Positions 1 through 64,000 of a stretch of 64,000 nt of DNA are shown here, in pieces. A program made the position numbers and the translations under genes. Every line of letters starts with the position of its first letter. Position 1 is the stretch's first letter. The notes under the pieces were generated by a model. The model searched no databases, was not told the DNA's origin, and saw nothing but the letters and a program-made list of their open reading frames with translations. The stretch is from Sulfurimonas sp. C5 (lineage in GTDB: Bacteria; Campylobacterota; Campylobacteria; Campylobacterales; Sulfurimonadaceae): the NCBI RefSeq assembly GCF_029872055.1, contig NZ_JARXNQ010000003.1, forward strand, positions 186,001-250,000, in the 5' to 3' direction.

Positions 1-146
1 TAGCGACCGCCATAAATTCAGCTGCAGCAGATTATGTCAGATATGCACGCGTTGCAAACACGAGATTAATGTATGCTTTGCCTGTTGGACCGTACCATGG
101 ACGTTATATGCAGGATCAAAATGATCAAGTAATGAGGCAAAAATAG
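1..146 (+). CDS. C-terminal end of an unidentified protein (5' end outside window)
   Basis: An open frame enters from the left edge and closes at TAG 144-146, giving about 47 residues that end in ...NDQVMRQK. The fragment is rich in Ala, Tyr, Arg and Met and carries a Gly-Pro-Tyr-His-Gly stretch near the end. I do not recognise a family. It is called coding because the frame is open to the edge and a stem-loop follows the stop immediately. Start and function cannot be given. Confidence 0.55.
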   Translation, partial: ATAINSAAADYVRYARVANTRLMYALPVGPYHGRYMQDQNDQVMRQK

Positions 147-180
147 AAGAAACATTTCTTTTTAACTAATTATGTTTCTT
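147..180 (+). terminator. Stem-loop after the partial gene
   Basis: Perfect 9-bp inverted repeat (AAGAAACAT at 147-155, ATGTTTCTT at 172-180) directly after the stop codon, followed by T-rich sequence. It probably ends the upstream transcript before the promoter of the DUF3015 gene. Confidence 0.5.
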
Positions 181-230
181 TAAGTTTATTTTCTTTACAA
201 TGGTTTATATCAAAACTGAAGGAGTTTTAT

Positions 231-677
231 ATGAAAAAGGTTTTAGTAAGTACAGTAGCGGCATTAGCTATTGCATCAACAGCGTTCGCAGGTGTAAACA
301 ACCAAACAGGTTGTGGTCTTGGTTCAGTAATTATTAAAGATGATTCATCTGCGGTTTTATTAGCTTTACAAGCTACAACAAATGGTACTTCTGGTAACCA
401 AACTTTTGGTATTACTTCAGGAACTCTTGGTTGTAAAAAAACTAAGTTTGTTATGAACGACAGAGCTGAAGAGTTTGTTGCATCAAACATGGATACTTTA
501 GCAAAAGAGATTGCAGCTGGTCACGGTGAATCTGTGGACACATTAGCTGAACTTTTAGATGTTCAAGATAAAGATGCTTTCGCTAGCGCTCTTCAAGCTA
601 ACTACAATAAAATCTACACTTCTCAAAACGTAGAAATGAATGAAGTATTAGACAACATTTCTGAAACTTCAATGTAA
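231..677 (+). CDS. DUF3015 family periplasmic protein
   Basis: 148 residues. Residues 1-20 are a clean signal peptide ending Ala-Phe-Ala, so the mature protein should be periplasmic. The body shows the DUF3015 hallmarks: a Gly-Cys-Gly-Leu-Gly block near residue 28, then a Thr-Thr-Asn-Gly / Gly-Asn-Gln-Thr-Phe-Gly-Ile-Thr-Ser-Gly-Thr block and a second Cys at residue 68. The two Cys may form a disulphide. A strong Shine-Dalgarno (AAGGAG) precedes the ATG. The family has no established function. It often sits next to DUF4105 proteins, as it does here, which suggests a shared envelope role. A stem-loop after the stop may limit read-through and keep this gene more highly expressed than its neighbour. 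Confidence 0.88.
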   Translation: MKKVLVSTVAALAIASTAFAGVNNQTGCGLGSVIIKDDSSAVLLALQATTNGTSGNQTFGITSGTLGCKKTKFVMNDRAEEFVASNMDTLAKEIAAGHGESVDTLAELLDVQDKDAFASALQANYNKIYTSQNVEMNEVLDNISETSM

Positions 678-683
678 TAATTC

Positions 684-712
684 ATAGAGCAAGCAACTTC
701 GCTTGCCTCTAT
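684..712 (+). terminator. Stem-loop between DUF3015 and DUF4105 genes
   Basis: ATAGAG-CAAGC (684-694) pairs with GCTTG-C-CTCTAT (701-712): 11 bp with one bulged C and a 6-nt loop. No T-run follows, so it looks more like an attenuator or processing/stability hairpin than a full terminator. The TAGGAA ribosome site of the next gene starts 3 nt downstream. Confidence 0.45.
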
Positions 713-726
713 CTTAGGAACTTCCC

Positions 727-2553
727 ATTTTTAAAAAATCATTTTTATTTTTTATTTTATTTGCATCTACCCTATTTGCGTCAGTAGATGAATATAAGAC
801 AAAAGCCAAAGAATTAGGCTTAGCAAATGAGCGTTATTGGCATTTACTGTTACATACGAACGGCAATGTGAGCGAAATTGACGACCCTAGATTTTTCTTT
901 GCAGAAAATGGGAAAGAAGATCCACAAGCGGAACTGGATGCGACACTTGATGCCTTCTTCAATGAGACTCGTTTTGATGACAACTCTTCAGCTTGTAGAT
1001 TTCCGGCAAGAAAAGCTTGGCTGCAAGAAAAGCTAAACATCACAGACTTTCCACAGGTAGCATGTAGAGAATATGACGATACCATCGAAAAACTCTCACC
1101 TACATCGGCAACTTTGGTATTTCCTTCGGCACATATCAACTCACCTGCTTCAATGTTTGGGCACACCTTTTTACGCATAAACTCCAAATACAAATCAAAA
1201 CTTTTGGCTTATGCCATTAATTACGCAGCCGATGCCGATCAGAAAAAAGAGAACGGCTTTTCATTTGCCATAAAAGGACTATTTGGAGGCTATTTCGGTA
1301 AATATTCACTCCTACCTTACTATGAAAAACTCAAAGAATACCGTGATACGGAAAGACGTGATATCTGGGAATACGATTTAAACCTCACGCAAGAAGAAGT
1401 GATGAGAATGGTACGTCACATTTGGGAGCTTAACGGTACCAAATCATATTATTACTTTTTTACTGAGAACTGTTCATACAACATGCTTTGGCTCATGGAG
1501 ATTGCTCGTCCGAGCGTCCACATAAGAGAACATTTTACTTATCAGGTAATCCCTTTAGAGAGTGTACATGCAACAAATGCAGAAAATCTTATTGCCAAAG
1601 AGTTTTACAGACCTTCAAAAAGAACAATTTTACTCAAATATGAGAAGTTGATTGATGATAATGCAATGCATTATGTAAAAGATCTACAAGAGGATGCAAA
1701 GCTAAGCTCAAAACTCTTAGAAGACCAAAATATATCACTACAACAAAAACAATATATCTTCGAAGCGGCTATTGAGTATCTCGAGTATACCTATTCCCGT
1801 AATGAAATGACAAAAGAAGTTTATCTTAAACGATTTTATCAATTCTCTTCTGCTAGAGCACAGCTTGGCAAAGGAAAGATACTTGAATTTAAAGATCCTC
1901 AAAACCCCCTTGACTCACATCGTACAGTTAAAACAACAATCGGTAGTGCTTTTAGAGATTCTCATTACTATACTCTTCTTGGTATTCGTCCTGCATATCA
2001 TACTTTAGAAGATCCTCAATACGGATTTCTAAGAGGCACGCAGATAGAATTTTTAAATTTGGAACTTGGGCTTACCAAAGATTCAATCAAAATTGAAGAT
2101 CTAACTGTTATTTCAATTCAGTCTATTGCACAAAGAACCAAACTTTTCTCCCCTTGGTCTTGGAGAACAAAATTTGGGTGGGATAAAAACTATATAGATA
2201 CAAAAGCCAACTTTAGTGCGAGTGTAGGTGCAGGGCTTAGCTGGGGAAATGAGCTCGGTTATCTTTATGTAATGATTGATCCACTCTACTATGTAGCTCG
2301 TAAAAGTGCCGGAGGGATAGGTGCCAGCATAGGGTTTGATATCGACGGGTATAAAATGCTTAAAACAAATATCGAGTTCACGCAAAGATATTACGATAAC
2401 GGTGATGAACAACTACTCATATCAGCGGCACAAAGTGTAAATATTTCAAAAAAACTGCAACTCAAAGCGAAATACGAATATAAAGACAAATATGACCTTG
2501 CAAAAAAACGTCAGGAAGACAATTTCAAAGTTCTGCTAAATTACTATTTTTAG
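727..2553 (+). CDS. DUF4105 (Lnb N-terminal periplasmic domain) protein, probable ATT start
   Basis: The obvious GTG at 868 cannot be the true start. The frame stays open upstream to a TAG at 715 and encodes a signal peptide (Phe-Lys-Lys then a hydrophobic run ending Leu-Phe-Ala) followed by the conserved DUF4105 N-terminus (Leu-Gly-Leu-Ala-Asn-Glu-Arg-Tyr-Trp). No ATG, GTG or TTG lies in that stretch, but ATT at 727 sits 6 nt after AGGAA, so ATT initiation is inferred (608 residues). Family features: Ser-Pro-Ala-Ser-Met-Phe-Gly-His-Thr-Phe-Leu-Arg and Phe-Thr-Glu-Asn-Cys-Ser-Tyr-Asn, which resemble a papain-like/NlpC-type core, then a C-terminal half of short amphipathic strands suggesting a membrane-associated barrel. 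The exact role is unknown. It pairs with the DUF3015 gene. Confidence 0.82.
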   Translation: MFKKSFLFFILFASTLFASVDEYKTKAKELGLANERYWHLLLHTNGNVSEIDDPRFFFAENGKEDPQAELDATLDAFFNETRFDDNSSACRFPARKAWLQEKLNITDFPQVACREYDDTIEKLSPTSATLVFPSAHINSPASMFGHTFLRINSKYKSKLLAYAINYAADADQKKENGFSFAIKGLFGGYFGKYSLLPYYEKLKEYRDTERRDIWEYDLNLTQEEVMRMVRHIWELNGTKSYYYFFTENCSYNMLWLMEIARPSVHIREHFTYQVIPLESVHATNAENLIAKEFYRPSKRTILLKYEKLIDDNAMHYVKDLQEDAKLSSKLLEDQNISLQQKQYIFEAAIEYLEYTYSRNEMTKEVYLKRFYQFSSARAQLGKGKILEFKDPQNPLDSHRTVKTTIGSAFRDSHYYTLLGIRPAYHTLEDPQYGFLRGTQIEFLNLELGLTKDSIKIEDLTVISIQSIAQRTKLFSPWSWRTKFGWDKNYIDTKANFSASVGAGLSWGNELGYLYVMIDPLYYVARKSAGGIGASIGFDIDGYKMLKTNIEFTQRYYDNGDEQLLISAAQSVNISKKLQLKAKYEYKDKYDLAKKRQEDNFKVLLNYYF

Positions 2554-2567
2554 CTAAAATTGCAAGT

Positions 2568-3626
2568 ATGAATACATACAATATATTTACAGATGAAGCA
2601 GTAAAACTACCGCAAGGAAAAGCTGACTTTTTACTAGCAGCCTCAGTCACTAAAACTTGTGAGATAGAGGGAATTACACAAGCAGGAATTCCCGGAAAGA
2701 TTGCCTATACTCCTACTCTTGACGCAGAATTCATAGTTAATGAAGCACTCTACTCTATGCCTGAGATAGCTGAAACACCCAGCGGAGTACCCACTCCTGC
2801 ACTCATGACACGTGCAATCCACAACTTAGATCCTTTTAGTGCCATAGAGATTTTAGATCTGGGACTTGAAATAAAACCTCAAAACGTACAGCTGCATAGC
2901 TTTGACATAACACCTTCAGACTCAATTGATCAAGGCGCAAATATCGATGCCAAAGCAGTCTTTTTAAAAGGGATGGAGTTTGGCAAGAAGTATGAGCTTA
3001 AAGGCAACTACCTCATTCTCGGAGAATCAACTCCGGCAGGAACGACGACTGCAGCTGCAACTGCATTGGCACTCGGATATGATTTAAATGGAGCATTCTC
3101 TTCAAGCTTTTTAAACGTTCCAAGCGATATTAAAAATCAAACAATTCAAAAAGCTCTTTCTCTAATCAACGAAGATATGTCCACATTTGAAAAGTTGGGA
3201 ATTGTAAGTGACAATATGCTCATTTTCTGTGCCGGTTTTTTAATGGAAGCGAGTAAAAGATTTGAGATCGTATTAGCGGGTGGGACACAAATGGCTGCAT
3301 GTTTACTTATTGCCGACAAACTGCGTGAAGATGTGCTTCAACGAATAAACCACAATAACGTTACTTTAGCAACGACACAATGGGTGGTCAAGGATCCAAA
3401 TTCTGATATCACTAAGATACTTTCACAGCTCAGTTATATGCCAAATGCCGTGTATACGACTTTATCATTTGCTCATGCAGAGATTCCCGTACTGAAAAAA
3501 TATGATGACGGTGAAGCAAAAGAGGGTGTCGGTGCCGGCGGTGCCTTAGGATACGGTGTTATCAATGGTCTTGAAAACGATACAGTTGTAGAAGCTATCG
3601 AGCTAATCATGTATAATATGATGTAA
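2568..3626 (+). CDS. cobT: Nicotinate-nucleotide:dimethylbenzimidazole phosphoribosyltransferase-like protein (CobT, TIGR00303-type)
   Basis: 352 residues. The best marker is Gly-Glu-Ser-Thr-Pro-Ala-Gly-Thr-Thr-Thr-Ala near residues 150-160 and the later Ala-Gly-Gly-Thr-Gln-Met-Ala block, as in the archaeal/epsilonproteobacterial CobT branch. CobT makes alpha-ribazole phosphate from nicotinate mononucleotide and a lower-ligand base in the cytoplasm. It is first of four tightly packed genes (cobT-cobU-cobS-cobC-like) covering lower-ligand activation and nucleotide-loop assembly. It starts only 14 nt after the DUF4105 stop, with no cobalamin riboswitch in between. A TAAAAT box at 2555-2560 is 7 nt before the ATG and there is no Shine-Dalgarno, so a leaderless transcript is possible. 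Confidence 0.88.
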   Translation: MNTYNIFTDEAVKLPQGKADFLLAASVTKTCEIEGITQAGIPGKIAYTPTLDAEFIVNEALYSMPEIAETPSGVPTPALMTRAIHNLDPFSAIEILDLGLEIKPQNVQLHSFDITPSDSIDQGANIDAKAVFLKGMEFGKKYELKGNYLILGESTPAGTTTAAATALALGYDLNGAFSSSFLNVPSDIKNQTIQKALSLINEDMSTFEKLGIVSDNMLIFCAGFLMEASKRFEIVLAGGTQMAACLLIADKLREDVLQRINHNNVTLATTQWVVKDPNSDITKILSQLSYMPNAVYTTLSFAHAEIPVLKKYDDGEAKEGVGAGGALGYGVINGLENDTVVEAIELIMYNMM

Positions 3627-3634
3627 GGTGAATT

Positions 3635-4135
3635 ATGGGTTTTAAAGCACTCTTTATCGGTGGTATCAAGTCTGGAAAAAGCAAAAATGCAGAACTCTAT
3701 ACCCTTGATCTTGTAAAGGGACAACCTATTTATCTTGCAACTACGGAATTCTTTGATGAAGAGATGCAAGAACGTGTGAAAAAACACAAAGATCAGCGTG
3801 CCGATAAGTTTGAAACTGTCGAAGAATCTCTCCTTATTGATAACGCTATTACAAAACAAAACAAAACTGTTTTATTAGAGTGTGTGAGCATGTGGATCAA
3901 CAATATGCTCTACCACCAGAAAACACTTGATGAGATGCTTCTCCAGCTTGAAAACATTTCAAAACAAAACAATGACGTTATTTGTGTTATCAATGATGTT
4001 AGCAATTCTGTTATAAGTGAGAACCCGCTTGTAAGAAAATTTGTCGATTACAACGGTATTATTGCTCAATACATTGCTGAACACTCTGAGGAGGTCTATC
4101 ATGTCACTGCAGGTATCAAGGTGAAAATAAAATGA
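3635..4135 (+). CDS. cobU: Adenosylcobinamide kinase / adenosylcobinamide-phosphate guanylyltransferase (CobU/CobP-like)
   Basis: 166 residues, the usual family size. A P-loop Gly-Gly-Ile-Lys-Ser-Gly-Lys-Ser lies at residues 9-16 (family form GGxRSGKS). The middle Leu-Glu-Cys-Val-Ser-Met-Trp matches the family's Asp-Cys-Leu-Thr-Leu-Trp block, and the end Ala-Gly-Ile-Lys-Val matches the Ala-Gly-Leu-Pro block. It phosphorylates adenosylcobinamide and adds GMP to give adenosylcobinamide-GDP for CobS. The usual Glu-Val-Gly near residue 125 reads Asn-Asp-Val, a mild departure. AAGGTGAA precedes the ATG. The stop overlaps the cobS start (ATGA), implying translational coupling. Confidence 0.85.
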   Translation: MGFKALFIGGIKSGKSKNAELYTLDLVKGQPIYLATTEFFDEEMQERVKKHKDQRADKFETVEESLLIDNAITKQNKTVLLECVSMWINNMLYHQKTLDEMLLQLENISKQNNDVICVINDVSNSVISENPLVRKFVDYNGIIAQYIAEHSEEVYHVTAGIKVKIK

Positions 4136-4845
4136 GTTATCTTAAAGCCTTTGCACTTGCATTTAACATGTTTACTATCTTCCCTTTTTTCAAGATCCAT
4201 ACTTACGATAAAGGGATTAATGGTAAGTCTGCTCTTTTTTATCCACTGATCGGTTTTTTACTTGGGTCGTTACTCTATGGAATCTATACTTTATTAAATA
4301 CACACTTTCCGCCAATGCACCTTGCCGTGATACTTTTTGCTCTCAGTGTGCTTTTCACTGGGGCACTACACCTTGACGGACTTAGCGATACGATAGACGG
4401 GCTTTTTGTTAATAAAGAAAAAGCATTAGAAGTGATGAAAGATTCTCATGTCGGCGGGATGGGGATGATCTTTACATTCGTCTTTTTAGTACTCAAGCTT
4501 TCATCTTTTATTTATTTCAATGCTTGGTTTCTTTTACCAGTAATAATGATGGCCTCACGTCTCAATGCAACACTTGCCATCTACCTTTTCCCATACATAA
4601 GTAACGGTGTAGGACTCCTTATAAAACAAGAGCTAAAAACTCTTTACATAGTTATAGCACTTATTTATGCTTCTGTTTTAGCATTTACGTTTGGAGCAAC
4701 TTTCTGCATCATCACGGCTCTTTTAGTAATGCTCTTAATCGGTAGTTCACTTCACAGCAGGTATCATGGACTCAATGGAGATATGTACGGTTTTATCATT
4801 GAGATCAGTGAACTTATATTATTGAATTGTCTGATTGTTTTATGA
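4132..4845 (+). CDS. cobS: Adenosylcobinamide-GDP ribazoletransferase (cobalamin synthase, CobS)
   Basis: 237 residues, an integral membrane protein with about six hydrophobic segments. The diagnostic Leu-His-Leu-Asp-Gly-Leu-Ser-Asp-Thr-Ile-Asp-Gly (Asp-rich site near residues 82-93) and Met-Lys-Asp-Ser-His-Val-Gly-Gly-Met-Gly are both present. It joins adenosylcobinamide-GDP to alpha-ribazole (phosphate) at the inner membrane. It starts in an ATGA overlap with cobU and ends in an ATGA overlap with the cobC-like gene, so the set is translated as a coupled unit. Confidence 0.9.
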   Translation: MSYLKAFALAFNMFTIFPFFKIHTYDKGINGKSALFYPLIGFLLGSLLYGIYTLLNTHFPPMHLAVILFALSVLFTGALHLDGLSDTIDGLFVNKEKALEVMKDSHVGGMGMIFTFVFLVLKLSSFIYFNAWFLLPVIMMASRLNATLAIYLFPYISNGVGLLIKQELKTLYIVIALIYASVLAFTFGATFCIITALLVMLLIGSSLHSRYHGLNGDMYGFIIEISELILLNCLIVL

Positions 4846-5375
4846 AGTTGGTTCTCATTCGCCATAGCGAAGTTATAGAAAAATATCAGGGAAAATACAA
4901 CGGACACATCGACATCCCCCTTTCCAAACAAGGACTTGAAGATGCAAAAGCTTTAGGAAATAAACTAAGCTCTTATAACTTCGATGCAATCTACTGTTCC
5001 GATTTAAAGCGCTGCAGACAAACACTTGAACAATTAAATATTCCTCAAAAAGCCACCTTTACAAATAAACTGCGTGAAAAATCTTGGGGGAGACATGAAG
5101 GCTTGAGTTTTAACGAGATCGAAGCAAGCGGTATTACATATACTACTTTTCATGAATGGATTGAACAATTAGACGGTGAAGAGGTATCACATTTTACACA
5201 AAGAGTAGAAGAGTTTTTCTTTGAAGATCTACAAAAAGAATCATTAAATACAGTTCTCATAATTACCCATTCCGGTGTTATTAAAACCCTGCTTGGACGT
5301 ACCAAAAACCTCGACTTAGAGGAGTCTTTTTCAATAGTGTTACCTTATTCATCAGTTACAGAAATACTATTATGA
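4842..5375 (+). CDS. cobC: Histidine phosphatase family protein, probable alpha-ribazole phosphatase (CobC)
   Basis: About 177 residues from ATG 4842, which overlaps the cobS TGA as ATGA. This start is preferred over an upstream in-frame ATG at 4827 because the protein then begins directly with Met-Lys-Leu-Val-Leu-Ile-Arg-His-Ser-Glu. The Arg-His-x-Glu phosphohistidine motif and the second His in Ile-Thr-His-Ser-Gly-Val mark the histidine phosphatase (phosphoglycerate mutase-like) superfamily. Its position after cobT, cobU and cobS points to removal of the phosphate from alpha-ribazole-5'-phosphate or cobalamin-phosphate. Membership is clear from sequence. The substrate is inferred from context. 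Confidence 0.82.
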   Translation: MKLVLIRHSEVIEKYQGKYNGHIDIPLSKQGLEDAKALGNKLSSYNFDAIYCSDLKRCRQTLEQLNIPQKATFTNKLREKSWGRHEGLSFNEIEASGITYTTFHEWIEQLDGEEVSHFTQRVEEFFFEDLQKESLNTVLIITHSGVIKTLLGRTKNLDLEESFSIVLPYSSVTEILL

Positions 5376-5381
5376 TATAAT
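5376..5381 (+). promoter_or_regulatory. Probable -10 box for the chemotaxis receptor gene
   Basis: TATAAT immediately after the cobC stop and about 30 nt before the MCP start, in AT-rich sequence. No clear -35 box, as is common for Campylobacterota sigma-70 promoters. It separates MCP expression from the cob genes. Confidence 0.5.
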
Positions 5382-5410
5382 ATCCGCAAATTAATATATA
5401 GGCTGAAAAA

Positions 5411-7000
5411 ATGTTCAAAACTGTCAAGTCGAAAGTTCTTATTTCTATTCTTTCATTGTCAATTATAGGATTGGTTTCAATTACCTCTTATCTCTCATCT
5501 ACATTGAATGAACTCTCAAATAACACTGCTAAACAATCTTTAAAAATGCTTAGCGAATCAATTTTTCAAACAATGACAACAAGTATGATGATGGGTGATC
5601 CTAGCATAGTTGAACAGACTTTTCACAATGCAAAAAAAATCGACGGTATCGAAGATTTAAACATTGCCAAATCTAAAGCGGTTTTAGAAGTATATTCGCC
5701 AGATGAAAAATTCACGACAGATCCACTTTTAATAGATGTACTCAATAACAAGGTAACAAAAGTTTTAGAAACAAATGACAATTCCCATCACATTATCAGA
5801 CTTATTAAACCTATGCAGGCTGAAGAACGTTGTTTACAGTGTCACTACAATGCACAAGTGGGTGATGTGCTTGGTGCAATGGATCTTGTACTGTCATTAG
5901 ACAGAAATGATAAAGAGATAACGTCTACAAAAACGACTCTTATAATTATTCTCTTAGTTGCTGCAGTTATTTTTATGCTTATTTCATCTACTTTCTTTAT
6001 GCGTGAGATTATTCACCCACTAACAGCTCTGAAAGATAAAATTTCAGATCTTATCAGTGGTGACAAGGATCTGACAAAAAGACTTGAAGCAAAAGCAGGC
6101 AATGAATTTGGTGAAGCGGCTAACGAAGTAAATAACTTTATTGAGATGATACAAGGGACAATCAACGAAGTAAAAGAACAAGGAAAACAAAATATCAAAA
6201 TTGCTTCAGAAATAGAACATGCCTCTCATGTCATTCGTGAAGCGACACAAAAAGAGAAAACTCTTGTCGATGCTACGGGACAAAAAGGGATCGATATCCA
6301 ACAGGTTTTAAAAGAAACTCTTGAAACAGCGGCAAGTACACAAGCAACTGTCCAAGAAGCAGATGCAGAACTAACGAATGCAAAAGCATCCCTTTCAACA
6401 CTCAGTAGTGAAGTGGAAGTATTTGTTCAAAATGAAGAGGAGCTTCTTCAAGAACTTTCGTCACTCAAAGACGATGCAGACAAGGTGAAAGATATTCTGA
6501 GCGTAATCAGTGATATAGCTGATCAAACTAATTTACTTGCACTTAATGCTGCAATTGAAGCGGCTCGTGCCGGTGAACACGGACGCGGTTTTGCCGTTGT
6601 TGCGGATGAAGTTAGAAAACTTGCGGAACGTACACAAAAAAGTTTAACAGAGATCGATATGAACGTAAGTACAATTGTGCAATCGATTAACGATACAACA
6701 GATAAAATGGCAAAAAATGCAAAACAAATTGAAGCTCTTGCGGAAATTTCAAGCGATGTGGAAGATAAAATCAATATTACATCAAGTGCAATGGAGACTT
6801 CAACAAAAGTAGCAAATAAATCAAAAGAAGACAGTATGAAGATCTCTCAAAACGTTCAAGAGATACTTGACAATATTCAAGAAATTGAAAAACTCTCTTC
6901 ACAAAACAATACAAGTGTATTAAATATTGAAGAAGACCTTCAAGAGCTTGTAACAGTTGCTACAGCACTACAAAAAACTATTAATGAATTCAAAAGCTAA
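5411..7000 (+). CDS. Methyl-accepting chemotaxis protein with a periplasmic c-type haem motif
   Basis: 529 residues. TM1 is about residues 8-30. The periplasmic segment (31-170) holds Cys-Leu-Gln-Cys-His at 141-145, a covalent haem c site, followed by Gly-Ala-Met-Asp-Leu-Val as in haem-containing sensor domains. TM2 is about 174-197, followed by a HAMP domain and the MCP signalling hairpin with [11 protein letters not shown] and Gly-Phe-Ala-Val-Val-Ala-Asp-Glu-Val. The haem suggests sensing of redox state, oxygen or NO, passed to CheA/CheW, but the ligand is not visible from sequence. The gene appears to be transcribed alone. Its stop codon lies inside a palindrome shared with the convergent helicase gene. 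Confidence 0.92.
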
Positions 7001-7013
7001 TTAGCTTTTGAAT
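6988..7013. terminator. 26-bp perfect palindrome spanning two convergent stop codons
   Basis: The arms are perfectly symmetric about 7000/7001 (core CAAAAGCTAA|TTAGCTTTTG). The TAA of the chemotaxis gene and the TAA of the helicase gene abut at the centre, so both proteins end in Phe-Lys-Ser. In each direction the stem reads into a T-containing arm (CTTTTG), consistent with a shared bidirectional terminator. Confidence 0.6.
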
Positions 7014-9793
7014 CTCCTCGAACCTCTTCTGCTATAATTCTTTTTAAAACAAGATTCACAGATATTGTATTTTGAATTTGTAGGCAATACATTGCTGCAC
7101 ATTTTACAACTTTGGGACAACTCCGTTTTTTGCAATGTTTTTTCTATGTAATGGTTTAGCACACCCCTGGATTCTGTTGCTTTTTGCACATCTACGAAAT
7201 ACTCGCTAAATCTGTAACTCAGCCATAAATACAAAGAGATCTCTTTTACCATATCTTCAGCCATCAATAACTCTTGCGATGTCTGAGCAAACTCACCGTT
7301 TAATTTTGGACGTTGATAATAGACTGGTTCTTTTTTCTCCAAAGCATGGATATATGTCTCATACGCCGTAATGATATATGGAGATTTGAGCGTCAGCGGT
7401 GCACATGCCAGATGATATTTTGTCGCAATATCCAAATCGTAACTATCAACTATCTTGGAAGCTTCTAACATATCGTCCAGACTTGCAGCGTAAAACGGTC
7501 CGCTGAACTCCATATTTTTTATAAAGAAATTTAAAATCTCTTCTAATGAATTCTCTTCTAAAATAGAGCTTACGAGCTTGATGTGTTCAAGGTTTGCCAT
7601 CACTTTAAACGGTGTGGCAATTTTCCTTGCTTCTTTATGAAAATTGCGTTTGATTACTTTGAGAGTCTCTTTATTTAATGCTCCAACATAACCCTTTTCT
7701 TCTAGGCCGTAGCGCCCTGCACGCCCAGATATCTGATGTATTTCAGATGCAAAAAGATCACGCTGAATAATCCCGTCAAACTTGTCCGCCGTTGAAAACA
7801 GTATAGTTTTAATCGGCAGATTCATTCCCATCGCAATTGCATCAGTTGCTACAAGTACTTGAGTTTCACCCTCACGAAAACGTCTTGCTTCTTCACGGCG
7901 AACTTCTGGAGAAAGGTTTCCGTACACAACACTCACACTAAAAGATTTTGAAAGTCTTTGTTTGAGTCTAAGTACATCTTTTCTGCTAAACGCGACTACT
8001 GCCGTTGAGGGTCTAATATCTTCGATAAACGTAGGTTTATCCAGTACTTCAAGTGGATTTTTTCTCTCAAATTCTATAATTTCCAACTTTTCACCAAGAT
8101 ATTCTGCAAGTGCGATTATTGCCTCTTTTACATTTGCAGAACCTGTCATTATGATCTCTTTTGCAGGTGCACCAATAATTGCATTTGCCCAGGCCCAACC
8201 GCGATCACGGTCATCAATCATCTGTACCTCATCGATGACACAAACATCCACATCCACATCAAAATTCATCATCTCAATCGTAGAACTGATATGTGTCGCT
8301 TCATCGTTAATGAGTTGCTCCTCACCAGTAATCAAAGAACAATCAACACCCATAGAGTTCAGGTTTTCATACCCCTCTAACGCTAAAAGTCTTAAAGGTG
8401 CCAAATAGTACCCAGTATCAGCATCTTTGAGTTTTTGCATCGCAGTATATGTTTTACCGCTGTTTGTCGGTCCAATGTGTAAAGTCAGCTTTCTCTGCAT
8501 ATCACGTGCTATAGGGAAAAGATTTTTAAAATCTCTAATAGTACGTGCTAGAAGTTCCTGTCTTTGTTTTTTAATCAACTCTTCTTGAATTGAATATAAA
8601 AACCTGCGAATCGTTTTTCTGTATATCTTCGGAGTTATATTAAGGTCTAATCCCAACTGGTCAACTAAAAAGCCATATACTTTATCATACAGTATCTCAT
8701 CTTCGTAGTGAAGCAGTCGAGCATGCCCTTTACACTCTTTTACAAGAAGTTCCAATTCTTCTAAGAACAATCGTTCATGTTCAGTTTTCAACTCCTCTAA
8801 AGCTGCATCAAAATTAAAACCTTTTGCCTCCCAAATGTCTGAAAGTATTTTGTTCAATTCAAGATGCAATTCCAAAGTATATGCAATTTTTTTCTCCGAA
8901 TTTGGCAATTCTAAATTCTGCATAACATCCACAAGTAACTCTTCATCGTGAATAGAAATATTTTTAGCATCTATCTTCTGTGCAATAATTTTTCTGAGCA
9001 CTTTTGGCGTGACCATCGGATAATTTAATCCCGTTTTTGGAGGTGATGAACGAAGAGAGTTTACGATCTCTTCATGTGTTAGATACTGATGAGGATCTTT
9101 TAATGAAGCAATAAAACTCTTTATACTCTCTTGCTTGTTTTTTACGATCTCTACTTTGTCTTCACCTATCTTTTTAATTATCTCGTCAAACTCAGTCGTT
9201 TCTATATATTCATACGAGTAAGGCTTGGTATTAAGTGTCAGGATTTTATGAAACTGTTGATCGTAGATCTCATATTTAAGCGATGCGTTGAACTCAAAAC
9301 TGTCATCTAGATCAAAAAAACCTTCCAACTCTTTTTCGAGAGCCTCTCTTTTGATCTCAAAACGGATATGTCTGAGTTTTGCTTCCATCTTCTCAATCGT
9401 GATCTTTTTGCTTCTAATAGTCGCAAATGCTTCACGCAGACGGCTCGCTTCCATCGGTGTCACATCGAGTTCTGCTAAAATAGATTCTATTTTAACTTCA
9501 CGATCGTAATGATGGTGCTCTTCGAGCTTATCCCCTTTATAGATTTTTGCTTCATTTTCAAAAAAGTGCAAAATATCCATTCTTATCGAACTGTCTGCTT
9601 CAGACCAGATCATACGGAGAGTTTTTATCATTAAATTACGATTGTGTTCAATCTCATAAATTCCAAGGGCACTGAAGAGTTCACTTAAAGTTTTCGATTC
9701 AACCCGTTCAATACCAATATCAAAAGGATCATCGTCAAAATATTTTCTAATTCTTTGATTTATTTTGCTGTTTTTCTTATTTTTTTTTGCCAT
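7001..9793 (-). CDS. SUV3-like DExH-box RNA helicase
   Basis: 930 residues. The N-terminal ~400 residues are charged and helical with no family I recognise. The helicase core follows: motif I Gly-Pro-Thr-Asn-Ser-Gly-Lys-Thr, motif Ia Tyr-Leu-Ala-Pro-Leu-Arg-Leu-Leu-Ala, motif II Asp-Glu-Val-Gln-Met, and motif VI Gln-Ile-Ser-Gly-Arg-Ala-Gly-Arg-Tyr-Gly. This combination is typical of the SUV3 branch, best known from mitochondria, where it works with a 3'-5' exonuclease. The C-terminus has a possible four-Cys zinc knuckle (Cys-Lys-Met-Cys ... Cys-Glu-Ser-Cys) and a basic tail. An RNA-unwinding role in degradation or ribosome work is inferred. The gene is monocistronic and convergent with the chemotaxis gene. 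Confidence 0.85.
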   Translation of the reverse strand: MAKKNKKNSKINQRIRKYFDDDPFDIGIERVESKTLSELFSALGIYEIEHNRNLMIKTLRMIWSEADSSIRMDILHFFENEAKIYKGDKLEEHHHYDREVKIESILAELDVTPMEASRLREAFATIRSKKITIEKMEAKLRHIRFEIKREALEKELEGFFDLDDSFEFNASLKYEIYDQQFHKILTLNTKPYSYEYIETTEFDEIIKKIGEDKVEIVKNKQESIKSFIASLKDPHQYLTHEEIVNSLRSSPPKTGLNYPMVTPKVLRKIIAQKIDAKNISIHDEELLVDVMQNLELPNSEKKIAYTLELHLELNKILSDIWEAKGFNFDAALEELKTEHERLFLEELELLVKECKGHARLLHYEDEILYDKVYGFLVDQLGLDLNITPKIYRKTIRRFLYSIQEELIKKQRQELLARTIRDFKNLFPIARDMQRKLTLHIGPTNSGKTYTAMQKLKDADTGYYLAPLRLLALEGYENLNSMGVDCSLITGEEQLINDEATHISSTIEMMNFDVDVDVCVIDEVQMIDDRDRGWAWANAIIGAPAKEIIMTGSANVKEAIIALAEYLGEKLEIIEFERKNPLEVLDKPTFIEDIRPSTAVVAFSRKDVLRLKQRLSKSFSVSVVYGNLSPEVRREEARRFREGETQVLVATDAIAMGMNLPIKTILFSTADKFDGIIQRDLFASEIHQISGRAGRYGLEEKGYVGALNKETLKVIKRNFHKEARKIATPFKVMANLEHIKLVSSILEENSLEEILNFFIKNMEFSGPFYAASLDDMLEASKIVDSYDLDIATKYHLACAPLTLKSPYIITAYETYIHALEKKEPVYYQRPKLNGEFAQTSQELLMAEDMVKEISLYLWLSYRFSEYFVDVQKATESRGVLNHYIEKTLQKTELSQSCKMCSNVLPTNSKYNICESCFKKNYSRRGSRRFKS

Positions 9794-9862
9794 GTAGTTT
9801 AATTTCGTTTTAATCAGTAATATCTATATATGATTATACTCAAAAATTAAGTAATATCTTTT

Positions 9863-9868
9863 TATAAT
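9863..9868 (+). promoter_or_regulatory. -10 box 6 nt before the rhodanese ATG (possible leaderless promoter)
   Basis: TATAAT ends 6 nt before ATG 9875, which places the expected transcription start on or next to the start codon. No Shine-Dalgarno is present. See the leaderless-gene finding. Confidence 0.5.
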
Positions 9869-9874
9869 TAAATT

Positions 9875-10195
9875 ATGGAAATAAAAGACGAATGGACTCA
9901 AGAAGAGTTCTTAAGAAATAAAAGAAAATTAGAACAAGAGGGAGTCGAAGTAGTACTTGTAGATACTATTTTATCCCCTATTGAAAAAGCAAATACAATA
10001 ACATATAATCCGCATGAATTAAAAAACTATCCCAAAGGAAGTGTTTTTGTATTTTATTGCGATACCGGAAAAGCTACAAAAGAAAGACTAAATGAGTATA
10101 AAGCGAAATTTCCGGAGTATCATTGTGTCTCTTTAAAAGGGGGACGCGGTTATTGGAGAGTAAATATGCAGCTATTGGATGAAGATGGTAAATAA
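9875..10195 (+). CDS. Rhodanese-like domain protein
   Basis: 106 residues, one rhodanese homology domain. The loop Phe-Tyr-Cys-Asp-Thr-Gly-Lys-Ala-Thr places the candidate catalytic Cys at residue 62 after a hydrophobic strand, and the later Ser-Leu-Lys-Gly-Gly-Arg-Gly-Tyr-Trp matches the family's Gly-Gly-x-x-x-Trp end. Such proteins carry persulphide sulphur in the cytoplasm, and the donor and acceptor here are unknown. It overlaps the DUF309 gene by 11-17 nt, so the two are co-translated. Its promoter-like box is so close that the mRNA may be leaderless. Confidence 0.78.
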   Translation: MEIKDEWTQEEFLRNKRKLEQEGVEVVLVDTILSPIEKANTITYNPHELKNYPKGSVFVFYCDTGKATKERLNEYKAKFPEYHCVSLKGGRGYWRVNMQLLDEDGK

Positions 10196-10514
10196 AAAAA
10201 TTGAAGAGTTTGTAACTTGTATAGAACAAGAACGCTTTTACGATGCTCACGAGGTGTTAGAAGAGCTTTGGTTCCCTAGACGGTTTGAGAAATGTATTGA
10301 GGTAGAACTTCTAAAAGGTTTTATCAATGCAGCCGTCAGTTTTGAGTTAATTAAACGCGGAAGAATTGTACAAAGTAAAAGAGTTTGGGCAAACTATTTG
10401 AAATACAGACAAAATCTTTATAAAATCTCATCACAATATAAGAATTCTTATTTTAAACTAGCAAGATACGTTGAAGAAAAACAACATACGCTACTTAAAC
10501 AAAGGAATTTGTAA
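10179..10514 (+). CDS. DUF309 family protein
   Basis: 111 residues (109 if ATG 10185 is used). The DUF309 signature Phe-Tyr-Asp-Ala-His-Glu-Val-Leu-Glu-Glu-Leu-Trp lies at residues 20-31, followed by helical, basic sequence. The conserved His-Glu suggests a metal or catalytic site, but the family has no established activity. It overlaps the rhodanese gene upstream and shares TAATG with the mscS-like gene downstream, forming a three-gene coupled operon. Nothing in the sequence shows why these three belong together. Confidence 0.85.
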   Translation: MKMVNKKIEEFVTCIEQERFYDAHEVLEELWFPRRFEKCIEVELLKGFINAAVSFELIKRGRIVQSKRVWANYLKYRQNLYKISSQYKNSYFKLARYVEEKQHTLLKQRNL

Positions 10515-11332
10515 TGGATATCGAAAAGTACACAAATCTTGCACTAAGCTATATAAGTGAATACAGTCTTAAAATTTTAGCTGCGCTACTTATCTTTATC
10601 ATCGGGAAATGGATAGCAAAAAAACTTTCTCATCTAATAAGAGCAACAATGATCAAAGCCAAGGTTGATCTGACACTTTCAGAATTTACCGAGAGTCTCA
10701 TCTTTTTTACTCTATTAGCAATGGTCATTCTTGCTTCACTCAATGCTCTTGGTGTCAATACTACATCGTTTATTGCTGTTTTTGGTGCAGCCTCTTTAGC
10801 TGTTGGTTTAGCACTACAGGGATCTTTATCAAACGTAGGTGCTGCCGTACTTATTATAATCTTCAGACCTTTTAAAATCGGTGACTTTATTGAAGCCGGC
10901 GGTGCTACGGGAACAGTAGAGGATATCACAATGTTTTCTACTATCATTTCACCGATTGACAACCGTACGATTATTGTGCCAAACTCTAAAATTATCGGTG
11001 GTAACATCATCAACTACTCTAAAAAAGACAAAAGAAGAGTTGACCTTGTTTTTGGAATAAGCTATGACGATGATCTAAGACTTGCAAAACAAACACTTCT
11101 TGATATTCTCCATGCCGATGAAAGGGTGTTAAAAGACCCAGAACCATTTGTTGCTGTAAGCGAGCTGGGCGACAGCAGTGTGAACTTTGTGACACGTGCA
11201 TGGGTAGAGACTGATCATTACTGGGATGTGCATTTTAGTACAATCGAAAAAGTAAAACTCACGTTTGATGAAAAAGGGATCTCTATCCCTTATCCGCAAA
11301 TGGATGTGCATATGAAAAAAGAAGAAAATTAA
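10514..11332 (+). CDS. mscS: Small-conductance mechanosensitive channel (MscS family)
   Basis: 272 residues, close to E. coli MscS. TM segments are at about 16-36, 55-75 and 80-105. The pore-lining TM3 reads Ala-Val-Gly-Leu-Ala-Leu-Gln-Gly-Ser-Leu-Ser-Asn, followed by Phe-Lys-Ile-Gly-Asp-Phe-Ile and the Gly-Thr-Val-Glu beta-domain start, both classical MscS signatures. The C-terminal cytoplasmic vestibule domain is complete. It relieves hypo-osmotic shock by letting solutes out of the inner membrane. Its start codon overlaps the DUF309 stop by one base (TAATG). Confidence 0.92.
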   Translation: MDIEKYTNLALSYISEYSLKILAALLIFIIGKWIAKKLSHLIRATMIKAKVDLTLSEFTESLIFFTLLAMVILASLNALGVNTTSFIAVFGAASLAVGLALQGSLSNVGAAVLIIIFRPFKIGDFIEAGGATGTVEDITMFSTIISPIDNRTIIVPNSKIIGGNIINYSKKDKRRVDLVFGISYDDDLRLAKQTLLDILHADERVLKDPEPFVAVSELGDSSVNFVTRAWVETDHYWDVHFSTIEKVKLTFDEKGISIPYPQMDVHMKKEEN

Positions 11333-11343
11333 CAAGGAAGTAG

Positions 11344-12138
11344 ATGAAAAAAATAGTATTAAGTTTAGTAGTATTTAGTTCTTTGGCATTGGCTGAAGAT
11401 GTTACGGTTGATGAAAAACCTTTAAAAGCACATAGTGAATTGGGTTACGTAGAGACTAACGGAAATACTAATACAAAAGCTTTCAATCTTGAAATAAACC
11501 TCAAAAAAGAATGGACAAAAGAAATTCTTACTTTTGATTTTGACGGACAATATGCAACAGACCATGGAGTTGAAACAAAAAATAAATTTGTCACAGAACT
11601 GGATTACGGCTATAAGCTATCACCAAAACTATCTCTTGATTATCTTATAGGTTACAAATCTGATAAATTCTCCGGTTTTGAGTACCAGTTTTACACAGGT
11701 CCCGGTGTAAAGTACAAAGCGATAGATAAAAAAGAGCACAAACTCTCGTTAGAAGCAAACATTTTATACTCTGTCGACCAATATGAAAATGTGTGGGCTG
11801 ATGCATTAGGTACTCAACTCAGCTATCCGTATGACGGCGTTATAAGAGACCATATTATCAAACAAGCTTACAAAGATGACTATGCTTCATATAGACTCAA
11901 AGGTATATACGACTGGCAGATCCTTGATACTTTAAAATTCAAACAAGAGTTGAGTTTCAGAGGTTCGATGGAAAAAACTAATAAATACTTCGTATATTCA
12001 AAATCTGCTATTAACAATAAAATTAACAGTATTTTTTCTGCAGGTATCAGTTATAAAATCGATTACGTTAATTTACCGGCTGAGGGTAAGAAAAAAACAG
12101 ACACTACTTTCGCATTTAATCTGATTTTAGATTATTAA
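11344..12138 (+). CDS. DUF481 family outer-membrane protein
   Basis: 264 residues with a short signal peptide (Met-Lys-Lys-Ile ... Leu-Ala-Leu-Ala). The mature part has alternating polar/hydrophobic strands and the early Leu-Gly-Tyr-Val-Glu-Thr-Asn-Gly-Asn-Thr-Asn-Thr block seen in DUF481 (YdiY-like) proteins, ending in an aromatic-rich strand, so a beta-barrel or beta-rich outer-membrane protein is likely. The function is unknown. AAGGAA precedes the ATG. It starts 11 nt after mscS and is probably in the same transcript, pairing an inner-membrane channel with an outer-membrane barrel. Confidence 0.8.
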   Translation: MKKIVLSLVVFSSLALAEDVTVDEKPLKAHSELGYVETNGNTNTKAFNLEINLKKEWTKEILTFDFDGQYATDHGVETKNKFVTELDYGYKLSPKLSLDYLIGYKSDKFSGFEYQFYTGPGVKYKAIDKKEHKLSLEANILYSVDQYENVWADALGTQLSYPYDGVIRDHIIKQAYKDDYASYRLKGIYDWQILDTLKFKQELSFRGSMEKTNKYFVYSKSAINNKINSIFSAGISYKIDYVNLPAEGKKKTDTTFAFNLILDY

Positions 12139-12167
12139 CAAGTCTCAGGCTTCTTGCCTGTGCTTGT
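12138..12167. terminator. Imperfect stem-loop between convergent genes
   Basis: CAGGC (12146-12150) pairs with GCCTG (12156-12160), with an outer ACAAG/CTTGT pairing (12138-12142 / 12163-12167). It covers both stop regions of the DUF481 and MFS genes and may act in both directions. There is no long T-run. Confidence 0.35.
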
Positions 12168-13251
12168 ACATTACTAACAAAACAAAACTCACTAACGCAA
12201 AAAGACTAGAACTTAAAAATAACAGCTTTGGAGCATACTCATATATATATCCGGAGATTACCGCACCACTTAAACCTCCTAAACCATAACTAAAGCCCAT
12301 GAAAAATTGTTGCGCTAGTTTTTTATTTTGATAAATTTGGTATAAATAACTGATCGTTGCCGAATGAAACAGTGCAAAAGAGAGTGCATGGATCGATTGT
12401 GAAAAGAAAAGCAGCACCAAGTTCTCAGGATAACTAAAAACCAAAAACCATCGAAATACCGAAGCCAGTACACTTATACGTATAAGATTTAAGAGCTGAT
12501 AGTTTGCAAGCAGTCTGCCTTGTGCAAATAACATTACAACTTCCACAAGTACTCCGAAACTCCAAAGATATACAGTCATATCCAAACTTATTCCATGATC
12601 TGTTTCATAGATCGTAAAAAAGTTATAAAATGAGCCAAAACTTATCTGCATAAAAACCAGCCCCGCCCACAGATAAATATCTTCAAAAAATGAGAACCGT
12701 TTTTGTACCATTTGCTCATTTTGAACACTTTCTTTATGCTCTTTAGTACTAATCACATATGCAATTACTGCCGTTACAGCCGTGAGTGTCAGTAAAAAGT
12801 CAAGGGCTATTGAAGTAACACTAAAAAACTTAGCAAGTATCAAGGCGACAACTATAAACCCTATAGAACCGAAAAGTCTTACTTTTCCATAACGCTCTTT
12901 ACCGATGTTTTCAAGTGCTATCACTTCAATATACGGCAGAATTAGACTCATCCCTACACCTAAAAGGATATTAGAGAATAACAGTCTGTAAAAATGCTCC
13001 ACATTAATATAAAATGCAATGGCAGCTATAACCATAACAAGCAAAGAATAATGAAATGTTCTTGTATTTAGCTGTAAACCCTTTATAAATAAAAACGGGA
13101 GTATAAAACGCACCAGTGGAGCGGCACCGAGCAGTATCCCTATCTCACTTGCACTATAGCCATAGCCAGAGAGTACTTTTGGGATAAAAATAACATATAC
13201 GCCGATAATTGAAAAGTAAAAATAATAAAATAATGATAATAGTATTGTCAT
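12145..13251 (-). CDS. MFS transporter (MFS_1-like / HcaT-type)
   Basis: 368 residues with about 10-12 hydrophobic helices. The N-terminus (Tyr-Tyr-Phe-Tyr-Phe-Ser ... Gly-Val-Tyr) and the His-Ser-Ala-Thr-Ile-Ser-Tyr block in the C-terminal half match the small MFS branch that includes the phenylpropionate and nucleoside symporters. The substrate cannot be read from sequence. It is single and convergent with the DUF481 gene. Upstream, TATACT at 13258-13263 lies 6 nt before the ATG with no Shine-Dalgarno, so translation may be leaderless. Confidence 0.78.
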   Translation of the reverse strand: MTILLSLFYYFYFSIIGVYVIFIPKVLSGYGYSASEIGILLGAAPLVRFILPFLFIKGLQLNTRTFHYSLLVMVIAAIAFYINVEHFYRLLFSNILLGVGMSLILPYIEVIALENIGKERYGKVRLFGSIGFIVVALILAKFFSVTSIALDFLLTLTAVTAVIAYVISTKEHKESVQNEQMVQKRFSFFEDIYLWAGLVFMQISFGSFYNFFTIYETDHGISLDMTVYLWSFGVLVEVVMLFAQGRLLANYQLLNLIRISVLASVFRWFLVFSYPENLVLLFFSQSIHALSFALFHSATISYLYQIYQNKKLAQQFFMGFSYGLGGLSGAVISGYIYEYAPKLLFLSSSLFALVSFVLLVMYKHRQEA

Positions 13252-13352
13252 AATGGAAGTATATCGAAGAATATATATTGAATCGATAGAACTACTCTTT
13301 TAAATCATTTATTTTCTTATTTTCAACGTATATTATTTACTTAGCATTTACT

Positions 13353-13475
13353 TATAATAAATATAATTTTTCATCTCAAATATGTTTCCCCCTTTCATAT
13401 GCGAGAGAAAACAATACTCCTATAAACTATTTAGATCAGCCGAGTTTTTCCCTTTTTACCTCTTGGCTGATTTTT
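13353..13475 (+). ncRNA. Candidate small RNA or leader in the 249-nt MFS-radical SAM gap
   Basis: The gap between the divergent MFS and radical SAM genes holds two TATAAT boxes (13353-13358 and 13362-13367), then about 60 nt without an ORF, then a strong terminator hairpin. That layout fits a ~100-nt small RNA. I recognise no known RNA family. It could also be a terminated leader of the radical SAM gene at 13501. Confidence 0.3.
13435..13475 (+). terminator. Rho-independent terminator-like hairpin
   Basis: ATCAGCCGAG (13435-13444) pairs with CTTGGCTGAT (13462-13471): 10 bp with one G-U, a 17-nt pyrimidine-rich loop and TTTTTCCC after the stem. It lies 26 nt before the radical SAM start codon with no coding gene before it. 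Confidence 0.6.
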
Positions 13476-13500
13476 CCCTTTTTTATGCTAGACTTCCTTT

Positions 13501-14997
13501 ATGAAAATAGTCCTGTCCACCTTAAATTCCAGATATACTCATACATCCTTGGCACTAAGATATCTTTATGCCAACATGCAAGAACTCCAAGCAAATACTA
13601 CCATAATGGAATTTTCGATCAATGATGCAATGCAAAGCGTAGCAGAGAAAATTCTCGATCAAGACGTAGATATTTTAGGTCTTGGTGTTTATATTTGGAA
13701 TGCCTCACAAATCCAGGAACTTATTCACATCGTTAAAAGAGTATCCCCGAAAACAAAAATAGTCCTTGGCGGTCCGGAAGTAAGTTATGAACCTTTTCGA
13801 GTGGATTTTTCAGATGCCGACTATATTATAAAAGGGGAAGGCGATGTTGCGTTTTACGAATTATGTAAAAACCTCGTTGATAATCAACCCCAGGAGCGCA
13901 TTTCTCCTCTCTCAGCTCCAAAATTAAAAGAGATAGAACTGCCGTATCAATACTACAGCGATGAAGATATACAAAACAGATACATCTACGTAGAGATCTC
14001 GAGAGGATGCCCTTTTGAGTGTGAATTCTGTCTCTCCTCTATGGATGAAAAGGTTAGAGCATTTGATCTGGAAAAAGTGCTGGAGGAGTTTGAAAAACTT
14101 TGGCAAAGGGGTGCTAGAAACTTCAAATTTGTCGATCGCACGTTTAACCTGAATATGAAAGCGGCGAATATGGTACTCGATTTTTTTCTTGAAAAAGAGC
14201 CTCCGTATTTTGCCCATTTTGAAGTAATACCCGATCACTTTCCAAGTTCACTCAGAGAAAAAATAAAAGCGTTTCCTCACGGTGCTCTTCAACTTGAGAT
14301 CGGAATTCAAACACTCAATATGGAGATCGCAAACAATATCTCTAGACAGCTCAAACTTGACAAAATAAAAGAGAATATTGCCTTTTTGGAGAATGAGACT
14401 TCGGCACATATTCACCTTGACCTCATCGTTGGACTACCGGGAGAGAGTCTGGATAGCTTTGGAAAAAATCTTGACGAACTTATGGCAATGAGTTCGTGTG
14501 AGATCCAGATCGGAATACTCAAAAAACTTTCAGGCACTTACATAGACAGACACGATCAGCATTTTGGTATGGTCTACAGTGATATCCCTCCGTATGATAT
14601 ACTCAAAAACGATCAGCTTTCGTTTAAGGACCTTCAAATTATGAAAAGGTTTGCAAGATTCTGGGACATTTTTTATAACAGCGGGAATTTTAAAAATGCT
14701 GTTGAACTGCTTTGGAAAGAGGAGTCTGTTTTCACAAACTTTTATGCTTATAGTTTATGGATATATACACAAACAGACGCTACATATAAAATTTCTCTGC
14801 AACGTCAGGGGGAACTTCTATTTAAATACCTTACAGAGGTAAAAAATATATCGCCTGAACGGATTGCCAATGCAATGCTCAGTGATATTATGAAACTAAA
14901 AGGGAGAGCAGTACCAAGTTATTTAAAAGCTTACAGCGAAGGTTTTAATATAGATGCTAAACTCGGTACCTCAGGCTTTAACAAAAGACAGCAATAA
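13501..14997 (+). CDS. B12-binding radical SAM protein with DUF4080 C-terminus
   Basis: 498 residues. Residues 1-140 form a cobalamin-binding Rossmann-like domain (Asp-Ile-Leu-Gly-Leu-Gly-Val-Tyr-Ile-Trp, Leu-Gly-Gly-Pro-Glu-Val). The radical SAM core has Ser-Arg-Gly-Cys-Pro-Phe-Glu-Cys-Glu-Phe-Cys, a perfect CxxxCxxC cluster site. The C-terminal part resembles DUF4080, usual for this class (BchE/methylase-like). The enzyme should do cobalamin-dependent radical chemistry such as methylation or ring formation on an unknown substrate. The cob genes 8 kb upstream could supply its cofactor. It is monocistronic, as the next gene is on the other strand. Confidence 0.88.
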   Translation: MKIVLSTLNSRYTHTSLALRYLYANMQELQANTTIMEFSINDAMQSVAEKILDQDVDILGLGVYIWNASQIQELIHIVKRVSPKTKIVLGGPEVSYEPFRVDFSDADYIIKGEGDVAFYELCKNLVDNQPQERISPLSAPKLKEIELPYQYYSDEDIQNRYIYVEISRGCPFECEFCLSSMDEKVRAFDLEKVLEEFEKLWQRGARNFKFVDRTFNLNMKAANMVLDFFLEKEPPYFAHFEVIPDHFPSSLREKIKAFPHGALQLEIGIQTLNMEIANNISRQLKLDKIKENIAFLENETSAHIHLDLIVGLPGESLDSFGKNLDELMAMSSCEIQIGILKKLSGTYIDRHDQHFGMVYSDIPPYDILKNDQLSFKDLQIMKRFARFWDIFYNSGNFKNAVELLWKEESVFTNFYAYSLWIYTQTDATYKISLQRQGELLFKYLTEVKNISPERIANAMLSDIMKLKGRAVPSYLKAYSEGFNIDAKLGTSGFNKRQQ

Positions 14998-14999
14998 AC

Positions 15000-15443
15000 T
15001 TAAGCATTGCCTCCTCTTGATTTGATCCCTTTTGTAAGGGCATCATTAATCTCTTTGGCATATTCTGGATTCATTTTTTGCAATTCTCGATCAAAATTTA
15101 ATATAAGATCTTTTGTCGTATGCGGATGGTGTGTTAAACGTATAATTAACTCAGAAAAATGATAAAAGTCATTATGCAATTTAATACCGTCCTTAGGTGG
15201 AATCTCTCCGTAATATCTTAGTATTGTATTCAAAGCCCATTGCAATTCATCCGTTGATGATTTTTTTGCTTTGATAATTGCAGAGAGATCATCAAAACTA
15301 TATTCCTTGTCTTCTCTGGGTTTATCTGCCAGTGCTTTTTTCTTTTTTCTTTTTTCACCTGGACTGTAAAAGAACAATGCGATTAAAATCCCCAGTATCA
15401 GAATCAATCCGATCAAGGACTTAATGATAAAGAGTAAATCCAT
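15000..15443 (-). CDS. Uncharacterised single-pass membrane protein
   Basis: 147 residues. One N-terminal transmembrane helix (about 4-26) is followed by a basic stretch (Lys-Arg-Lys-Lys-Lys-Lys) and a soluble helical domain rich in Asp, Glu, Leu and His, so the domain should be cytoplasmic. I recognise no family. AGGTGA precedes the ATG. It is convergent with the radical SAM gene (2-nt gap) and divergent from the sirtuin. A real gene is supported by ribosome site, signal-anchor layout and lack of a better frame. Confidence 0.7.
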   Translation of the reverse strand: MDLLFIIKSLIGLILILGILIALFFYSPGEKRKKKKALADKPREDKEYSFDDLSAIIKAKKSSTDELQWALNTILRYYGEIPPKDGIKLHNDFYHFSELIIRLTHHPHTTKDLILNFDRELQKMNPEYAKEINDALTKGIKSRGGNA

Positions 15444-15512
15444 AAATATTCACCTTAACCCTATTTAAACTTACAGACATTATAATAGTTTATAAATTAA
15501 AAGGAAATTATC

Positions 15513-16226
15513 ATGGCTAGGGTTGTTGTCTTAAGCGGTGCAGGTATTAGTGCTGAAAGTGGGCTCTCTACTTTCAGAGAGAGTGATGGATTATGGGCAA
15601 ACTATTCAGTCGAAGATATATGTACTGCAGGATGTCTTGTAACCAATAGAGACGAGACTATCAGCTTTTACGATAAAAGACGGACAGAGCTTGTAGACAA
15701 GGAGCCAAATAGTGCTCATAAAGTTTTGGCAGAACTCAAAAACAGATATAAAAACGATATAGCAATTATCACCCAGAATGTAGACAACCTTTTTGAAAAA
15801 GCCGGCATTGCCCACGAAGATGTTATCCATCTGCACGGTTTTCTTACAAATGTTGAATGTGAACAATGTCAAAATATTTACGATATAGGATATAACAAAC
15901 TCGCAGATGTAAACGACGGGAAATGTACAGCATGCGGGAGTGAATATGTACGCCCTTATATTGTTATGTTTGGAGAAGCCGCACCGAACTATGCTCTTCT
16001 TGATCAGGAGATTCAGGACTGTTCACTGTTAGTTGTTATCGGTACAAGCGGAATGGTTGTCGGTGTAAACACTCTGGCTTACTTTGTTGAACGCTCTATT
16101 TTGAACAATCTCGAGCCAAGTGACGCGATCAACGATACCTTTTTTGACAAGGTGATCTACGATAAAGCAACCAATGCCATTCATGAGATAGCTTACGAGA
16201 TCGAAGAACTGCTTGCCAAAGGCTGA
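15513..16226 (+). CDS. cobB: NAD-dependent protein deacylase, class III sirtuin (Sir2/CobB)
   Basis: 237 residues. Gly-Ala-Gly-Ile-Ser-Ala-Glu-Ser-Gly-Leu-Ser-Thr-Phe-Arg near residue 10 is the NAD site, Thr-Gln-Asn-Val-Asp-Asn and His-Leu-His-Gly hold the catalytic His, and two Cys-x-x-Cys pairs bind zinc. Tyr-x-x-Arg in Phe-Tyr-Asp-Lys-Arg-Arg is the motif linked in SIRT5/CobB to removal of succinyl and malonyl groups as well as acetyl. It acts on cytoplasmic lysine acylation. AAAGGAAA precedes the ATG. This cobB is unrelated to the cobalamin gene of the same name. Confidence 0.9.
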   Translation: MARVVVLSGAGISAESGLSTFRESDGLWANYSVEDICTAGCLVTNRDETISFYDKRRTELVDKEPNSAHKVLAELKNRYKNDIAIITQNVDNLFEKAGIAHEDVIHLHGFLTNVECEQCQNIYDIGYNKLADVNDGKCTACGSEYVRPYIVMFGEAAPNYALLDQEIQDCSLLVVIGTSGMVVGVNTLAYFVERSILNNLEPSDAINDTFFDKVIYDKATNAIHEIAYEIEELLAKG

Positions 16227-16260
16227 ATTATTCACAATAACCTATAAACTCCAATTGTGG

Positions 16261-16266
16261 TATAAT
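16261..16266 (+). promoter_or_regulatory. -10 box of the sia-like signalling operon
   Basis: TATAAT with a TGTGG just upstream (extended -10 character), about 42 nt before ATG 16308. A CACAAT/ATTGTG inverted pair (16233-16238, 16254-16259) abuts it and could be an operator. Confidence 0.5.
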
Positions 16267-16307
16267 GTTTTTTATTACACAAACTAGTTATTAAAAGGTG
16301 GGAGTTG

Positions 16308-19300
16308 ATGCTTCAATATCTCTATCGATTCTTTTTCATTGCTATTCTCTTATCCCCTTTACACCTTCTAGCATCTACTAACACCCCTATAAACTATAAT
16401 CTAGATTTAAATCTCACTCAAGATGAAAAAACTTGGCTTTTAGATCACAAAGTTCTTAAAGCGGGAAACGAATTTGATTATGCTCCATGGGATTTCAATA
16501 AAGATGGAAAACCTACCGGCTATTCAATCGATTATGTCAATCTGCTAGCTTCTAAGCTAGGGATAAAAGTCAGTTTTGTTACAGATCACTGGAATGATTT
16601 GACCTATATGCTTGAAACCAAAAAGATTGATCTCCTCCATACAATGTTTGCAAACAGTTTTCGAACAAATATTATTTATACACATTCATATAAACAACTT
16701 GTTTTCGCCCTTTATAAAAACAAACACAACAAAAAACTCAACTCCATAGAAGCACTTAAAGATCAAACTTTGAGTATTCCAAAAGACGACTCAAGCATTA
16801 TAGTGTTAAAGAAACTCTACCCTCAAATTAAAATTATAGAACCTGATAGCTACGTAGATGCACTCAAAGATGTCATACTTGGAAGGGCCGACGCAACTGT
16901 TATGGATACAGCAGTAGCAAGTTATCTCAGTGAAAACTACTCTTTAAGCGATCTTACCATTGTAGATGAAGTAAAACTTCCAGAAGACACTATCCACTAT
17001 AGTTATCGTATAGGTGTAAATGCTGAAAATGAAATTCTACAATCTATTTTAAATAAAGCTATCGCTAGTGTTACTGATGATGAAAAAAAGCAATTAGAAA
17101 ACAAATGGTTCAATAAATCAGCAAAAAAAGTAAAAAAAATAAAATTTACCAAAACAGAAAAAAAATGGATAGCACAACACCCTGTCGTAAAATTTACCGG
17201 GGATCCTGATTGGCTGCCGTTTGAAGCTTTTAAAGAAGATGGTAGCTATATAGGTATTGTAGCCGATCATCTTAAACTGATAGAACAAAGAACGGGTCTT
17301 TCTTTTGAACGTATCAAGCCAAAATCTTGGAGTGATGCACTTGTAAAAGTTAAAGCCAACGAAGTAGATATGATCTCTGAAGTAGTGACAGAAAATTTCG
17401 TAAGTACTAAAATGTATTTTACGAAACCCTACATAGAAACACCTCTCGTTATCATTATGAAAAAAACACAATCAGATCATTTCCTAAACGACCTTTCTGC
17501 TATCAGCGATAAGAAAATAGCTTATGTTAGTGGCTACGGTTATGTTGATGATTTGAAAAAAAAGTATCCGAATATTCATTTTCAAGAGGTAAATACTGTA
17601 CAAGAGGGACTTGAAGCAGTTGCTGCGGGAAAACTGGATGCTTTTATATGTACGCTTGTTATTGGTTCATATAACATACCTCAATTAGGTCTTTCAAATC
17701 TGACTGTTGCAGGTAAATTAGATATTGCAATGAAACTCGGTTTTGGGATTAGAAAAGACTCCCCTATGTTATTAGGCATTATCAATAAGGCTCTTGCTTC
17801 AATTGATTCAACAGAAAAAAATGAGATTGTTAACAAGTGGGTTAAAGTTGATATCGAAGAAAAAATCGACTGGGATCTTGTTTTAGAAATTGCAGGCGTT
17901 GCTGTTATTGTTATTGCTTTTATTGTTTATTCCAATCGACAACTCAAACGTCTTGTTGAGCAAAAGACCGCCAAGCTCAGCTCTTTATTAAAAGCTTTTG
18001 ATCAAAACGTTATTGCTTCAAGTACCGATAAAAATGGAAAAATAACCTATGTCAGTGATGCCTTTTGTGAAATTTCTGGCTATTCCAGAGAAGAACTTAT
18101 TGGAAAACCCCACAATATCTTACGCCATCCAGATATGCCTAAAAAACTCTTTGCCGATCTATGGACAACTATTAAAGCAGGAAAAAACTGGCATGGAGAG
18201 ATCAAAAACAGAAAAAAAGATGGTGGCTTTTATTGGGTAGATATGACGATAACTGTAGAAAAAGACAAAGATGGAAAAGTTTTCAGATACGATGCTATCC
18301 GCCATGATATTACAGCTAAAAAAGCAGTTGAAGAATTGACAAAAACACTAGAGCAAAAAGTAGAAGAAAGAACGGCTGAGCTTACTAAAAGTGAACAAAA
18401 AATCAAAAATGTATTTGCAACCACAAGTCAAGGTATTTGGATGGTAGATAATAATGCCATAACACAAGAAGTGAATAATGCAATGTCTAATATTCTTGGA
18501 TATCCCCAAGATGAAATAGTGGGAAAACATATCTTTCATTTTGTTAATGATGAAAACAAAAAAATATTTGCTGAACAAATGAAAACACGTGAACATGGTC
18601 AAACATCTTCCTATGAGATATATCTTACAAGAAAAAATCGTGTTCAGATACCGTGTCTTTTTAATGCTACGCCCATCTTAGATGAAAACGGTGTCAAAGT
18701 CGGTGCCTTTGCAATGGTTACCGATATTACCGAACAAAAAAAGCTCCAAGCACAAATAGCTGAAAAAGAGAATTTTGTCCGAACCCTTCTTGATTCCCAA
18801 GAACAGATTATTATAACCACAGACGGAAAGAAAATTTACACTATCAACAAAGCCTTTAAAAAATTCTATGGTGTTGAAGTGCTTGAAGATTTTCTCAAAG
18901 ATTATGAATGTATCTGCGACACTTTCGATACGTCAGATCCGGAACACTATCTACAAAAAGAGATGGATGAACTTACGTGGATTGAATATGTTCTTGTAAA
19001 TCCCTTAATGGTACATAAGGCACGGATTATTAGAGATGAGCAAGCTTATATTTTTACTGTTACAGGAGCAGAGCTCCCTATTGAAGGTAAAAATCTAATT
19101 TCTGCAGTTTTTACAAATATTACGGAATTGGAAAAAGTACAAAAGGATCTAAAAAATACAAATCAAAAAGTGATGGATTCTATTGAGTATGCCTCTTTAA
19201 TTCAAGGTGCACTTTTACCGGATAGTCAACTCATGAGCTCCCATTTTGATGATTGTTTTACACTTTGGCGACCAAAAGATGTTGTAGGGGGAGATATCTA

Positions 19301-19949
19301 TCTCTTTACTGAAATCCGCAATAAAGACGAAGCACTTTTAATGGTAGTAGACTGTACTGGACACGGTGTTCCAGGAGCCTTTGTAACAATGCTTGTAAAA
19401 GCGATTGAACGCCAAATTATCGGTGTCTTGGAAAAGACAAATGAAGTTGTAAGTCCTGGAAAAATCCTGGGTATTTTTAACCGTTCTATCAAGCATCTTC
19501 TTAAACAAGACCAAAGCGAGTCTGTTTCGAATGCCGGTTTTGACGGTGGTATACTTTACTATAACAAAAAAAATAACATAGTAAGATATGCAGGTGCCAA
19601 CATCCCTTTATTTGTCAAAAACTCTTCCTCTTTAGAGATCTTCAAAGGAGATAGACACTCTATAGGTTACAAAAATTCTGATAGAGACTATGAGTTTAAT
19701 GATTATGAGTTTGATATTAGGGAATCTACAAGCTTTTATATCTCCACCGATGGATTCTTAGATCAAAATGGAGGAGAAAAAGGATTCCCTTTTGGAAAAA
19801 GACGCTTTAAAAAGCTTATAGAGGAACACTATAATAAAAGTATGAAAGAACAACATATTCATTTCCTTGATGCCCTTCATGAGTACCAAGGGGAAAATGA
19901 ACGAAATGACGATGTATGTCTCGTCGCACTTAAAGTAAGTAACAAATGA
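16308..19949 (+). CDS. Membrane sensor phosphatase: two SBP_bac_3 domains, three PAS domains, SpoIIE/PP2C domain (SiaA-like)
   Basis: About 1213 residues. ATG 16308 is preferred over TTG 16305, with GGTGGGAG upstream. Order: signal peptide (1-23), two solute-binding-like domains (about 30-270 and 285-515), TM (about 525-545), PAS1 (Gly-Tyr-Ser-Arg-Glu-Glu-Leu-Ile-Gly), PAS2 (Ile-Leu-Gly-Tyr-Pro), a weaker PAS3, then a SpoIIE phosphatase (Val-Val-Gly-Gly-Asp, Asp-Cys-Thr-Gly-His-Gly, Ser-Thr-Asp-Gly, Asn-Asp-Asp). The metal-binding Asp residues are intact. It probably senses a small periplasmic solute and dephosphorylates the SiaC-like protein two genes downstream. This sensor is larger than the P. 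aeruginosa SiaA, which lacks the solute-binding pair. Confidence 0.88.
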   Translation: MLQYLYRFFFIAILLSPLHLLASTNTPINYNLDLNLTQDEKTWLLDHKVLKAGNEFDYAPWDFNKDGKPTGYSIDYVNLLASKLGIKVSFVTDHWNDLTYMLETKKIDLLHTMFANSFRTNIIYTHSYKQLVFALYKNKHNKKLNSIEALKDQTLSIPKDDSSIIVLKKLYPQIKIIEPDSYVDALKDVILGRADATVMDTAVASYLSENYSLSDLTIVDEVKLPEDTIHYSYRIGVNAENEILQSILNKAIASVTDDEKKQLENKWFNKSAKKVKKIKFTKTEKKWIAQHPVVKFTGDPDWLPFEAFKEDGSYIGIVADHLKLIEQRTGLSFERIKPKSWSDALVKVKANEVDMISEVVTENFVSTKMYFTKPYIETPLVIIMKKTQSDHFLNDLSAISDKKIAYVSGYGYVDDLKKKYPNIHFQEVNTVQEGLEAVAAGKLDAFICTLVIGSYNIPQLGLSNLTVAGKLDIAMKLGFGIRKDSPMLLGIINKALASIDSTEKNEIVNKWVKVDIEEKIDWDLVLEIAGVAVIVIAFIVYSNRQLKRLVEQKTAKLSSLLKAFDQNVIASSTDKNGKITYVSDAFCEISGYSREELIGKPHNILRHPDMPKKLFADLWTTIKAGKNWHGEIKNRKKDGGFYWVDMTITVEKDKDGKVFRYDAIRHDITAKKAVEELTKTLEQKVEERTAELTKSEQKIKNVFATTSQGIWMVDNNAITQEVNNAMSNILGYPQDEIVGKHIFHFVNDENKKIFAEQMKTREHGQTSSYEIYLTRKNRVQIPCLFNATPILDENGVKVGAFAMVTDITEQKKLQAQIAEKENFVRTLLDSQEQIIITTDGKKIYTINKAFKKFYGVEVLEDFLKDYECICDTFDTSDPEHYLQKEMDELTWIEYVLVNPLMVHKARIIRDEQAYIFTVTGAELPIEGKNLISAVFTNITELEKVQKDLKNTNQKVMDSIEYASLIQGALLPDSQLMSSHFDDCFTLWRPKDVVGGDIYLFTEIRNKDEALLMVVDCTGHGVPGAFVTMLVKAIERQIIGVLEKTNEVVSPGKILGIFNRSIKHLLKQDQSESVSNAGFDGGILYYNKKNNIVRYAGANIPLFVKNSSSLEIFKGDRHSIGYKNSDRDYEFNDYEFDIRESTSFYISTDGFLDQNGGEKGFPFGKRRFKKLIEEHYNKSMKEQHIHFLDALHEYQGENERNDDVCLVALKVSNK

Positions 19950-19969
19950 TTTTGAAAAAGGAAAGATTT

Positions 19970-20530
19970 ATGAAGTTTGATACGCTAGAAAACATATTAG
20001 AAGAAGATGGTATAGTATTTTTAAGTTATGGTGGCTTTTTAACACAGTCATTAATAGCAGGTATGACCGATGCACTTGAACAAGAAGCACAAAACAATGA
20101 TCTAAGTATGAAAGTTTCTGCAAATATTTTTACTATATTTATTGAACTAGCCCAAAACATGATGAACTATGCAAAATCAAAATCAGATGCAATACGTTAT
20201 GAATCTAAAGGGCTTTTAATTGTTGGAACTGAAGCAAAAAACAATCAGGATTACTATTACATCATCAGCAGAAATCTCATAGATGCAATCGATAAAGAGA
20301 GGATAGAAAATCGTCTAAAGACTATAGAAGGACTTGATAAAGAGGAACTTCGTAAACTCTACCGTGAACAAAGAAAAGCGGGTAAAGACAAACATCACAG
20401 AGGTGCCGGAATTGGTCTCATTGAAATTGCAAGACGATGTAATAAAATTGAACACCATTTTGAAGATCAGGGAGATGGACATTTTTACTTTACAGTTAAA
20501 ACAATATTACATAAAGAAAAAGGAGAATAA
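19970..20530 (+). CDS. siaB: SiaB-like protein kinase (HATPase fold)
   Basis: About 186 residues from ATG 19970, which has AAAGGAAAG upstream. An in-frame ATG at 19946 overlapping the phosphatase stop as ATGA is the alternative. The ATP site shows an N-box (Glu-Leu-Ala-Gln-Asn-Met-Met-Asn-Tyr) and a G-box (Gly-Ala-Gly-Ile-Gly-Leu-Ile-Glu). In Pseudomonas, SiaB phosphorylates SiaC and opposes SiaA. The order phosphatase-SiaB-SiaC is the same here. Family assignment is strong; kinase activity is inferred from homology. Confidence 0.85.
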   Translation: MKFDTLENILEEDGIVFLSYGGFLTQSLIAGMTDALEQEAQNNDLSMKVSANIFTIFIELAQNMMNYAKSKSDAIRYESKGLLIVGTEAKNNQDYYYIISRNLIDAIDKERIENRLKTIEGLDKEELRKLYREQRKAGKDKHHRGAGIGLIEIARRCNKIEHHFEDQGDGHFYFTVKTILHKEKGE

Positions 20531-20533
20531 GAT

Positions 20534-20908
20534 ATGAAACGTTTACATTTAGAAGCGACACAATATACTCCCGAAATCACTTTAGATCCAGCAGGTACAA
20601 TCACTATGGTTGGAAAATCTTATCCTGAAAATACATTTGACTTTTATAAACCAATTATGGAGTGGGTAGAAAATTATTTTGATGGCAATACTGCCAAAAA
20701 AACTATAATCAATATGGAAATTATATATTTTAATTCCAGTTCTTCAAAACTCTTTTTTGATCTTTTCGATCTAGTAGATGAAAATAAGGAATCCAGTAAG
20801 ATTGTGATCAATTGGATATACGATAAAGAAAATGAGAGTGCCCAAGAAGCAGGTGAAGATTTTCAGGATGATTTCGAGGACTTAGAGATTAATTTAGTCT
20901 CAAAATAG
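20534..20908 (+). CDS. siaC: SiaC-family regulatory phosphoprotein (DUF1987)
   Basis: 124 residues. The family core is clear: Thr-Pro-Glu-Ile near residue 12, Gly-Lys-Ser-Tyr-Pro-Glu-Asn near 27, and Tyr-Phe-Asn-Ser-Ser-Ser-Ser-Lys at 65-72. The residue matching the phospho-Thr of Pseudomonas SiaC (Thr68) is Ser68 here, still phosphorylatable. The C-terminus is acidic. In Pseudomonas, unphosphorylated SiaC binds and activates the diguanylate cyclase SiaD. Here the next gene encodes an HD-GYP phosphodiesterase instead. AAGGAG precedes the ATG. Confidence 0.88.
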   Translation: MKRLHLEATQYTPEITLDPAGTITMVGKSYPENTFDFYKPIMEWVENYFDGNTAKKTIINMEIIYFNSSSSKLFFDLFDLVDENKESSKIVINWIYDKENESAQEAGEDFQDDFEDLEINLVSK

Positions 20909-20917
20909 GAGAAGATT

Positions 20918-21715
20918 ATGGACAGTGCTGATAATAAACTTATTCATGAACTTGAAGATTTAAAATCCAATTTTTCTAAAACAGCAGATAAAATCATCAA
21001 AGATATCCATCGTCAAGCACGCATTATGGAAAGAAGTGACAAACGACAACGTCAGGAATATGATGAGCTCCAAAGACGTCTTGCAGAAGTAGAAGCACTC
21101 CAAAAAGAGATTGAAGACACGCAAAAAGAGGTTGTTTTTACGATGGGGGCCATCGGTGAGAGCCGATCGAAAGAGACGGGAAACCATGTAAAGCGTGTAG
21201 CTGAATATTCAAAAATTTTAGCAACTTATATCGGATTGCCTGAATCAGAAGCAGAGATGCTCAAACAAGCTTCTCCTATGCATGACATCGGTAAAGTCGG
21301 TATCCCAGATTCCATTTTAAACAAACCTGGACGTTTGGATGCAGAAGAGAGAAAAGTTATGGATACACATGCAGAACTGGGTTACAATATGCTGTCACAC
21401 TCATCAAGACCACTGTTAAAATGTGCAGCCACCGTAGCTTATGAACACCATGAAAAATGGGATGGTACTGGTTATCCACGAGGCTTAAAGGGAAAAGATA
21501 TTCATATCTACGGACGTATTACGGCACTAGCAGATGTTTTTGATGCCCTTGGAAGTGAAAGATGTTATAAAGAAGCTTGGGATGATGAAAGGATATTTGC
21601 ACTTTTTAAAGAAGAACGTGGGAAACACTTTGATCCGCAGCTCATTGACATATTTTTTGAACATTTAAATGAGTTTTTAGAAGTTCGTGATGATTTAAAA
21701 GATGTTTTCGAATAA
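20918..21715 (+). CDS. HD-GYP phosphodiesterase with N-terminal coiled coil
   Basis: 265 residues. Residues 1-75 are charged and heptad-like (coiled coil). The HD-GYP domain follows with His-Asp-Ile-Gly-Lys at 122-126, His-His at 177-178 and Gly-Tyr-Pro at 185-187, all intact, so it should hydrolyse cyclic di-GMP in the cytoplasm. No receiver or PAS domain is present. The coiled coil is the likely docking surface for an upstream partner, plausibly the SiaC-like protein encoded 9 nt before. GGAGAAG precedes the ATG. It ends the operon, with its stop abutting that of the convergent FmdE gene. Confidence 0.9.
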   Translation: MDSADNKLIHELEDLKSNFSKTADKIIKDIHRQARIMERSDKRQRQEYDELQRRLAEVEALQKEIEDTQKEVVFTMGAIGESRSKETGNHVKRVAEYSKILATYIGLPESEAEMLKQASPMHDIGKVGIPDSILNKPGRLDAEERKVMDTHAELGYNMLSHSSRPLLKCAATVAYEHHEKWDGTGYPRGLKGKDIHIYGRITALADVFDALGSERCYKEAWDDERIFALFKEERGKHFDPQLIDIFFEHLNEFLEVRDDLKDVFE

Positions 21716-22333
21716 TTAAGCACTTACATTAATTACATCGGCAGCATTTGCAAAAATTTTCTCCACTCTTTTTTGCCATAAGTTTTTAAAGAGTTGCATC
21801 TCCTCACTCGAAGCACTATGATTTTTTATCTTTTCCATTAATTCATTTTGCAAGGGCTCTACAGCTATTTTTTGTGGCATATAACCAACTTCTACGCTCT
21901 TTCCTGTTATGATGTTTGTTAGTTTTACATCTAAATCTATCTGATCTTGAAAGCTTAAAAGATTATCTCTTGCAAAATTTCCCGCTATACCTTTAAATCC
22001 AGAACTTGTTGCAGCACCTGTCAACTGTGTCAAAACATTTGCAATTACACCGTTAACTCCCTCTTCAGAAGCACCTTTAAACTCTACTTTTATTTCCCCG
22101 CGGACAGGTATCTCCTCTTTATAAAGGGCTTTTAATCCATACAGAGCCATGAGATATGCCCCTGCCACCGTCGGACAGCTATGCCCCGTACTTTTGACAA
22201 CATCAAGATAACTAAACTCTACCATTCCACCCTCTAAAGCACCGAGAAAATCGGCTAAAGGATCTCTAAGTTTTATTGTCTCTACAGCATCAAAAAATGA
22301 TGGATAATGCATAGTATTTAATGTAGCGCGCAT
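21716..22333 (-). CDS. FmdE-like domain protein
   Basis: 205 residues. Ser-Thr-Gly-His-Ser-Cys-Pro-Thr-Val-Ala-Gly-Ala-Tyr at about 47-59 is the FmdE-type motif, named after a formylmethanofuran dehydrogenase subunit. This bacterial version is not in a methanofuran setting and its activity is unknown. A GGAG 7 nt before the ATG supports the start, which overlaps the hemerythrin gene by 16 nt, so the two are translated together. The pair lies under a promoter with a Crp/Fnr-type box, suggesting a role linked to oxygen, NO or redox stress. Confidence 0.78.
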   Translation of the reverse strand: MRATLNTMHYPSFFDAVETIKLRDPLADFLGALEGGMVEFSYLDVVKSTGHSCPTVAGAYLMALYGLKALYKEEIPVRGEIKVEFKGASEEGVNGVIANVLTQLTGAATSSGFKGIAGNFARDNLLSFQDQIDLDVKLTNIITGKSVEVGYMPQKIAVEPLQNELMEKIKNHSASSEEMQLFKNLWQKRVEKIFANAADVINVSA

Positions 22334-22758
22334 GGACTTACTCCAGATTCAAAAAACTTTGCCGTTACCGTATCCATAGTATTTATATGATTCACTAACC
22401 ATTGCACTAAATGATCATTGAAGTAGAGTTTTAAAACATTTATATTATTACTCTCTTGCCAATGGCGAAATACATCATCCATGATTCTCAGAGCATTCTC
22501 ATGCTCCCCTTTATGCATCGGGTACGGAGGAAAGTTTTTCTCCAGCATCATCATCTCTTCGGCACGAAAGTGTTCAACCGTATGGTGAAACCATTTTCCA
22601 TAAAGCTCATCTATCTTTTCTTTATTCGCTTTCGTCTGTTTCTCTTCATATGCCAATATATGTGTAAATAGCTCATTAATAATATCTACATCCTCTTTAT
22701 GTGTGTCGTTCATAAACTCCATTGCAACAAGAGGGATATTCTCTTTTTCAATTAACAT
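22318..22758 (-). CDS. Bacteriohemerythrin-type protein
   Basis: 146 residues, a standalone hemerythrin fold. All seven di-iron ligands can be placed with canonical spacing: His20, His63, Glu67, His82, His86, His124 and Asp129. It should reversibly bind oxygen, or react with NO, in the cytoplasm. It is the first gene of a two-gene unit with the FmdE-like gene. A TACAAT box on this strand at 22785-22790 and the TTGAT-N4-ATCAA box about 41 bp upstream of the inferred transcription start fit class II activation by the divergent regulator. Confidence 0.88.
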   Translation of the reverse strand: MLIEKENIPLVAMEFMNDTHKEDVDIINELFTHILAYEEKQTKANKEKIDELYGKWFHHTVEHFRAEEMMMLEKNFPPYPMHKGEHENALRIMDDVFRHWQESNNINVLKLYFNDHLVQWLVNHINTMDTVTAKFFESGVSPCALH

Positions 22759-22784
22759 CTCTTTACCTTATGTAAATTTTTTGT

Positions 22785-22790
22785 ATTGTA
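22785..22790 (-). promoter_or_regulatory. -10 box of the hemerythrin-FmdE operon
   Basis: Minus-strand TACAAT, about 27 nt before the hemerythrin ATG, preceded by AT-rich sequence and the Crp/Fnr-type operator at activating distance. Confidence 0.45.
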
Positions 22791-22812
22791 AGAAAAAAGA
22801 AAATAATAAAGA

Positions 22813-22826
22813 TTGATACGGATCAA
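22813..22826. promoter_or_regulatory. Perfect FNR/DNR-type operator TTGAT-N4-ATCAA
   Basis: Exact palindrome TTGAT-ACGG-ATCAA midway between the hemerythrin and regulator genes. Centre 22819.5: about -41.5 to the inferred hemerythrin start and about -30 to the inferred regulator start, so activation leftward and self-repression rightward are both plausible. Confidence 0.75.
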
Positions 22827-22836
22827 GTAATCTTGA

Positions 22837-22842
22837 TATAAT
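22837..22842 (+). promoter_or_regulatory. -10 box of the Crp/Fnr regulator gene
   Basis: TATAAT ending 6 nt before ATG 22849, with no Shine-Dalgarno. Transcription should begin at or beside the start codon (possible leaderless mRNA). Confidence 0.5.
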
Positions 22843-22848
22843 TCACAC

Positions 22849-23493
22849 ATGTATACACAAAAACTAAAACAGATATATTTTTTTAATTCACTCAATGAAG
22901 AAGAGATAAAAGCGATCGAGTCTATGAGTGTGATCAAAAAACTGCAGCGTGACGAGATCCTTTTTTATGAAGGTGAAACTGCAAAGTCCTTTTATTTTCT
23001 TCTAGAAGGGAAACTCAAGCTTTATAAAACAAATTCAAAAGCAAACGAGATCGTTTTACACCTTTTTCAAGCACCGACAATGGTAGCAGAAATGGCCACT
23101 ATAGAAGACATCCCTTTTCCTGCAACCGCTCGTGCACAAACAAACAATACCTTCGTTGCCGTTATAGAAAAAGAAAAGTTTCTCAATTTATTGGAGATAA
23201 CTCCAAAGCTCTCTTGGCATATTATAAAATCACTTACAAGCAAGATTAAAACTCTTGAAAAATCTATTAACAGAAATTTGGTACTGGATGCAACTGCCAA
23301 AGTTTGTTCTTTACTTCAAGAGAATCATGATATTTTACAAACACATAAAAATATTCAAATAGCAAACATACTTAACATTACCCCAGAAACACTCTCTAGA
23401 ACACTGCGAAAACTAAAAGATCTAAGAGTCCTGGATGATAAAAACAATCTCATCGATCAAGAAAAACTTGAGTTGATATTACACTCTAATTAA
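22849..23493 (+). CDS. Crp/Fnr family transcriptional regulator (DNR-like)
   Basis: 214 residues. An N-terminal cyclic-nucleotide-binding-type beta roll (about 10-120), a dimer helix, and a C-terminal winged helix. The recognition helix reads Pro-Glu-Thr-Leu-Ser-Arg-Thr-Leu: Glu-x-x-Ser-Arg is the FNR/DNR signature that contacts TTGAT, matching the operator next door. Only one Cys is present, so it cannot hold the FNR 4Fe-4S cluster. A haem/NO-sensing DNR/NssR-like or other effector mode is more likely. It is expected to control the divergent hemerythrin-FmdE operon. Confidence 0.88.
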   Translation: MYTQKLKQIYFFNSLNEEEIKAIESMSVIKKLQRDEILFYEGETAKSFYFLLEGKLKLYKTNSKANEIVLHLFQAPTMVAEMATIEDIPFPATARAQTNNTFVAVIEKEKFLNLLEITPKLSWHIIKSLTSKIKTLEKSINRNLVLDATAKVCSLLQENHDILQTHKNIQIANILNITPETLSRTLRKLKDLRVLDDKNNLIDQEKLELILHSN

Positions 23494-23501
23494 GGATACA
23501 A

Positions 23502-23924
23502 ATGAGCTGGCCGCCAAAAACACCATACCTTACAACAGATGGAATTGTTGAAATATATAACGATGAAAATGAATTTATGGGAGTTGCCCTGATTACTCGT
23601 AAAAATCCTCCTTACGGTTTAGCATTTCCAGGCGGTTTTGTCGATGTCGGAGAAAGCATCGAAAAAGCAGTCGTACGAGAGATGAAAGAGGAGATTTCCT
23701 TAGATGTCGAGATCACAAAACTTCTAGGGGTGTACTCAAATCCCGATCGCGATCCAAGATTTCATACTGCAAGTGTCGTATATGTTTGTAGAGCCTACGG
23801 TGAAGCAAAAGCAGCAGACGATGCAAAAGAAGTAATTGTTTTATCTTTGGATGAGTTGCGTTCTAAACAAGGTGAGCTTGTATTTGATCATGGTGAAATA
23901 CTTGGGGATTATTTAAAGAGTTAA
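23502..23924 (+). CDS. Nudix hydrolase
   Basis: 140 residues. The Nudix box Gly-Gly-Phe-Val-Asp-Val-Gly-Glu-Ser...Arg-Glu-Met-Lys-Glu-Glu is complete, giving the metal-binding Glu residues for hydrolysis of a nucleoside-diphosphate-linked compound. Substrate unknown; the short single-domain form fits a sanitising or ADP-ribose-type enzyme. TAAGGA precedes the ATG. It begins 8 nt after the regulator stop, so co-transcription is likely. A 7-bp hairpin follows. Confidence 0.85.
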   Translation: MSWPPKTPYLTTDGIVEIYNDENEFMGVALITRKNPPYGLAFPGGFVDVGESIEKAVVREMKEEISLDVEITKLLGVYSNPDRDPRFHTASVVYVCRAYGEAKAADDAKEVIVLSLDELRSKQGELVFDHGEILGDYLKS

Positions 23925-23947
23925 ATTTTTAGAGAATATTATAATCA

Positions 23948-23970
23948 AGCCCCTTCCGTACATAGGGGCT
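23948..23970. terminator. GC-rich stem-loop between convergent genes
   Basis: AGCCCCT (23948-23954) pairs with AGGGGCT (23964-23970) around a 9-nt loop. It sits between the Nudix gene (+) and the 46-residue gene (-) and can serve either direction. Confidence 0.55.
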
Positions 23971-24015
23971 AATTTATTGAAGTTTACAGTACTTGTTAAT
24001 GATATAAACTTATGA

Positions 24016-24156
24016 TTAACTTTTCTTTTTTCCAATAAACCATTTCTGGTCACTATCGCAGACAGACCAACTACTTTTTTTTGGCTTATTTTTTTTCTTG
24101 CCAATACCTGCTTTAGCACTATTTTCACAAATAGTCCATTCACGTTTTCTAGGCAT
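24016..24156 (-). CDS. 46-residue basic protein with two Trp/Cys repeats
   Basis: The product begins Met-Pro-Arg-Lys-Arg-Glu and carries two similar halves: Trp-Thr-Ile-Cys-Glu-Asn ... Ile-Gly-Lys-Lys-Lys and Trp-Ser-Val-Cys-Asp-Ser ... Ile-Gly-Lys-Lys-Lys. AGGGG sits 5 nt before the ATG. The internal repeat, good ribosome site and position in an otherwise empty gap argue that it is real. The high lysine content suggests binding to nucleic acid or ribosome. The two Cys could form a disulphide or join in a metal site. I recognise no family. A different frame over the same stretch gives a longer but featureless ORF, which I rejected. Confidence 0.65.
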   Translation of the reverse strand: MPRKREWTICENSAKAGIGKKKNKPKKSSWSVCDSDQKWFIGKKKS

Positions 24157-24256
24157 TTTTCCCCTCGAATATAATGTAGACAAAAATTATATCACCAAAA
24201 TAGGAATTTTAGTTCAAAAAAGTATTATGTAATAAAGGAGTTTGTTTTAAGAAGTA

Positions 24257-24344
24257 TGGTGGACAACGAGGGATTCGAACCCTCGATAGCTTGCACTATA
24301 CTCGCGTTCCAGGCGAGCGCCTTCGACCACTCGGCCAGCTGTCC
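24257..24344 (-). tRNA. tRNA-Ser (anticodon GGA)
   Basis: The 88-nt cloverleaf reads on the minus strand from GGACAGC. The D arm GCC...GGC, the anticodon stem CTCGC/GCGAG with loop CTGGAAC (anticodon GGA), a long variable arm typical of class II tRNAs, and the T arm with GGTTCGAATCC are all present, with an encoded 3' CCA. By this pairing the discriminator base is A, whereas serine tRNAs usually have G73. Confidence 0.93.
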
Positions 24345-24414
24345 ACTTTTTGTAGAGAACGCATTGTACAGTGACAAAGCCCAAAAAGGACTTAAAAGAA
24401 GAGGTGTAGAACTT

Positions 24415-24750
24415 TTACATTCTACCTTTTCCCATTCCTTGACCTTGTCCCATGCCACCTTGTTTCATACCTTGACATTTACCCATGCCTTGACCCATAC
24501 CACCTTTTTTAGGCATCGGTTTTTGTCCCATACCTTTTCCCGGTTTAGAGTTAAAGCGTTGTTTCTGCTCTTGGCTCATTGTTTTATAACGGTTTTGAAG
24601 TTCGTTATGAAGCTCATTACGCTCTTGTTGAGTTTTAGGTGTCCCTCTAAGATCGAGTAGTTCATCTGTACTCATACTGCCATAATTAGCACCGAAAAGG
24701 CTCATAGACCCTAGTAACATTGCAACTGCCGCAATTTTTAAACTTTTCAT
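24415..24750 (-). CDS. Small secreted DUF1104-like protein with Met/Gly-rich tail
   Basis: 111 residues from ATG 24750, which follows AAAGGAT. An upstream in-frame ATG at 24786 would bury the signal peptide and is rejected. Residues 1-21 are a signal peptide. The middle (Thr-Asp-Glu-Leu-Leu-Asp-Leu-Arg-Gly-Thr ... Glu-Arg-Asn-Glu-Leu) matches DUF1104 proteins found in Campylobacterota. The last ~40 residues are repeats of Gly-Met-Gly-Gln/Lys with one Cys, resembling methionine-rich copper-binding tails. A periplasmic metal role is a guess from composition. Confidence 0.72.
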   Translation of the reverse strand: MKSLKIAAVAMLLGSMSLFGANYGSMSTDELLDLRGTPKTQQERNELHNELQNRYKTMSQEQKQRFNSKPGKGMGQKPMPKKGGMGQGMGKCQGMKQGGMGQGQGMGKGRM

Positions 24751-24867
24751 GATAAATCCTTTAAAATTAGATTGTTTATTCTCCATTATATCACTTTTTA
24801 ACCTTTATTAATGCTAAATTCACACCTATTGTGATAAAATATTACATCTTAAAACATGAGGTGATAA

Positions 24868-25326
24868 ATGAAGTCATTTATGAAGTATGTAGGTTTTCCT
24901 GCTCTTATTCTTCTGGTACTCATACAATTTTTACCAATAGGTAAAGATCATACAAATCCCCCTGTTCTGGCAGAACCTATGTGGGATTCTCAAACAACAA
25001 AACAGCTTTTTGAAAGAGCTTGTGCCGATTGTCATGCAAATACAACGAAATGGCCTTGGTACAGTAATGTTGCACCTATCTCATGGATCATCCAAGAACA
25101 TGTAGAAGACGGTCGAAGACACTTCAATATCTCAGCATGGGGCGTACAAAAACGCAATGAGGGTAATGAAGCAGCTGAAGAGGTTGAAAAAGGTGAAATG
25201 CCTATATTCGGATACGATATTACACATCCGGAAGCCAAACTCTCTACTCATGAAAAAGAAGCTCTCATTCAAGGACTCAAAGCAACTTTCGGTTCTAAAC
25301 AAGAAAAAGAAGATGATGACGATTAA
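24868..25326 (+). CDS. Haem-binding domain protein (Haem_bd family)
   Basis: 152 residues. An N-terminal membrane anchor (about 8-24) is followed by a periplasmic domain with Cys52-x-x-Cys55-His56, the covalent haem c site, and the family's Trp-Pro-Trp-Tyr-Ser-Asn-Val-Ala-Pro-Ile-Ser-Trp block. The tail is acidic (four Asp at the end). A small cytochrome-like periplasmic electron carrier or sensor is likely. GAGGTGATAA precedes the ATG. A strong terminator overlaps the stop codon, so it is transcribed alone. Confidence 0.85.
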   Translation: MKSFMKYVGFPALILLVLIQFLPIGKDHTNPPVLAEPMWDSQTTKQLFERACADCHANTTKWPWYSNVAPISWIIQEHVEDGRRHFNISAWGVQKRNEGNEAAEEVEKGEMPIFGYDITHPEAKLSTHEKEALIQGLKATFGSKQEKEDDDD

Positions 25327-25349
25327 GGCGTTATAAAACGCCTTTTCTT
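25325..25349 (+). terminator. Rho-independent terminator of the haem-binding gene
   Basis: AAGGCGTT (25325-25332) pairs perfectly with AACGCCTT (25337-25344) around a 4-nt loop and is followed by TTCTT. The stem begins within the TAA stop. Confidence 0.75.
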
Positions 25350-25423
25350 CGGCTGTCATTGCCTTTGATTCAATTCATTTTCATCCGTTTTTGATATTAT
25401 TACAAAAAAATTAGGGATATTAC

Positions 25424-27358
25424 TTGCTAAAACTTTCAACTTTTTTTCAACTATTAAAAGAGTCTTTTCGAGATCTTTTGCCGATTATACTCGTAATTGT
25501 CTTTTTTCAACTTGCCATTATTCAAAGTGTACCTGAAAACTGGTTAAGCACTACAATCGGTTTAGCTATAGTAGGTGTAGGACTCGCAGTTTTTTTACTT
25601 GGTCTTGAGGTAGGTATCTTTCCAGTTGGTGAAGGGCTTGCCAGTGAATTTGCCAATAAAGGTTCCACATTTTGGATCATACTCTTTGCTTTTATGATCG
25701 GCTTTGGTACGACTGTTGCGGAACCTGCTCTTATCGTTATCGCACAAAAAGCAGCCTCTATTAGTGACGGGAGAATAGATGCAACGACCCTTAGAATGGT
25801 TGTTGCCTTCTCTGTAGGTTTTGCAATTGTTTTAGGTGTTTGGAGGATTTTAAAAGGGCATCCTATCCACTATTACATCATCTCGGGCTACATTTTGGTT
25901 GTCGCTTCAACTGCTTTTGCACCGCAGGAGATCGTAGGACTTGCGTACGACCTTGGAGGGGTTACTACATCAACGGTAACCGTTCCTCTGGTTGCCGCAC
26001 TCGGTATCGGTCTGGCTTCTAGCATAAAAGGGAGAAACCCTGTACTAGATGGTTTTGGTCTGATCGCATTTGCTTCACTCACACCTATGATCTTCGTACA
26101 GTTTTACGGTATCGTAGTTTATCAGTTTGTAGATTCTGTAACAAACATTCCTACTATCGCACCTATTACTGATGCCGCTGCAACAGTTGCCGCACAATAC
26201 AACTTTAAAATCCTCGACGTCCTCAAAGGTTTACTCGGAGTGATGATTGATGTACTTCCTATTCTAGCCGTTATTCTGTTTTTCCAGTATGCAATTCTAA
26301 AAAAGCCTATTGAGAATTTCAAAGAGGTAGTTATCGGTTTTGGACTTGTTATTATCGGGCTCGATGCTTTTATTGTAGGTTTGGAGATGGGTCTTTTCTC
26401 AGTAGGCGAGACTATGGCTCTAGAACTTACAAAGTATGACAGTAACATCATTATTTACTCTTTTGGAGCGCTTATCGGTTTCTCTACGACAATGGCTGAA
26501 CCATCACTGACGGCAATTGCAAGAAAAGCAAAAGAGATAAGTGACGGGAAGATTAACGACTATGCTCTAAGAGTCTTTGTGGCAATCGGTGTTGCGATCG
26601 GTATATCTCTGGGTGCTTATAGAATTGTTGTTGGTGGAGAGATTGTGTACTACATTATGGCGGGTTATCTGTTTGTTATAGCACTTACTTTCCTCTCACC
26701 AAAATACATTATCCCTGTAGCGTATGACAGTGGTGGGGTAACAACTTCGACTGTAACAGTTCCTCTCGTTGCTGCACTTGGACTAGGACTTGCAACCAAT
26801 ATACCGGGACGTGATCCACTAATAGACGGTTTTGGACTTATTGCGTTTGCATCACTCTTTCCAATGATAACGGTAATGCTTTATGGCTTTGTAACAGAGC
26901 AGATGGGCATTAGAGGTGATCGTGAGAGAGAACAGCTACATATCAAAGAACTTCGCCATGCTTTAGAAGATGCAAACAATATGGGGCTTGCTACCGTTCA
27001 CGTACAAGGTACGGACAAACTCCATTCTGAAAAAATACCTTTTTCAGCTGTTCACATAATCGTACCGACCAATAAAACGGAACAAGCACTTTTAGCAGCT
27101 AGGAATGCAGGAGCAAGAGGTGTTACGATCATGAGTGCACATGGAATGGGTCTGGAGAAAATGGACAACTTTTACAACAGACTGCACAGTGATGAGACAG
27201 ATTCTAATTTGATGTTCATTACACCTACAAAAAGGGTAGATAATATCATTAAAGCGATTATGGAGGAGTTGGATCTTACTGGCAATGGGGCAGGAATAGC
27301 CTTTTCATATCCGATCTCGCATATGAAAGGTATTACACTGAAGATGGGTGATCTCTAG
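25424..27358 (+). CDS. DUF1538 tandem membrane protein with C-terminal PII-like domain
   Basis: 644 residues from TTG 25424, with TTAGGGA 7 nt upstream. Two homologous DUF1538 halves (about 8-235 and 265-490) each carry the Gly-Phe-Gly/Ser-Thr-Thr-Val/Met-Ala-Glu-Pro motif and a [11 protein letters not shown] loop, giving an internally duplicated, transporter-like membrane core. Residues about 540-644 resemble a PII signalling domain. The family has no established substrate that I know of. A PII domain on a transporter-like core suggests gating by nucleotide or metabolite state. Confidence 0.82.
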
Positions 27359-27364
27359 AAGTAT

Positions 27365-28000
27365 CTACTTCTTAATGAGATCACTATAGTCATATTTAAT
27401 AGGATCGATGTAGATTTTCTTTCCTATTCTTATAACTCTGTCATCATCTAAGTTTTTAAATTTTTTCAATGTTTTTTCCAGCTTTTTTTCTGAAAGGTGT
27501 AAAGATTTTAAATACTTTTTGAGTGAAACCATTTCACTCTCGGAGCTTTCTTCCAATTCTGCTTCAAAAGCTGTTTCTTCTTGAGCTATAAGTTCAGGTT
27601 CTTGCGTTGGAGCATTCAGCATAAACTTTGTAGAAAGAGTCTGAAGAATATTTTTTAGCTGTTCATCTTTCTCTTTATAGATTCTCTCAAGCTTCTCTTT
27701 TTCCTCAATAAGCATCTGCTCTTTTTGATCGCGAAGAGTTCTTGTTTCACCCTCTAAAGTCTCTACACGCTGTTGTAGTTTTGCATTTTGTTCTTCAAGA
27801 TATTTATAGTATCTGTCATTTGCAAACGGTTTTGCACTCGATGTTCTTTTTTGCGGTGCTTTTACTTTTTCGTCAACCACTACTAACTTCACACCGTTTT
27901 CAACTACACTTTCAATGGAACCACGTCTTATTCTGTTGTGAATAGCTTCTTTTGAAACACTATAAAACTCTGCAGCTTCCTCTACACTCATTTTTTTCAT
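27365..28000 (-). CDS. Helix-turn-helix coiled-coil protein
   Basis: 211 residues. Residues 1-35 look like an excisionase/MerR-type helix-turn-helix (Ser-Val-Glu-Glu-Ala-Ala-Glu-Phe-Tyr-Ser-Val-Ser-Lys-Glu-Ala-Ile). About 55-125 form a long charged coiled coil. The acidic linker leads to a basic C-terminal patch. This layout resembles KfrA-like or chromosome-associated DNA-binding proteins, but I cannot name the family with certainty. It is 11 nt upstream of nothing on its own strand and downstream of yajQ (12-nt gap), so it is probably in the yajQ operon. Confidence 0.68.
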   Translation of the reverse strand: MKKMSVEEAAEFYSVSKEAIHNRIRRGSIESVVENGVKLVVVDEKVKAPQKRTSSAKPFANDRYYKYLEEQNAKLQQRVETLEGETRTLRDQKEQMLIEEKEKLERIYKEKDEQLKNILQTLSTKFMLNAPTQEPELIAQEETAFEAELEESSESEMVSLKKYLKSLHLSEKKLEKTLKKFKNLDDDRVIRIGKKIYIDPIKYDYSDLIKK

Positions 28001-28011
28001 CTTCGCTCCCC

Positions 28012-28509
28012 TTATCTCATGTTTTCAAATTTTAACGGAGCGTCCCACTCACCTTCACGGATCATCTTCATCACTTTTTGCAGGTCATCAATGTTTTTAG
28101 CTTTTACACGGATTGAGTCACCCTCAATTTGAGCATTTACCTTAAGTTTCATATTTTTTATATCGGCAGTGATCTTCTTTGCTTCTTTTGATTCAATATA
28201 ATCTACCACTTTGTACGTTGCTTTTCTTGTCCCGCCGCTTGCATCTTCCACGCGAAGTTCGTCCAGTACTTTTGAAGAAAGCCCCTGTTTTAAAAGTTTA
28301 TCGATCACTATATCTTTTAACGCATCTAATTTATTGTCCGATGAAGCAACTAACACTAACGCTTTTTCTTTCTCTTTATAGTTAACTTCGTACGATGTCC
28401 CTTTAAAATCGTATCTGTTTGCCACTTCACGATCTACTAAATTAATTGCATTTTTAAAAAGTTGTACATCTACTTTTGCCGTAATATCAAACGAATGCTC
28501 TTTCGCCAT
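28012..28509 (-). CDS. yajQ: YajQ family nucleotide-binding protein
   Basis: 165 residues. It begins Met-Ala-Lys-Glu-His-Ser-Phe-Asp-Ile and contains Val-Asp-Arg-Glu-Val-Ala-Asn-Arg-Tyr-Asp-Phe-Lys-Gly, the YajQ hallmark, and ends with the paired RNA-binding-like halves usual for the family. YajQ proteins bind nucleotides, in some bacteria cyclic di-GMP, and act in the cytoplasm. ATG 28509 after AGGTGA is preferred to an adjacent GTG at 28512. Its relevance here is the abundance of cyclic di-GMP genes in the window (HD-GYP, degenerate GGDEF/EAL). Confidence 0.9.
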   Translation of the reverse strand: MAKEHSFDITAKVDVQLFKNAINLVDREVANRYDFKGTSYEVNYKEKEKALVLVASSDNKLDALKDIVIDKLLKQGLSSKVLDELRVEDASGGTRKATYKVVDYIESKEAKKITADIKNMKLKVNAQIEGDSIRVKAKNIDDLQKVMKMIREGEWDAPLKFENMR

Positions 28510-28556
28510 CACTCACCTTTTTTTTTGATTTAATTATAACATAAACGTAATGTTAG

Positions 28557-28835
28557 TTATTCACTCTTTTGCTCTTTTGATTTTTCTTTTTTAGCAAATC
28601 CCACACCTTTTTTTCTTTTAGGCTGTAATTGCAAAGATTCTATCTCTTCTTTATAGTCTATCCCCTCTTTATGCATCACTGCAATACACTTGGCAATAGC
28701 TGCTATTGCATTAGGGACTTCCCCTTTTTGTTTATATGCTTGTATGTTTTTTTCACTTACCTTGATCAGCTTACTAAATTTTGGCAAACTGATCTCGGCA
28801 TCTAAAAGCAATTTTTTAAAGTCAATAAATGTCAT
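28557..28835 (-). CDS. Small helix-turn-helix protein
   Basis: 92 residues from ATG 28835; longer upstream starts lack the ribosome context and extend into promoter DNA. The middle (Ala-Glu-Ile-Ser-Leu-Pro-Lys-Phe-Ser-Lys-Leu-Ile-Lys-Val-Ser-Glu-Lys-Asn-Ile) reads like a Cro/XRE-type helix-turn-helix, followed by a basic Lys-rich end. It is divergent from the H1-like gene and could repress at the inverted repeat between them. Function inferred only from fold. Confidence 0.65.
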   Translation of the reverse strand: MTFIDFKKLLLDAEISLPKFSKLIKVSEKNIQAYKQKGEVPNAIAAIAKCIAVMHKEGIDYKEEIESLQLQPKRKKGVGFAKKEKSKEQKSE

Positions 28836-28894
28836 GTTATATTCTCTATATATGATTATAAATTGAAATATAACATAATTTTCTCTATATTTTC

Positions 28895-28923
28895 TTGACA
28901 TATATGAATAAAAACTATACAAT
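28895..28923 (+). promoter_or_regulatory. Near-consensus sigma-70 promoter of the H1-like gene
   Basis: TTGACA (28895-28900), 17-bp spacer, TACAAT (28918-28923). A second TATAAT lies at 28927-28932. This is the best -35/-10 pair seen in the window and implies strong expression. Confidence 0.75.
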
Positions 28924-28932
28924 CTCTATAAT

Positions 28933-28955
28933 TTATTACTATTAGTAAGTAATAA
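28933..28955. promoter_or_regulatory. 8-bp inverted repeat in the H1-like gene leader
   Basis: TTATTACT (28933-28940) and AGTAATAA (28948-28955) around a 7-nt centre, just downstream of the promoter. Candidate operator, or mRNA hairpin near the 5' end. Confidence 0.4.
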
Positions 28956-28979
28956 TGAGCTCTGTTAAAAGGATATAAG

Positions 28980-29165
28980 ATGGCAAAAGCACTTAAGAAA
29001 AAAGCCGTAAAAAAGCTTGTTAGATCTGCAGCGAAAAAAACTGTTAAAAAGAAAGAGTTAAAAGAAGTAACTAAAAAAGCTACAAAAAGAGTTCTAAAAA
29101 AGAAACCTACAACTGCTAAAAAAGCGAAAAAAGTAGCGAAAAAAGCTATCAAGAAAGTTGCTTAA
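28980..29165 (+). CDS. Lysine-rich histone H1-like DNA-binding protein
   Basis: 61 residues, of which 26 are Lys and 2 Arg, with two Glu and no aromatic residues. It reads as Ala/Val/Thr-Lys-Lys repeats, like the C-terminal tail of eukaryotic H1 and bacterial Hc1/AlgP-type proteins. It should bind DNA without sequence preference and contribute to nucleoid structure. AAGGAT precedes the ATG and a near-consensus promoter drives it. A composition-based call: a specific family cannot be assigned. A 9-bp hairpin follows. Confidence 0.8.
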   Translation: MAKALKKKAVKKLVRSAAKKTVKKKELKEVTKKATKRVLKKKPTTAKKAKKVAKKAIKKVA

Positions 29166-29175
29166 CTTTCTTATG

Positions 29176-29200
29176 TAGAGTGTGTTCTCCTCACACTCTA
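29176..29200. terminator. 9-bp stem-loop between convergent genes
   Basis: TAGAGTGTG (29176-29184) pairs with CACACTCTA (29192-29200), and the right arm contains the frdB stop codon. No T-run on either side, so termination strength is uncertain. Confidence 0.5.
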
Positions 29201-29914
29201 AAAACTTGGACTCCCGTCAAAACCAAAACCACTATCAAAACCGCCGCCGAAGTTTCCAAAATTTGGATCTGTATAACCAAACATACTAGAACGTACTCTT
29301 AGTTTTTCAATGTCAGCTTTAGATGAGATATTTTGAGGACACACTACCGTACAGTTGTTACACAGTGTACAATCCCAAACACCGTTTGTCTGAATGGTGT
29401 CGATTTTTTCTTTGGCATCACCTTCACGTTTGTCACTCACATATTTCCAAACACGGGTAAGAGAAAACGGTCCTAAAAATTCTCCATTAACTGCATATAC
29501 GGGACAAGATGAATAACACGATCCACACAAGATACAGTCACTCTGTACTTCGTTAATCTTCTCAGCTTCATGATCTAAAACAGCTTCATTATTAAAACTG
29601 TTGATCCACGCTTTTGCTTTAACATTCATCTCATATGATTTATCCATGTTCACAACTAGATCACGAATAACAGGCATATTGTTAAGAGGTTCTATTCTGT
29701 CTCCGTCTTGTACTTTATATGAACATGCCAGAACCTCTTTTTCATTCACGCGCATTGCACAGCTACCACACACACTGCTGCGACATCCGCTTGAAAAACT
29801 GAGTGTATTATCAATATCGTGTTTAATCGTATTTAAGGCTTCTAGTAATGTGTATTCACCATCTTCCAACTCATAAATTTCAAAGGCATCATCTCTTTTA
29901 ACCGTTATTTTCAT
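29198..29914 (-). CDS. frdB: Fumarate reductase / succinate dehydrogenase iron-sulphur subunit
   Basis: 238 residues. A plant-type 2Fe-2S site (Cys44, Cys49, Cys52, Cys64) is followed by two CxxCxxCxxxCP sets (Cys127/130/133/137 and Cys182/185/188/192). In E. coli the third centre is 3Fe-4S because one Cys is missing. Here Cys185 fills that place, predicting a second 4Fe-4S cluster as in type E enzymes. The C-terminus is an odd Gly/Phe-rich tail. It passes electrons between the flavoprotein and a quinone or other partner. Its neighbour is frdA, overlapping by one base (TAATG). No membrane anchor gene follows. Confidence 0.85.
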   Translation of the reverse strand: MKITVKRDDAFEIYELEDGEYTLLEALNTIKHDIDNTLSFSSGCRSSVCGSCAMRVNEKEVLACSYKVQDGDRIEPLNNMPVIRDLVVNMDKSYEMNVKAKAWINSFNNEAVLDHEAEKINEVQSDCILCGSCYSSCPVYAVNGEFLGPFSLTRVWKYVSDKREGDAKEKIDTIQTNGVWDCTLCNNCTVVCPQNISSKADIEKLRVRSSMFGYTDPNFGNFGGGFDSGFGFDGSPSF

Positions 29915-31428
29915 TACTCAGCCTCCATATAGTGTGCACCGCAGCTCTCTGTTCTGGAAAGTGCACTTTTTACAACCATTTCACTGACCTGTAAAATATT
30001 TCTGAACTCTAAAAACTCTTGTTTGTTGGTGTTATAAACAGAAGAAGGATCACTCCAGCCCATTTGCGGTAAAAGAGATTTAATCATCTCTATCTCTTGC
30101 TGTGCATCTTCAAGTTCTGAGCGTTTTCTAACAATCCCTACTTTGTTATAAAGTAAGTTGCCTAACTTCTCTTTGTATTTGTAAAAATCTACCGTATTAC
30201 TGAACTCTTGCTCTAAAAAACATTCACAATTTACTGGAACAGACAACTGCTCTATGTTTTGTGCCCGTTTTGCTGCATTACGTCCTGCTTCACGACCAAA
30301 AACCACAATCTCCAAGAGTGAATTGCCGCCTAATCGGTTTGCTCCGTGTACATTATGGTTTGCACACTCACCGCAGGCAAATAATCCATCTATGTTTGTT
30401 TGTGACTGATTATCAACTGCCACACCGCCCATTGTATAGTGTGCTACAGGTTTTATAGGAATCAGGTCGTGTACAGGGTCCACATTTTCATAAAGCTTTG
30501 CCAGTTTTCTCTCTTGCGGCAAGCCTTCATCAATAAATGCCTCTCCAAGATGACGGATATCTAAAAACACCTCTTCCCCTTTTTTGATCTCCGCATCAAT
30601 TGCACGGCTTACTTCATCACGAGGTGCTAACTCATTGGTAAAACGCTCCCCTTTTGAATTTAAGAGATAACCGCCCTCACCGCGAGCCGATTCACTGATT
30701 AAAATTGAAGAGTTTTTAAGTCCTGTCGGATGAAACTGTACAAACTCCATATCTTTTACGTCAGCTCCAATGCGAAGTGCTGCAGCAATTCCATCACCGC
30801 TTGAAGCTTTTGAGTTTGTTGAGTATTTATCATAGATACGAGAATAACCACCGCTTGCCAATATAACAGATTTTGCAATATATGTTTTTGTCTCTCCGCT
30901 GCGAAGATCTAAAATTTTTGCACCGCATGCACTACCGTTTTCATCTTGCAGAAGGTCGAGTAAAAAACTGTCACTGATAAATTGAATCCCTAATGCATTA
31001 CAGCGATCATATAAAGTGTGAAGAATTTTTAAACCTGTATAATCCTGAGCATAACAAGCACGAGGGGCTGATGCACCGCCTAAACGACGTTGAGCTATTT
31101 TTCCATCTTTTGTACGGGAGAAACAAACGCCTATGCTGTTTAAATACTCGATTGCATTTGGAGCTTCCGAACACATAAAACGGATCGCTTCTTCATCCGC
31201 TGCACCGTGAGCAGACTTTAAAGTATTTTGTACATGATCTTCAACACTGTCTTCACCTGCGTTTCCAAGTGCCGCATTCATTCCACCCTGTGCCATACAA
31301 GTCTGACTACGTGTGGGATACTCTTTAGTAAGCACTAAAACATCAGCACCCTCTTCTTTTGCAGCGATCGCAGCCATAAGACCTGCTCCACCCGCACCAA
31401 TAATCAATACATCGGTTTTCATATCCAT
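29914..31428 (-). CDS. frdA: Fumarate reductase / succinate dehydrogenase flavoprotein subunit
   Basis: 504 residues, shorter than the ~600 of E. coli FrdA. The FAD site Gly-Ala-Gly-Gly-Ala-Gly-Leu-Met-Ala is near residue 12, Gln-Gly-Gly-Met-Asn-Ala and the flavin-linking region follow, and the active-site blocks His-Pro-Thr-Gly-Leu, Arg-Gly-Glu-Gly-Gly, His-Tyr-Thr-Met-Gly-Gly and Gly-Gly-Asn-Ser-Leu-Leu-Glu are intact. No Tat signal, so it is cytoplasmic, unlike periplasmic Mfr flavoproteins. It interconverts succinate and fumarate; the direction cannot be read. AAAGGG precedes ATG 31428. Confidence 0.87.
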   Translation of the reverse strand: MDMKTDVLIIGAGGAGLMAAIAAKEEGADVLVLTKEYPTRSQTCMAQGGMNAALGNAGEDSVEDHVQNTLKSAHGAADEEAIRFMCSEAPNAIEYLNSIGVCFSRTKDGKIAQRRLGGASAPRACYAQDYTGLKILHTLYDRCNALGIQFISDSFLLDLLQDENGSACGAKILDLRSGETKTYIAKSVILASGGYSRIYDKYSTNSKASSGDGIAAALRIGADVKDMEFVQFHPTGLKNSSILISESARGEGGYLLNSKGERFTNELAPRDEVSRAIDAEIKKGEEVFLDIRHLGEAFIDEGLPQERKLAKLYENVDPVHDLIPIKPVAHYTMGGVAVDNQSQTNIDGLFACGECANHNVHGANRLGGNSLLEIVVFGREAGRNAAKRAQNIEQLSVPVNCECFLEQEFSNTVDFYKYKEKLGNLLYNKVGIVRKRSELEDAQQEIEMIKSLLPQMGWSDPSSVYNTNKQEFLEFRNILQVSEMVVKSALSRTESCGAHYMEAE

Positions 31429-31478
31429 ACCCTTTCAATAGTTATGATTTTTACACATATTTTCTGTACTTTTATATA

Positions 31479-31526
31479 TTTATTTTAGAAGCCAGACCGA
31501 AGGGAGGATTCGTATTCTAAAATAAA
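31479..31526. repeat. Perfect 12-bp inverted repeat with 24-nt centre upstream of frdA
   Basis: TTTATTTTAGAA (31479-31490) and TTCTAAAATAAA (31515-31526) flank a GC-richer 24-nt centre. It lies in the gap between frdA and the YqaA-like gene. It may be a dispersed palindromic unit, a bidirectional terminator or an RNA leader. Confidence 0.55.
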
Positions 31527-31542
31527 GGTATCAAAGTACTTA

Positions 31543-31947
31543 TCAACTTAAAAACGTTAAAATATAATAACGCAAAACTCTCAAACTTCCCGCAATTATA
31601 ACAAACCAAACAAACTTTAGTCTAACAAGCCCTGCAACTAATGTAAGCGGATCGCCAATAATCGGAAGCCAGGATAAGACTAAAGCATAATATCCGTACA
31701 TATGCCCAAAACTATACGATCTTTTTCCTATCTTCGATCTAAATAATTTTTCTTTGGTTTTTGTATAAAGAAAATATCCAAGATAATAATTCACAATGAT
31801 CGCCAGTATATTGCCTATCGAGGCAGATAATAAAGCATTTGCAATCGGCATTCCATTTGAGAGTGCTACTAAAAAAGCAGCTTCAGAAGAAAAAGGGAGA
31901 ATGGTTGCCGCAAAAAAAGCGGCGAAAGCTAAAGAGAGTTCAGCCAT
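31543..31947 (-). CDS. YqaA-like (DedA/VTT-related) small membrane protein
   Basis: 134 residues with about four hydrophobic segments. The Pro-Phe-Ser-Ser-Glu stretch near residue 18 and Gly-Asn-x-x-x-Asn-Tyr-x-Leu-Gly block match YqaA-type members of the SNARE-associated/VTT family. Related DedA proteins move lipids across membranes and support envelope function; whether this short form does so is unknown. It lies 7 nt downstream of the hydroxyacid dehydrogenase, so it is likely at the end of a purT-ddh-yqaA operon. Confidence 0.78.
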   Translation of the reverse strand: MAELSLAFAAFFAATILPFSSEAAFLVALSNGMPIANALLSASIGNILAIIVNYYLGYFLYTKTKEKLFRSKIGKRSYSFGHMYGYYALVLSWLPIIGDPLTLVAGLVRLKFVWFVIIAGSLRVLRYYILTFLS

Positions 31948-31954
31948 AAAAAGT

Positions 31955-32878
31955 TTATAGGCTTACTTCTATATTTTTAATAACACCTGCGATCAGTTCA
32001 TCTCTCGCTTCGACAGATGTCCAAGCGATATGCGGTGTCATATAGAGTCTGTTTTTGTTTTTTACCGCTAGAAGTGGAGATTCACTCGGTAGCGGCTCTT
32101 TTGTAAATACATCAAGTCCAAAATAAAGTTCTTTTTGATCTACAAGCTTTGCTACGGCATCTTCGTTGATAATTCCACCGCGTCCAAGATTTAAAACAAT
32201 TGCGCCCTCTTTACATAATGACAACTGTGTTTCATCCAAAAGATTATTCGTCTGCTCGTTTAATGGTGCATGGATAGTGATAATGTCAGATGTACTCATA
32301 AGAGTCTTTAAGTCAACACTTGTGTACTCGTCATTGTTATTTTTTCCACTTGTTGAAAAGTAATAAACATCTGCTCCGAAACAACTTGCAACTTTGGCAA
32401 CACCGCGTCCTATCTCACCAAGACCAATGATACCCCATTTTTTGTTTTTTACTTCAAAAAATGGACGGCTAACATCTGTAAAAATACCGCTTTGACTGTA
32501 AGTACCGTCTTTCACACTCTCATCATAGTAACGTGAATGTCCCATTAGATAAAACAGCATAGAAAATGTGTGCTGAATTACAGAATCAGTTGAATACCCG
32601 CTAACATTTTTCACTTCAATGCCAAGCTCTTTTGCAGCTTCCAAATCAACATTATTCATTCCCGTCGCAGCAATACAAATCAGTTTGAGATTGTTTGAGT
32701 TTTTCATAATCTCTTTTGTAATCACAACTTTATTTGTCACAATCACATCAGCATCTATTACTCTTTCTTGTGTTTGCTCAGCTGTAGTTTTTTCATACGC
32801 AACTACATCACCGAACTGATTAAAACCACTTAAATCTGTATCTCCAAACGTGATCGTATCAAGCAGAACAATTTTCAT
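31955..32878 (-). CDS. D-2-hydroxyacid dehydrogenase, NAD-dependent
   Basis: 307 residues. Gly-Leu-Gly-Glu-Ile-Gly-Arg-Gly-Val-Ala is the NAD site, and the catalytic set is visible as Arg in Leu-Gly-Arg-Gly-Gly, Glu in the Lys-Glu-Pro-Leu stretch and His in Pro-His-Ile-Ala-Trp. It reduces or oxidises a small 2-hydroxy acid such as lactate, glycerate or hydroxypyruvate; the substrate is not clear from sequence. Its start overlaps the purT stop by one base (TAATG), so expression is coupled. Confidence 0.88.
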   Translation of the reverse strand: MKIVLLDTITFGDTDLSGFNQFGDVVAYEKTTAEQTQERVIDADVIVTNKVVITKEIMKNSNNLKLICIAATGMNNVDLEAAKELGIEVKNVSGYSTDSVIQHTFSMLFYLMGHSRYYDESVKDGTYSQSGIFTDVSRPFFEVKNKKWGIIGLGEIGRGVAKVASCFGADVYYFSTSGKNNNDEYTSVDLKTLMSTSDIITIHAPLNEQTNNLLDETQLSLCKEGAIVLNLGRGGIINEDAVAKLVDQKELYFGLDVFTKEPLPSESPLLAVKNKNRLYMTPHIAWTSVEARDELIAGVIKNIEVSL

Positions 32879-34041
32879 TAGTTGTCTTTTACTTTTTCAA
32901 TAAGTTCTCTTGCTTTTTCAAGTGCTGCATCTACTTTATCGTAAACTAAAGCAACTGCCAAACGGCGACCTTTATGAGCTTCAGGTTTTCCAAACACTCT
33001 TACATAAGAGTTTTCAGAGAATAAAGAATCATCTACATCAATTACTGGCGCATAGTTGTGTAAATTTGTTTTGTAAGCAGCACTTGCACCATCACCATAG
33101 AATGTAAATCCTAAAGGAAGACCTAATACTGCACGTAAATGAAGTGCAAATTCACTTTGACTTTGAGTAATAAGCGTTACCATACCTGTATCGTGTGGAC
33201 GAGGTGAAACTTCTGAGAAATATACTTCATCACCTTTTACAAACAGCTCAACTCCAAACAGTCCTTGACCACCAAGACCATCAGTGATCTCTTTTGCAAT
33301 TTGCTGTGCTTTTTGTTTGGCTACTTCACTCATCTGCATTGGCTGCCAAGAGAATACATAGTCTCCGTCTCTTTGCTCATGTCCGATAGGCTCACAGAAA
33401 ACTGTTTCTTTACCATTACGCGCTGTCAGCATTGTGATCTCGTAATCAAAGTCGATAAACGCTTCAACTATTAGCTCACTTGCATCACCGCGAGCCTCTT
33501 TTGCCATATCCCAAGATTTTGGAATATCAGCAACTGAACGAGCAACAGATTGTCCGTGACCGCTTGAGCTCATAACTGGTTTAATCACACATGGAAATCC
33601 AAGTTCTACTGCAGCTCCCATTAAGCCTTCTTCAGTTGTAACAAATCTGTATGGACCAGTTTTAAGACCTAGTACCTCAGCAGCAAATGTTCTAATGTTT
33701 TTTCTGTTCATTGTTTTTGAAACGGCATTTGCGTTAGGAATAACGTTGTACCCTTTATCTTCTGCTTCAAATAAAGCATCGATTGAAATAGCTTCGATTT
33801 CAGGAAGGATATAGTGTGGTTTTTCACGCTGGATAATCTCTAATACAGCTTCTTTATTTTGCATATCTACAACATAGCTGCGGTGGGCTACTTGATGTGC
33901 AGGAGCATTAGCATATTTGTCAACGGCAATTGTTTCAAGCCCTAACCTTTGAGCTTCAATAACAACTTCTTTACCTAGTTCACCTGAACCTAGTAACATG
34001 ATTTTTTTTGAGTTTGATTTAAGTGGAGCAGAGAATTGCAT
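32878..34041 (-). CDS. purT: Formate-dependent phosphoribosylglycinamide formyltransferase (PurT)
   Basis: 387 residues, full family length. ATP-grasp fold with [10 protein letters not shown] at the N-terminus, [12 protein letters not shown] in the ATP lid region and [11 protein letters not shown] near the end. It uses formate and ATP to formylate GAR in the third step of purine synthesis, removing the need for 10-formyl-THF at this step. First gene of the operon with the hydroxyacid dehydrogenase. Confidence 0.94.
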
Positions 34042-34095
34042 CGATATAATCCCTTCGTTTTTTATTGAAGAAATTATATCAAATTTGAATTAAAA

Positions 34096-36210
34096 TTAGT
34101 TTTTGAGCCCTATAAGCGTTTGAAGAAGTTGATCAGAAGTAGTAATCGTTTTACCATTGGCTTGGAAACCGCGTTGTACAATGATCAGCTGAGTTAGTGC
34201 ACGTGAAAGGTCAACATTTGATGCCTCTAGTGCAGCTGACTGGATAAATCCACGTCCTGCCGTTGCAGCAGTACCAATGATTGGATCTCCAGAGTTTGCC
34301 GTTTGAATAAATACATTCCCACCTTCAGTCGAAAGACCTTCGTTATTTGTAAATTTAGCCATAGCAATTTGTGCAAGACCAAATGAACGACCATTTGAGA
34401 ATGACCCGATTAGCGTACCTGATTGATCGATTCTGATACCAACTAAATCTCCACCAGTATAACCATCTTGCGAAATCCCTGATGTAGATGACTTACTATC
34501 AAAACTTGTCATACCGTCAAACTTATTCGCAGTACCGAAAGATAAAGTAATCTGTTGGTCAGGTGCTGAACCGTTATTTGCCGTAAATGAAATATTTGGC
34601 GGCGTATACGTCGCAAGTGATCCATCATTGTTAAATCTGATAGAACCTTTTTTCTCAAAAGTTGGTGCTACGGTATCGATCGTTGCAGGTTCTGGAACAG
34701 TGATCGTTACCGCCCATGTACTACCTGTTGCCGTATCAAGTGCCGTTTTTCTGAACTCCATTCTCAGTGTGTGTTTTGAACCTAAAGAATCAAATACGTC
34801 AATAGAACTAGAATGTGTTGCAGCATTAAATGATTGAGAAAATGATTTTCCTGCAGTACCCGCTTGAAGTACTGTATTCATAGCTTCCATATTTCTTGTA
34901 AAACGAGTATTTTCAGTCACACCACCGCCTGAAAGACCTGTAACTTTTAAGTTAATGTTATAACTCGTAGCATCAGGGTTTGTCAGTTCCAGCTTACCTT
35001 GATCATTGACAATTACAGAAATATTTGCAGCACCTGGTACAGCAACTTCAGCTTGTGCTTGATTCTCTAAAGCTTCACGGAGTGATGCAATAGTAGTAAA
35101 CTCTTTATCTGCACCTGCTGCAGTAGTCGGACCTGCAGGATTATAAGTATATCTATATGCAGTTGTAGATGTCGTACCTGCAGCAAAACCAGGACTACCT
35201 GTTACAGCACTAATGTTTATATTATGTGATGCAGCAGCATTACTGTTGTCGTTTGTTAGTACAATTTGGTCTAAAGCGTCTACAGTAGCCGTTACCCCTG
35301 TAACAGATGAAATTGCATTAATAGCAGCAGCTTCAATTGCAGCATTTTGTGTAGCAGTATTAGCTGCTAGCAATGTAAAGTTAGCTGTTTTTGTCGTTCC
35401 ATCATCTAGAGTAAATGTAATGCTTGAAGGAGTATCTGCACCTAAAGCAACACCTGACTGAATAGGGGCACTAGTCGTTGTCGATGCTATAAAAGATGCC
35501 CAAATACCTTGACCAGATTGAAGAGAAAATGCTTCACCTACTTCGTTAAACATAACCCCAAGATCACCAGATTCAATTGGATAACCGTTAGCATCTACCG
35601 CCGGTGTAGTACCTGTTGTACCACTTGCCACCTGATATGCAGGAGAATAACTCTCAACAAGAGGCCCAGAATTCAGATTTGCCTTCAGTACAACTTCTTG
35701 CGTTGCATTTGCAGGAGTTGTAAGTCCAGGTGGGATATTGATGTTTTCAATTGGTGCAGTAGAATCAACTTTTCCAGTTACTGGATCACGAAGCCACCCT
35801 TGAGCAATAAAACCGTTGTTGTCAACGAAGTTTCCACCTGCATCAAATTTAAAGTCTCCCGCACGAGTATACTTATAAGTGTTCCCGCCATCTGGAGAGA
35901 TAATAAAGAAACCATCTCCCTGAATAGCAACGTCTGTATTTTTATCAGAGTTTTGTACAGAACCTTGAGCAAAAATTCTCGTCATTGAATTTACTGTTGA
36001 TCCAAGACCTACTTGAACAGGGTTTTTCCCTCCAAGCTGTCCTTGAGGAGCAGTAGCAATAGCTTTTGTTTGTGCTAACAAATCAGAAAAATTTGCACGA
36101 GAATACTTAAAACCTACAGTATTAACGTTAGCAATATTGTTTGACTCAACATCCATCGCAACTTGATGGGATTGAAGTCCTGATACGCCGGAAAAAAGTG
36201 ATTTTAACAT
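34096..36210 (-). CDS. flgE: Flagellar hook protein FlgE
   Basis: 704 residues. The N-terminus (Ser-Gly-Val-Ser-Gly-Leu-Gln-Ser-His-Gln, Ser-Asn-Asn-Ile-Ala-Asn-Val-Asn-Thr-Val-Gly-Phe-Lys) and the C-terminus (Ala-Leu-Thr-Gln-Leu-Ile-Ile-Val-Gln-Arg-Gly-Phe-Gln-Ala-Asn) are conserved and form the helical core of the hook. The central 150-500 region is Ser/Thr/Ala-rich and variable, giving surface domains larger than the ~400 residues of enteric FlgE, as in Campylobacter and Helicobacter. The product polymerises outside the cell under the FlgD cap. Its own sigma-54 promoter lies 42-70 nt upstream. Confidence 0.95.
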   Translation of the reverse strand: MLKSLFSGVSGLQSHQVAMDVESNNIANVNTVGFKYSRANFSDLLAQTKAIATAPQGQLGGKNPVQVGLGSTVNSMTRIFAQGSVQNSDKNTDVAIQGDGFFIISPDGGNTYKYTRAGDFKFDAGGNFVDNNGFIAQGWLRDPVTGKVDSTAPIENINIPPGLTTPANATQEVVLKANLNSGPLVESYSPAYQVASGTTGTTPAVDANGYPIESGDLGVMFNEVGEAFSLQSGQGIWASFIASTTTSAPIQSGVALGADTPSSITFTLDDGTTKTANFTLLAANTATQNAAIEAAAINAISSVTGVTATVDALDQIVLTNDNSNAAASHNINISAVTGSPGFAAGTTSTTAYRYTYNPAGPTTAAGADKEFTTIASLREALENQAQAEVAVPGAANISVIVNDQGKLELTNPDATSYNINLKVTGLSGGGVTENTRFTRNMEAMNTVLQAGTAGKSFSQSFNAATHSSSIDVFDSLGSKHTLRMEFRKTALDTATGSTWAVTITVPEPATIDTVAPTFEKKGSIRFNNDGSLATYTPPNISFTANNGSAPDQQITLSFGTANKFDGMTSFDSKSSTSGISQDGYTGGDLVGIRIDQSGTLIGSFSNGRSFGLAQIAMAKFTNNEGLSTEGGNVFIQTANSGDPIIGTAATAGRGFIQSAALEASNVDLSRALTQLIIVQRGFQANGKTITTSDQLLQTLIGLKN

Positions 36211-36263
36211 ATCAAATCCTTTACAATCTATCTATTCAAGATAGAGTTAGTAAAGGAGTTAAA

Positions 36264-36279
36264 GCATAAAGTGTTCCAA
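36264..36279 (-). promoter_or_regulatory. Sigma-54 promoter of flgE
   Basis: Minus-strand TTGGAACACTTTATGC: GG at 36277-36276 and GC at 36265-36264 separated by exactly 10 nt (-24/-12 elements). RpoN control of hook genes is established in Campylobacterota. Confidence 0.8.
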
Positions 36280-36294
36280 CTTTTTTTATTGAGG

Positions 36295-37554
36295 TTAAGC
36301 ACCCATATTTAGGGCTTTTTGAATCATCTGATCAGCAGTTGTAATAGATTTTGAATTTGCATCATAGGCACGTTGTAGTACGATTAGCTCAGTAAGTCCG
36401 CTAGCCATATCATAGTTAGCACTTTCTAGTCTGAAGTTTTGAATATTTGTTCCGATAATATTATTTCCGTCTGCATCTTTATAGAAAAATGCTTTTCCAC
36501 TGTTAGCACTCTCTTCAAAACGTGTTCCGCTTACACGGTTAAGACCTTGTTCATTTTGAAAATGAAAAACTGCAATTTTACCTACACTGCTTTGTTTACC
36601 GTTTGTAAATGTTGCAAGAACTTCTCCATTTTGTGAAATCGAGTATCCCTGTAAATCACCACCAATTGTTCCATCAGCCAAACTTGAACCAGACACTAAA
36701 GGGACATCCATAGACACCATACCATCATAACCGCTACCAAGATTGATAGCAATCGTCGAACCGTTATTATTAATTGAAGTCAATGTGTTTGATGCAAGGG
36801 CACCTTTACCGTCAAACGTTACTTCACCTGAAGCTGTCGAATAGACTGTCGTACCATCTAAACTCTCAACTGTTGCTCTCACATCATACTGTGATCCAGG
36901 AGGTGTTTGTACAGCTTTTTTTGTAAACTCCAAACGGAGATGATTTCTGTTATTTTGAGAATCTACAACACTCGCTCCAACCGTTACAGGCTCATACCCA
37001 ACACCCACATTGGCAATAAATTTTGCTGTTGTTGTCGGTTCAGGAGGATATGTCAAGTTTTTTGGAAAACGAAGTTTTTCAACACTGTTCACATCACCTA
37101 GAGCTACTTCTGCAAGAATGGAAGTCAAAACATTGTCTGCACTAATGTTATTGCCCATAGTCCCAAGAACATGTAAACCATCATTTGTTACAAGATCTGC
37201 ATTTGCATCTATATTGAATCCACCGTCTCTTGTATAAATAGTGTTACTATCACCACGGACACCAAACCAACCTTCACCAAGTATAGCCAAATCTGTACTG
37301 CGATCTGAAAGTGCCAAAGTACCTTGTTCAGTAGACATTGCAGTTGCCTGCATTCTTACACCGTATCCTACACTTTGGGGAGAAACAGTAGAAGTTGCAC
37401 CAGCCAATGCTTCTTCAAATAATGAAGCATACTCGGCATTATATGCACGATAACCTGTTGTCGATATATTTGCAATATTATTAGAAACTACATCTATACC
37501 CGCAGAGTAGTTTTTAAGTCCAGAAATTCCGGTATAAAAGGCTTGTGTCATCAT
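36295..37554 (-). CDS. flgE2: Second hook/basal-body protein of the FlgE family (FlgE2-like)
   Basis: 419 residues. The same rod/hook N- and C-terminal helices occur as in flgE (Gly-Ile-Ser-Gly-Leu-Lys, Ser-Asn-Asn-Ile-Ala-Asn-Ile-Ser-Thr-Thr-Gly-Tyr; Leu-Thr-Glu-Leu-Ile-Val-Leu-Gln-Arg-Ala-Tyr-Asp-Ala-Asn). It is shorter than the main hook protein and follows flgD, matching the fliK-flgD-flgE2 order known in H. pylori. It may form a hook-proximal segment or a variant hook. It starts from adjacent ATGATG after GAGGTAAAA. Confidence 0.88.
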   Translation of the reverse strand: MMTQAFYTGISGLKNYSAGIDVVSNNIANISTTGYRAYNAEYASLFEEALAGATSTVSPQSVGYGVRMQATAMSTEQGTLALSDRSTDLAILGEGWFGVRGDSNTIYTRDGGFNIDANADLVTNDGLHVLGTMGNNISADNVLTSILAEVALGDVNSVEKLRFPKNLTYPPEPTTTAKFIANVGVGYEPVTVGASVVDSQNNRNHLRLEFTKKAVQTPPGSQYDVRATVESLDGTTVYSTASGEVTFDGKGALASNTLTSINNNGSTIAINLGSGYDGMVSMDVPLVSGSSLADGTIGGDLQGYSISQNGEVLATFTNGKQSSVGKIAVFHFQNEQGLNRVSGTRFEESANSGKAFFYKDADGNNIIGTNIQNFRLESANYDMASGLTELIVLQRAYDANSKSITTADQMIQKALNMGA

Positions 37555-37567
37555 GGGATTTTACCTC

Positions 37568-38236
37568 TTAATATACTTCCACAACACTATCAAGCGGTAC
37601 ATAACTCGAACCAACTTTTACATAAGTACTTCCTTGATCAAATCTTACTGATTCAATTGGATAAGCACCTAAACGTGTTGTTTGATTATTACCGTTTGAG
37701 TCACTATAACGTGCACTCACATGATAAATTCCACTCTCAGCAGCTTCGCCAGCTGTAGTCATCCCGTCCCAGTCAAAAGAGTATACACCTGAAGGGTTTG
37801 TACCAACATCAATACTCCCTATAACATTTCCGTTACTATCACTAATATCAACTACACCTTGTTGAATATCATTTGGAAAATATACTTCAAAAGTTGATGT
37901 GCTTCCTTTATCGTGAGCAATAGCGTCACTTCCAAGGTCAGCTGTTTTACCGATTGCTGCGATAGTTGAGAATTGTTGTGCATTACCTAAAGATTTAGTA
38001 AGGTTCTCTAGAGCTGTTTTTGTATTATCCGATGCTTCAAGTGCCGCCAGTTGGGAAGTTTGCGTTAAAATCTTCTCGGTATCCATAGGCTCTGTAGGAT
38101 CTTGGTATTGCAGTTGCACTAAAAGCAGTTTCATAAAGTCATCTTTTCCTAGTGCAGTTTTGTTCTCAACTGCAGCAGTCGTATCTGCTACAGTTCCGTA
38201 TGTTGCTACATTTTCTCCATAAGCATTAATTGCCAT
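37568..38236 (-). CDS. flgD: Flagellar hook assembly cap protein FlgD
   Basis: 222 residues. The N-terminal Phe-Met-Lys-Leu-Leu-Leu-Val-Gln-Leu-Gln-Tyr-Gln-Asp-Pro block is the FlgD signature. The C-terminal half contains the FlgD Ig-like region ending in Gly-Ile-Tyr-His-Val-Ser-Ala. FlgD caps the growing hook and is discarded on completion. It is exported through the flagellar type III system. It lies 10 nt after fliK and 13 nt before flgE2. Confidence 0.92.
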   Translation of the reverse strand: MAINAYGENVATYGTVADTTAAVENKTALGKDDFMKLLLVQLQYQDPTEPMDTEKILTQTSQLAALEASDNTKTALENLTKSLGNAQQFSTIAAIGKTADLGSDAIAHDKGSTSTFEVYFPNDIQQGVVDISDSNGNVIGSIDVGTNPSGVYSFDWDGMTTAGEAAESGIYHVSARYSDSNGNNQTTRLGAYPIESVRFDQGSTYVKVGSSYVPLDSVVEVY

Positions 38237-38246
38237 GACTTATCCT

Positions 38247-39707
38247 TTATGCATAATTAGGAACTACAATCTCTAAGGAGTTTACAATCTCCTCATTTGT
38301 GTCCTCATTTTGAAAATAACCGTACTCTTCTTGAGCATTTTGACGGTTATGTTGTTGCTGGTGAGCGTGCGATCCAGCACCGCTTTGGTCACCTTGCGAC
38401 ATATTACTAAAGTTCAATGAAGCATTTTGTATTCCACTATTGTTTAACTGTACTTTTAAGTCATTGGCATTCATTGCCAGAGTATTAATAGCAGCATTGT
38501 TGGAACTCAAATTAATATGTAAGTTTTTACCGCGTTGTATTACTGTTAGATCAATCTCTCCAAGCTTTTGAGGGTTTAGTTGTACCTTTACTCTTGTAAA
38601 CGGTGGCTTATACTCTTCAATAGCCTGTTTAACATCTTGTGAAAGATATTTGATCATCTGTTTTGCTTCATTTATCTTCACTTCAAAGCTATCTGTTTTT
38701 TGTACATGCATGTCTGATTTAGCTTCAGTATGATTATGCACTACATTCTCACCTTTTAAAAGAGAATCTAAATTCTCATCGGCATCTGTTTTTGCCTGTG
38801 GAGCTATAACTCTGGCTGTTGCTACAGAGAAATCTGCCGTTAAATTTGTCTCATTTTTACGTACTTTTTCTCCACGTAATAGTAACTCCAAAGTATTTTG
38901 TGTTTTTTGCTTTTGTGTTTTATCGATCTCATTACCAACTTTCACATTTACAAGCTGTTGTGTAGTGATTTCAACCGGTTTTGTCTGTGTTTTGAATAGA
39001 GGTGTTTGTTGTACCTGTACAGGTTTCTCTTCAGTTTTTACTTGTTGTTTTACTTGTGGCTGTTCTTTGAGTTCAACTTCATTATTTTTTTGTACAGCTT
39101 TTTTCACAACTTTTTCAGATTTTATCTCTAAATCCTTTTCAAGCTTAACAATTGTTTTGAGTTCCTCTTTTGGCAGCTTTGGAGTAATACTTTGTTTTAC
39201 CTCTTCAAGGGTAACTTTTGACACATCAATACCAAACTTTTGTGCTACTTGTACCAAACCTTTTAAAGTTTTTGGTAATGATGCTATTTCACTCTTTTTA
39301 AACCCTTCGAGTGAAATGATTTTATTTTTGAGATACTGTTTTGCTTCTTTGATAATTACTTTAAGTTCAGAAACTGTTTTATCCTCTGTTAGTTGAGGAT
39401 TAAGTTCTAAAGGTTTTACTTCATTTTTCGGTGTTTGAATCTCTTCATCTTTTAATAAAGAGAGTATCGATGATGCTGTTGAAGAGTGTTTTGTGTCTTT
39501 AGTGTTTTGCTCTGTCACATTATCTTTTAAAGAGAGAACAAGAGTGCCATTTTGCGGTAATTTCAAATCTTTGTCCTGATCCGTAATTCCGCTGAGCAAC
39601 GAAGCAAAAGAGAGAGTACTAGGCAATTTATCTTGCTGCGAATCTTGTGAAGATAAAACTAGTTTTGACGGTGTTTTAGTATCAGCTTTTAATTCTAAAC
39701 CTATCAT
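38247..39707 (-). CDS. fliK: Flagellar hook-length control protein FliK
   Basis: 486 residues. The long N-terminal part is Lys/Glu/Gln/Thr-rich and low in hydrophobics, expected for a disordered ruler. The C-terminal Flg_hook domain is recognisable (Val-Gln-Leu-Asn-Pro-Gln-Lys-Leu-Gly-Glu-Ile-Asp-Leu). The domain is followed by a His/Gln-rich segment. FliK measures hook length and switches export specificity through FlhB. First gene of the hook operon, 25-40 nt after a sigma-54 promoter. Confidence 0.88.
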   Translation of the reverse strand: MIGLELKADTKTPSKLVLSSQDSQQDKLPSTLSFASLLSGITDQDKDLKLPQNGTLVLSLKDNVTEQNTKDTKHSSTASSILSLLKDEEIQTPKNEVKPLELNPQLTEDKTVSELKVIIKEAKQYLKNKIISLEGFKKSEIASLPKTLKGLVQVAQKFGIDVSKVTLEEVKQSITPKLPKEELKTIVKLEKDLEIKSEKVVKKAVQKNNEVELKEQPQVKQQVKTEEKPVQVQQTPLFKTQTKPVEITTQQLVNVKVGNEIDKTQKQKTQNTLELLLRGEKVRKNETNLTADFSVATARVIAPQAKTDADENLDSLLKGENVVHNHTEAKSDMHVQKTDSFEVKINEAKQMIKYLSQDVKQAIEEYKPPFTRVKVQLNPQKLGEIDLTVIQRGKNLHINLSSNNAAINTLAMNANDLKVQLNNSGIQNASLNFSNMSQGDQSGAGSHAHQQQHNRQNAQEEYGYFQNEDTNEEIVNSLEIVVPNYA

Positions 39708-39743
39708 TATCTCTCTCCGTTTATGGGAATTTGATAAAATATA

Positions 39744-39759
39744 GCATTTAGTGTTCCAA
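39744..39759 (-). promoter_or_regulatory. Sigma-54 promoter of the fliK-flgD-flgE2 operon
   Basis: Minus-strand TTGGAACACTAAATGC, GG-N10-GC, 13 of 16 bases identical to the flgE promoter at 36264-36279, with the core TTGGAACACT fully shared. Confidence 0.8.
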
Positions 39760-39797
39760 AAACTTAAATTGTATTTGAATAGGCCGATATAGAAGAG

Positions 39798-40028
39798 ATG
39801 ATAAAACTTTTACTTTTTTTACTCCCGATAGCACTGTTTTCCGAGAAGATCTACGAAACGACTTTCACACAGGAAAATAAAAAAGCGATGAATAATCCTA
39901 AAATAAAATGTAGAATGGTATGCGATAAAAAACTTTATAGACAACAAGAGATCTCAGAAGCTATCTCTTTTTATAAAAGTTCAAAAAGATATACGTTTAC
40001 CCAAAACGGCTTTAGCCCCTTTGAGTAA
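39798..40028 (+). CDS. Small secreted protein, unknown function
   Basis: 76 residues with a hydrophobic N-terminus (Ile-Lys-Leu-Leu-Leu-Phe-Leu-Leu-Pro-Ile) that looks like a signal peptide ending near Phe-Ser. The mature part is basic and has two Cys (near 38 and 42). It is divergent from fliK, and its 3' end overlaps the convergent gene at 40012 by 17 nt. I recognise no family. Support: ribosome-like AGAAGAG, signal peptide, and it is the only good frame. Confidence 0.6.
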   Translation: MIKLLLFLLPIALFSEKIYETTFTQENKKAMNNPKIKCRMVCDKKLYRQQEISEAISFYKSSKRYTFTQNGFSPFE

Positions 40029-40431
40029 GTTCATTTAAACAAACGAGATCGTTTGATAAAACTCTGCTTGCAGAATGTTGTATCTCTGCCAATAATTCCT
40101 GTGGATTCTCTCCATCAGAAGGATAACTAGCCATTACAGAAGGCAACTCGACATTAAAAAAAGCCTCAAACAGACCTCTCACACTTTGTGCACCGAATTG
40201 ATCTGTATACGGTAGAACAAAGAAATAATCATTTACATAATTGACAACAGAATCAGAATTGCGAAGTGTCTTTGCCAAAGATTTTTCAACTACTTCTAAA
40301 TTTAGTCCGCCAAAGTCACAATAAAGTATTGTAAAACGCTCTGCACGATTTTCATCTAACCTATCTGCTATTCCAATATTCAAATCAATAAGTTGTTCAA
40401 AATTATCGAATGAGAAATGAATACCTGCCAT
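40012..40431 (-). CDS. Degenerate GGDEF-like domain protein
   Basis: 139 residues. The middle Asp-Ser-Val-Val-Asn-Tyr-Val-Asn-Asp-Tyr-Phe-Phe-Val-Leu-Pro aligns with the strand-turn-strand at the GGDEF site, but the GG(D/E)EF residues are absent. The later Ala-Ser-Tyr-Pro-Ser-Asp-Gly-Glu-Asn matches a common GGDEF C-terminal block. A non-catalytic remnant, perhaps a binding or scaffold protein. Fold call is tentative. GGTGAT precedes the ATG. It is next to the hook genes, which may or may not be meaningful. Confidence 0.6.
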   Translation of the reverse strand: MAGIHFSFDNFEQLIDLNIGIADRLDENRAERFTILYCDFGGLNLEVVEKSLAKTLRNSDSVVNYVNDYFFVLPYTDQFGAQSVRGLFEAFFNVELPSVMASYPSDGENPQELLAEIQHSASRVLSNDLVCLNELTQRG

Positions 40432-40477
40432 CTATATCACCTTTATTTTTTAATATAAAAACAGTATAGCACAAATA

Positions 40478-41455
40478 TTACATTATAGAAAACGGTTTCA
40501 TTACCTCACGAGATTCTAACGGTTTTACCTGTACTTCTTCTTCTCCAAAAGCAAGTGTATACTCTTCATCTGCTTTAGTTTTACAGTAAGTTAAAATACC
40601 ACGCATTGCGAACTCTTTATCTTCTTGAGATGCATTTTTGCTAAGCAGTGCATGCGGTCCCGGCAGACCTACAGTTCTAATGTGATAAAACTTGTCGTTT
40701 TCTATCTCTTGTAAAAAAGCATTCTCATCTTTATCACGACCGATGACAAGTTTTGCACCGTTTTCAAGTCTAAAATGACGACCGTGCTTCATTACAGGGA
40801 TATCTTGTTTTTCAAATGTATCGTGCTTGATGAAGTCCCACATCTTTTTACCAAAATTTTCATCAGTTAAAAGACAACCGCCACCCGGAGATTCAAAATC
40901 AGTCAGACCTATCTCTTTAGCTAATTCCATTTGGCGATCACGACTTCTTCCCATAATATCTTCAAGTTTTTCACGATCAACCCAGCCTTCGATCTCAGGG
41001 ATCGTAGGTGCTAAACGTTTCGCAGACATAGGACGAAGCAGAAGTCCCTCACAGTTAGATTCGTTAAGAACAGTTTGCAGGGCATCTTTATTTTGTGACA
41101 TCGGGCGTTGTCCTAAAACCTCACCACTGATCAAAAATGAAGCACCTTCATCTTTCATAATTCTTTTTGCCACTTCAAACATTTTTGCATGACAGTCAAT
41201 ACAAGGATTGAAATGTTTCCCATAGCCGTATTTAGGATCAAAAAGTACATCTTGGAGATACTCGTCTTGAATATCTACAATTTTAAATTCTGCACCAACT
41301 TGAGCACACATGTTTTCCATATGGGCACGTCTGTCCTTTGTACTTCCAAAACCAGTTGCGATATTGATCGCCAACACATCTATACCTTGATCGATGATCA
41401 GTTTCATCGCTAAAGTAGAGTCCAGTCCACCGCTAAATAGGGCTATTGCTTTCAT
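40478..41455 (-). CDS. PP-loop tRNA-thiolation-like protein (MnmA/ThiI-related)
   Basis: 325 residues from ATG 41455 after AAGGAAAG; an in-frame GTG 21 nt upstream is rejected. The N-terminus has the PP-loop Phe-Ser-Gly-Gly-Leu-Asp-Ser-Thr (ATP pyrophosphatase). Phe-Asn-Pro-Cys-Ile-Asp-Cys-His resembles the MnmA catalytic Cys region, and Gly-Gly-Gly-Cys-Leu-Leu-Thr supplies another Cys. The C-terminal part resembles the NFACT-R/DUF814-like extension seen with such proteins in Campylobacterota. A role in sulphur transfer to tRNA or another substrate is inferred. The exact modification is unknown. Confidence 0.78.
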   Translation of the reverse strand: MKAIALFSGGLDSTLAMKLIIDQGIDVLAINIATGFGSTKDRRAHMENMCAQVGAEFKIVDIQDEYLQDVLFDPKYGYGKHFNPCIDCHAKMFEVAKRIMKDEGASFLISGEVLGQRPMSQNKDALQTVLNESNCEGLLLRPMSAKRLAPTIPEIEGWVDREKLEDIMGRSRDRQMELAKEIGLTDFESPGGGCLLTDENFGKKMWDFIKHDTFEKQDIPVMKHGRHFRLENGAKLVIGRDKDENAFLQEIENDKFYHIRTVGLPGPHALLSKNASQEDKEFAMRGILTYCKTKADEEYTLAFGEEEVQVKPLESREVMKPFSIM

Positions 41456-41564
41456 TTTCTTTCCTTGTGAAGGCACATGGGTATCTTTTATATAAGATAC
41501 TGTTTACCTAAAAAATTTTCGAAATTTTATCACAAGAAAGTTACACTATTATAAAAAAAACTAA

Positions 41565-43229
41565 TTAAGCTTCAAAGCTTACAAGTTGACCGCGCTTCAG
41601 TTGCGCTATTTTTCCGCGGTACTTTCGGATATAAAATGCTTTTTGTTCAAAAGAGATGTTAGACGCTATATTGATCTTCTTAAGTTCTCGATCATAATAT
41701 CTTGTCAAAAAGATAATAAGTTCAGCAGTTAAATCATCGCCACTTTTAAGCACTTTAACCATATCATCAACTAAAATAGCCATAAGTTCAGGAGCATCTG
41801 TTTTCCCCTCTAAAGCCATTGCAAATTCACGCGCATGAAACTGCAGCATCGAAGGCTCCAGCACATCCAAAACCGTATCTAAAAACTGAGGTTTTTCCAG
41901 TATAGTTTTAATTAAAGAGAGTTCCCACATATCTTTATGGGTATTTTTTTGTACTAACTCTTTTGGTTGTGAGTTTGTTTGATTTGTTATTTTTACGAGT
42001 GAAGGGGAAACTCCCAGTCCTCCTAAACGGGAAGCGAGATATGTTTTATACTCCTCTTGTAAAATAGGGCTGAGTGTTTTTAAGTATGCCACACCCTCCG
42101 CCATACAACGCTCTTTTTCTTTTGGATCTTTGAGATTGTAAAGCGATAATAACTCGTCTAATACAAATTCGATAAACGGCTTAGGGGTGTGAAAAATATC
42201 TGAAAGTTCATTGACACGTCCCTCTTTAACCATATCCGCAGGATCCAGACCACCCTCGAAAACAACAACCCCGCCGTTAAAACCTGCAGCACTCAGTAGT
42301 TTACTTGCCTTAAGTGCTGCTGCGCGTCCCGCTTTATCCCCGTCATACGCCATAATAACACGAGGAGAACCTTTTCTAAGAAGCGGTAAGTGTTCGTTTG
42401 TAAGAGCAGTTCCAAGCGTTGCAACCGCATTGTCAAAGCCTGCCTGATGCAACATAATTACATCTAAATAGCCTTCAGTGATTATAATCTCTGCTTTTTT
42501 GTAGATCGCCTGTTTTGCAATGTTATAGGCATATAAAAGACGTGACTTGTTAAAAAACTTTGTCTCTGGTGAATTCACATACTTTGCACTGTGTCCCGTA
42601 ATCGTACGTCCGCCAAAACCTACAATAGAACCGTTAGCCGAGTAGATCGGAAAAGTGATACGCTCGATAAAACGTGCAAAACTCTGTCTTCGCTCAGGGT
42701 CATATCCAACCACACCGTATTCTACAGCTTCATTTAACGTAAACTGCTCTGATTGAAGATAGTTAATGCTCTCGTGTGACTTAGGTGCATATCCCAGACC
42801 AAACTTTTCAATGCTGCTCTCATAGATGCCACGCTCGTGAAGATATTTCATTGCGATCTGATTGTGTGACAGGAGGTTTTGATACCACTCGTTGAGCTTT
42901 TCCATAAGCTGTGAGCGTGGTTTGTTATTTTTGTTATCGGTATATGTCAGTGTAAAGTTGTACGATGAAGCTAGTTTTTCGATCGCTTCAGGGTATGTGA
43001 GCTTTTCATACTCCATAACAAACTTAATGCTGTCACCGCCGGCACCACATCCAAAACAGTGATAAATCTGTTTTGACGGGCTTACTACGAAAGAAGCTGT
43101 TTTTTCATCATGAAACGGACAAGGTGCTTTAAAATTTGCACCTGCCTTTTTCAGCTCTACATAGCTTCCGACAACATCAATAACATCAAGTCGTGCCTTT
43201 AAGGCTTCTATGGAATCTTGGGAAATCAT
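41565..43229 (-). CDS. dnaG: DNA primase DnaG
   Basis: 554 residues. Zinc finger Cys-Pro-Phe-His...Cys-Phe-Gly-Cys near residue 37, primase core Phe-Gly-Gly-Arg and the Toprim motif Ile-Thr-Glu-Gly-Tyr-Leu-Asp-Val plus Asp-Gly-Asp-Lys-Ala-Gly. The C-terminal DnaB-binding domain is present but short. It makes RNA primers at the fork. It lies 20 kb from dnaA on the same (leading) strand. Not linked to rpsU-rpoD as in enteric bacteria; rpsU is 1.6 kb away. Confidence 0.95.
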   Translation of the reverse strand: MISQDSIEALKARLDVIDVVGSYVELKKAGANFKAPCPFHDEKTASFVVSPSKQIYHCFGCGAGGDSIKFVMEYEKLTYPEAIEKLASSYNFTLTYTDNKNNKPRSQLMEKLNEWYQNLLSHNQIAMKYLHERGIYESSIEKFGLGYAPKSHESINYLQSEQFTLNEAVEYGVVGYDPERRQSFARFIERITFPIYSANGSIVGFGGRTITGHSAKYVNSPETKFFNKSRLLYAYNIAKQAIYKKAEIIITEGYLDVIMLHQAGFDNAVATLGTALTNEHLPLLRKGSPRVIMAYDGDKAGRAAALKASKLLSAAGFNGGVVVFEGGLDPADMVKEGRVNELSDIFHTPKPFIEFVLDELLSLYNLKDPKEKERCMAEGVAYLKTLSPILQEEYKTYLASRLGGLGVSPSLVKITNQTNSQPKELVQKNTHKDMWELSLIKTILEKPQFLDTVLDVLEPSMLQFHAREFAMALEGKTDAPELMAILVDDMVKVLKSGDDLTAELIIFLTRYYDRELKKINIASNISFEQKAFYIRKYRGKIAQLKRGQLVSFEA

Positions 43230-43253
43230 AGAAGGATTATACTCATATGTCGA

Positions 43254-44342
43254 TTAAAATCTTTTTATCACCGACTTAAAACTAAAATATAAAACAAATC
43301 CCCATAAAATTACACTTGAACTTATAGCAAGCAAGCCTGCTTCTTCATGCAGATGGATCATCTCCTGAACGGAGATATCTTTTAAAACGATATCCAAACC
43401 TAATCCAAAAAGTACAGAACCGACTACTATCGTTGAGAGATAAACGGCTAATGAAGTTTTTCCAAGCATCTCTTTGACAACACCGATAGTGACAGTATTG
43501 GTCGCCGGTCCTGCACTTAAAAATACAAAAGCCGCTCCGGGTGAAACACCTGCGAGCATAAGTCCTGCAGCGATAGGCAATGAAGCTGTCGCACAAACAT
43601 ACATAGGCACGGCAATAATAATCACTATAATATAAGACAACCAAGTATATTCAAGGAGTATTTCACTTAAATTTTGGGGAATAGCTACCGTAATTAGAGC
43701 CCCTACCAAAAGTCCTACCAATAATGACGGGGCAATATCACCAAGCAAGGTAACAAATGCATACCTGAACATCCCTTTTATCGAAAACTTTGTTTTTTGA
43801 GTATTAGAAGAGGATGAACAACAACTCCCGCTACTGCAACAGCTTTGAACTTCTGCAGTCTTTTGTATTGTCTGCGGATTAAGAGAGAAACTTGCCGTCT
43901 TCGCCTCTGCTTGTGTTGTAAAAAGCTCTTTTTTGGTATAGAAATTTGCAATGATTCCGGCAATGATCGAAATAATTACCGAAGTGATAACACGATAAAT
44001 CGTAAAAGCCCATCCAAACATCCCGTAAGTGGCCAAGATCGAATCTACTCCCGTAATCGGTGTCGAGATCAAAAACGAGAGTACCGAGCCGTTACTAGCT
44101 CCGCTTTTTTTAAGACTTGCGGCAAGAGGGATGACACCGCAGGAACATACAGGCAGAGGAATTCCAAAAACTGCCGCTTTTATAACGGAACCTATAGAGT
44201 TTTTGCCTAAATGATTTTTTACAATTGTTTCAGGAACTACTTCATGTAAAAAACCGGCAAAGATAAGCCCAAATAAAATATACGGAGCCATCTCATTGCT
44301 CAGTTCAAATAAAGTAGTAAAAAAAAGTGTCAAAAACTCCAT
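43254..44342 (-). CDS. SO_0444-type permease (predicted Cu/Zn efflux)
   Basis: 362 residues from ATG 44342 (SD AAAGGAA). Ten or so hydrophobic segments in two halves, with Pro-Val-Cys-Ser-Cys-Gly-Val-Ile-Pro in the first half (the SO_0444 hallmark) and a central hydrophilic linker rich in Cys (two Cys-Cys pairs within eight residues) that looks made to bind soft metal. The related ArsP/DUF318 permeases export arsenicals or metals. Substrate inferred. It is divergent from a cyclic-nucleotide-binding-domain protein, 73 nt apart. Confidence 0.83.
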   Translation of the reverse strand: MEFLTLFFTTLFELSNEMAPYILFGLIFAGFLHEVVPETIVKNHLGKNSIGSVIKAAVFGIPLPVCSCGVIPLAASLKKSGASNGSVLSFLISTPITGVDSILATYGMFGWAFTIYRVITSVIISIIAGIIANFYTKKELFTTQAEAKTASFSLNPQTIQKTAEVQSCCSSGSCCSSSSNTQKTKFSIKGMFRYAFVTLLGDIAPSLLVGLLVGALITVAIPQNLSEILLEYTWLSYIIVIIIAVPMYVCATASLPIAAGLMLAGVSPGAAFVFLSAGPATNTVTIGVVKEMLGKTSLAVYLSTIVVGSVLFGLGLDIVLKDISVQEMIHLHEEAGLLAISSSVILWGFVLYFSFKSVIKRF

Positions 44343-44415
44343 CAATTTCCTTTAAAAATTTATGTTAAAATTCAAAATTACAACATCATATTTTAAAAAC
44401 AGTAAAGGCTTCCTT

Positions 44416-44811
44416 ATGAATTTAGAGGTATTTGATTTTTTTAGCAAACTAGAACCAAAGACAAAAGAGTACCTCAAGATGAGACTCCATCCCATAGAGG
44501 TACCTGAGAATACAACTCTTTTTTTTCAAGATGATATCTGTGACAGTATCTTATTTTTAACTTCGGGAGAAATAGAACTTGTAAAGCATATAGACGAAAA
44601 TGAAACAAAGCAACTGTATACTCTTAAAGCAGGAGAACAATGCATCGTAAATATTGCTTCAACTCTTTCGCAAACTCCGGCTCTAGCAAGTGCTACGACA
44701 ACAACACCGATTGAGGGTTATATCATCGATATGTACTCTTTAAAAGATCTAATGAGAATGAGTGAAGTGTATCAAGGTTATGTGTTTTCACTTTACAAGG
44801 TAGAATGCTAA
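44416..44811 (+). CDS. Crp-type sensor domain without a DNA-binding domain
   Basis: 131 residues from ATG 44416 after AAAGG; an in-frame upstream ATG at 44362 would add a non-conserved, promoter-like stretch. The cyclic-nucleotide-binding-type beta roll is complete (Glu-Asn-Thr-Thr-Leu-Phe-Phe-Gln-Asp ... Leu-Thr-Ser-Gly-Glu-Ile-Glu-Leu-Val-Lys), but the protein stops at the start of the dimer helix. No winged helix follows in any frame before rpsU. Either a natural sensor-only protein or a gene that has lost its 3' half. It is divergent from the metal permease. Confidence 0.72.
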   Translation: MNLEVFDFFSKLEPKTKEYLKMRLHPIEVPENTTLFFQDDICDSILFLTSGEIELVKHIDENETKQLYTLKAGEQCIVNIASTLSQTPALASATTTTPIEGYIIDMYSLKDLMRMSEVYQGYVFSLYKVEC

Positions 44812-44835
44812 TTTGTCATTTTTTAGTTTTTTCGT

Positions 44836-44841
44836 TATAAT
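44836..44841 (+). promoter_or_regulatory. -10 box of rpsU
   Basis: TATAAT after a T-rich run, about 39 nt before the rpsU ATG; T-tract plus -10 without -35 is the usual Campylobacterota form. Confidence 0.6.
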
Positions 44842-44879
44842 TCCAGTTCAAAATTTTTACAGAAAGTGGGTGATGTGAT

Positions 44880-45092
44880 ATGCCAGGTATTATGCTACGC
44901 ACAGATGATAATTTTGATGCAGCTTATAGACGTTTCAAAAAGCAGACTGACCGTAACCTTATCGTTACTGAAGCTCGTGCTCGTCGTTTCCACGAAACTG
45001 AAACTGAAAAGCGTAAAAAATTCAAAATTGCATCTCGCAAGAAAATGCTTAAACGTCTTTATATGATGAGACGTTACGAATCACGCCTGTAA
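44880..45092 (+). CDS. rpsU: 30S ribosomal protein S21
   Basis: 70 residues, family-typical. Very basic, with Asp-Ala-Ala-Tyr-Arg-Arg-Phe-Lys-Lys near residue 13 and the Arg-Arg-Phe-His-Glu block. It joins the small subunit near the anti-Shine-Dalgarno of 16S rRNA and helps initiation. Own promoter upstream and a UUCG-tetraloop hairpin starting in the stop codon, so it is monocistronic. Confidence 0.95.
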
Positions 45093-45113
45093 TATAAGCC
45101 TTCGGGCTTATAT
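45092..45113 (+). terminator. UUCG-tetraloop hairpin after rpsU
   Basis: ATATAAGCC (45092-45100), loop TTCG, GGCTTATAT (45105-45113): perfect 9-bp stem with the stable UUCG tetraloop. Its first base is in the stop codon. T-run is poor, so it may mainly protect the 3' end. Confidence 0.65.
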
Positions 45114-45188
45114 ACCTCTAAAAACCTTTTAATTTTCCCCTAACATTATAATCAACATTCAAACTTCAACTTTTAAAGATTGTACTTT

Positions 45189-45557
45189 TTATATAACTGT
45201 AGTTTCCATCTTCTTTAGATATATCACCATATCTTCAAACTCATCACCTAGTTCGCAGCGTATATCATTTATGTGAGCATCAATAAATGTCGGTGTAAAT
45301 TCAACTTGAGACAGCGGTACAAGGGTCTCAAATGTTATCCCCAACTGATCAAAACAGTAGTCAAAGTCTGTGATCTCTTCTTGATTAGCAATCTCAATAG
45401 CATGAGTAATTGCCTGTATATTAAGTCTCATCACTAAAAGCTGTATCTCTTGCTCTGATAAATTTTCAAGAGCACTTGCCAAACCATTGATGATATAATC
45501 ATATATGATTCTAGATAGTACGATCTGTCTTTTAGTTTTTAATGACAATTCTTCCAT
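45189..45557 (-). CDS. Uncharacterised acidic cytoplasmic protein
   Basis: 122 residues, acidic, mostly helical, no signal peptide or membrane segment and two Cys. I recognise no motif. It follows dgt by 15 nt on the same strand, so it is probably the last gene of a thyX-lipoprotein-phnA-dgt operon. Called as a gene for its position and open frame. Confidence 0.65.
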   Translation of the reverse strand: MEELSLKTKRQIVLSRIIYDYIINGLASALENLSEQEIQLLVMRLNIQAITHAIEIANQEEITDFDYCFDQLGITFETLVPLSQVEFTPTFIDAHINDIRCELGDEFEDMVIYLKKMETTVI

Positions 45558-45572
45558 TGGATCACTTTATTG

Positions 45573-46640
45573 TTAAAATCTTCCCGTAATTTCGTTATAC
45601 ATATCAAGTGCATAACGGTCGCTCAGTCCCGCTATATAATCAGCTACAACACGATGTTTTTTTCTCTCTTGTAATTGCTCGTAATAAAACTTAGGCAACA
45701 TTTTCGGCTCTTCCATAAGCCCTTTGTACAAGCCTTTAATTGCCTGTGAACCCGCATACATCTTACGGACGATGTCTTTATGCTCATACATCTTTACATG
45801 AAGCAGTTTTTTTAGTTTTTTGATCTTTGTTTCAAGCTCTTTTTCATACCCTATAGGAAACTCTTCCTTATCTTCTACTCTTTGCTGTGAATATTCAAGA
45901 AGTGAATACACAAGGTGATTGATCATGTGTGAGCTGAATCTATAACGAAACATTTCGTCATTTTCACTACCAACCCCTTCTTGTGCAACTTTTTCAAGTA
46001 TTTCACATACCAGTTCACTCTCTTTTAAATCATCAAAAGAGATAAGTCCTGAATGAACTCCGTCGTCAATATCATGACTGATATACGCAATCTCGTCCGC
46101 ACGGTCAACAATCATAGCTTCATATGTAGGATGTTTTTCAAGATCAAAGTATTTATCTACCACATCCGGGATAAAAGATTTTCTATAAGGATAGGAATGT
46201 TTCAATATTCCTTCTAGAGTTGCAAATGTCAAGTTAAGCCCGTCAAAATTTTTATAACGTTTTTCTAACTTGGTAACAACTCGAAAACTTTGAAAGTTGT
46301 GTTCAAAACCGTTATTAAAACCGTCAGCTTTTAAACACTCATCTAAAGTATCACCGCCGACATGTCCAAAAGGAGTATGACCGAGATCGTGTGAAAGAGC
46401 TATAGCTTCTGCTAAAGATTCATTGAGTCCAAGTTCTGAGGTGATTGATCGGGCAATTTGAGAGACCTCGATCGAATGAGTGAGGCGAGTACGGAAAAAA
46501 TCACCTTCGTGATTTAAAAATACCTGCGTTTTGTATTCTAGTTTTCTAAAGCTGCCAGAGTGGATAATTCTATCCCTGTCTCTGGCAAAGGGATTTCTAA
46601 AATCTTTGTCGATCTTATAAAATCTGTCTGTGAGTTCCAT
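45573..46640 (-). CDS. dgt: dGTPase-like HD-domain triphosphohydrolase
   Basis: 355 residues. Ser-Gly-Ser-Phe-Arg-Lys-Leu-Glu-Tyr-Lys-Thr-Gln-Val-Phe near residue 28 and the metal site His-Asp-Leu-Gly-His-Thr-Pro-Phe-Gly-His define this family (HD metal ligands intact). It cleaves dGTP, or other dNTPs, to the nucleoside and triphosphate, and so adjusts the dNTP pool. Its start overlaps the phnA stop by one base (TAATG). With thyX in the same cluster and nrdB nearby, this is a nucleotide-pool neighbourhood. Confidence 0.9.
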   Translation of the reverse strand: MELTDRFYKIDKDFRNPFARDRDRIIHSGSFRKLEYKTQVFLNHEGDFFRTRLTHSIEVSQIARSITSELGLNESLAEAIALSHDLGHTPFGHVGGDTLDECLKADGFNNGFEHNFQSFRVVTKLEKRYKNFDGLNLTFATLEGILKHSYPYRKSFIPDVVDKYFDLEKHPTYEAMIVDRADEIAYISHDIDDGVHSGLISFDDLKESELVCEILEKVAQEGVGSENDEMFRYRFSSHMINHLVYSLLEYSQQRVEDKEEFPIGYEKELETKIKKLKKLLHVKMYEHKDIVRKMYAGSQAIKGLYKGLMEEPKMLPKFYYEQLQERKKHRVVADYIAGLSDRYALDMYNEITGRF

Positions 46641-47170
46641 TACGCTTTTTTAATAAACTCTGTTTTTAAGAATATTTTTGTTCCGTTTACACGTCCTTCG
46701 ATGTGTGTAGGATCATTAGGAGCAAGTGCAATTCTAGTAACTGTTGTACCGCGTTTTGCAGTAAATCCGGCACCTTTAACCTCTAAGTCTTTCATAATTA
46801 CAATACTGTCACCGGCATGCAGTTCAACACCGTTACAGTCTTTATAAACTAACTTGTTAGCTTCTGCATTGATCGCTTGATCAGCCAGTTTTTGCTCTTC
46901 CTCTTCTAGATACATCATATCAACCATATCTTGACGTCCAAGTTTGTTTAGTAAAATGTAGCTAAGAACTTTCACTGCCGATGTTTCGCTCCACATAGAG
47001 TCATTTAGGCAGTTAAAGTGGTTATCATCTAGATCACCACTCTCAATCTGTCCTTTACAAGTAGCACACACGTATACGCTTTGTTCTTCACTACCGTCAC
47101 TAACAGGTAGTTCCATTAACGTTACGTCTTCATTACTTCCACATAATTCACATACTTCGCTTCTTGCCAT
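46640..47170 (-). CDS. phnA: PhnA/YjdM-like zinc-ribbon protein
   Basis: 176 residues. N-terminal zinc ribbon (Cys-Glu-Leu-Cys ... Cys-Ala-Thr-Cys). The C-terminal PhnA domain shows Val-Tyr-Lys-Asp-Cys-Asn-Gly-Val-Glu-Leu-His-Ala-Gly-Asp-Ser and Val-Lys-Gly-Ala-Gly-Phe-Thr-Ala-Lys-Arg-Gly-Thr. Despite its old name the family is not proven to act on phosphonates; no phn genes are nearby. It lies between a lipoprotein gene (5-nt gap) and dgt (1-base overlap). Confidence 0.85.
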   Translation of the reverse strand: MARSEVCELCGSNEDVTLMELPVSDGSEEQSVYVCATCKGQIESGDLDDNHFNCLNDSMWSETSAVKVLSYILLNKLGRQDMVDMMYLEEEEQKLADQAINAEANKLVYKDCNGVELHAGDSIVIMKDLEVKGAGFTAKRGTTVTRIALAPNDPTHIEGRVNGTKIFLKTEFIKKA

Positions 47171-47175
47171 ATTTT

Positions 47176-47394
47176 TTATTCTCCCGTCTTATCAAATTCT
47201 ATATCTTTATTCGATACTTTTTTATCTTCACTAACTTTATGAAATGCCTTGTCGGCCTCTTCTTCGTTATATGCTCTACACTCTTGAGGGATCTCGCCGC
47301 TTTCTGTATTTACCTTATCACACATAGTACCTGTCACTGTAAAGTACGAACAGCCACTAAAAAAAAGTAATCCTAAAAGAAGTAATTTAACCAT
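47176..47394 (-). CDS. Small lipoprotein
   Basis: 72 residues. Residues 1-14 are a signal peptide with lipobox Phe-Ser-Gly-Cys, so Cys15 should be lipidated. The rest is short, acidic and has two further Cys (near 25 and 39) that could pair. Function unknown. AGGAAAAATT precedes the ATG. Lies between thyX and phnA with gaps of 8 and 5 nt. Confidence 0.75.
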   Translation of the reverse strand: MVKLLLLGLLFFSGCSYFTVTGTMCDKVNTESGEIPQECRAYNEEEADKAFHKVSEDKKVSNKDIEFDKTGE

Positions 47395-47402
47395 AATTTT
47401 TC

Positions 47403-48236
47403 CTATTTATTTTTTACAATGAGATCAATATATTTTTTCGGAGTAGCAGCTTTCATTGCCTCAGCTAACCATCTGATTTGAAAGTATGCCGCACCACTGT
47501 CTCTTAAAGTAAAATAGTTTTTCAAACTTCTTAAGTTAAATGTTACAACCATATCAACTTTCACGTTGTCAGAGATGATATGTTTAAAGGCATCCCCTAC
47601 ATTGCGCTTTTTCTTTCCTGCTTCTAATGCTTCGTAAAGCTTCTGTGCATCACTGCTAAACTCTTCAATAAAACCTAAAGAGCTCTTTGCAACAGCAATA
47701 GAAAGAAAATCTTCCACTTTTTTTGATTGAAACAATAATTTGTCATACATAGCACCGATCTCTAAACGATTGTAGTCTTCATCAGCTGTTACAAACATAT
47801 CATAAGAAAGTACTTTTTGGATAAAAAATTCTTTGTCCCCACCGTAAAGTGAAGCTACAAATGCATTAATAATGCTGCTCATCGTGTAACGAGTACTTCT
47901 TACACTAATTGCTTGAAGTCTGTGTCTCGCATGTTCTTGTAAAACACCTCGGCTTGTTCCCCTAACTAAGTAAGAGAGATTAGCATGTTCTAAAATAGAA
48001 TGGTGGAAATAGGTCCACGCCAGATCATCAAGTAAAGCAGAATCTTCAATAGTGTTGAGCTCATCTTTCATGCTCTCATCCGGTAAGATGTTGCGTATAG
48101 ATTTAATAACCTCGTTTTCACTGTTTTCAAAGCTATCGTAACATGTCCTCGCTGCCGCTTCAGCTACTCCTATACCGGTATCCTGTAGAAGCACTACCTC
48201 AGGTTTTGTATATTTGATCCCGTAAATCTCTTCCAT
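47403..48236 (-). CDS. thyX: FAD-dependent thymidylate synthase ThyX
   Basis: 277 residues. The ThyX motif Arg-His-Arg-x7-Ser is present in Ala-Arg-His-Arg-Leu-Gln-Ala-Ile-Ser-Val-Arg-Ser-Thr-Arg-Tyr. It makes dTMP from dUMP using FADH2 and methylene-THF, replacing ThyA as in many Campylobacterota. It heads the cluster with lipoprotein, phnA and dgt. Confidence 0.93.
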   Translation of the reverse strand: MEEIYGIKYTKPEVVLLQDTGIGVAEAAARTCYDSFENSENEVIKSIRNILPDESMKDELNTIEDSALLDDLAWTYFHHSILEHANLSYLVRGTSRGVLQEHARHRLQAISVRSTRYTMSSIINAFVASLYGGDKEFFIQKVLSYDMFVTADEDYNRLEIGAMYDKLLFQSKKVEDFLSIAVAKSSLGFIEEFSSDAQKLYEALEAGKKKRNVGDAFKHIISDNVKVDMVVTFNLRSLKNYFTLRDSGAAYFQIRWLAEAMKAATPKKYIDLIVKNK

Positions 48237-48288
48237 TCTTCATATCCTCAAACATGCGATGGTGTATTCTACTATAATAAATATTAAA

Positions 48289-48933
48289 TTATTTAACGAC
48301 ACCGTTGAGAATCGGAACAAAATCACAATCCTCCAATTCCTCTTCGATAATCCGCTCACCCCTTTTCATAAAACGGGTAATTACTTGCTTGTTTCCTTTT
48401 TGCATCGGAGCGACCAAAATCCCGTCATCTGCAAGTTGATCAAAAAGTTTTGCAGGGATCTCTTTAGCCGTCGCCGAAAATAAAATACGGTCATAAGGTG
48501 CATACTGAATCCAGCCATTTTGCCCGTCATCCGTGCGTGCATGAATATTATTAAGTCCCAGATCACGAAAACGCTTTTTAGCTTCGAGGATCAAACTCTC
48601 AATTCTCTCGATCGTAAAAACACCGCGAAAAAGATGTGAGAGAACAGCTGCTTGATATCCGCTTCCGCAACCCACTTCTAAAACTCTGTCAGCACCTCTA
48701 GGAATAAGATATTCCGTCATTTTTGCAACTGTCAATGGAGAACTTATGTATTGATTAGAACCTATCGGTAACGCATCTAATTTATATGCATTATGACGGA
48801 ATCCCATTGGAACAAATGCTTCCCTATCTGTTAAAGCTATTGCTTTTTTCACATCCTCATCTAAACCGCCGATTTTTGCATCGCAATCCTCAGCCAACTT
48901 TGCCGTTTTTGTTGCCTTTATCCTGTCTAACAC
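48289..48933 (-). CDS. pcm: Protein-L-isoaspartate O-methyltransferase
   Basis: 214 residues from GTG 48933, placed directly after the TAG of the nitrilase gene, with AGGAATAAAATA upstream. SAM motif I Leu-Glu-Val-Gly-Cys-Gly-Ser-Gly-Tyr-Gln is clear, and the Ser-Ser-Pro-Leu-Thr-Val-Ala substrate loop is in place. It methylates isoaspartyl residues as a first step in repairing aged proteins. No ATG gives a full-length N-terminus, so GTG is favoured. Confidence 0.9.
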   Translation of the reverse strand: MLDRIKATKTAKLAEDCDAKIGGLDEDVKKAIALTDREAFVPMGFRHNAYKLDALPIGSNQYISSPLTVAKMTEYLIPRGADRVLEVGCGSGYQAAVLSHLFRGVFTIERIESLILEAKKRFRDLGLNNIHARTDDGQNGWIQYAPYDRILFSATAKEIPAKLFDQLADDGILVAPMQKGNKQVITRFMKRGERIIEEELEDCDFVPILNGVVK

Positions 48934-49659
48934 CTATTTTATTCCTACATCCAAATATCGTCTCATTATTGAGATCTCTTTTTTCTTATACTCTTGCTCT
49001 AAGCAAGGCGTATTCCCGTTTCTACTCTCTATTCCCTGTGGCGTAATTATCCCGCTTAATGCACTGCAGGCATATTCTGCGGAATCACTTGCACAAACAT
49101 AACACTGATTGATAATTGCTAATGTTTGCGTAAGAGCTCTAAAGTGTTCACTTCTGGATTTACCCCACCAAGCTGGGATTGCAATAACATCTGCACCCTC
49201 ACATTTTTGCCATAATTCTTTAAAGCGAAGCTCAAAACAAATGAGCAATGCAAGTTTTACCCCTGCAATTTCGATAATCTCAAAATCATCATCGCTTCCC
49301 TCTTGCATATACTTATGCTCATCACCTAACTTAAAAAGTCTTGCTTTTGCCCTTTGGTATACTAACTCACCGTTAGCAAATACCTTTGCCATATTAAATA
49401 CTTGACCTTCAATGAGTTCTAACATAGTAAGGATAACAATCTTGTTTTGTGAGTGTTTTTGAATTTGAGATGTAAAATATGAAGCGCTTGCAACAGCATG
49501 ATCTAAATTATCATAATCAAATCCTGTAAGACACACTTCCGGTGCTGTCACTAAAGAGTTTTCTTCTATATTTTTGAGCTGCTGTAAAAACTCTTCAAGA
49601 TTTTTTTCATAATCTGAAGAGGTTTTTAATGAGAGAGTTACGAGATTTTTTACTTGCAA
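48934..49659 (-). CDS. Carbon-nitrogen hydrolase (nitrilase superfamily)
   Basis: 241 residues. The catalytic triad is visible as Glu in Ala-Pro-Glu-Val-Cys-Leu-Thr-Gly, Lys in Arg-Leu-Phe-Lys-Leu-Gly-Asp-Glu and Cys in Leu-Leu-Ile-Cys-Phe-Glu-Leu-Arg-Phe. Family members hydrolyse amides or nitriles; the closest role (omega-amidase, carbamoylputrescine, other) cannot be chosen. It is flanked by nrdB (3-nt gap) and pcm (abutting), so the three are co-transcribed. Confidence 0.86.
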   Translation of the reverse strand: MQVKNLVTLSLKTSSDYEKNLEEFLQQLKNIEENSLVTAPEVCLTGFDYDNLDHAVASASYFTSQIQKHSQNKIVILTMLELIEGQVFNMAKVFANGELVYQRAKARLFKLGDEHKYMQEGSDDDFEIIEIAGVKLALLICFELRFKELWQKCEGADVIAIPAWWGKSRSEHFRALTQTLAIINQCYVCASDSAEYACSALSGIITPQGIESRNGNTPCLEQEYKKKEISIMRRYLDVGIK

Positions 49660-49662
49660 GTT

Positions 49663-50685
49663 TTAGAAATCGTCATCAAATGTCAAACTACCTTTTGAAT
49701 AGTTTGTAACATTTCCTTCAAAGAAGTTTGTTTTTTGATCATTAAATCTTGAGAAATCATCTACCCATTTGATTGGATTTTCTACATTGTAAAGTTTTTC
49801 AAATCCAACAGACACAAGTCTGTCATCTGCTAAGAACTTAATATACTGCTCAACAATAGCGTCAGTTAAACCTAGAATCTGTCCCTGAGTTATGTATTTA
49901 CCCCATTCGACTTCAAGCTCTACCGCTTGTTTAAACATCTCAATCACTTCCGCTTTTAGTGTTTCTGTAAAAAGATCAGGACGTTCTTTTCTAAGTGTAT
50001 TGATAAGGTTTTTAAATAAAGCCAAGTGAGTTACTTCATCACGTTGAATAAAACGGATCATTTGCGCTGAACCTAACATTTTTCCTGAACGTGCAAGTGT
50101 ATAGATATATGTAAAACCACTATAGAAATAAATACCTTCTAAGATTTGGTTAGCAAAACACGCTTTTACAAAGTTTGATTCTGTTGGATTTTTTGCAAGT
50201 TCTAGATACACTGCTGCAATTGCATCATTTTTGTGTTTTAGCATCATATCACGGCGCCATAGTTCATAGATCTCCGCCGAATTTGTTGAAATCGAGTCAA
50301 CCATAACTGCATAACTTTGAGAATGAAGAGCTTCTTCAAAAGATTGACGCACTAAAATAAGGTTGATCTCCGGAGATGTTACATATGGATTGATATTATC
50401 GATAAGATTGTTTGTTTGCAGAGAATCCATAAAAATAAGTTGTGAAAGTGCTTTATCGTACGCTGTTTTTTCAGCTGTTGTTAGATTTTTATAATCATTT
50501 ACATCTTTAGTCATATCAACTTCTTTTGGAAACCATGTGTTATTTAACATAACCTCCCAAAGGTTATATGCCCATTGATATTTGATGTTGTTTAATTCAA
50601 AAATCCCTGTCGGATTTCCACCAAATATTCTTCTATCGTTAACATTTTCTTTTGTATCTGGATTATATATTTTTTTTCTATCCAT
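49663..50685 (-). CDS. nrdB: Ribonucleotide reductase beta subunit
   Basis: 340 residues from ATG 50685, with TTGGAGTG upstream; a TTG 15 nt earlier is rejected. Di-iron ligands are seen in Glu-Glu-Ala-Leu-His-Ser and Arg-Asp-Glu-Val-Thr-His-Leu. The Phe/Trp-rich C-terminus (Gly-Ser-Leu-Thr-Phe-Asp-Asp-Asp-Phe) fits the tail that docks on the alpha subunit. It carries the radical for reduction of ribonucleotides. nrdA is not in this window. First of nrdB-nitrilase-pcm. Confidence 0.93.
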
Positions 50686-50786
50686 AATTATGCACTCCAA
50701 CTTTTAATGTATAAAATTATAGCTTTGTAAGTTTAAAATGAAGCTTTTAAAAAAAGAAAAAATTTTGTAGATTTATAAGAGGAGAT

Positions 50787-50820
50787 TATCTCGAAATATC
50801 AAAAGCAATATTTCGAGATA
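50787..50820. terminator. Perfect 13-bp hairpin upstream of nrdB
   Basis: TATCTCGAAATAT (50787-50799) pairs with ATATTTCGAGATA (50808-50820) around an 8-nt loop. It lies after the small membrane protein gene and before nrdB. T-run is weak. Probably the terminator of the former or a regulatory element of the latter. Confidence 0.55.
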
Positions 50821-50846
50821 AAAGAGGAATTATATTTAGATAAAGT

Positions 50847-51098
50847 TTATTTCTCTACTTTATTTATTTTTTCCTCATCATATCTATAGTTTTTAGCAAT
50901 ATCATCAGCTTCTTTTTCAGCAGACTTCATAAGTTCATCGCTAAACTCACCTGCAGTATGACCAGTTTCGTGAGAATATACAATATAAATACCTATTAAA
51001 ATAACTAAAAGTGCTAATTTTGGATGATTATTTTGATAAAAATTAAATGCAAGAAGTGCCAATAATACAAGCGGACCTAAATAAAGTAAAGTATCCAT
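50847..51098 (-). CDS. Small membrane protein
   Basis: 83 residues. Two hydrophobic segments (about 5-20 and 28-44) are followed by a charged tail with a His-Glu-Thr-Gly-His stretch between. AAAGGGGGA gives an excellent ribosome site. No family recognised. It lies between typA and nrdB on the same strand with a hairpin after it. Confidence 0.7.
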   Translation of the reverse strand: MDTLLYLGPLVLLALLAFNFYQNNHPKLALLVILIGIYIVYSHETGHTAGEFSDELMKSAEKEADDIAKNYRYDEEKINKVEK

Positions 51099-51186
51099 AC
51101 AATCCCCCTTTAAACATTTTATGGGATAAAGTATATCATAGATCGGTATCTCCTCCTAATAATTTAGAGGAGATACATCAAGAGAG

Positions 51187-52995
51187 TTATTTAGTTTTTC
51201 TAGACTCTCTACGGCGTTCCGCTTCAGTTAAGTATCTTTTACGGATACGGATGTTTTCAGGAGTAACTTCAAGAAGTTCATCATCTTCGATCCACTCTAG
51301 TGCACGCTCTAGAGACATATCACGTGGTGGAACAAGTTTAATAGCTTCATCAGCACCTGATGAACGTACATTTGATTGCGCTTTACCTTTAATTGCATTT
51401 ACAACTAAGTCATTATTTCTTGAGTGCTCACCAACAATCATACCTTCGTATACTTTTGTTTGCGGAGTAATAAATAATACACCACGATCTTGAAGGTTAA
51501 ATAATGAATATGCTAACGCTTCACCATTTTCCATAGAGATAAGTGCACCGTATGAACGTGATTCAACGCTTCCAGAATATGGACGGAACTCTAAGAAAGA
51601 GTGGTTCATTACACCCTCACCTTTTGTATCTGTTAGGAATTGTCCACGGAAACCGATAAGTGCACGTGCAGGGATTTCAAACTCGATACGTTGGAAACCT
51701 GAACCCATTGGAACCATTGATTTCATTTCAGCTTTACGTTTACCAAGTCTCTCAATTACAGTACCGCCTAATTCTTCAGGAACGTCAATTACAAGGTGCT
51801 CGAAAGGCTCACATTTAACGCCTTCGATCTCTTTAACAATAACTTCCGGACGAGAGATACTGAATTCATACCCTTCACGTCTCATGTTTTCAGCAAGAAC
51901 AGTGATTTGAAGTTCACCACGTCCACTTACTTTAAATTTACCCTCACCGATAACTTCTAACTTCATCGCAACGTTCGTACGCATTTCAGCTTCAAGTCTG
52001 TCTTTTAGTTTATTTGAAGTAACGTGTTTACCCTCTTGACCTGCAAGTGGAGAATCGTTTACTGCATAAACAACAGTAAGTGTTGGCTCTTCAATGTGCA
52101 TTGGATCAAGTGCTACCGGATTAACAGGATCACAAACAGTATCACCAACATCAACAGTTTCCATACCAGCGAAAGCAACAATGTCGCCAGCTTCAGCTTG
52201 GTCAATCTCCATACGGTTAAGACCGTGGAAACCGATCAGTTTTGTAATACGTCCTTTTACGATCTCGCCGTCAGCTTTTGCAAGAGCTACTTGATCACCT
52301 TTGTTAACTGTACCGTTGAAGATACGGCTGATACCGATTTTACCTACATAGTTATCATAGTCAAGTGTAAATACTTGCGCTTGGAAATCGTTATCTGCAC
52401 TTCCTTCCGGCTCAGGAATCTCATTGAGAATAGTCTCAAAAATACATTCGAAGTCACCATCTGGCTCTTCCATGTCTAATTTTGCGATTCCGTTACGAGC
52501 AGCAGCATAAATGATAGGGAAATCAAGTTGATCATCAGTTGCATCCATATCAGAAAAAAGGTCAAACATCTCATCTACAACACGCTCTGGTTCAGCTGAA
52601 GGTTTGTCAATTTTATTAATAACAACGATAGGTTTTTTACCAAGTGCTAGCATCTTTTTAACAACAAATTTTGTTTGAGGCATAACACCTTCATACGCGT
52701 CAACAAGTACTAAAACACCGTCAACCATTTTAAGAACACGTTCAACTTCTCCACCAAAGTCGGCGTGACCCGGAGTATCGATAATGTTAATTTTATGATC
52801 TTTATATCTGATTGCCGTGTTTTTAGAAAGAATCGTGATACCACGCTCTTTTTCTAGAGCGTTGCTATCCATCGCTCTTTCATCATGATGTTCGTGAGAA
52901 CCAAATGTACCAGATTGCTCTAAAAGCCCATCAACCAAAGTTGTTTTACCGTGGTCAACGTGTGCAATAACTGCAATGTTTCTAATCTTTTGCAA
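51187..52995 (-). CDS. typA: Ribosome-associated GTPase TypA/BipA
   Basis: 602 residues. GTP motifs: Ala-His-Val-Asp-His-Gly-Lys-Thr-Thr (G1), [10 protein letters not shown] (G3), Asn-Lys-Ile-Asp-Lys-Pro (G4). EF-G-like domains II, III and V and the BipA-specific C-terminus (Val-Arg-Ser-Ser-Gly-Ala-Asp-Glu) follow. It binds the ribosome and helps late assembly and stress growth, notably at low temperature. A 180-nt divergent gap separates it from the cca-like gene. Confidence 0.96.
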
Positions 52996-53175
52996 GTGTG
53001 TTCCTTTTTAAGGCTAAATATTTTCGCAATTATACCCTAATTTAGGTTAGAAACTTGTAAAAATATGTTATACTCATTCAATAAGTAGTTTATTTTTTTC
53101 TTTTAAAAACCCCAAAAACATATATTTTTTGACCTATTCTTTTATAAATCAAACTTAAAAATAATTAGAAAGTCA
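52996..53175. promoter_or_regulatory. Divergent AT-rich promoter region of typA and cca-like gene
   Basis: 180 nt with no ORF. It holds CCTAATTTAGG (5-bp arms, 1-nt centre) and a rightward TATACT-like box, but no strong -35/-10 pair or RNA fold. No small gene seen. Confidence 0.3.
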
Positions 53176-53178
53176 GTG

Positions 53179-54321
53179 ATGCAAAAAATTCAATATCCCA
53201 TTATTTTAAACATTATCTTTGAAAAGTTAAATCTGTTCGGTATAAAACCTGTGATTATTGGTGGTTATATACGTGATCATTTACTTCAAAACGATTCAAA
53301 AGACATAGATATTGAACTTTATAACGTTGAAAACATCGATCAAGTAGAAGATATTCTCAAAGAATTCGGTAGTGTAAACGAAGTAGGTAAGGCATTTTGT
53401 GTTATTAAACTCAATATTGAAGATCTTGATCTCGATTTTTCACTTCCAAGGATCGATAGTAAAATAGGATCCGGGCATCGCGGCTTTAAAATAACAACCG
53501 ATTCGCATCTTGATTTCAAAACTGCTACTAGCAGACGAGACTTTACGATCAATGCTGTAGGATATGATGTTATTGAGCACAAACTGCTTGACCCATTCGG
53601 CGGTATTGAGGATCTGACTAACAAACAACTAAAAGCGGTAGATCTCAATAAATTTGCCGAAGATCCGCTACGTGTATTTCGGGCAATACAGTTTGCCTCA
53701 AGGTTTGAACTGGAGATTGATGAAAAGCTTTTACATCTATGTAAAATAATGGTAGATAACAATCAACTAAACTTTTTATCTAAAGAGAGAATCTTTGCAG
53801 AAATTGAAAAACTTCTTTTAAAATCTAAAAATCCTTCAAGTGGTTTTATTTTTCTAAAAAATATTGGTCTCTTTAAAATGTTCGTGGAGTTTAATACTCT
53901 CAGTCATGAAGAGTTTATTGAAGTTATTACATTACTGGACAACTATAAAAGATCTTCTGAATTTACTAACAAACTCTCACTCATAACCATGTTTGTCATT
54001 CTCACCTCAAAGTTTCAAATAAGGGATATAGAGATTTTTTTACACCGTCTGACAGACGATAAAGAGATTATTCATAAAGTACTCAATATCCATAATTTTA
54101 TAAGGACTCCGAGTTATACTCTGTCAATGAGGATTGATAAAAAAGTATTAGAAAGCTATCTTCAATCAATTCAAATGAAAAACTATAAAGCATTTATGGA
54201 TATGGTAGAACCAAAAATAAAAGGGAAAGATCTTATAGCTCAGGGAATTAAACCCTCTGTAGAATTTTCAGAAATTTTGGAGGAAAAATACCAAAAACAG
54301 ATAAAAGGCTATTTATCGTAA
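53179..54321 (+). CDS. cca: CCA-adding/poly(A) polymerase family nucleotidyltransferase
   Basis: 380 residues from ATG 53179 (GTG 53176 is just upstream). The head Gly-Gly-Tyr-Ile-Arg-Asp and Asp-Ile-Asp-Ile-Glu (the two catalytic Asp), then Arg-Arg-Asp-Phe-Thr-Ile-Asn-Ala-Val-Gly and Glu-Asp-Pro-Leu-Arg-Val-Phe-Arg-Ala-Ile define the class II family. It repairs or adds CCA at tRNA 3' ends. The tRNA-Ser here already encodes CCA, so repair is the expected job. Poly(A) polymerase activity cannot be excluded by eye. It overlaps the convergent gene by 9 nt. Confidence 0.85.
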   Translation: MQKIQYPIILNIIFEKLNLFGIKPVIIGGYIRDHLLQNDSKDIDIELYNVENIDQVEDILKEFGSVNEVGKAFCVIKLNIEDLDLDFSLPRIDSKIGSGHRGFKITTDSHLDFKTATSRRDFTINAVGYDVIEHKLLDPFGGIEDLTNKQLKAVDLNKFAEDPLRVFRAIQFASRFELEIDEKLLHLCKIMVDNNQLNFLSKERIFAEIEKLLLKSKNPSSGFIFLKNIGLFKMFVEFNTLSHEEFIEVITLLDNYKRSSEFTNKLSLITMFVILTSKFQIRDIEIFLHRLTDDKEIIHKVLNIHNFIRTPSYTLSMRIDKKVLESYLQSIQMKNYKAFMDMVEPKIKGKDLIAQGIKPSVEFSEILEEKYQKQIKGYLS

Positions 54322-54780
54322 GTCTAACGTTTTTTCTATGCTATTGATTTTATAAACGTTTTCTATCGCTGTTTCTATCGCTTTTATTAAACGTGAGTGA
54401 TAGATATCTTTTTGCTCATCATCATAATCGTTTATGATATCTCTATAAGTTTCTACAAACTGCTGCATCAACTCTATTGCTGTGACAGAAATTTTTATTG
54501 AACCTGCAGCTAACAAAACTAACTCGAAAGCTTTTTTCTTTTTAGAATCCGTATCGTCGGCTTTGAGGTAAAGTTCCCCTTTCTCATTGAGAGGAGTAAC
54601 AAGCTTTTTTAATACTTCGTTCAAGCCGATTGCAGAGAGTTCAAAGTCTTTCATGCCGTTTTTGACATAAAGCCTCATATCACTCAAATTCATTTTGGAA
54701 ATTTTATCAATCATTTTTGGATCAATACTTCCCTTTTTATGGAAAACATTTTTTATCGATCCAAAAATATTTTTCATCAT
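54313..54780 (-). CDS. Uncharacterised helical protein in the gyrB operon
   Basis: 155 residues from ATG 54780 (an adjacent ATG lies at 54777), 4 nt after the queF stop, which supports this start over 54813. Lys/Asp/Glu-rich and helical, with no signal or membrane segment and no motif I know. Last gene of gyrB-GGDEF/EAL-queF. Its 3' end overlaps the cca-like gene. Confidence 0.65.
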   Translation of the reverse strand: MMKNIFGSIKNVFHKKGSIDPKMIDKISKMNLSDMRLYVKNGMKDFELSAIGLNEVLKKLVTPLNEKGELYLKADDTDSKKKKAFELVLLAAGSIKISVTAIELMQQFVETYRDIINDYDDEQKDIYHSRLIKAIETAIENVYKINSIEKTLDLR

Positions 54781-54784
54781 CTTA

Positions 54785-55171
54785 CTAACTTTGAATAATT
54801 TTAGAACTATCAATCTCTATAACAGTATGTACGTTTCCTCTTGGTTTGAAATCAGCTGTTAATTTCATATATTTAGGCTTGATCTTATTATATATTACAT
54901 CGTAAATTTCATTTGCTGAATTTTCATGAGAGATATAACGTCCCATAAATGAGTTGATATAAAGCTTCAATGCTTTAAGTTCTACAACATATTCATCCGG
55001 CGTGTATTCCAAATAAATTGTAGCAAAATCCGGATATCCGCTTCTTGGACAAAGTGCCATAAATTCCGGTAAAGTTACTTTTATAAGATACTCTTTTTTA
55101 TTTTCGTTAGGCCAGATCTCAAGATCTTTTTCAACGTCAAACTCACGTATCTCTTTTTCTCCATATTTCAT
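54785..55171 (-). CDS. queF: NADPH-dependent 7-cyano-7-deazaguanine reductase (QueF)
   Basis: 128 residues, the short unimodular form. The catalytic region Cys-Pro-Arg-Ser-Gly-Tyr-Pro-Asp-Phe and the QueF motif Glu-Leu-Lys-Ala-Leu-Lys-Leu-Tyr, then His-Glu, are visible. It reduces preQ0 to preQ1 in queuosine synthesis for tRNA. It is 9 nt after the GGDEF/EAL gene. Confidence 0.9.
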   Translation of the reverse strand: MKYGEKEIREFDVEKDLEIWPNENKKEYLIKVTLPEFMALCPRSGYPDFATIYLEYTPDEYVVELKALKLYINSFMGRYISHENSANEIYDVIYNKIKPKYMKLTADFKPRGNVHTVIEIDSSKIIQS

Positions 55172-55180
55172 ATTAAACCC

Positions 55181-56571
55181 CTATTTTTCGTAAAACTTAT
55201 CAATTTCAGATATATATCTGCCTTGGATAAAATCTATACCTAATTCATTAACCAAATTATATCCATCTTTCTCTTCAATATTTTTTATCCAAGTTTTTAT
55301 ATTTTTATCATGTGCCATCTTATTAAAACCGTCAAGTATATTTTTACTTTTTTCCATCTTCTCATAACGGGAATAATAAGTATCAAAACGGATGAAGTCT
55401 ATATCTAGTTCTCTGAGATATAAAAAACTTGTATGAATCGAACCTATTCTATCTATTCCTACAGATATATTGTATTCTTTTAAAGAGTGAATAATAGTGT
55501 TATATCTGTTAGTATGTGAAAAATATTCCATCTCATATAACACAAAAATGATTCCCAAATTTTTCTTATCTTTCATAAGCTCTTTTACTTTAGACAAGAA
55601 CTTTTCATTTCTCAAAGTTGTAGGAAAAATATTTATAGCAACTTTTCCTTCATTGCCGCATAAAGAGACTATATGTTCAAAAACCATTAAATCATATTCG
55701 ACACCGAGTCCAAATTTGTTAATTATTTTTATAAATGTTTTTGGAAAAATATATTTTCCGTTATTAGCTTTTAATTTAACAAAACACTCTTTAAAACGTT
55801 CATTTTTTCCTATAACATCTTGCGAGCTGATTAATAGTTTACTATTCTTGATTGCACCGATAACCATAGATTCTAACTCATTAGGATCAATATTATCTTC
55901 TTTAGTATTCTCTTTTGATAATCTATTTCCTTCTTGAATCTCAAGAAGGTTTTCAAGAAGATAGTCTAAATTTTTAGAGTAGTTTATATCTGTGATACCG
56001 CCTGATATCTTTACCTCTATATCACCTACTTTGAACTCTACACTTTTAAGGCACATAAGGTCTAAAACTGTTTTATAGTCCTCTTTATTTCCATCCAAAC
56101 CTACTAAAAAATCTCCGCCTCTAAAATGACCTATAGGAAATCCTTCGATTCCCTCGTTTTTAAGATAATCAGCAATCCATCTAGCAACTTTTTTTAAAAC
56201 TTTATCCCCGTTTTTTATTCCATATAGATTATTGATATCACCTAAATTATCTATACTGATTAAAATCAGAGTGTAATGTTTTTTCTTTTTTATTTCCGAT
56301 TTTAAATACTTAAATAGATATTCACGTGCAAATGTTTTTGTAACGTCATCCGTAATTTTTACGTTAAAACCATTATATATGAGATAAAAAATAAAATAGA
56401 CTGTAAAAACTAAAAGGAAAATTGCTTCAATATAAAATGAAGGTTCTAACGTAGTATAGTTTGTTATAAGAGTGTGGGAAATAAAAGCGACAATAAGTGC
56501 AAAGATAGGAAGTCCCATTCTAAGCGCTAACTTAAAACGGTATTCCCTCTCTTTTGTTTGTGGTAAAAGCA

Positions 56572-56572
<1 letters not shown>
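55181..56572 (-). CDS. Membrane protein with degenerate GGDEF and EAL domains
   Basis: 463 residues. Two TM segments (about 15-33 and 46-66) precede a GGDEF-type domain whose site reads Arg-Gly-Gly-Asp-Phe (the Glu of GGDEF is missing) and an EAL-type domain whose signature Glu-x-Leu is replaced by Glu-Met-Glu-Tyr-Phe. Neither catalytic set is intact, so it probably binds cyclic di-GMP or a partner rather than making or breaking it. Its ATG overlaps the gyrB TAA (TAATG), so it is translated with gyrase B. It could be an inner-membrane signal receptor. Confidence 0.8.
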
Positions 56573-58890
<2,318 letters not shown>

Positions 58891-58994
58891 TTATTTACTC
58901 CAAATACTACTAATTTAGCATAATTATAGATATTCTATCGAAAAAAATATAAAAGTTAGATTTATAGGGTTTTATAAGTAAAATATATCTATTT

Positions 58995-59858
58995 TTAAAA
59001 TTCTATATTCAATACTATGCCAAAATCTTGTTCTTTAGCTATTATTGGTCGTGCTTGATATATATAAATTTCTTGTTGTTTTATTGAATGCATAGGCTGA
59101 TAGGTTTCAAATTTTACAGTAACATGAAGATCAAAAGTATCACTTAGACTATTAGAAATACTTCCTATTGGGTTTAATAAAAAATAACTGATATTTCCTA
59201 AAACTTTAGAGTTAAGTACTCTTCCTTCATTTTTATCAATCTTTTTTTCTAAACTATAAAAATATTCACCAAAAAATAAACCAAGAATGGGTGTAGAGAT
59301 AAGATCTTGCCATGAGGGAATTTCTGCAACCGACTCATAACCATATTCCCACATAAACGTTGATAAGAAAGCAGAATATAAAAATGAACCTTCCTTAGAT
59401 ATTCCGTAATCTCTTGCTGCCATATAGTACCATGCACCAGTAAAAGAATGTCCTACATAGTTGACAACAAAACTATCTTTGTCCCATACAGGACCTTTTT
59501 TTATATTATTCTCCCATCTTTGACCAAGAGATTTTTTTCTTAATTCACTTTTATCCCATTTTGAAACTGATTCAGGTAAAAGGTAAATAACACCAACTGA
59601 TCCAATCATGAGTATTTGAGTATAAAACGTACTTTCCGCTAATCTTCTTTGAGGTTGTGTTAATTGTTTGTTTATATTGATATTTTTGGGACTGTAATCT
59701 GTTTTTTGTTCAAGAAAAGTGTATGTAGGTTTTAGTAATAAATTTTTGTTGTAGAGTTTAATTTTTTTATTTATATTATCGGGATTTAAATTGACATTTT
59801 CACTCCCGTATAAAAAAATATACGAAAGTAAAAAAAGAGGTAAAAAAAATTTTGCCAT
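58995..59858 (-). CDS. DUF3943 family envelope protein
   Basis: 287 residues with an N-terminal signal peptide (hydrophobic 5-17). The DUF3943 motif Asn-Tyr-Val-Gly-His...Gly-Ala-Trp-Tyr-Tyr-Met and Trp-Glu-Tyr-Gly...Pro-Ser-Trp-Gln-Asp-Leu is clear. Likely membrane-associated in the periplasm or outer membrane; function unknown. It sits between dnaN (12-nt gap) and gyrB, an unusual place for an envelope gene, and is probably co-transcribed with dnaN. Confidence 0.83.
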   Translation of the reverse strand: MAKFFLPLFLLSYIFLYGSENVNLNPDNINKKIKLYNKNLLLKPTYTFLEQKTDYSPKNININKQLTQPQRRLAESTFYTQILMIGSVGVIYLLPESVSKWDKSELRKKSLGQRWENNIKKGPVWDKDSFVVNYVGHSFTGAWYYMAARDYGISKEGSFLYSAFLSTFMWEYGYESVAEIPSWQDLISTPILGLFFGEYFYSLEKKIDKNEGRVLNSKVLGNISYFLLNPIGSISNSLSDTFDLHVTVKFETYQPMHSIKQQEIYIYQARPIIAKEQDFGIVLNIEF

Positions 59859-59870
59859 GAATGCAATTTA

Positions 59871-60938
59871 TTAGATAACGATTGGCATTACCACTGTTAT
59901 AAAATTTTCATCACTTAAAATAAACGGAAGATTTCCTTCATTTAATTTCATAGTAAACTCTGAAGAGTTGATAGAATTTAAGAAATCAAGTAAATATCTT
60001 GAATTAATAGCTATCGAGAACGGTTCAGAAAAACCTGTTGAAATAGAGATTTCCGTTTTAGCTTCGATATTGTCATCACTTAAAGACTCAAAAGTGATGC
60101 CATTGCTAGAAAACGTGATTTTCACATCTGTAGAGATTGTAGTGATTTGTTTGATAGAATCTATCATATTTGCTTTTGGTAAAACAAGATTGTATTTTGT
60201 TTCTTTAGGGATAATTCTAGAATATTCAGGGAATTTTCCGTTAATAAGTTTTGTAAAGAACGTGTATTGGTTAGAGTGAATAATCAAGTTTGTTTGATCG
60301 TAATAAAGTTCAATATTGTCAAAAAACAGTTTTTGAATTTCAACAATAGCCTTTTTAGGGATGATAATTGAAAGTTGATTATCACTGCTGTTAGTAATAT
60401 TTACAACAGCTAGTCTTCTTGTATCTGTAGAAGCAAAGTTAATTGAATCGTTTTGAATATCTATAAGAGCACCGTTTAATTCAAACTTTGGATTGTTTGT
60501 GTCGATTGCAGGTGTGATCTTTTTTAATGATTCGATTAAAGTATGTGACTCAATAGAGATACGTGATTTGTTTTCATATGTTGGGAATTCAGGAAAATCT
60601 TCATGTGAAAAAGTTGGTAGTTTGAATTTAGAACTTCCTTGTTCAATATGAAGCATACCGTTTCTAACTTCTAAATTAATATTTCCATCTTTTAAAATTC
60701 TTACAATGTCCAAGAATTTCTTACCGTTAGAAGTGATGCTACCTTCTTGTTCAATATTGATATCGTTAATTGTTACTAAGAAACCTATTTCATAATCTGT
60801 AGCTTTTAGAGTAAGTTGATTATTACTAGCATTTAAAAAGACATGAGATGTAATTTGTGAAGTATCTTTTTTTTCTAAGAAAGGTCCAGCATGAATAAGT
60901 ATATTTTCAAGTATAGATTTCGATATAGTAATTTTCAT
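59871..60938 (-). CDS. dnaN: DNA polymerase III beta sliding clamp
   Basis: 355 residues, family length. Three repeats of the clamp fold with Ala-Thr-Asp-x-Glu-Ile-Gly-Phe near residue 45 and Asp-Thr-Arg-Arg-Leu-Ala near 170, ending in Val-Met-Pro-Ile-Val-Ile (the Met-Pro-Met-like end that lines the partner pocket). It rings DNA at the fork. AGGGAAA precedes the ATG. A 169-nt gap with DnaA-box-like sites lies between it and dnaA. Confidence 0.96.
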   Translation of the reverse strand: MKITISKSILENILIHAGPFLEKKDTSQITSHVFLNASNNQLTLKATDYEIGFLVTINDINIEQEGSITSNGKKFLDIVRILKDGNINLEVRNGMLHIEQGSSKFKLPTFSHEDFPEFPTYENKSRISIESHTLIESLKKITPAIDTNNPKFELNGALIDIQNDSINFASTDTRRLAVVNITNSSDNQLSIIIPKKAIVEIQKLFFDNIELYYDQTNLIIHSNQYTFFTKLINGKFPEYSRIIPKETKYNLVLPKANMIDSIKQITTISTDVKITFSSNGITFESLSDDNIEAKTEISISTGFSEPFSIAINSRYLLDFLNSINSSEFTMKLNEGNLPFILSDENFITVVMPIVI

Positions 60939-61107
60939 ATAAATTTCCCTATATATTTATATTTTTTTAGTAGTTAGTAGTAGGTGATCGTGAATATGTG
61001 AAAACAGATTCAAAACCGCTATAAACCAGTACTTTATTGATGTGATGAAAATTTTTTTTCTATTCACATCTGTTCACTTTTATAATTATATCTTTTTTTT
61101 TACAAAA
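60939..61107. other. oriC: Probable oriC part: dnaA-dnaN spacer with TTCAC boxes
   Basis: Four TTCAC cores: two on the minus strand at 60990-60994 and 60998-61002, two on the plus strand at 61063-61067 and 61073-61077. The Campylobacterota DnaA box has a TTCAC core. Very AT-rich runs next to the boxes (near 60940-60970 and 61079-61102) could be the unwinding element. Confidence 0.6.
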
Positions 61108-62418
61108 CTACGAAGAAGATGAAAGTTTATTTGTGAGTTCGTCAATTTTCACTTTGAAATCTTCATCATTTTCTATGAGTTCCGTAATCTTTTTAATCGT
61201 ATGTGAAATAGCCGTATGATCTTTCATACCAAAGTACTGAGCGAGCTGAGGCATCGTATTTTGTGTAAGTTCACGGCAAAGATAAATAGAGATTCTTCGT
61301 GCATACACAAGATTTTTAGCACGTCCTTTTGAACGAATCTCACTTGGTTTAATATTGAGATCTTTTGCCACTACATTAGTGATAGTATCTAAAGTTAGGT
61401 TTTGACGGTTTTCTTTGATTTGATCTTTTAAAACATTTTTAGTAAATTCAAGATCGATATCCACATGCATCAATTGTGAATAAGCATGAAGTTTTGAAAG
61501 GATACCTTCTATCTCACGAACGTTACTTTCAATAACAGTTGCTATGTAATTTACGATCTCGTTAGAGAGTTTAACTTTGTTGATTTCACATTTTTTCTTG
61601 ATGATCGCAATTTTTGTCTCTAGCTCAGGCGGTTGAATATCGGCAACAAGTCCCCATTCAAAGCGGCTTTGAAGACGCGCTTCAAGACCTGCAATTTTTT
61701 TAGGATGCTTATCGGCCGTAAGGATGATCTGCTTGCCTGCACCTTTAAGTGCTTCAAATGTATGGAAGAATTCCTCTTGGATACCTTCTTTGTTAGAAAG
61801 AAATTGGATATCATCAATCAGGAGTACGTCACATTTTCTGTACTTCTCTTGAAATCTGTCCATTGTTTTGTTTTTCACATGGCGGATGAAATCATTTAAA
61901 AACTGCTCAACCGTAGCGTAGATAACAACTTTACCGCTGTTTTGAAAAACGTTACCTGCTGCTTGCATAAGGTGGGTTTTTCCAAGACCTACACCACCGT
62001 AGATAAATACGGGATTATAAACTTTTCCTGGATTTTCACTTACACTTTTGATCGCAGCATAGGCAAACTGGTTAGAACCTCCGACCATAAAGTTGTCAAA
62101 TGAATAAGAGGGATTAAGAAGTGAACTGGTTTTATTGGCAATCTCTTTGGCAGCTTTTACTTTCTTTGTTGTCTGCGCAGATTTTAGCGTGATGCTGATA
62201 GTAACTTTGTTTCCCGTCTTGATTTCAAAAAGGTGTGCCAGTTTATCAGTATATTTGTTTTTGATCCAATTCACAACAAGTGCATTTTGTGCATAAAAAA
62301 CGGCCAAGTCACTTGAAGATTTTTTCACATCATATTCAAGATGTTTGATATATCTGTTATATTCCAGTTCAGTTATCTCATTTTTGAGCTCTTCTAAAAC
62401 CTCTTGACCTATATTCAC
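61108..62418 (-). CDS. dnaA: Chromosomal replication initiator DnaA
   Basis: 436 residues from GTG 62418 (no in-frame ATG near; the start lies inside a TTCAC box). Domain III has Gly-Gly-Val-Gly-Leu-Gly-Lys-Thr-His-Leu (Walker A) and Leu-Leu-Ile-Asp-Asp-Ile-Gln-Phe-Leu (Walker B). Domain IV ends with the DNA-binding Asp-His-Thr-Ala-Ile-Ser-His-Thr signature. It melts the origin and starts replication. Being flanked by its own boxes suggests autoregulation. Confidence 0.97.
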   Translation of the reverse strand: MNIGQEVLEELKNEITELEYNRYIKHLEYDVKKSSSDLAVFYAQNALVVNWIKNKYTDKLAHLFEIKTGNKVTISITLKSAQTTKKVKAAKEIANKTSSLLNPSYSFDNFMVGGSNQFAYAAIKSVSENPGKVYNPVFIYGGVGLGKTHLMQAAGNVFQNSGKVVIYATVEQFLNDFIRHVKNKTMDRFQEKYRKCDVLLIDDIQFLSNKEGIQEEFFHTFEALKGAGKQIILTADKHPKKIAGLEARLQSRFEWGLVADIQPPELETKIAIIKKKCEINKVKLSNEIVNYIATVIESNVREIEGILSKLHAYSQLMHVDIDLEFTKNVLKDQIKENRQNLTLDTITNVVAKDLNIKPSEIRSKGRAKNLVYARRISIYLCRELTQNTMPQLAQYFGMKDHTAISHTIKKITELIENDEDFKVKIDELTNKLSSSS

Positions 62419-62535
62419 ATTTCACTCGCTTATTTCAATATTATATGTGAATATTATCTATTTGAACCATAAAATAGGGTTAAAATGATGTGAATAAATA
62501 AAAAATTTCGGGGTGATTATTAGGGTATAATTCAC
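62414..62535. other. oriC: Probable oriC part: dnaA-ruvC spacer with TTCAC boxes
   Basis: Five TTCAC cores in 122 nt: plus strand at 62414-62418 (overlapping the dnaA GTG), 62421-62425 and 62531-62535, and minus strand at 62447-62451 and 62490-62494. Genes diverge here. Together with the spacer beyond dnaA this forms a bipartite layout like that known from H. pylori. Confidence 0.6.
62526..62531 (+). promoter_or_regulatory. -10 box of ruvC
   Basis: TATAAT ending 7 nt before the ruvC ATG; no nearby Shine-Dalgarno. A TTCAC box begins at its last base, so DnaA could affect ruvC expression. Confidence 0.5.
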
Positions 62536-62538
62536 CTT

Positions 62539-63021
62539 ATGAATAAAATTAATATACTCGGCATAGATCCCGGAACTAGAAACATGGGATATGCGATCAT
62601 TTCTCTCGAAAATCATAAAATTTCTTTAGTTGAAGCGGGTCTTATTAAGATGAAAGCAGAAGATCTGCAGTTTCAAATACCCCAGATGGTAGAAGGGCTT
62701 GAACAATTGTTTGCCAAGTATACTATTGATGAAGTGGCAATGGAAGATATCTTTTATGCACACAATCCTTCTACTACCATTAAACTGGCACAGTTTCGTG
62801 GAGCAATTATGCTAAAACTACTGCAGGAGTTTGGACAGTTTAGTGAATACACAGCCTTACAGGTGAAAAAAGCGCTTACGGGTAAAGGAAAAGCATCTAA
62901 AGAGCAAGTTGCTTTTATGGTTAAACGTCTTTTAAACATCAAAAAAGAGATAAAGCCACTAGATATTTCAGATGCTATGGCAGTCGCTATTACACATTCG
63001 CAAAGAGTAAAATTTAAATAA
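62539..63021 (+). CDS. ruvC: Holliday junction resolvase RuvC
   Basis: 160 residues. [11 protein letters not shown] near the start holds the first catalytic Asp, with Glu in Val-Ala-Met-Glu-Asp-Ile-Phe and the final Asp in Asp-Ile-Ser-Asp-Ala-Met-Ala. It cuts Holliday junctions with RuvAB. Single gene after the origin; possibly leaderless. Confidence 0.95.
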
Positions 63022-63058
63022 TTTAGTTATGATTGCATAATTATTTTGAGGAGATACA

Positions 63059-63373
63059 ATGTCAAAATTTGAAAACGTAACAATTGTAAAAGAAGCAAAC
63101 ATTTATGATGGAGGAAAAGTATCAAGTAGAACAGTTGAGTTTGCTGACGGTACTAGAAAAACTCTTGGTGTTATGCTTCCAGGTGAATATACTTTCAATA
63201 CTGCTGAGGCTGAAATTATGGAGATGATGAGCGGAGAGCTTGATATCAAACTTCCTGGTGAAGACTGGAAAACATTAAATACGCCGGAAACTTTTAATGT
63301 TCCTGCAAATTCATCTTTCGATCTAAAAATCAAAACAGTAACAGATTACTGCTGTTCTTACATTCAAGAATAG
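63059..63373 (+). CDS. ppnP: Pyrimidine/purine nucleoside phosphorylase PpnP (DUF1255)
   Basis: 104 residues. A single cupin-like domain with Val-Met-Leu-Pro-Gly-Glu-Tyr-Thr-Phe-Asn-Thr and Met-Ser-Gly-Glu-Leu-Asp, then Val-Pro-Ala-Asn-Ser-Ser-Phe, as in E. coli PpnP, which phosphorolyses many nucleosides. GAGGAG precedes the ATG. Its stop abuts that of trxC without spacer. Confidence 0.9.
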   Translation: MSKFENVTIVKEANIYDGGKVSSRTVEFADGTRKTLGVMLPGEYTFNTAEAEIMEMMSGELDIKLPGEDWKTLNTPETFNVPANSSFDLKIKTVTDYCCSYIQE

Positions 63374-63799
63374 TTAGTCTGTATATTTAGATATCAGCTG
63401 CATTAAACTCTCTTTAGGGAGTGCACCTGATACTCTTTCAACTTCTCTTCCATTTTTAAATACTATCAATGTCGGAATACTTCTGATCCCAAATCTAGCA
63501 CCTAAATTTTGTTCATCTTCTGTATTTACTTTTGCAAATACAGCTTTGAGTGGAAAATGCTCGGCAGCTGCTGTGAAATTTGGAGCCATCATTTTACAAG
63601 GTCCGCACCATGGTGCCCAATAATCTACAATGACAGGTAATTCACTATTAACGATAAGTTCATCGAAGTTAGAGTTAGTTAGTTCAACAGGTTTTGTATC
63701 GAGTAGAGAGTTTTTACATTTACCGCAGTTTGCTTTTTTATAACTCTCTTTTTTAGGAACGTTATTCACGCTAAAACAATGAGGACATACTACTTTCAT
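63374..63799 (-). CDS. trxC: Thioredoxin 2 with N-terminal zinc motif (TrxC)
   Basis: 141 residues. The N-terminal Cys-Pro-His-Cys and Cys-Gly-Lys-Cys (zinc) precede the thioredoxin fold with active site Trp-Cys-Gly-Pro-Cys-Lys. It reduces cytoplasmic disulphides and is often tied to oxidative stress. AAGGAGAG precedes the ATG. It follows fliW by about 10 nt on the same strand, so the two are probably co-transcribed. Confidence 0.93.
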   Translation of the reverse strand: MKVVCPHCFSVNNVPKKESYKKANCGKCKNSLLDTKPVELTNSNFDELIVNSELPVIVDYWAPWCGPCKMMAPNFTAAAEHFPLKAVFAKVNTEDEQNLGARFGIRSIPTLIVFKNGREVERVSGALPKESLMQLISKYTD

Positions 63800-63809
63800 A
63801 ATACTCTCC

Positions 63810-64000
63810 TTAGTTTTTAAATGATTCTATACTTTCAGCCATACCGTAGTCTGGATATTTTTTAGGATCTAAGATAGCTTGAGCTAAATAGTTGTTATCG
63901 AGATTAATAACAATAGGGGCTAAAAAATTTATTATCGATTTTTCAAGAGGTTTTTGAATGATTAAGATGTTATATACACTTACAGTAGAGTTTTCATTTA
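63810..64000 (-). CDS. fliW: Flagellar assembly factor FliW, C-terminal part (5' end outside window)
   Basis: About 62 residues read on the minus strand from the right edge to TAA 63810-63812. The stretch Phe-Leu-Ala-Pro-Ile-Val-Ile-Asn-Leu-Asp...Gln-Ala-Ile-Leu-Asp matches the C-terminal FliW block (Asn-Leu-x-Ala-Pro-x-x-Ile-Asn). FliW binds flagellin and the CsrA post-transcriptional regulator, and so times flagellin synthesis. Its start lies beyond the window. Confidence 0.82.
   Translation of the reverse strand, partial: NENSTVSVYNILIIQKPLEKSIINFLAPIVINLDNNYLAQAILDPKKYPDYGMAESIESFKN

Follow-up and report, generated by a model that had tools for sequence, protein, structure and literature searches.

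A SiaA-SiaB-SiaC partner switch with a predicted HD-GYP phosphodiesterase output in Sulfurimonas sp. C5

In Sulfurimonas sp. C5, the genes of a SiaA-SiaB-SiaC partner switch are followed by a gene coding for an HD-GYP protein, and we consider it probable, from sequence comparisons and predicted folds, that this protein is the output of the switch: unphosphorylated SiaC would dock onto its N-terminal stalk and gate its phosphodiesterase, most likely by activating it. Should this gating be real, a partner switch known for turning on c-di-GMP synthesis could also drive the signal in the opposite direction.

Gene organisation of the locus

The four-gene SiaA/SiaB/SiaC/HD-GYP locus occupies positions 16305-21715 of the window (the whole stretch of 64,000 nucleotides that was analysed), where all genes are tightly packed on the + strand. 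SiaA, SiaB and SiaC genes followed by an HD-GYP gene were what the original prediction had placed here, and all four are indeed present, with clear family assignments:

16305..19949, + strand: siaA-like phosphatase gene (start TTG at 16305 or ATG at 16308, the next codon)
19326..19937, + strand: PP2C (SpoIIE) phosphatase domain of the SiaA-like protein (Pfam; 6k4e alignment)
19946..20530, + strand: SiaB-family kinase gene (DUF6272, NF038262)
20534..20908, + strand: siaC (PF09345), switch protein gene (Pfam; predicted fold)
20735..20737, + strand: Ser68 codon of siaC, counterpart of the Thr68 phosphosite (alignment)
20918..21715, + strand: HD-GYP gene, proposed output enzyme (HD_5; predicted fold)
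20936..21145, + strand: N-terminal stalk of the HD-GYP protein, residues 7-76 (single predicted helix)
21011..21064, + strand: candidate SiaC-docking motif R32-D49 of the HD-GYP protein (register with SiaD contacts)
21161..21643, + strand: HD-GYP catalytic domain, residues 82-242 (HD_5; motifs)

The start of siaB overlaps the end of siaA, and another in-frame ATG is found 8 codons inside siaB; 3 bases separate siaB from siaC and 9 bases separate siaC from the HD-GYP gene. Genome searches located a single SiaC and 56 GGDEF places in this organism.

The SiaA-like phosphatase and the SiaB kinase

According to Pfam, the SiaA-like protein contains two SBP_bac_3 domains (approximately residues 51-270 and 298-515), PAS domains and, at the C-terminus, a SpoIIE/PP2C domain; one long hydrophobic stretch, judged by eye, lies near residues 528-542. 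The PP2C domain aligns with that of SiaA (6k4e, E 9.8e-57) and retains the motifs GGD, DCTGHG, TDGFLDQ and NDD, including the metal-binding aspartates. This protein had been described as an unusual phosphatase with two solute-binding and three PAS domains. Both solute-binding domains and two PAS domains are clear, but the third PAS is weak and below the cut-off (PAS_8, E 0.0015, 18.8 bits against 21.8). The supposed peculiarity was rejected, as solute-binding domains are typical within the lineage: in a survey of 9 relatives out of the many SiaA proteins, 8 carry SBP_bac_3 and the remaining one carries Phosphonate-bd.

SiaB matches the SiaB_fam_kinase model NF038262 (133.1 bits, cut-off 85) and chain A of 6kko (E 2.2e-16), and its Glu67 aligns with the predicted catalytic Glu61 of Pseudomonas SiaB. 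The cut-offs of the Pseudomonas equivalog models NF038263, NF038264 and NF038265 were not reached by SiaA (266.6 of 700 bits), SiaB (87.3 of 225) or SiaC (103.3 of 150) and, consequently, the three proteins are to be regarded as family members rather than equivalogs.

SiaC and its putative phosphosite

The assignment of SiaC is supported by its PF09345 score (127.5 bits, cut-off 24.5), by its similarity to 6kko and 6k4f (E about 3e-20) and by its predicted fold, which superposes on the SiaC of 7e6g with Z 20.2 and an rmsd of 1.3 over 123 residues. In agreement with what had been proposed, the alignment puts a serine, Ser68, at the start of helix alpha2 in the position of the Thr68 phosphosite, making it the putative phosphosite here. 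Among 83 aligned SiaC proteins, residue 68 is Ser in 67. Ser68 is present in 38/38 HD-GYP-linked, 8/8 kinase-linked and 4/4 cyclase-linked SiaC, as well as in all 17 without a called partner. Thr is limited to the GGDEF-linked group, in which 15 of 16 have Thr68 and one has Ser68. Since Thr68 goes with a SiaD-type partner and Ser with the 67 other aligned proteins, Ser68 is ordinary in this lineage, and the idea that it is a peculiarity of the window SiaC was rejected. Additionally, Y65, N67, S68, S69, D79 and D113 are invariant in the 38 HD-GYP-linked proteins.

In a SiaC tree of 83 rows and 128 columns, with 37 of its 80 inner branches open, the output classes cluster (16 changes, compared with a shuffled mean of 39.7). 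On this tree, 7 changes are required for the HD-GYP label, and the starred branches force just 2 of them, exact counts of output swaps being beyond the tree because it has too few columns.

The HD-GYP protein and its stalk

The last protein of the locus has an HD_5 match in Pfam and is similar to PmGH (4mcw), both in sequence (E 1.3e-62) and in predicted fold (182 residues superposed with Z 25.9, an rmsd of 2.8 and 51% identity). The motifs HDIGK, THAELGY, EHHEKWDGTGYP and ADVFD are intact, and the conserved histidines and aspartates, which are metal ligands in HD-GYP structures, are kept, so that the protein should be a c-di-GMP phosphodiesterase. As originally predicted, it has an N-terminal stalk and no other sensor domain that Pfam could detect: residues 7-76 form a single predicted helix with no Pfam match above the cut-off, and receiver, GAF and PAS domains were not found. 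SiaC and the HD-GYP protein were also folded as a single chain, by in-frame read-through with TAG read as Q (pLDDT 84.0, pTM 0.50), a model that was uninformative on the interface.

A candidate SiaC-docking motif

PMC8457831 describes the SiaC-SiaD crystal, in which R74, K77, V78, R80, I81, S82, D83, R84, Y85, Q86, M88, R90 and D91 of the SiaD stalk contact SiaC. In this structure, Thr68 of SiaC reaches in between the SiaD stalks, where it forms bonds with S82 and Q86; phosphorylation of this residue blocks binding (PMC8457831). SiaD bears two such motifs, S50-Q54 and S82-Q86 (PMC8457831), as do the SiaD relatives that we examined, while the HD-GYP stalk has a single one. This stalk contains the pattern R-x2-K/R-I/V-x3-S-D-x2-Q in the SiaD register; in the alignment, R32, R35, I36, S40, D41, K42, Q44 and D49 correspond to R74, K77, V78, S82, D83, R84, Q86 and D91 of SiaD. 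Counted against docking are the contact positions that differ, namely R80, I81, Y85, M88 and R90 of SiaD and I71, R103 and L107 of SiaC.

Conservation was counted in 39 stalks from the 38 HD-GYP-linked SiaC loci: R32 in 36/39, K/R35 in 38/39, I/L36 in 39/39, S40 in 34/39, D41 in 39/39, K/R42 in 35/39, Q44 in 39/39 and D49 in 37/39. The counts are not independent, because the rows share descent, and the conservation of SD and Q is partly by choice, because the HD-GYP and kinase rows were initially chosen by a pattern containing them; R32, I36 and D49 are outside that pattern.

Profile comparisons gave E 2.6e-6 between the HD-GYP stalk and the SiaC-linked kinase stalk (helped by the row selection on SD and Q) and E 2.5e-6 between the kinase stalk and the SiaD-type stalk. 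The direct comparison of HD-GYP and SiaD-type stalks was weak (probability 3.8%, E 0.011), in the correct register; a control profile of 13 diverse pre-GGDEF stretches, mostly not coiled coils, gave E 0.11 and a probability of 0.55% with one column aligned. A model built from HD-GYP stalks only produced a covering match in 21 of 37 other stalks, with many scores near or below zero. Its AUC was 0.78 when the background was a set of 71 ORFs of the window genome, taken from 30 GGDEF loci out of 56, and 0.77 when it was 597 other SiaC-locus ORFs. The top four of these 597 ORFs are motif proteins that an earlier filter had missed. As this model is weak, the link between HD-GYP and SiaD stalks rests on the kinase-stalk intermediates, the register and the distribution of the motif.

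The low direct score would also be expected if SiaC targeted something else and the HD-GYP protein were a separately regulated operon companion, with an ordinary dimerisation stalk whose motif is a coincidence of composition. We regard this explanation as improbable, since the conserved columns of the stalk include contact positions and the distribution of the motif, described below, argues against it as well.

Distribution of the motif across genomes

In Campylobacterota, the cross-class model A4 found a full motif (at least 27 of 34 positions) in 9 of 12 SiaC-positive genomes and in none of the 286 others (Fisher 4.9e-15), 4 of the 9 matched genomes having supplied rows of the model. Weak partial matches of A4 were obtained in three SiaC-negative genomes of this phylum (G009, G095 and G128), in ORFs of 28-84 aa. 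Among 244 genomes of the order of Marinobacterium, which supplied one row of model A2, that model found the full motif in 14 of 18 SiaC-positive genomes and in none of the 226 others (Fisher 1.5e-19); single-operon linkage contributes to both Fisher results. In this order, 25 genomes were matched, 11 of them by partial matches alone, and all 11 are SiaC-negative. The HD-GYP stalk model matched 30 genomes, 7 through the motif and 23 partially, nearly all of the latter in the HD-adjacent helix.

Full-length motifs are, thus, confined to SiaC-positive genomes in both groups searched, which argues against a mere operon companion. The window genome points the same way: despite its 56 GGDEF places, the HD-GYP gene is the only motif place that A2 finds at E<=10. 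Its GGDEF proteins were not matched by the motif models A2 and A4, and the HD-GYP stalk model gave no match in the 71 ORFs taken from 30 of these 56 loci. We also searched 25 named SiaC-positive genomes, many of them sources of model rows; 23 were matched, and 16 of these had just one matched place. The extra places are, in some cases, beside a second SiaC or within the same SiaC locus, and three are neither (L177, L178 and L179). These three motif proteins, located away from SiaC in SiaC-positive genomes, fit the companion explanation better, as do the loci (e.g., L184, L185, L189, L190, L239 and L242) with no motif neighbour in the examined stretch.

Conservation of the locus in relatives

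In 29 of 51 loci, the gene immediately downstream of siaC codes for an HD-GYP protein, long-insert forms included, and these loci span distant phyla; the scan was seeded with the window SiaC, a seed that favours HD-GYP partners. The arrangement is found in Sulfurimonas, Arcobacter, Sulfurospirillum, Vibrio sp. HA2012, three Marinobacterium, Colwellia, Methylococcaceae and Mariprofundaceae and is, hence, not unique to the window genome. SiaC itself is sparse in Campylobacterota, as 12 of 298 genomes are above the cut-off. One of the genomes scored as negative, G148, does contain a SiaC remnant, which has two stops and scores below the cut-off.

Other outputs and the phase of the linker

The same motif precedes GGDEF, class III cyclase, HATPase kinase, hybrid kinase and long-insert HD-GYP domains encoded near SiaC; for the class III cyclases, PF00211 is present in L127, L181, L182, L186 and L241. 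In a pool of 86 SiaC loci, from which 16 duplicate or superseded loci had been removed, a model search found a motif-bearing neighbour within 4.5 kb in 67, the model having been built from many of these loci. Excluding four loci obtained via the motif (L127, L128, L175 and L176) leaves 63/82, and adding L024, L032 and L067, plus L143 (whose longer stretch is L241), raises the count to 71/86. Among the 15 remaining loci, L049, L147 and L187 end at a contig edge near siaC, and L065 and L066 are fragments. A motif neighbour was not found in the examined stretch of L046, L050, L060, L061, L131, L144, L184, L185, L189 and L190.

Counting from the serine of the motif, the first conserved histidine of the HD-GYP domain lies 50 residues away in 37 of 41 proteins. 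In the other 4 (L022, L029, L035 and L180) the spacing is 43, one heptad less. The motif start, by comparison, varies from residue 37 to residue 107; even the divergent HD-GYP proteins of L053, L055 and L183 retain a spacing of 50. A difference of one heptad is compatible with a continuous coiled coil, and shared descent explains part of the fixed spacing. Other outputs also have preferred distances. For instance, the GGDEF domain begins 21 residues after the motif serine in all but one of 17 proteins, the exception having an intervening PAS domain, and the phosphoacceptor histidine lies 37 residues from it in 4/4 HisKA kinases measured; the spacing is 57 in all 4 HQWKQP-type kinases, out of 9, that were measurable by pattern. 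In the six cyclases measured, out of seven, it is 31 (four proteins), 24 (one) or 28 (one, L179, which breaks the heptad pattern).

Some loci suggest that SiaC may serve several outputs, in which case the HD-GYP protein would share it with another enzyme acting in trans and several signals would change together. In fact, a HATPase kinase and an HD-GYP protein, both motif-bearing, coexist in L039, L045, L067 and L053, and unlinked motif proteins are present in G305, G315 and G317. For the locus described here, we would give this explanation only a slim chance, as its genome has just the one motif place mentioned above.

Taken more broadly, it seems fairly likely that SiaABC is a transferable cassette and the stalk motif a portable docking port with a fixed coiled-coil phase, placed before at least four output types with opposite or unrelated signals, sometimes with two outputs per operon. 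These four types would be GGDEF synthesis, HD-GYP breakdown, class III nucleotide cyclases and histidine kinases. If this were true, it would explain the use of a separate binding protein, a point that the authors of the SiaD work call unclear (PMC8457831). If SiaC does gate the HD-GYP protein, a short motif would also predict the partners of many SiaC proteins from sequence, and many uncharacterised operons would become testable through one interface, with its predicted contact residues, predicted 2:2 stoichiometry and heptad linker rule.

Proposed mechanism

In the model that we prefer, SiaB would phosphorylate SiaC at Ser68 and SiaA would remove the phosphate in response to solute-binding and PAS sensing, as family membership and conserved residues suggest. 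Unphosphorylated SiaC would then dock, through helices alpha2 and alpha3, onto residues R32-D49 of the HD-GYP stalk, as it does on the SiaD stalk. Judging from the motif common to both stalks, from the register in which it aligns and from where it occurs, docked SiaC is expected to stabilise a parallel stalk dimer, whose conformation could pass along the heptad-phased coiled coil as far as the first conserved histidine, 50 residues on, to gate the phosphodiesterase. As there is one docking site per stalk, a 2:2 complex is predicted, compared with four SiaC per SiaD dimer in the crystal.

Docking would most likely activate the enzyme and lower c-di-GMP where SiaD raises it. This sign is our guess by analogy: in the case of SiaD, the sole output found with data, SiaC activates the enzyme by causing a dimer to form (PMC8457831). 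The opposite sign, with unphosphorylated SiaC keeping the HD-GYP protein inactive until phosphorylation by SiaB releases it, would make c-di-GMP rise when the phosphatase is on, as in Pseudomonas. The sequence does not fix the sign and the evidence for docking fits both equally, but the SiaD precedent makes this alternative rather unlikely.

The original proposal that SiaC may act on the coiled coil of the HD-GYP protein is, thus, given strong, though indirect, support by the in-register contacts, the restriction of full motifs to SiaC-positive genomes, the fixed spacing and the lack of matches among the GGDEF proteins searched, while the oddities ascribed to Ser68 and the phosphatase did not stand.

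Comparison with known systems

The general idea of modulation by the SiaC family is already in print, as the SiaD authors suggested that modulating adjacent proteins is a general property of the DUF1987 family (PMC8457831). Our search of the titles and abstract beginnings of open-licence literature found no HD-GYP, class III cyclase or kinase outputs for SiaC and no shared docking motif; nor were SiaC outputs with experimental data, other than the cyclase SiaD, found in the open-licence literature.

The closest known system is SiaABCD of Pseudomonas aeruginosa (PMC8457831, PMC7647112), which shares with our locus the PP2C phosphatase, the SiaB-type kinase, SiaC and its fold, the gene order and a stalk motif ahead of a c-di-GMP enzyme without its own sensory domain. 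By contrast, its output, SiaD, is a GGDEF diguanylate cyclase with two motifs (S50 and S82), served by a SiaC with Thr68, whereas here the adjacent output is an HD-GYP protein with one motif and SiaC has Ser68; moreover, SiaA has solute-binding and PAS domains here. In HsbA-HsbD and BgrV-BgrR, a STAS-type switch protein also controls a c-di-GMP enzyme, but, as described in PMC8457831, these partners are STAS proteins and their outputs are diguanylate cyclases, a description that sets them apart from the present locus. Finally, HD and GYP motifs also mark the catalytic domain of the HD-GYP phosphodiesterases 4mcw and PA4781 (4r8z), but the input differs: in our protein, where receiver, GAF and PAS domains were not found, it consists of a short stalk bearing the candidate docking motif for SiaC.

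Candidate outputs near SiaC

Beyond the operon of the window, loci fetched from other genomes (L-numbers; coordinates are within each locus) contained, near SiaC, class III nucleotide cyclases (PF00211) with the candidate docking motif, and cAMP or cGMP could possibly be under SiaC control through these enzymes:

L181:5595-6650, class III cyclase
L182:3467-4510, class III cyclase
L186:1926-2927, class III cyclase
L241:4315-5355, class III cyclase
L127:1375-2442, class III cyclase

Four of these five cyclases lie on the strand opposite to SiaC.

Other SiaC loci combine two candidate outputs, a motif-bearing HATPase kinase together with a motif-bearing HD-GYP protein:

L039:5659-8193, kinase plus HD-GYP
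L045:5462-8743, kinase plus HD-GYP
L067:1521-8203, kinase plus HD-GYP
L053:7906-10462, kinase plus HD-GYP

Long-insert HD-GYP proteins, of about 450-480 aa, were seen in L002, L004, L005, L014, L019, L042, L044, L045 and L048, and in L005 two of them, in tandem, flank siaC. The insert, read in three of these proteins, lies between the HD and GYP parts, and the distance from the motif to the first histidine is still 50 residues. Additionally, two proteins of about 300 aa, located between siaC and an HD-GYP gene, have a motif-like stretch close to the N-terminus and gave no match in a Pfam search:

L033:5202-6116, ~300-aa protein
L054:7391-8293, ~300-aa protein

SiaC and motif apart

Some motif-bearing proteins had no SiaC within the fetched stretch around them, their genomes carrying SiaC at another place, and the neighbours of two divergent SiaC proteins (phosphosite context FNSASTK) were checked for the motif and none was found:

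L177:8485-10410, motif-bearing cyclase or kinase
L178:8004-8975, motif-bearing cyclase or kinase
L179:6329-7579, motif-bearing cyclase or kinase
L184:5901-6272, divergent SiaC
L185:5312-5686, divergent SiaC

SiaB start and SiaC phosphosite

The first start of SiaB in the window (19946-20530, + strand) may be too early, as an in-frame second ATG, 8 codons downstream, agrees better with the family model.

In the alignment of SiaC proteins, which drew on loci of the SiaC searches such as L062 and L132-L142, a phosphosite Thr was observed only in those with a SiaD-type GGDEF partner (15/16), and all the remaining ones (67/67) have Ser.
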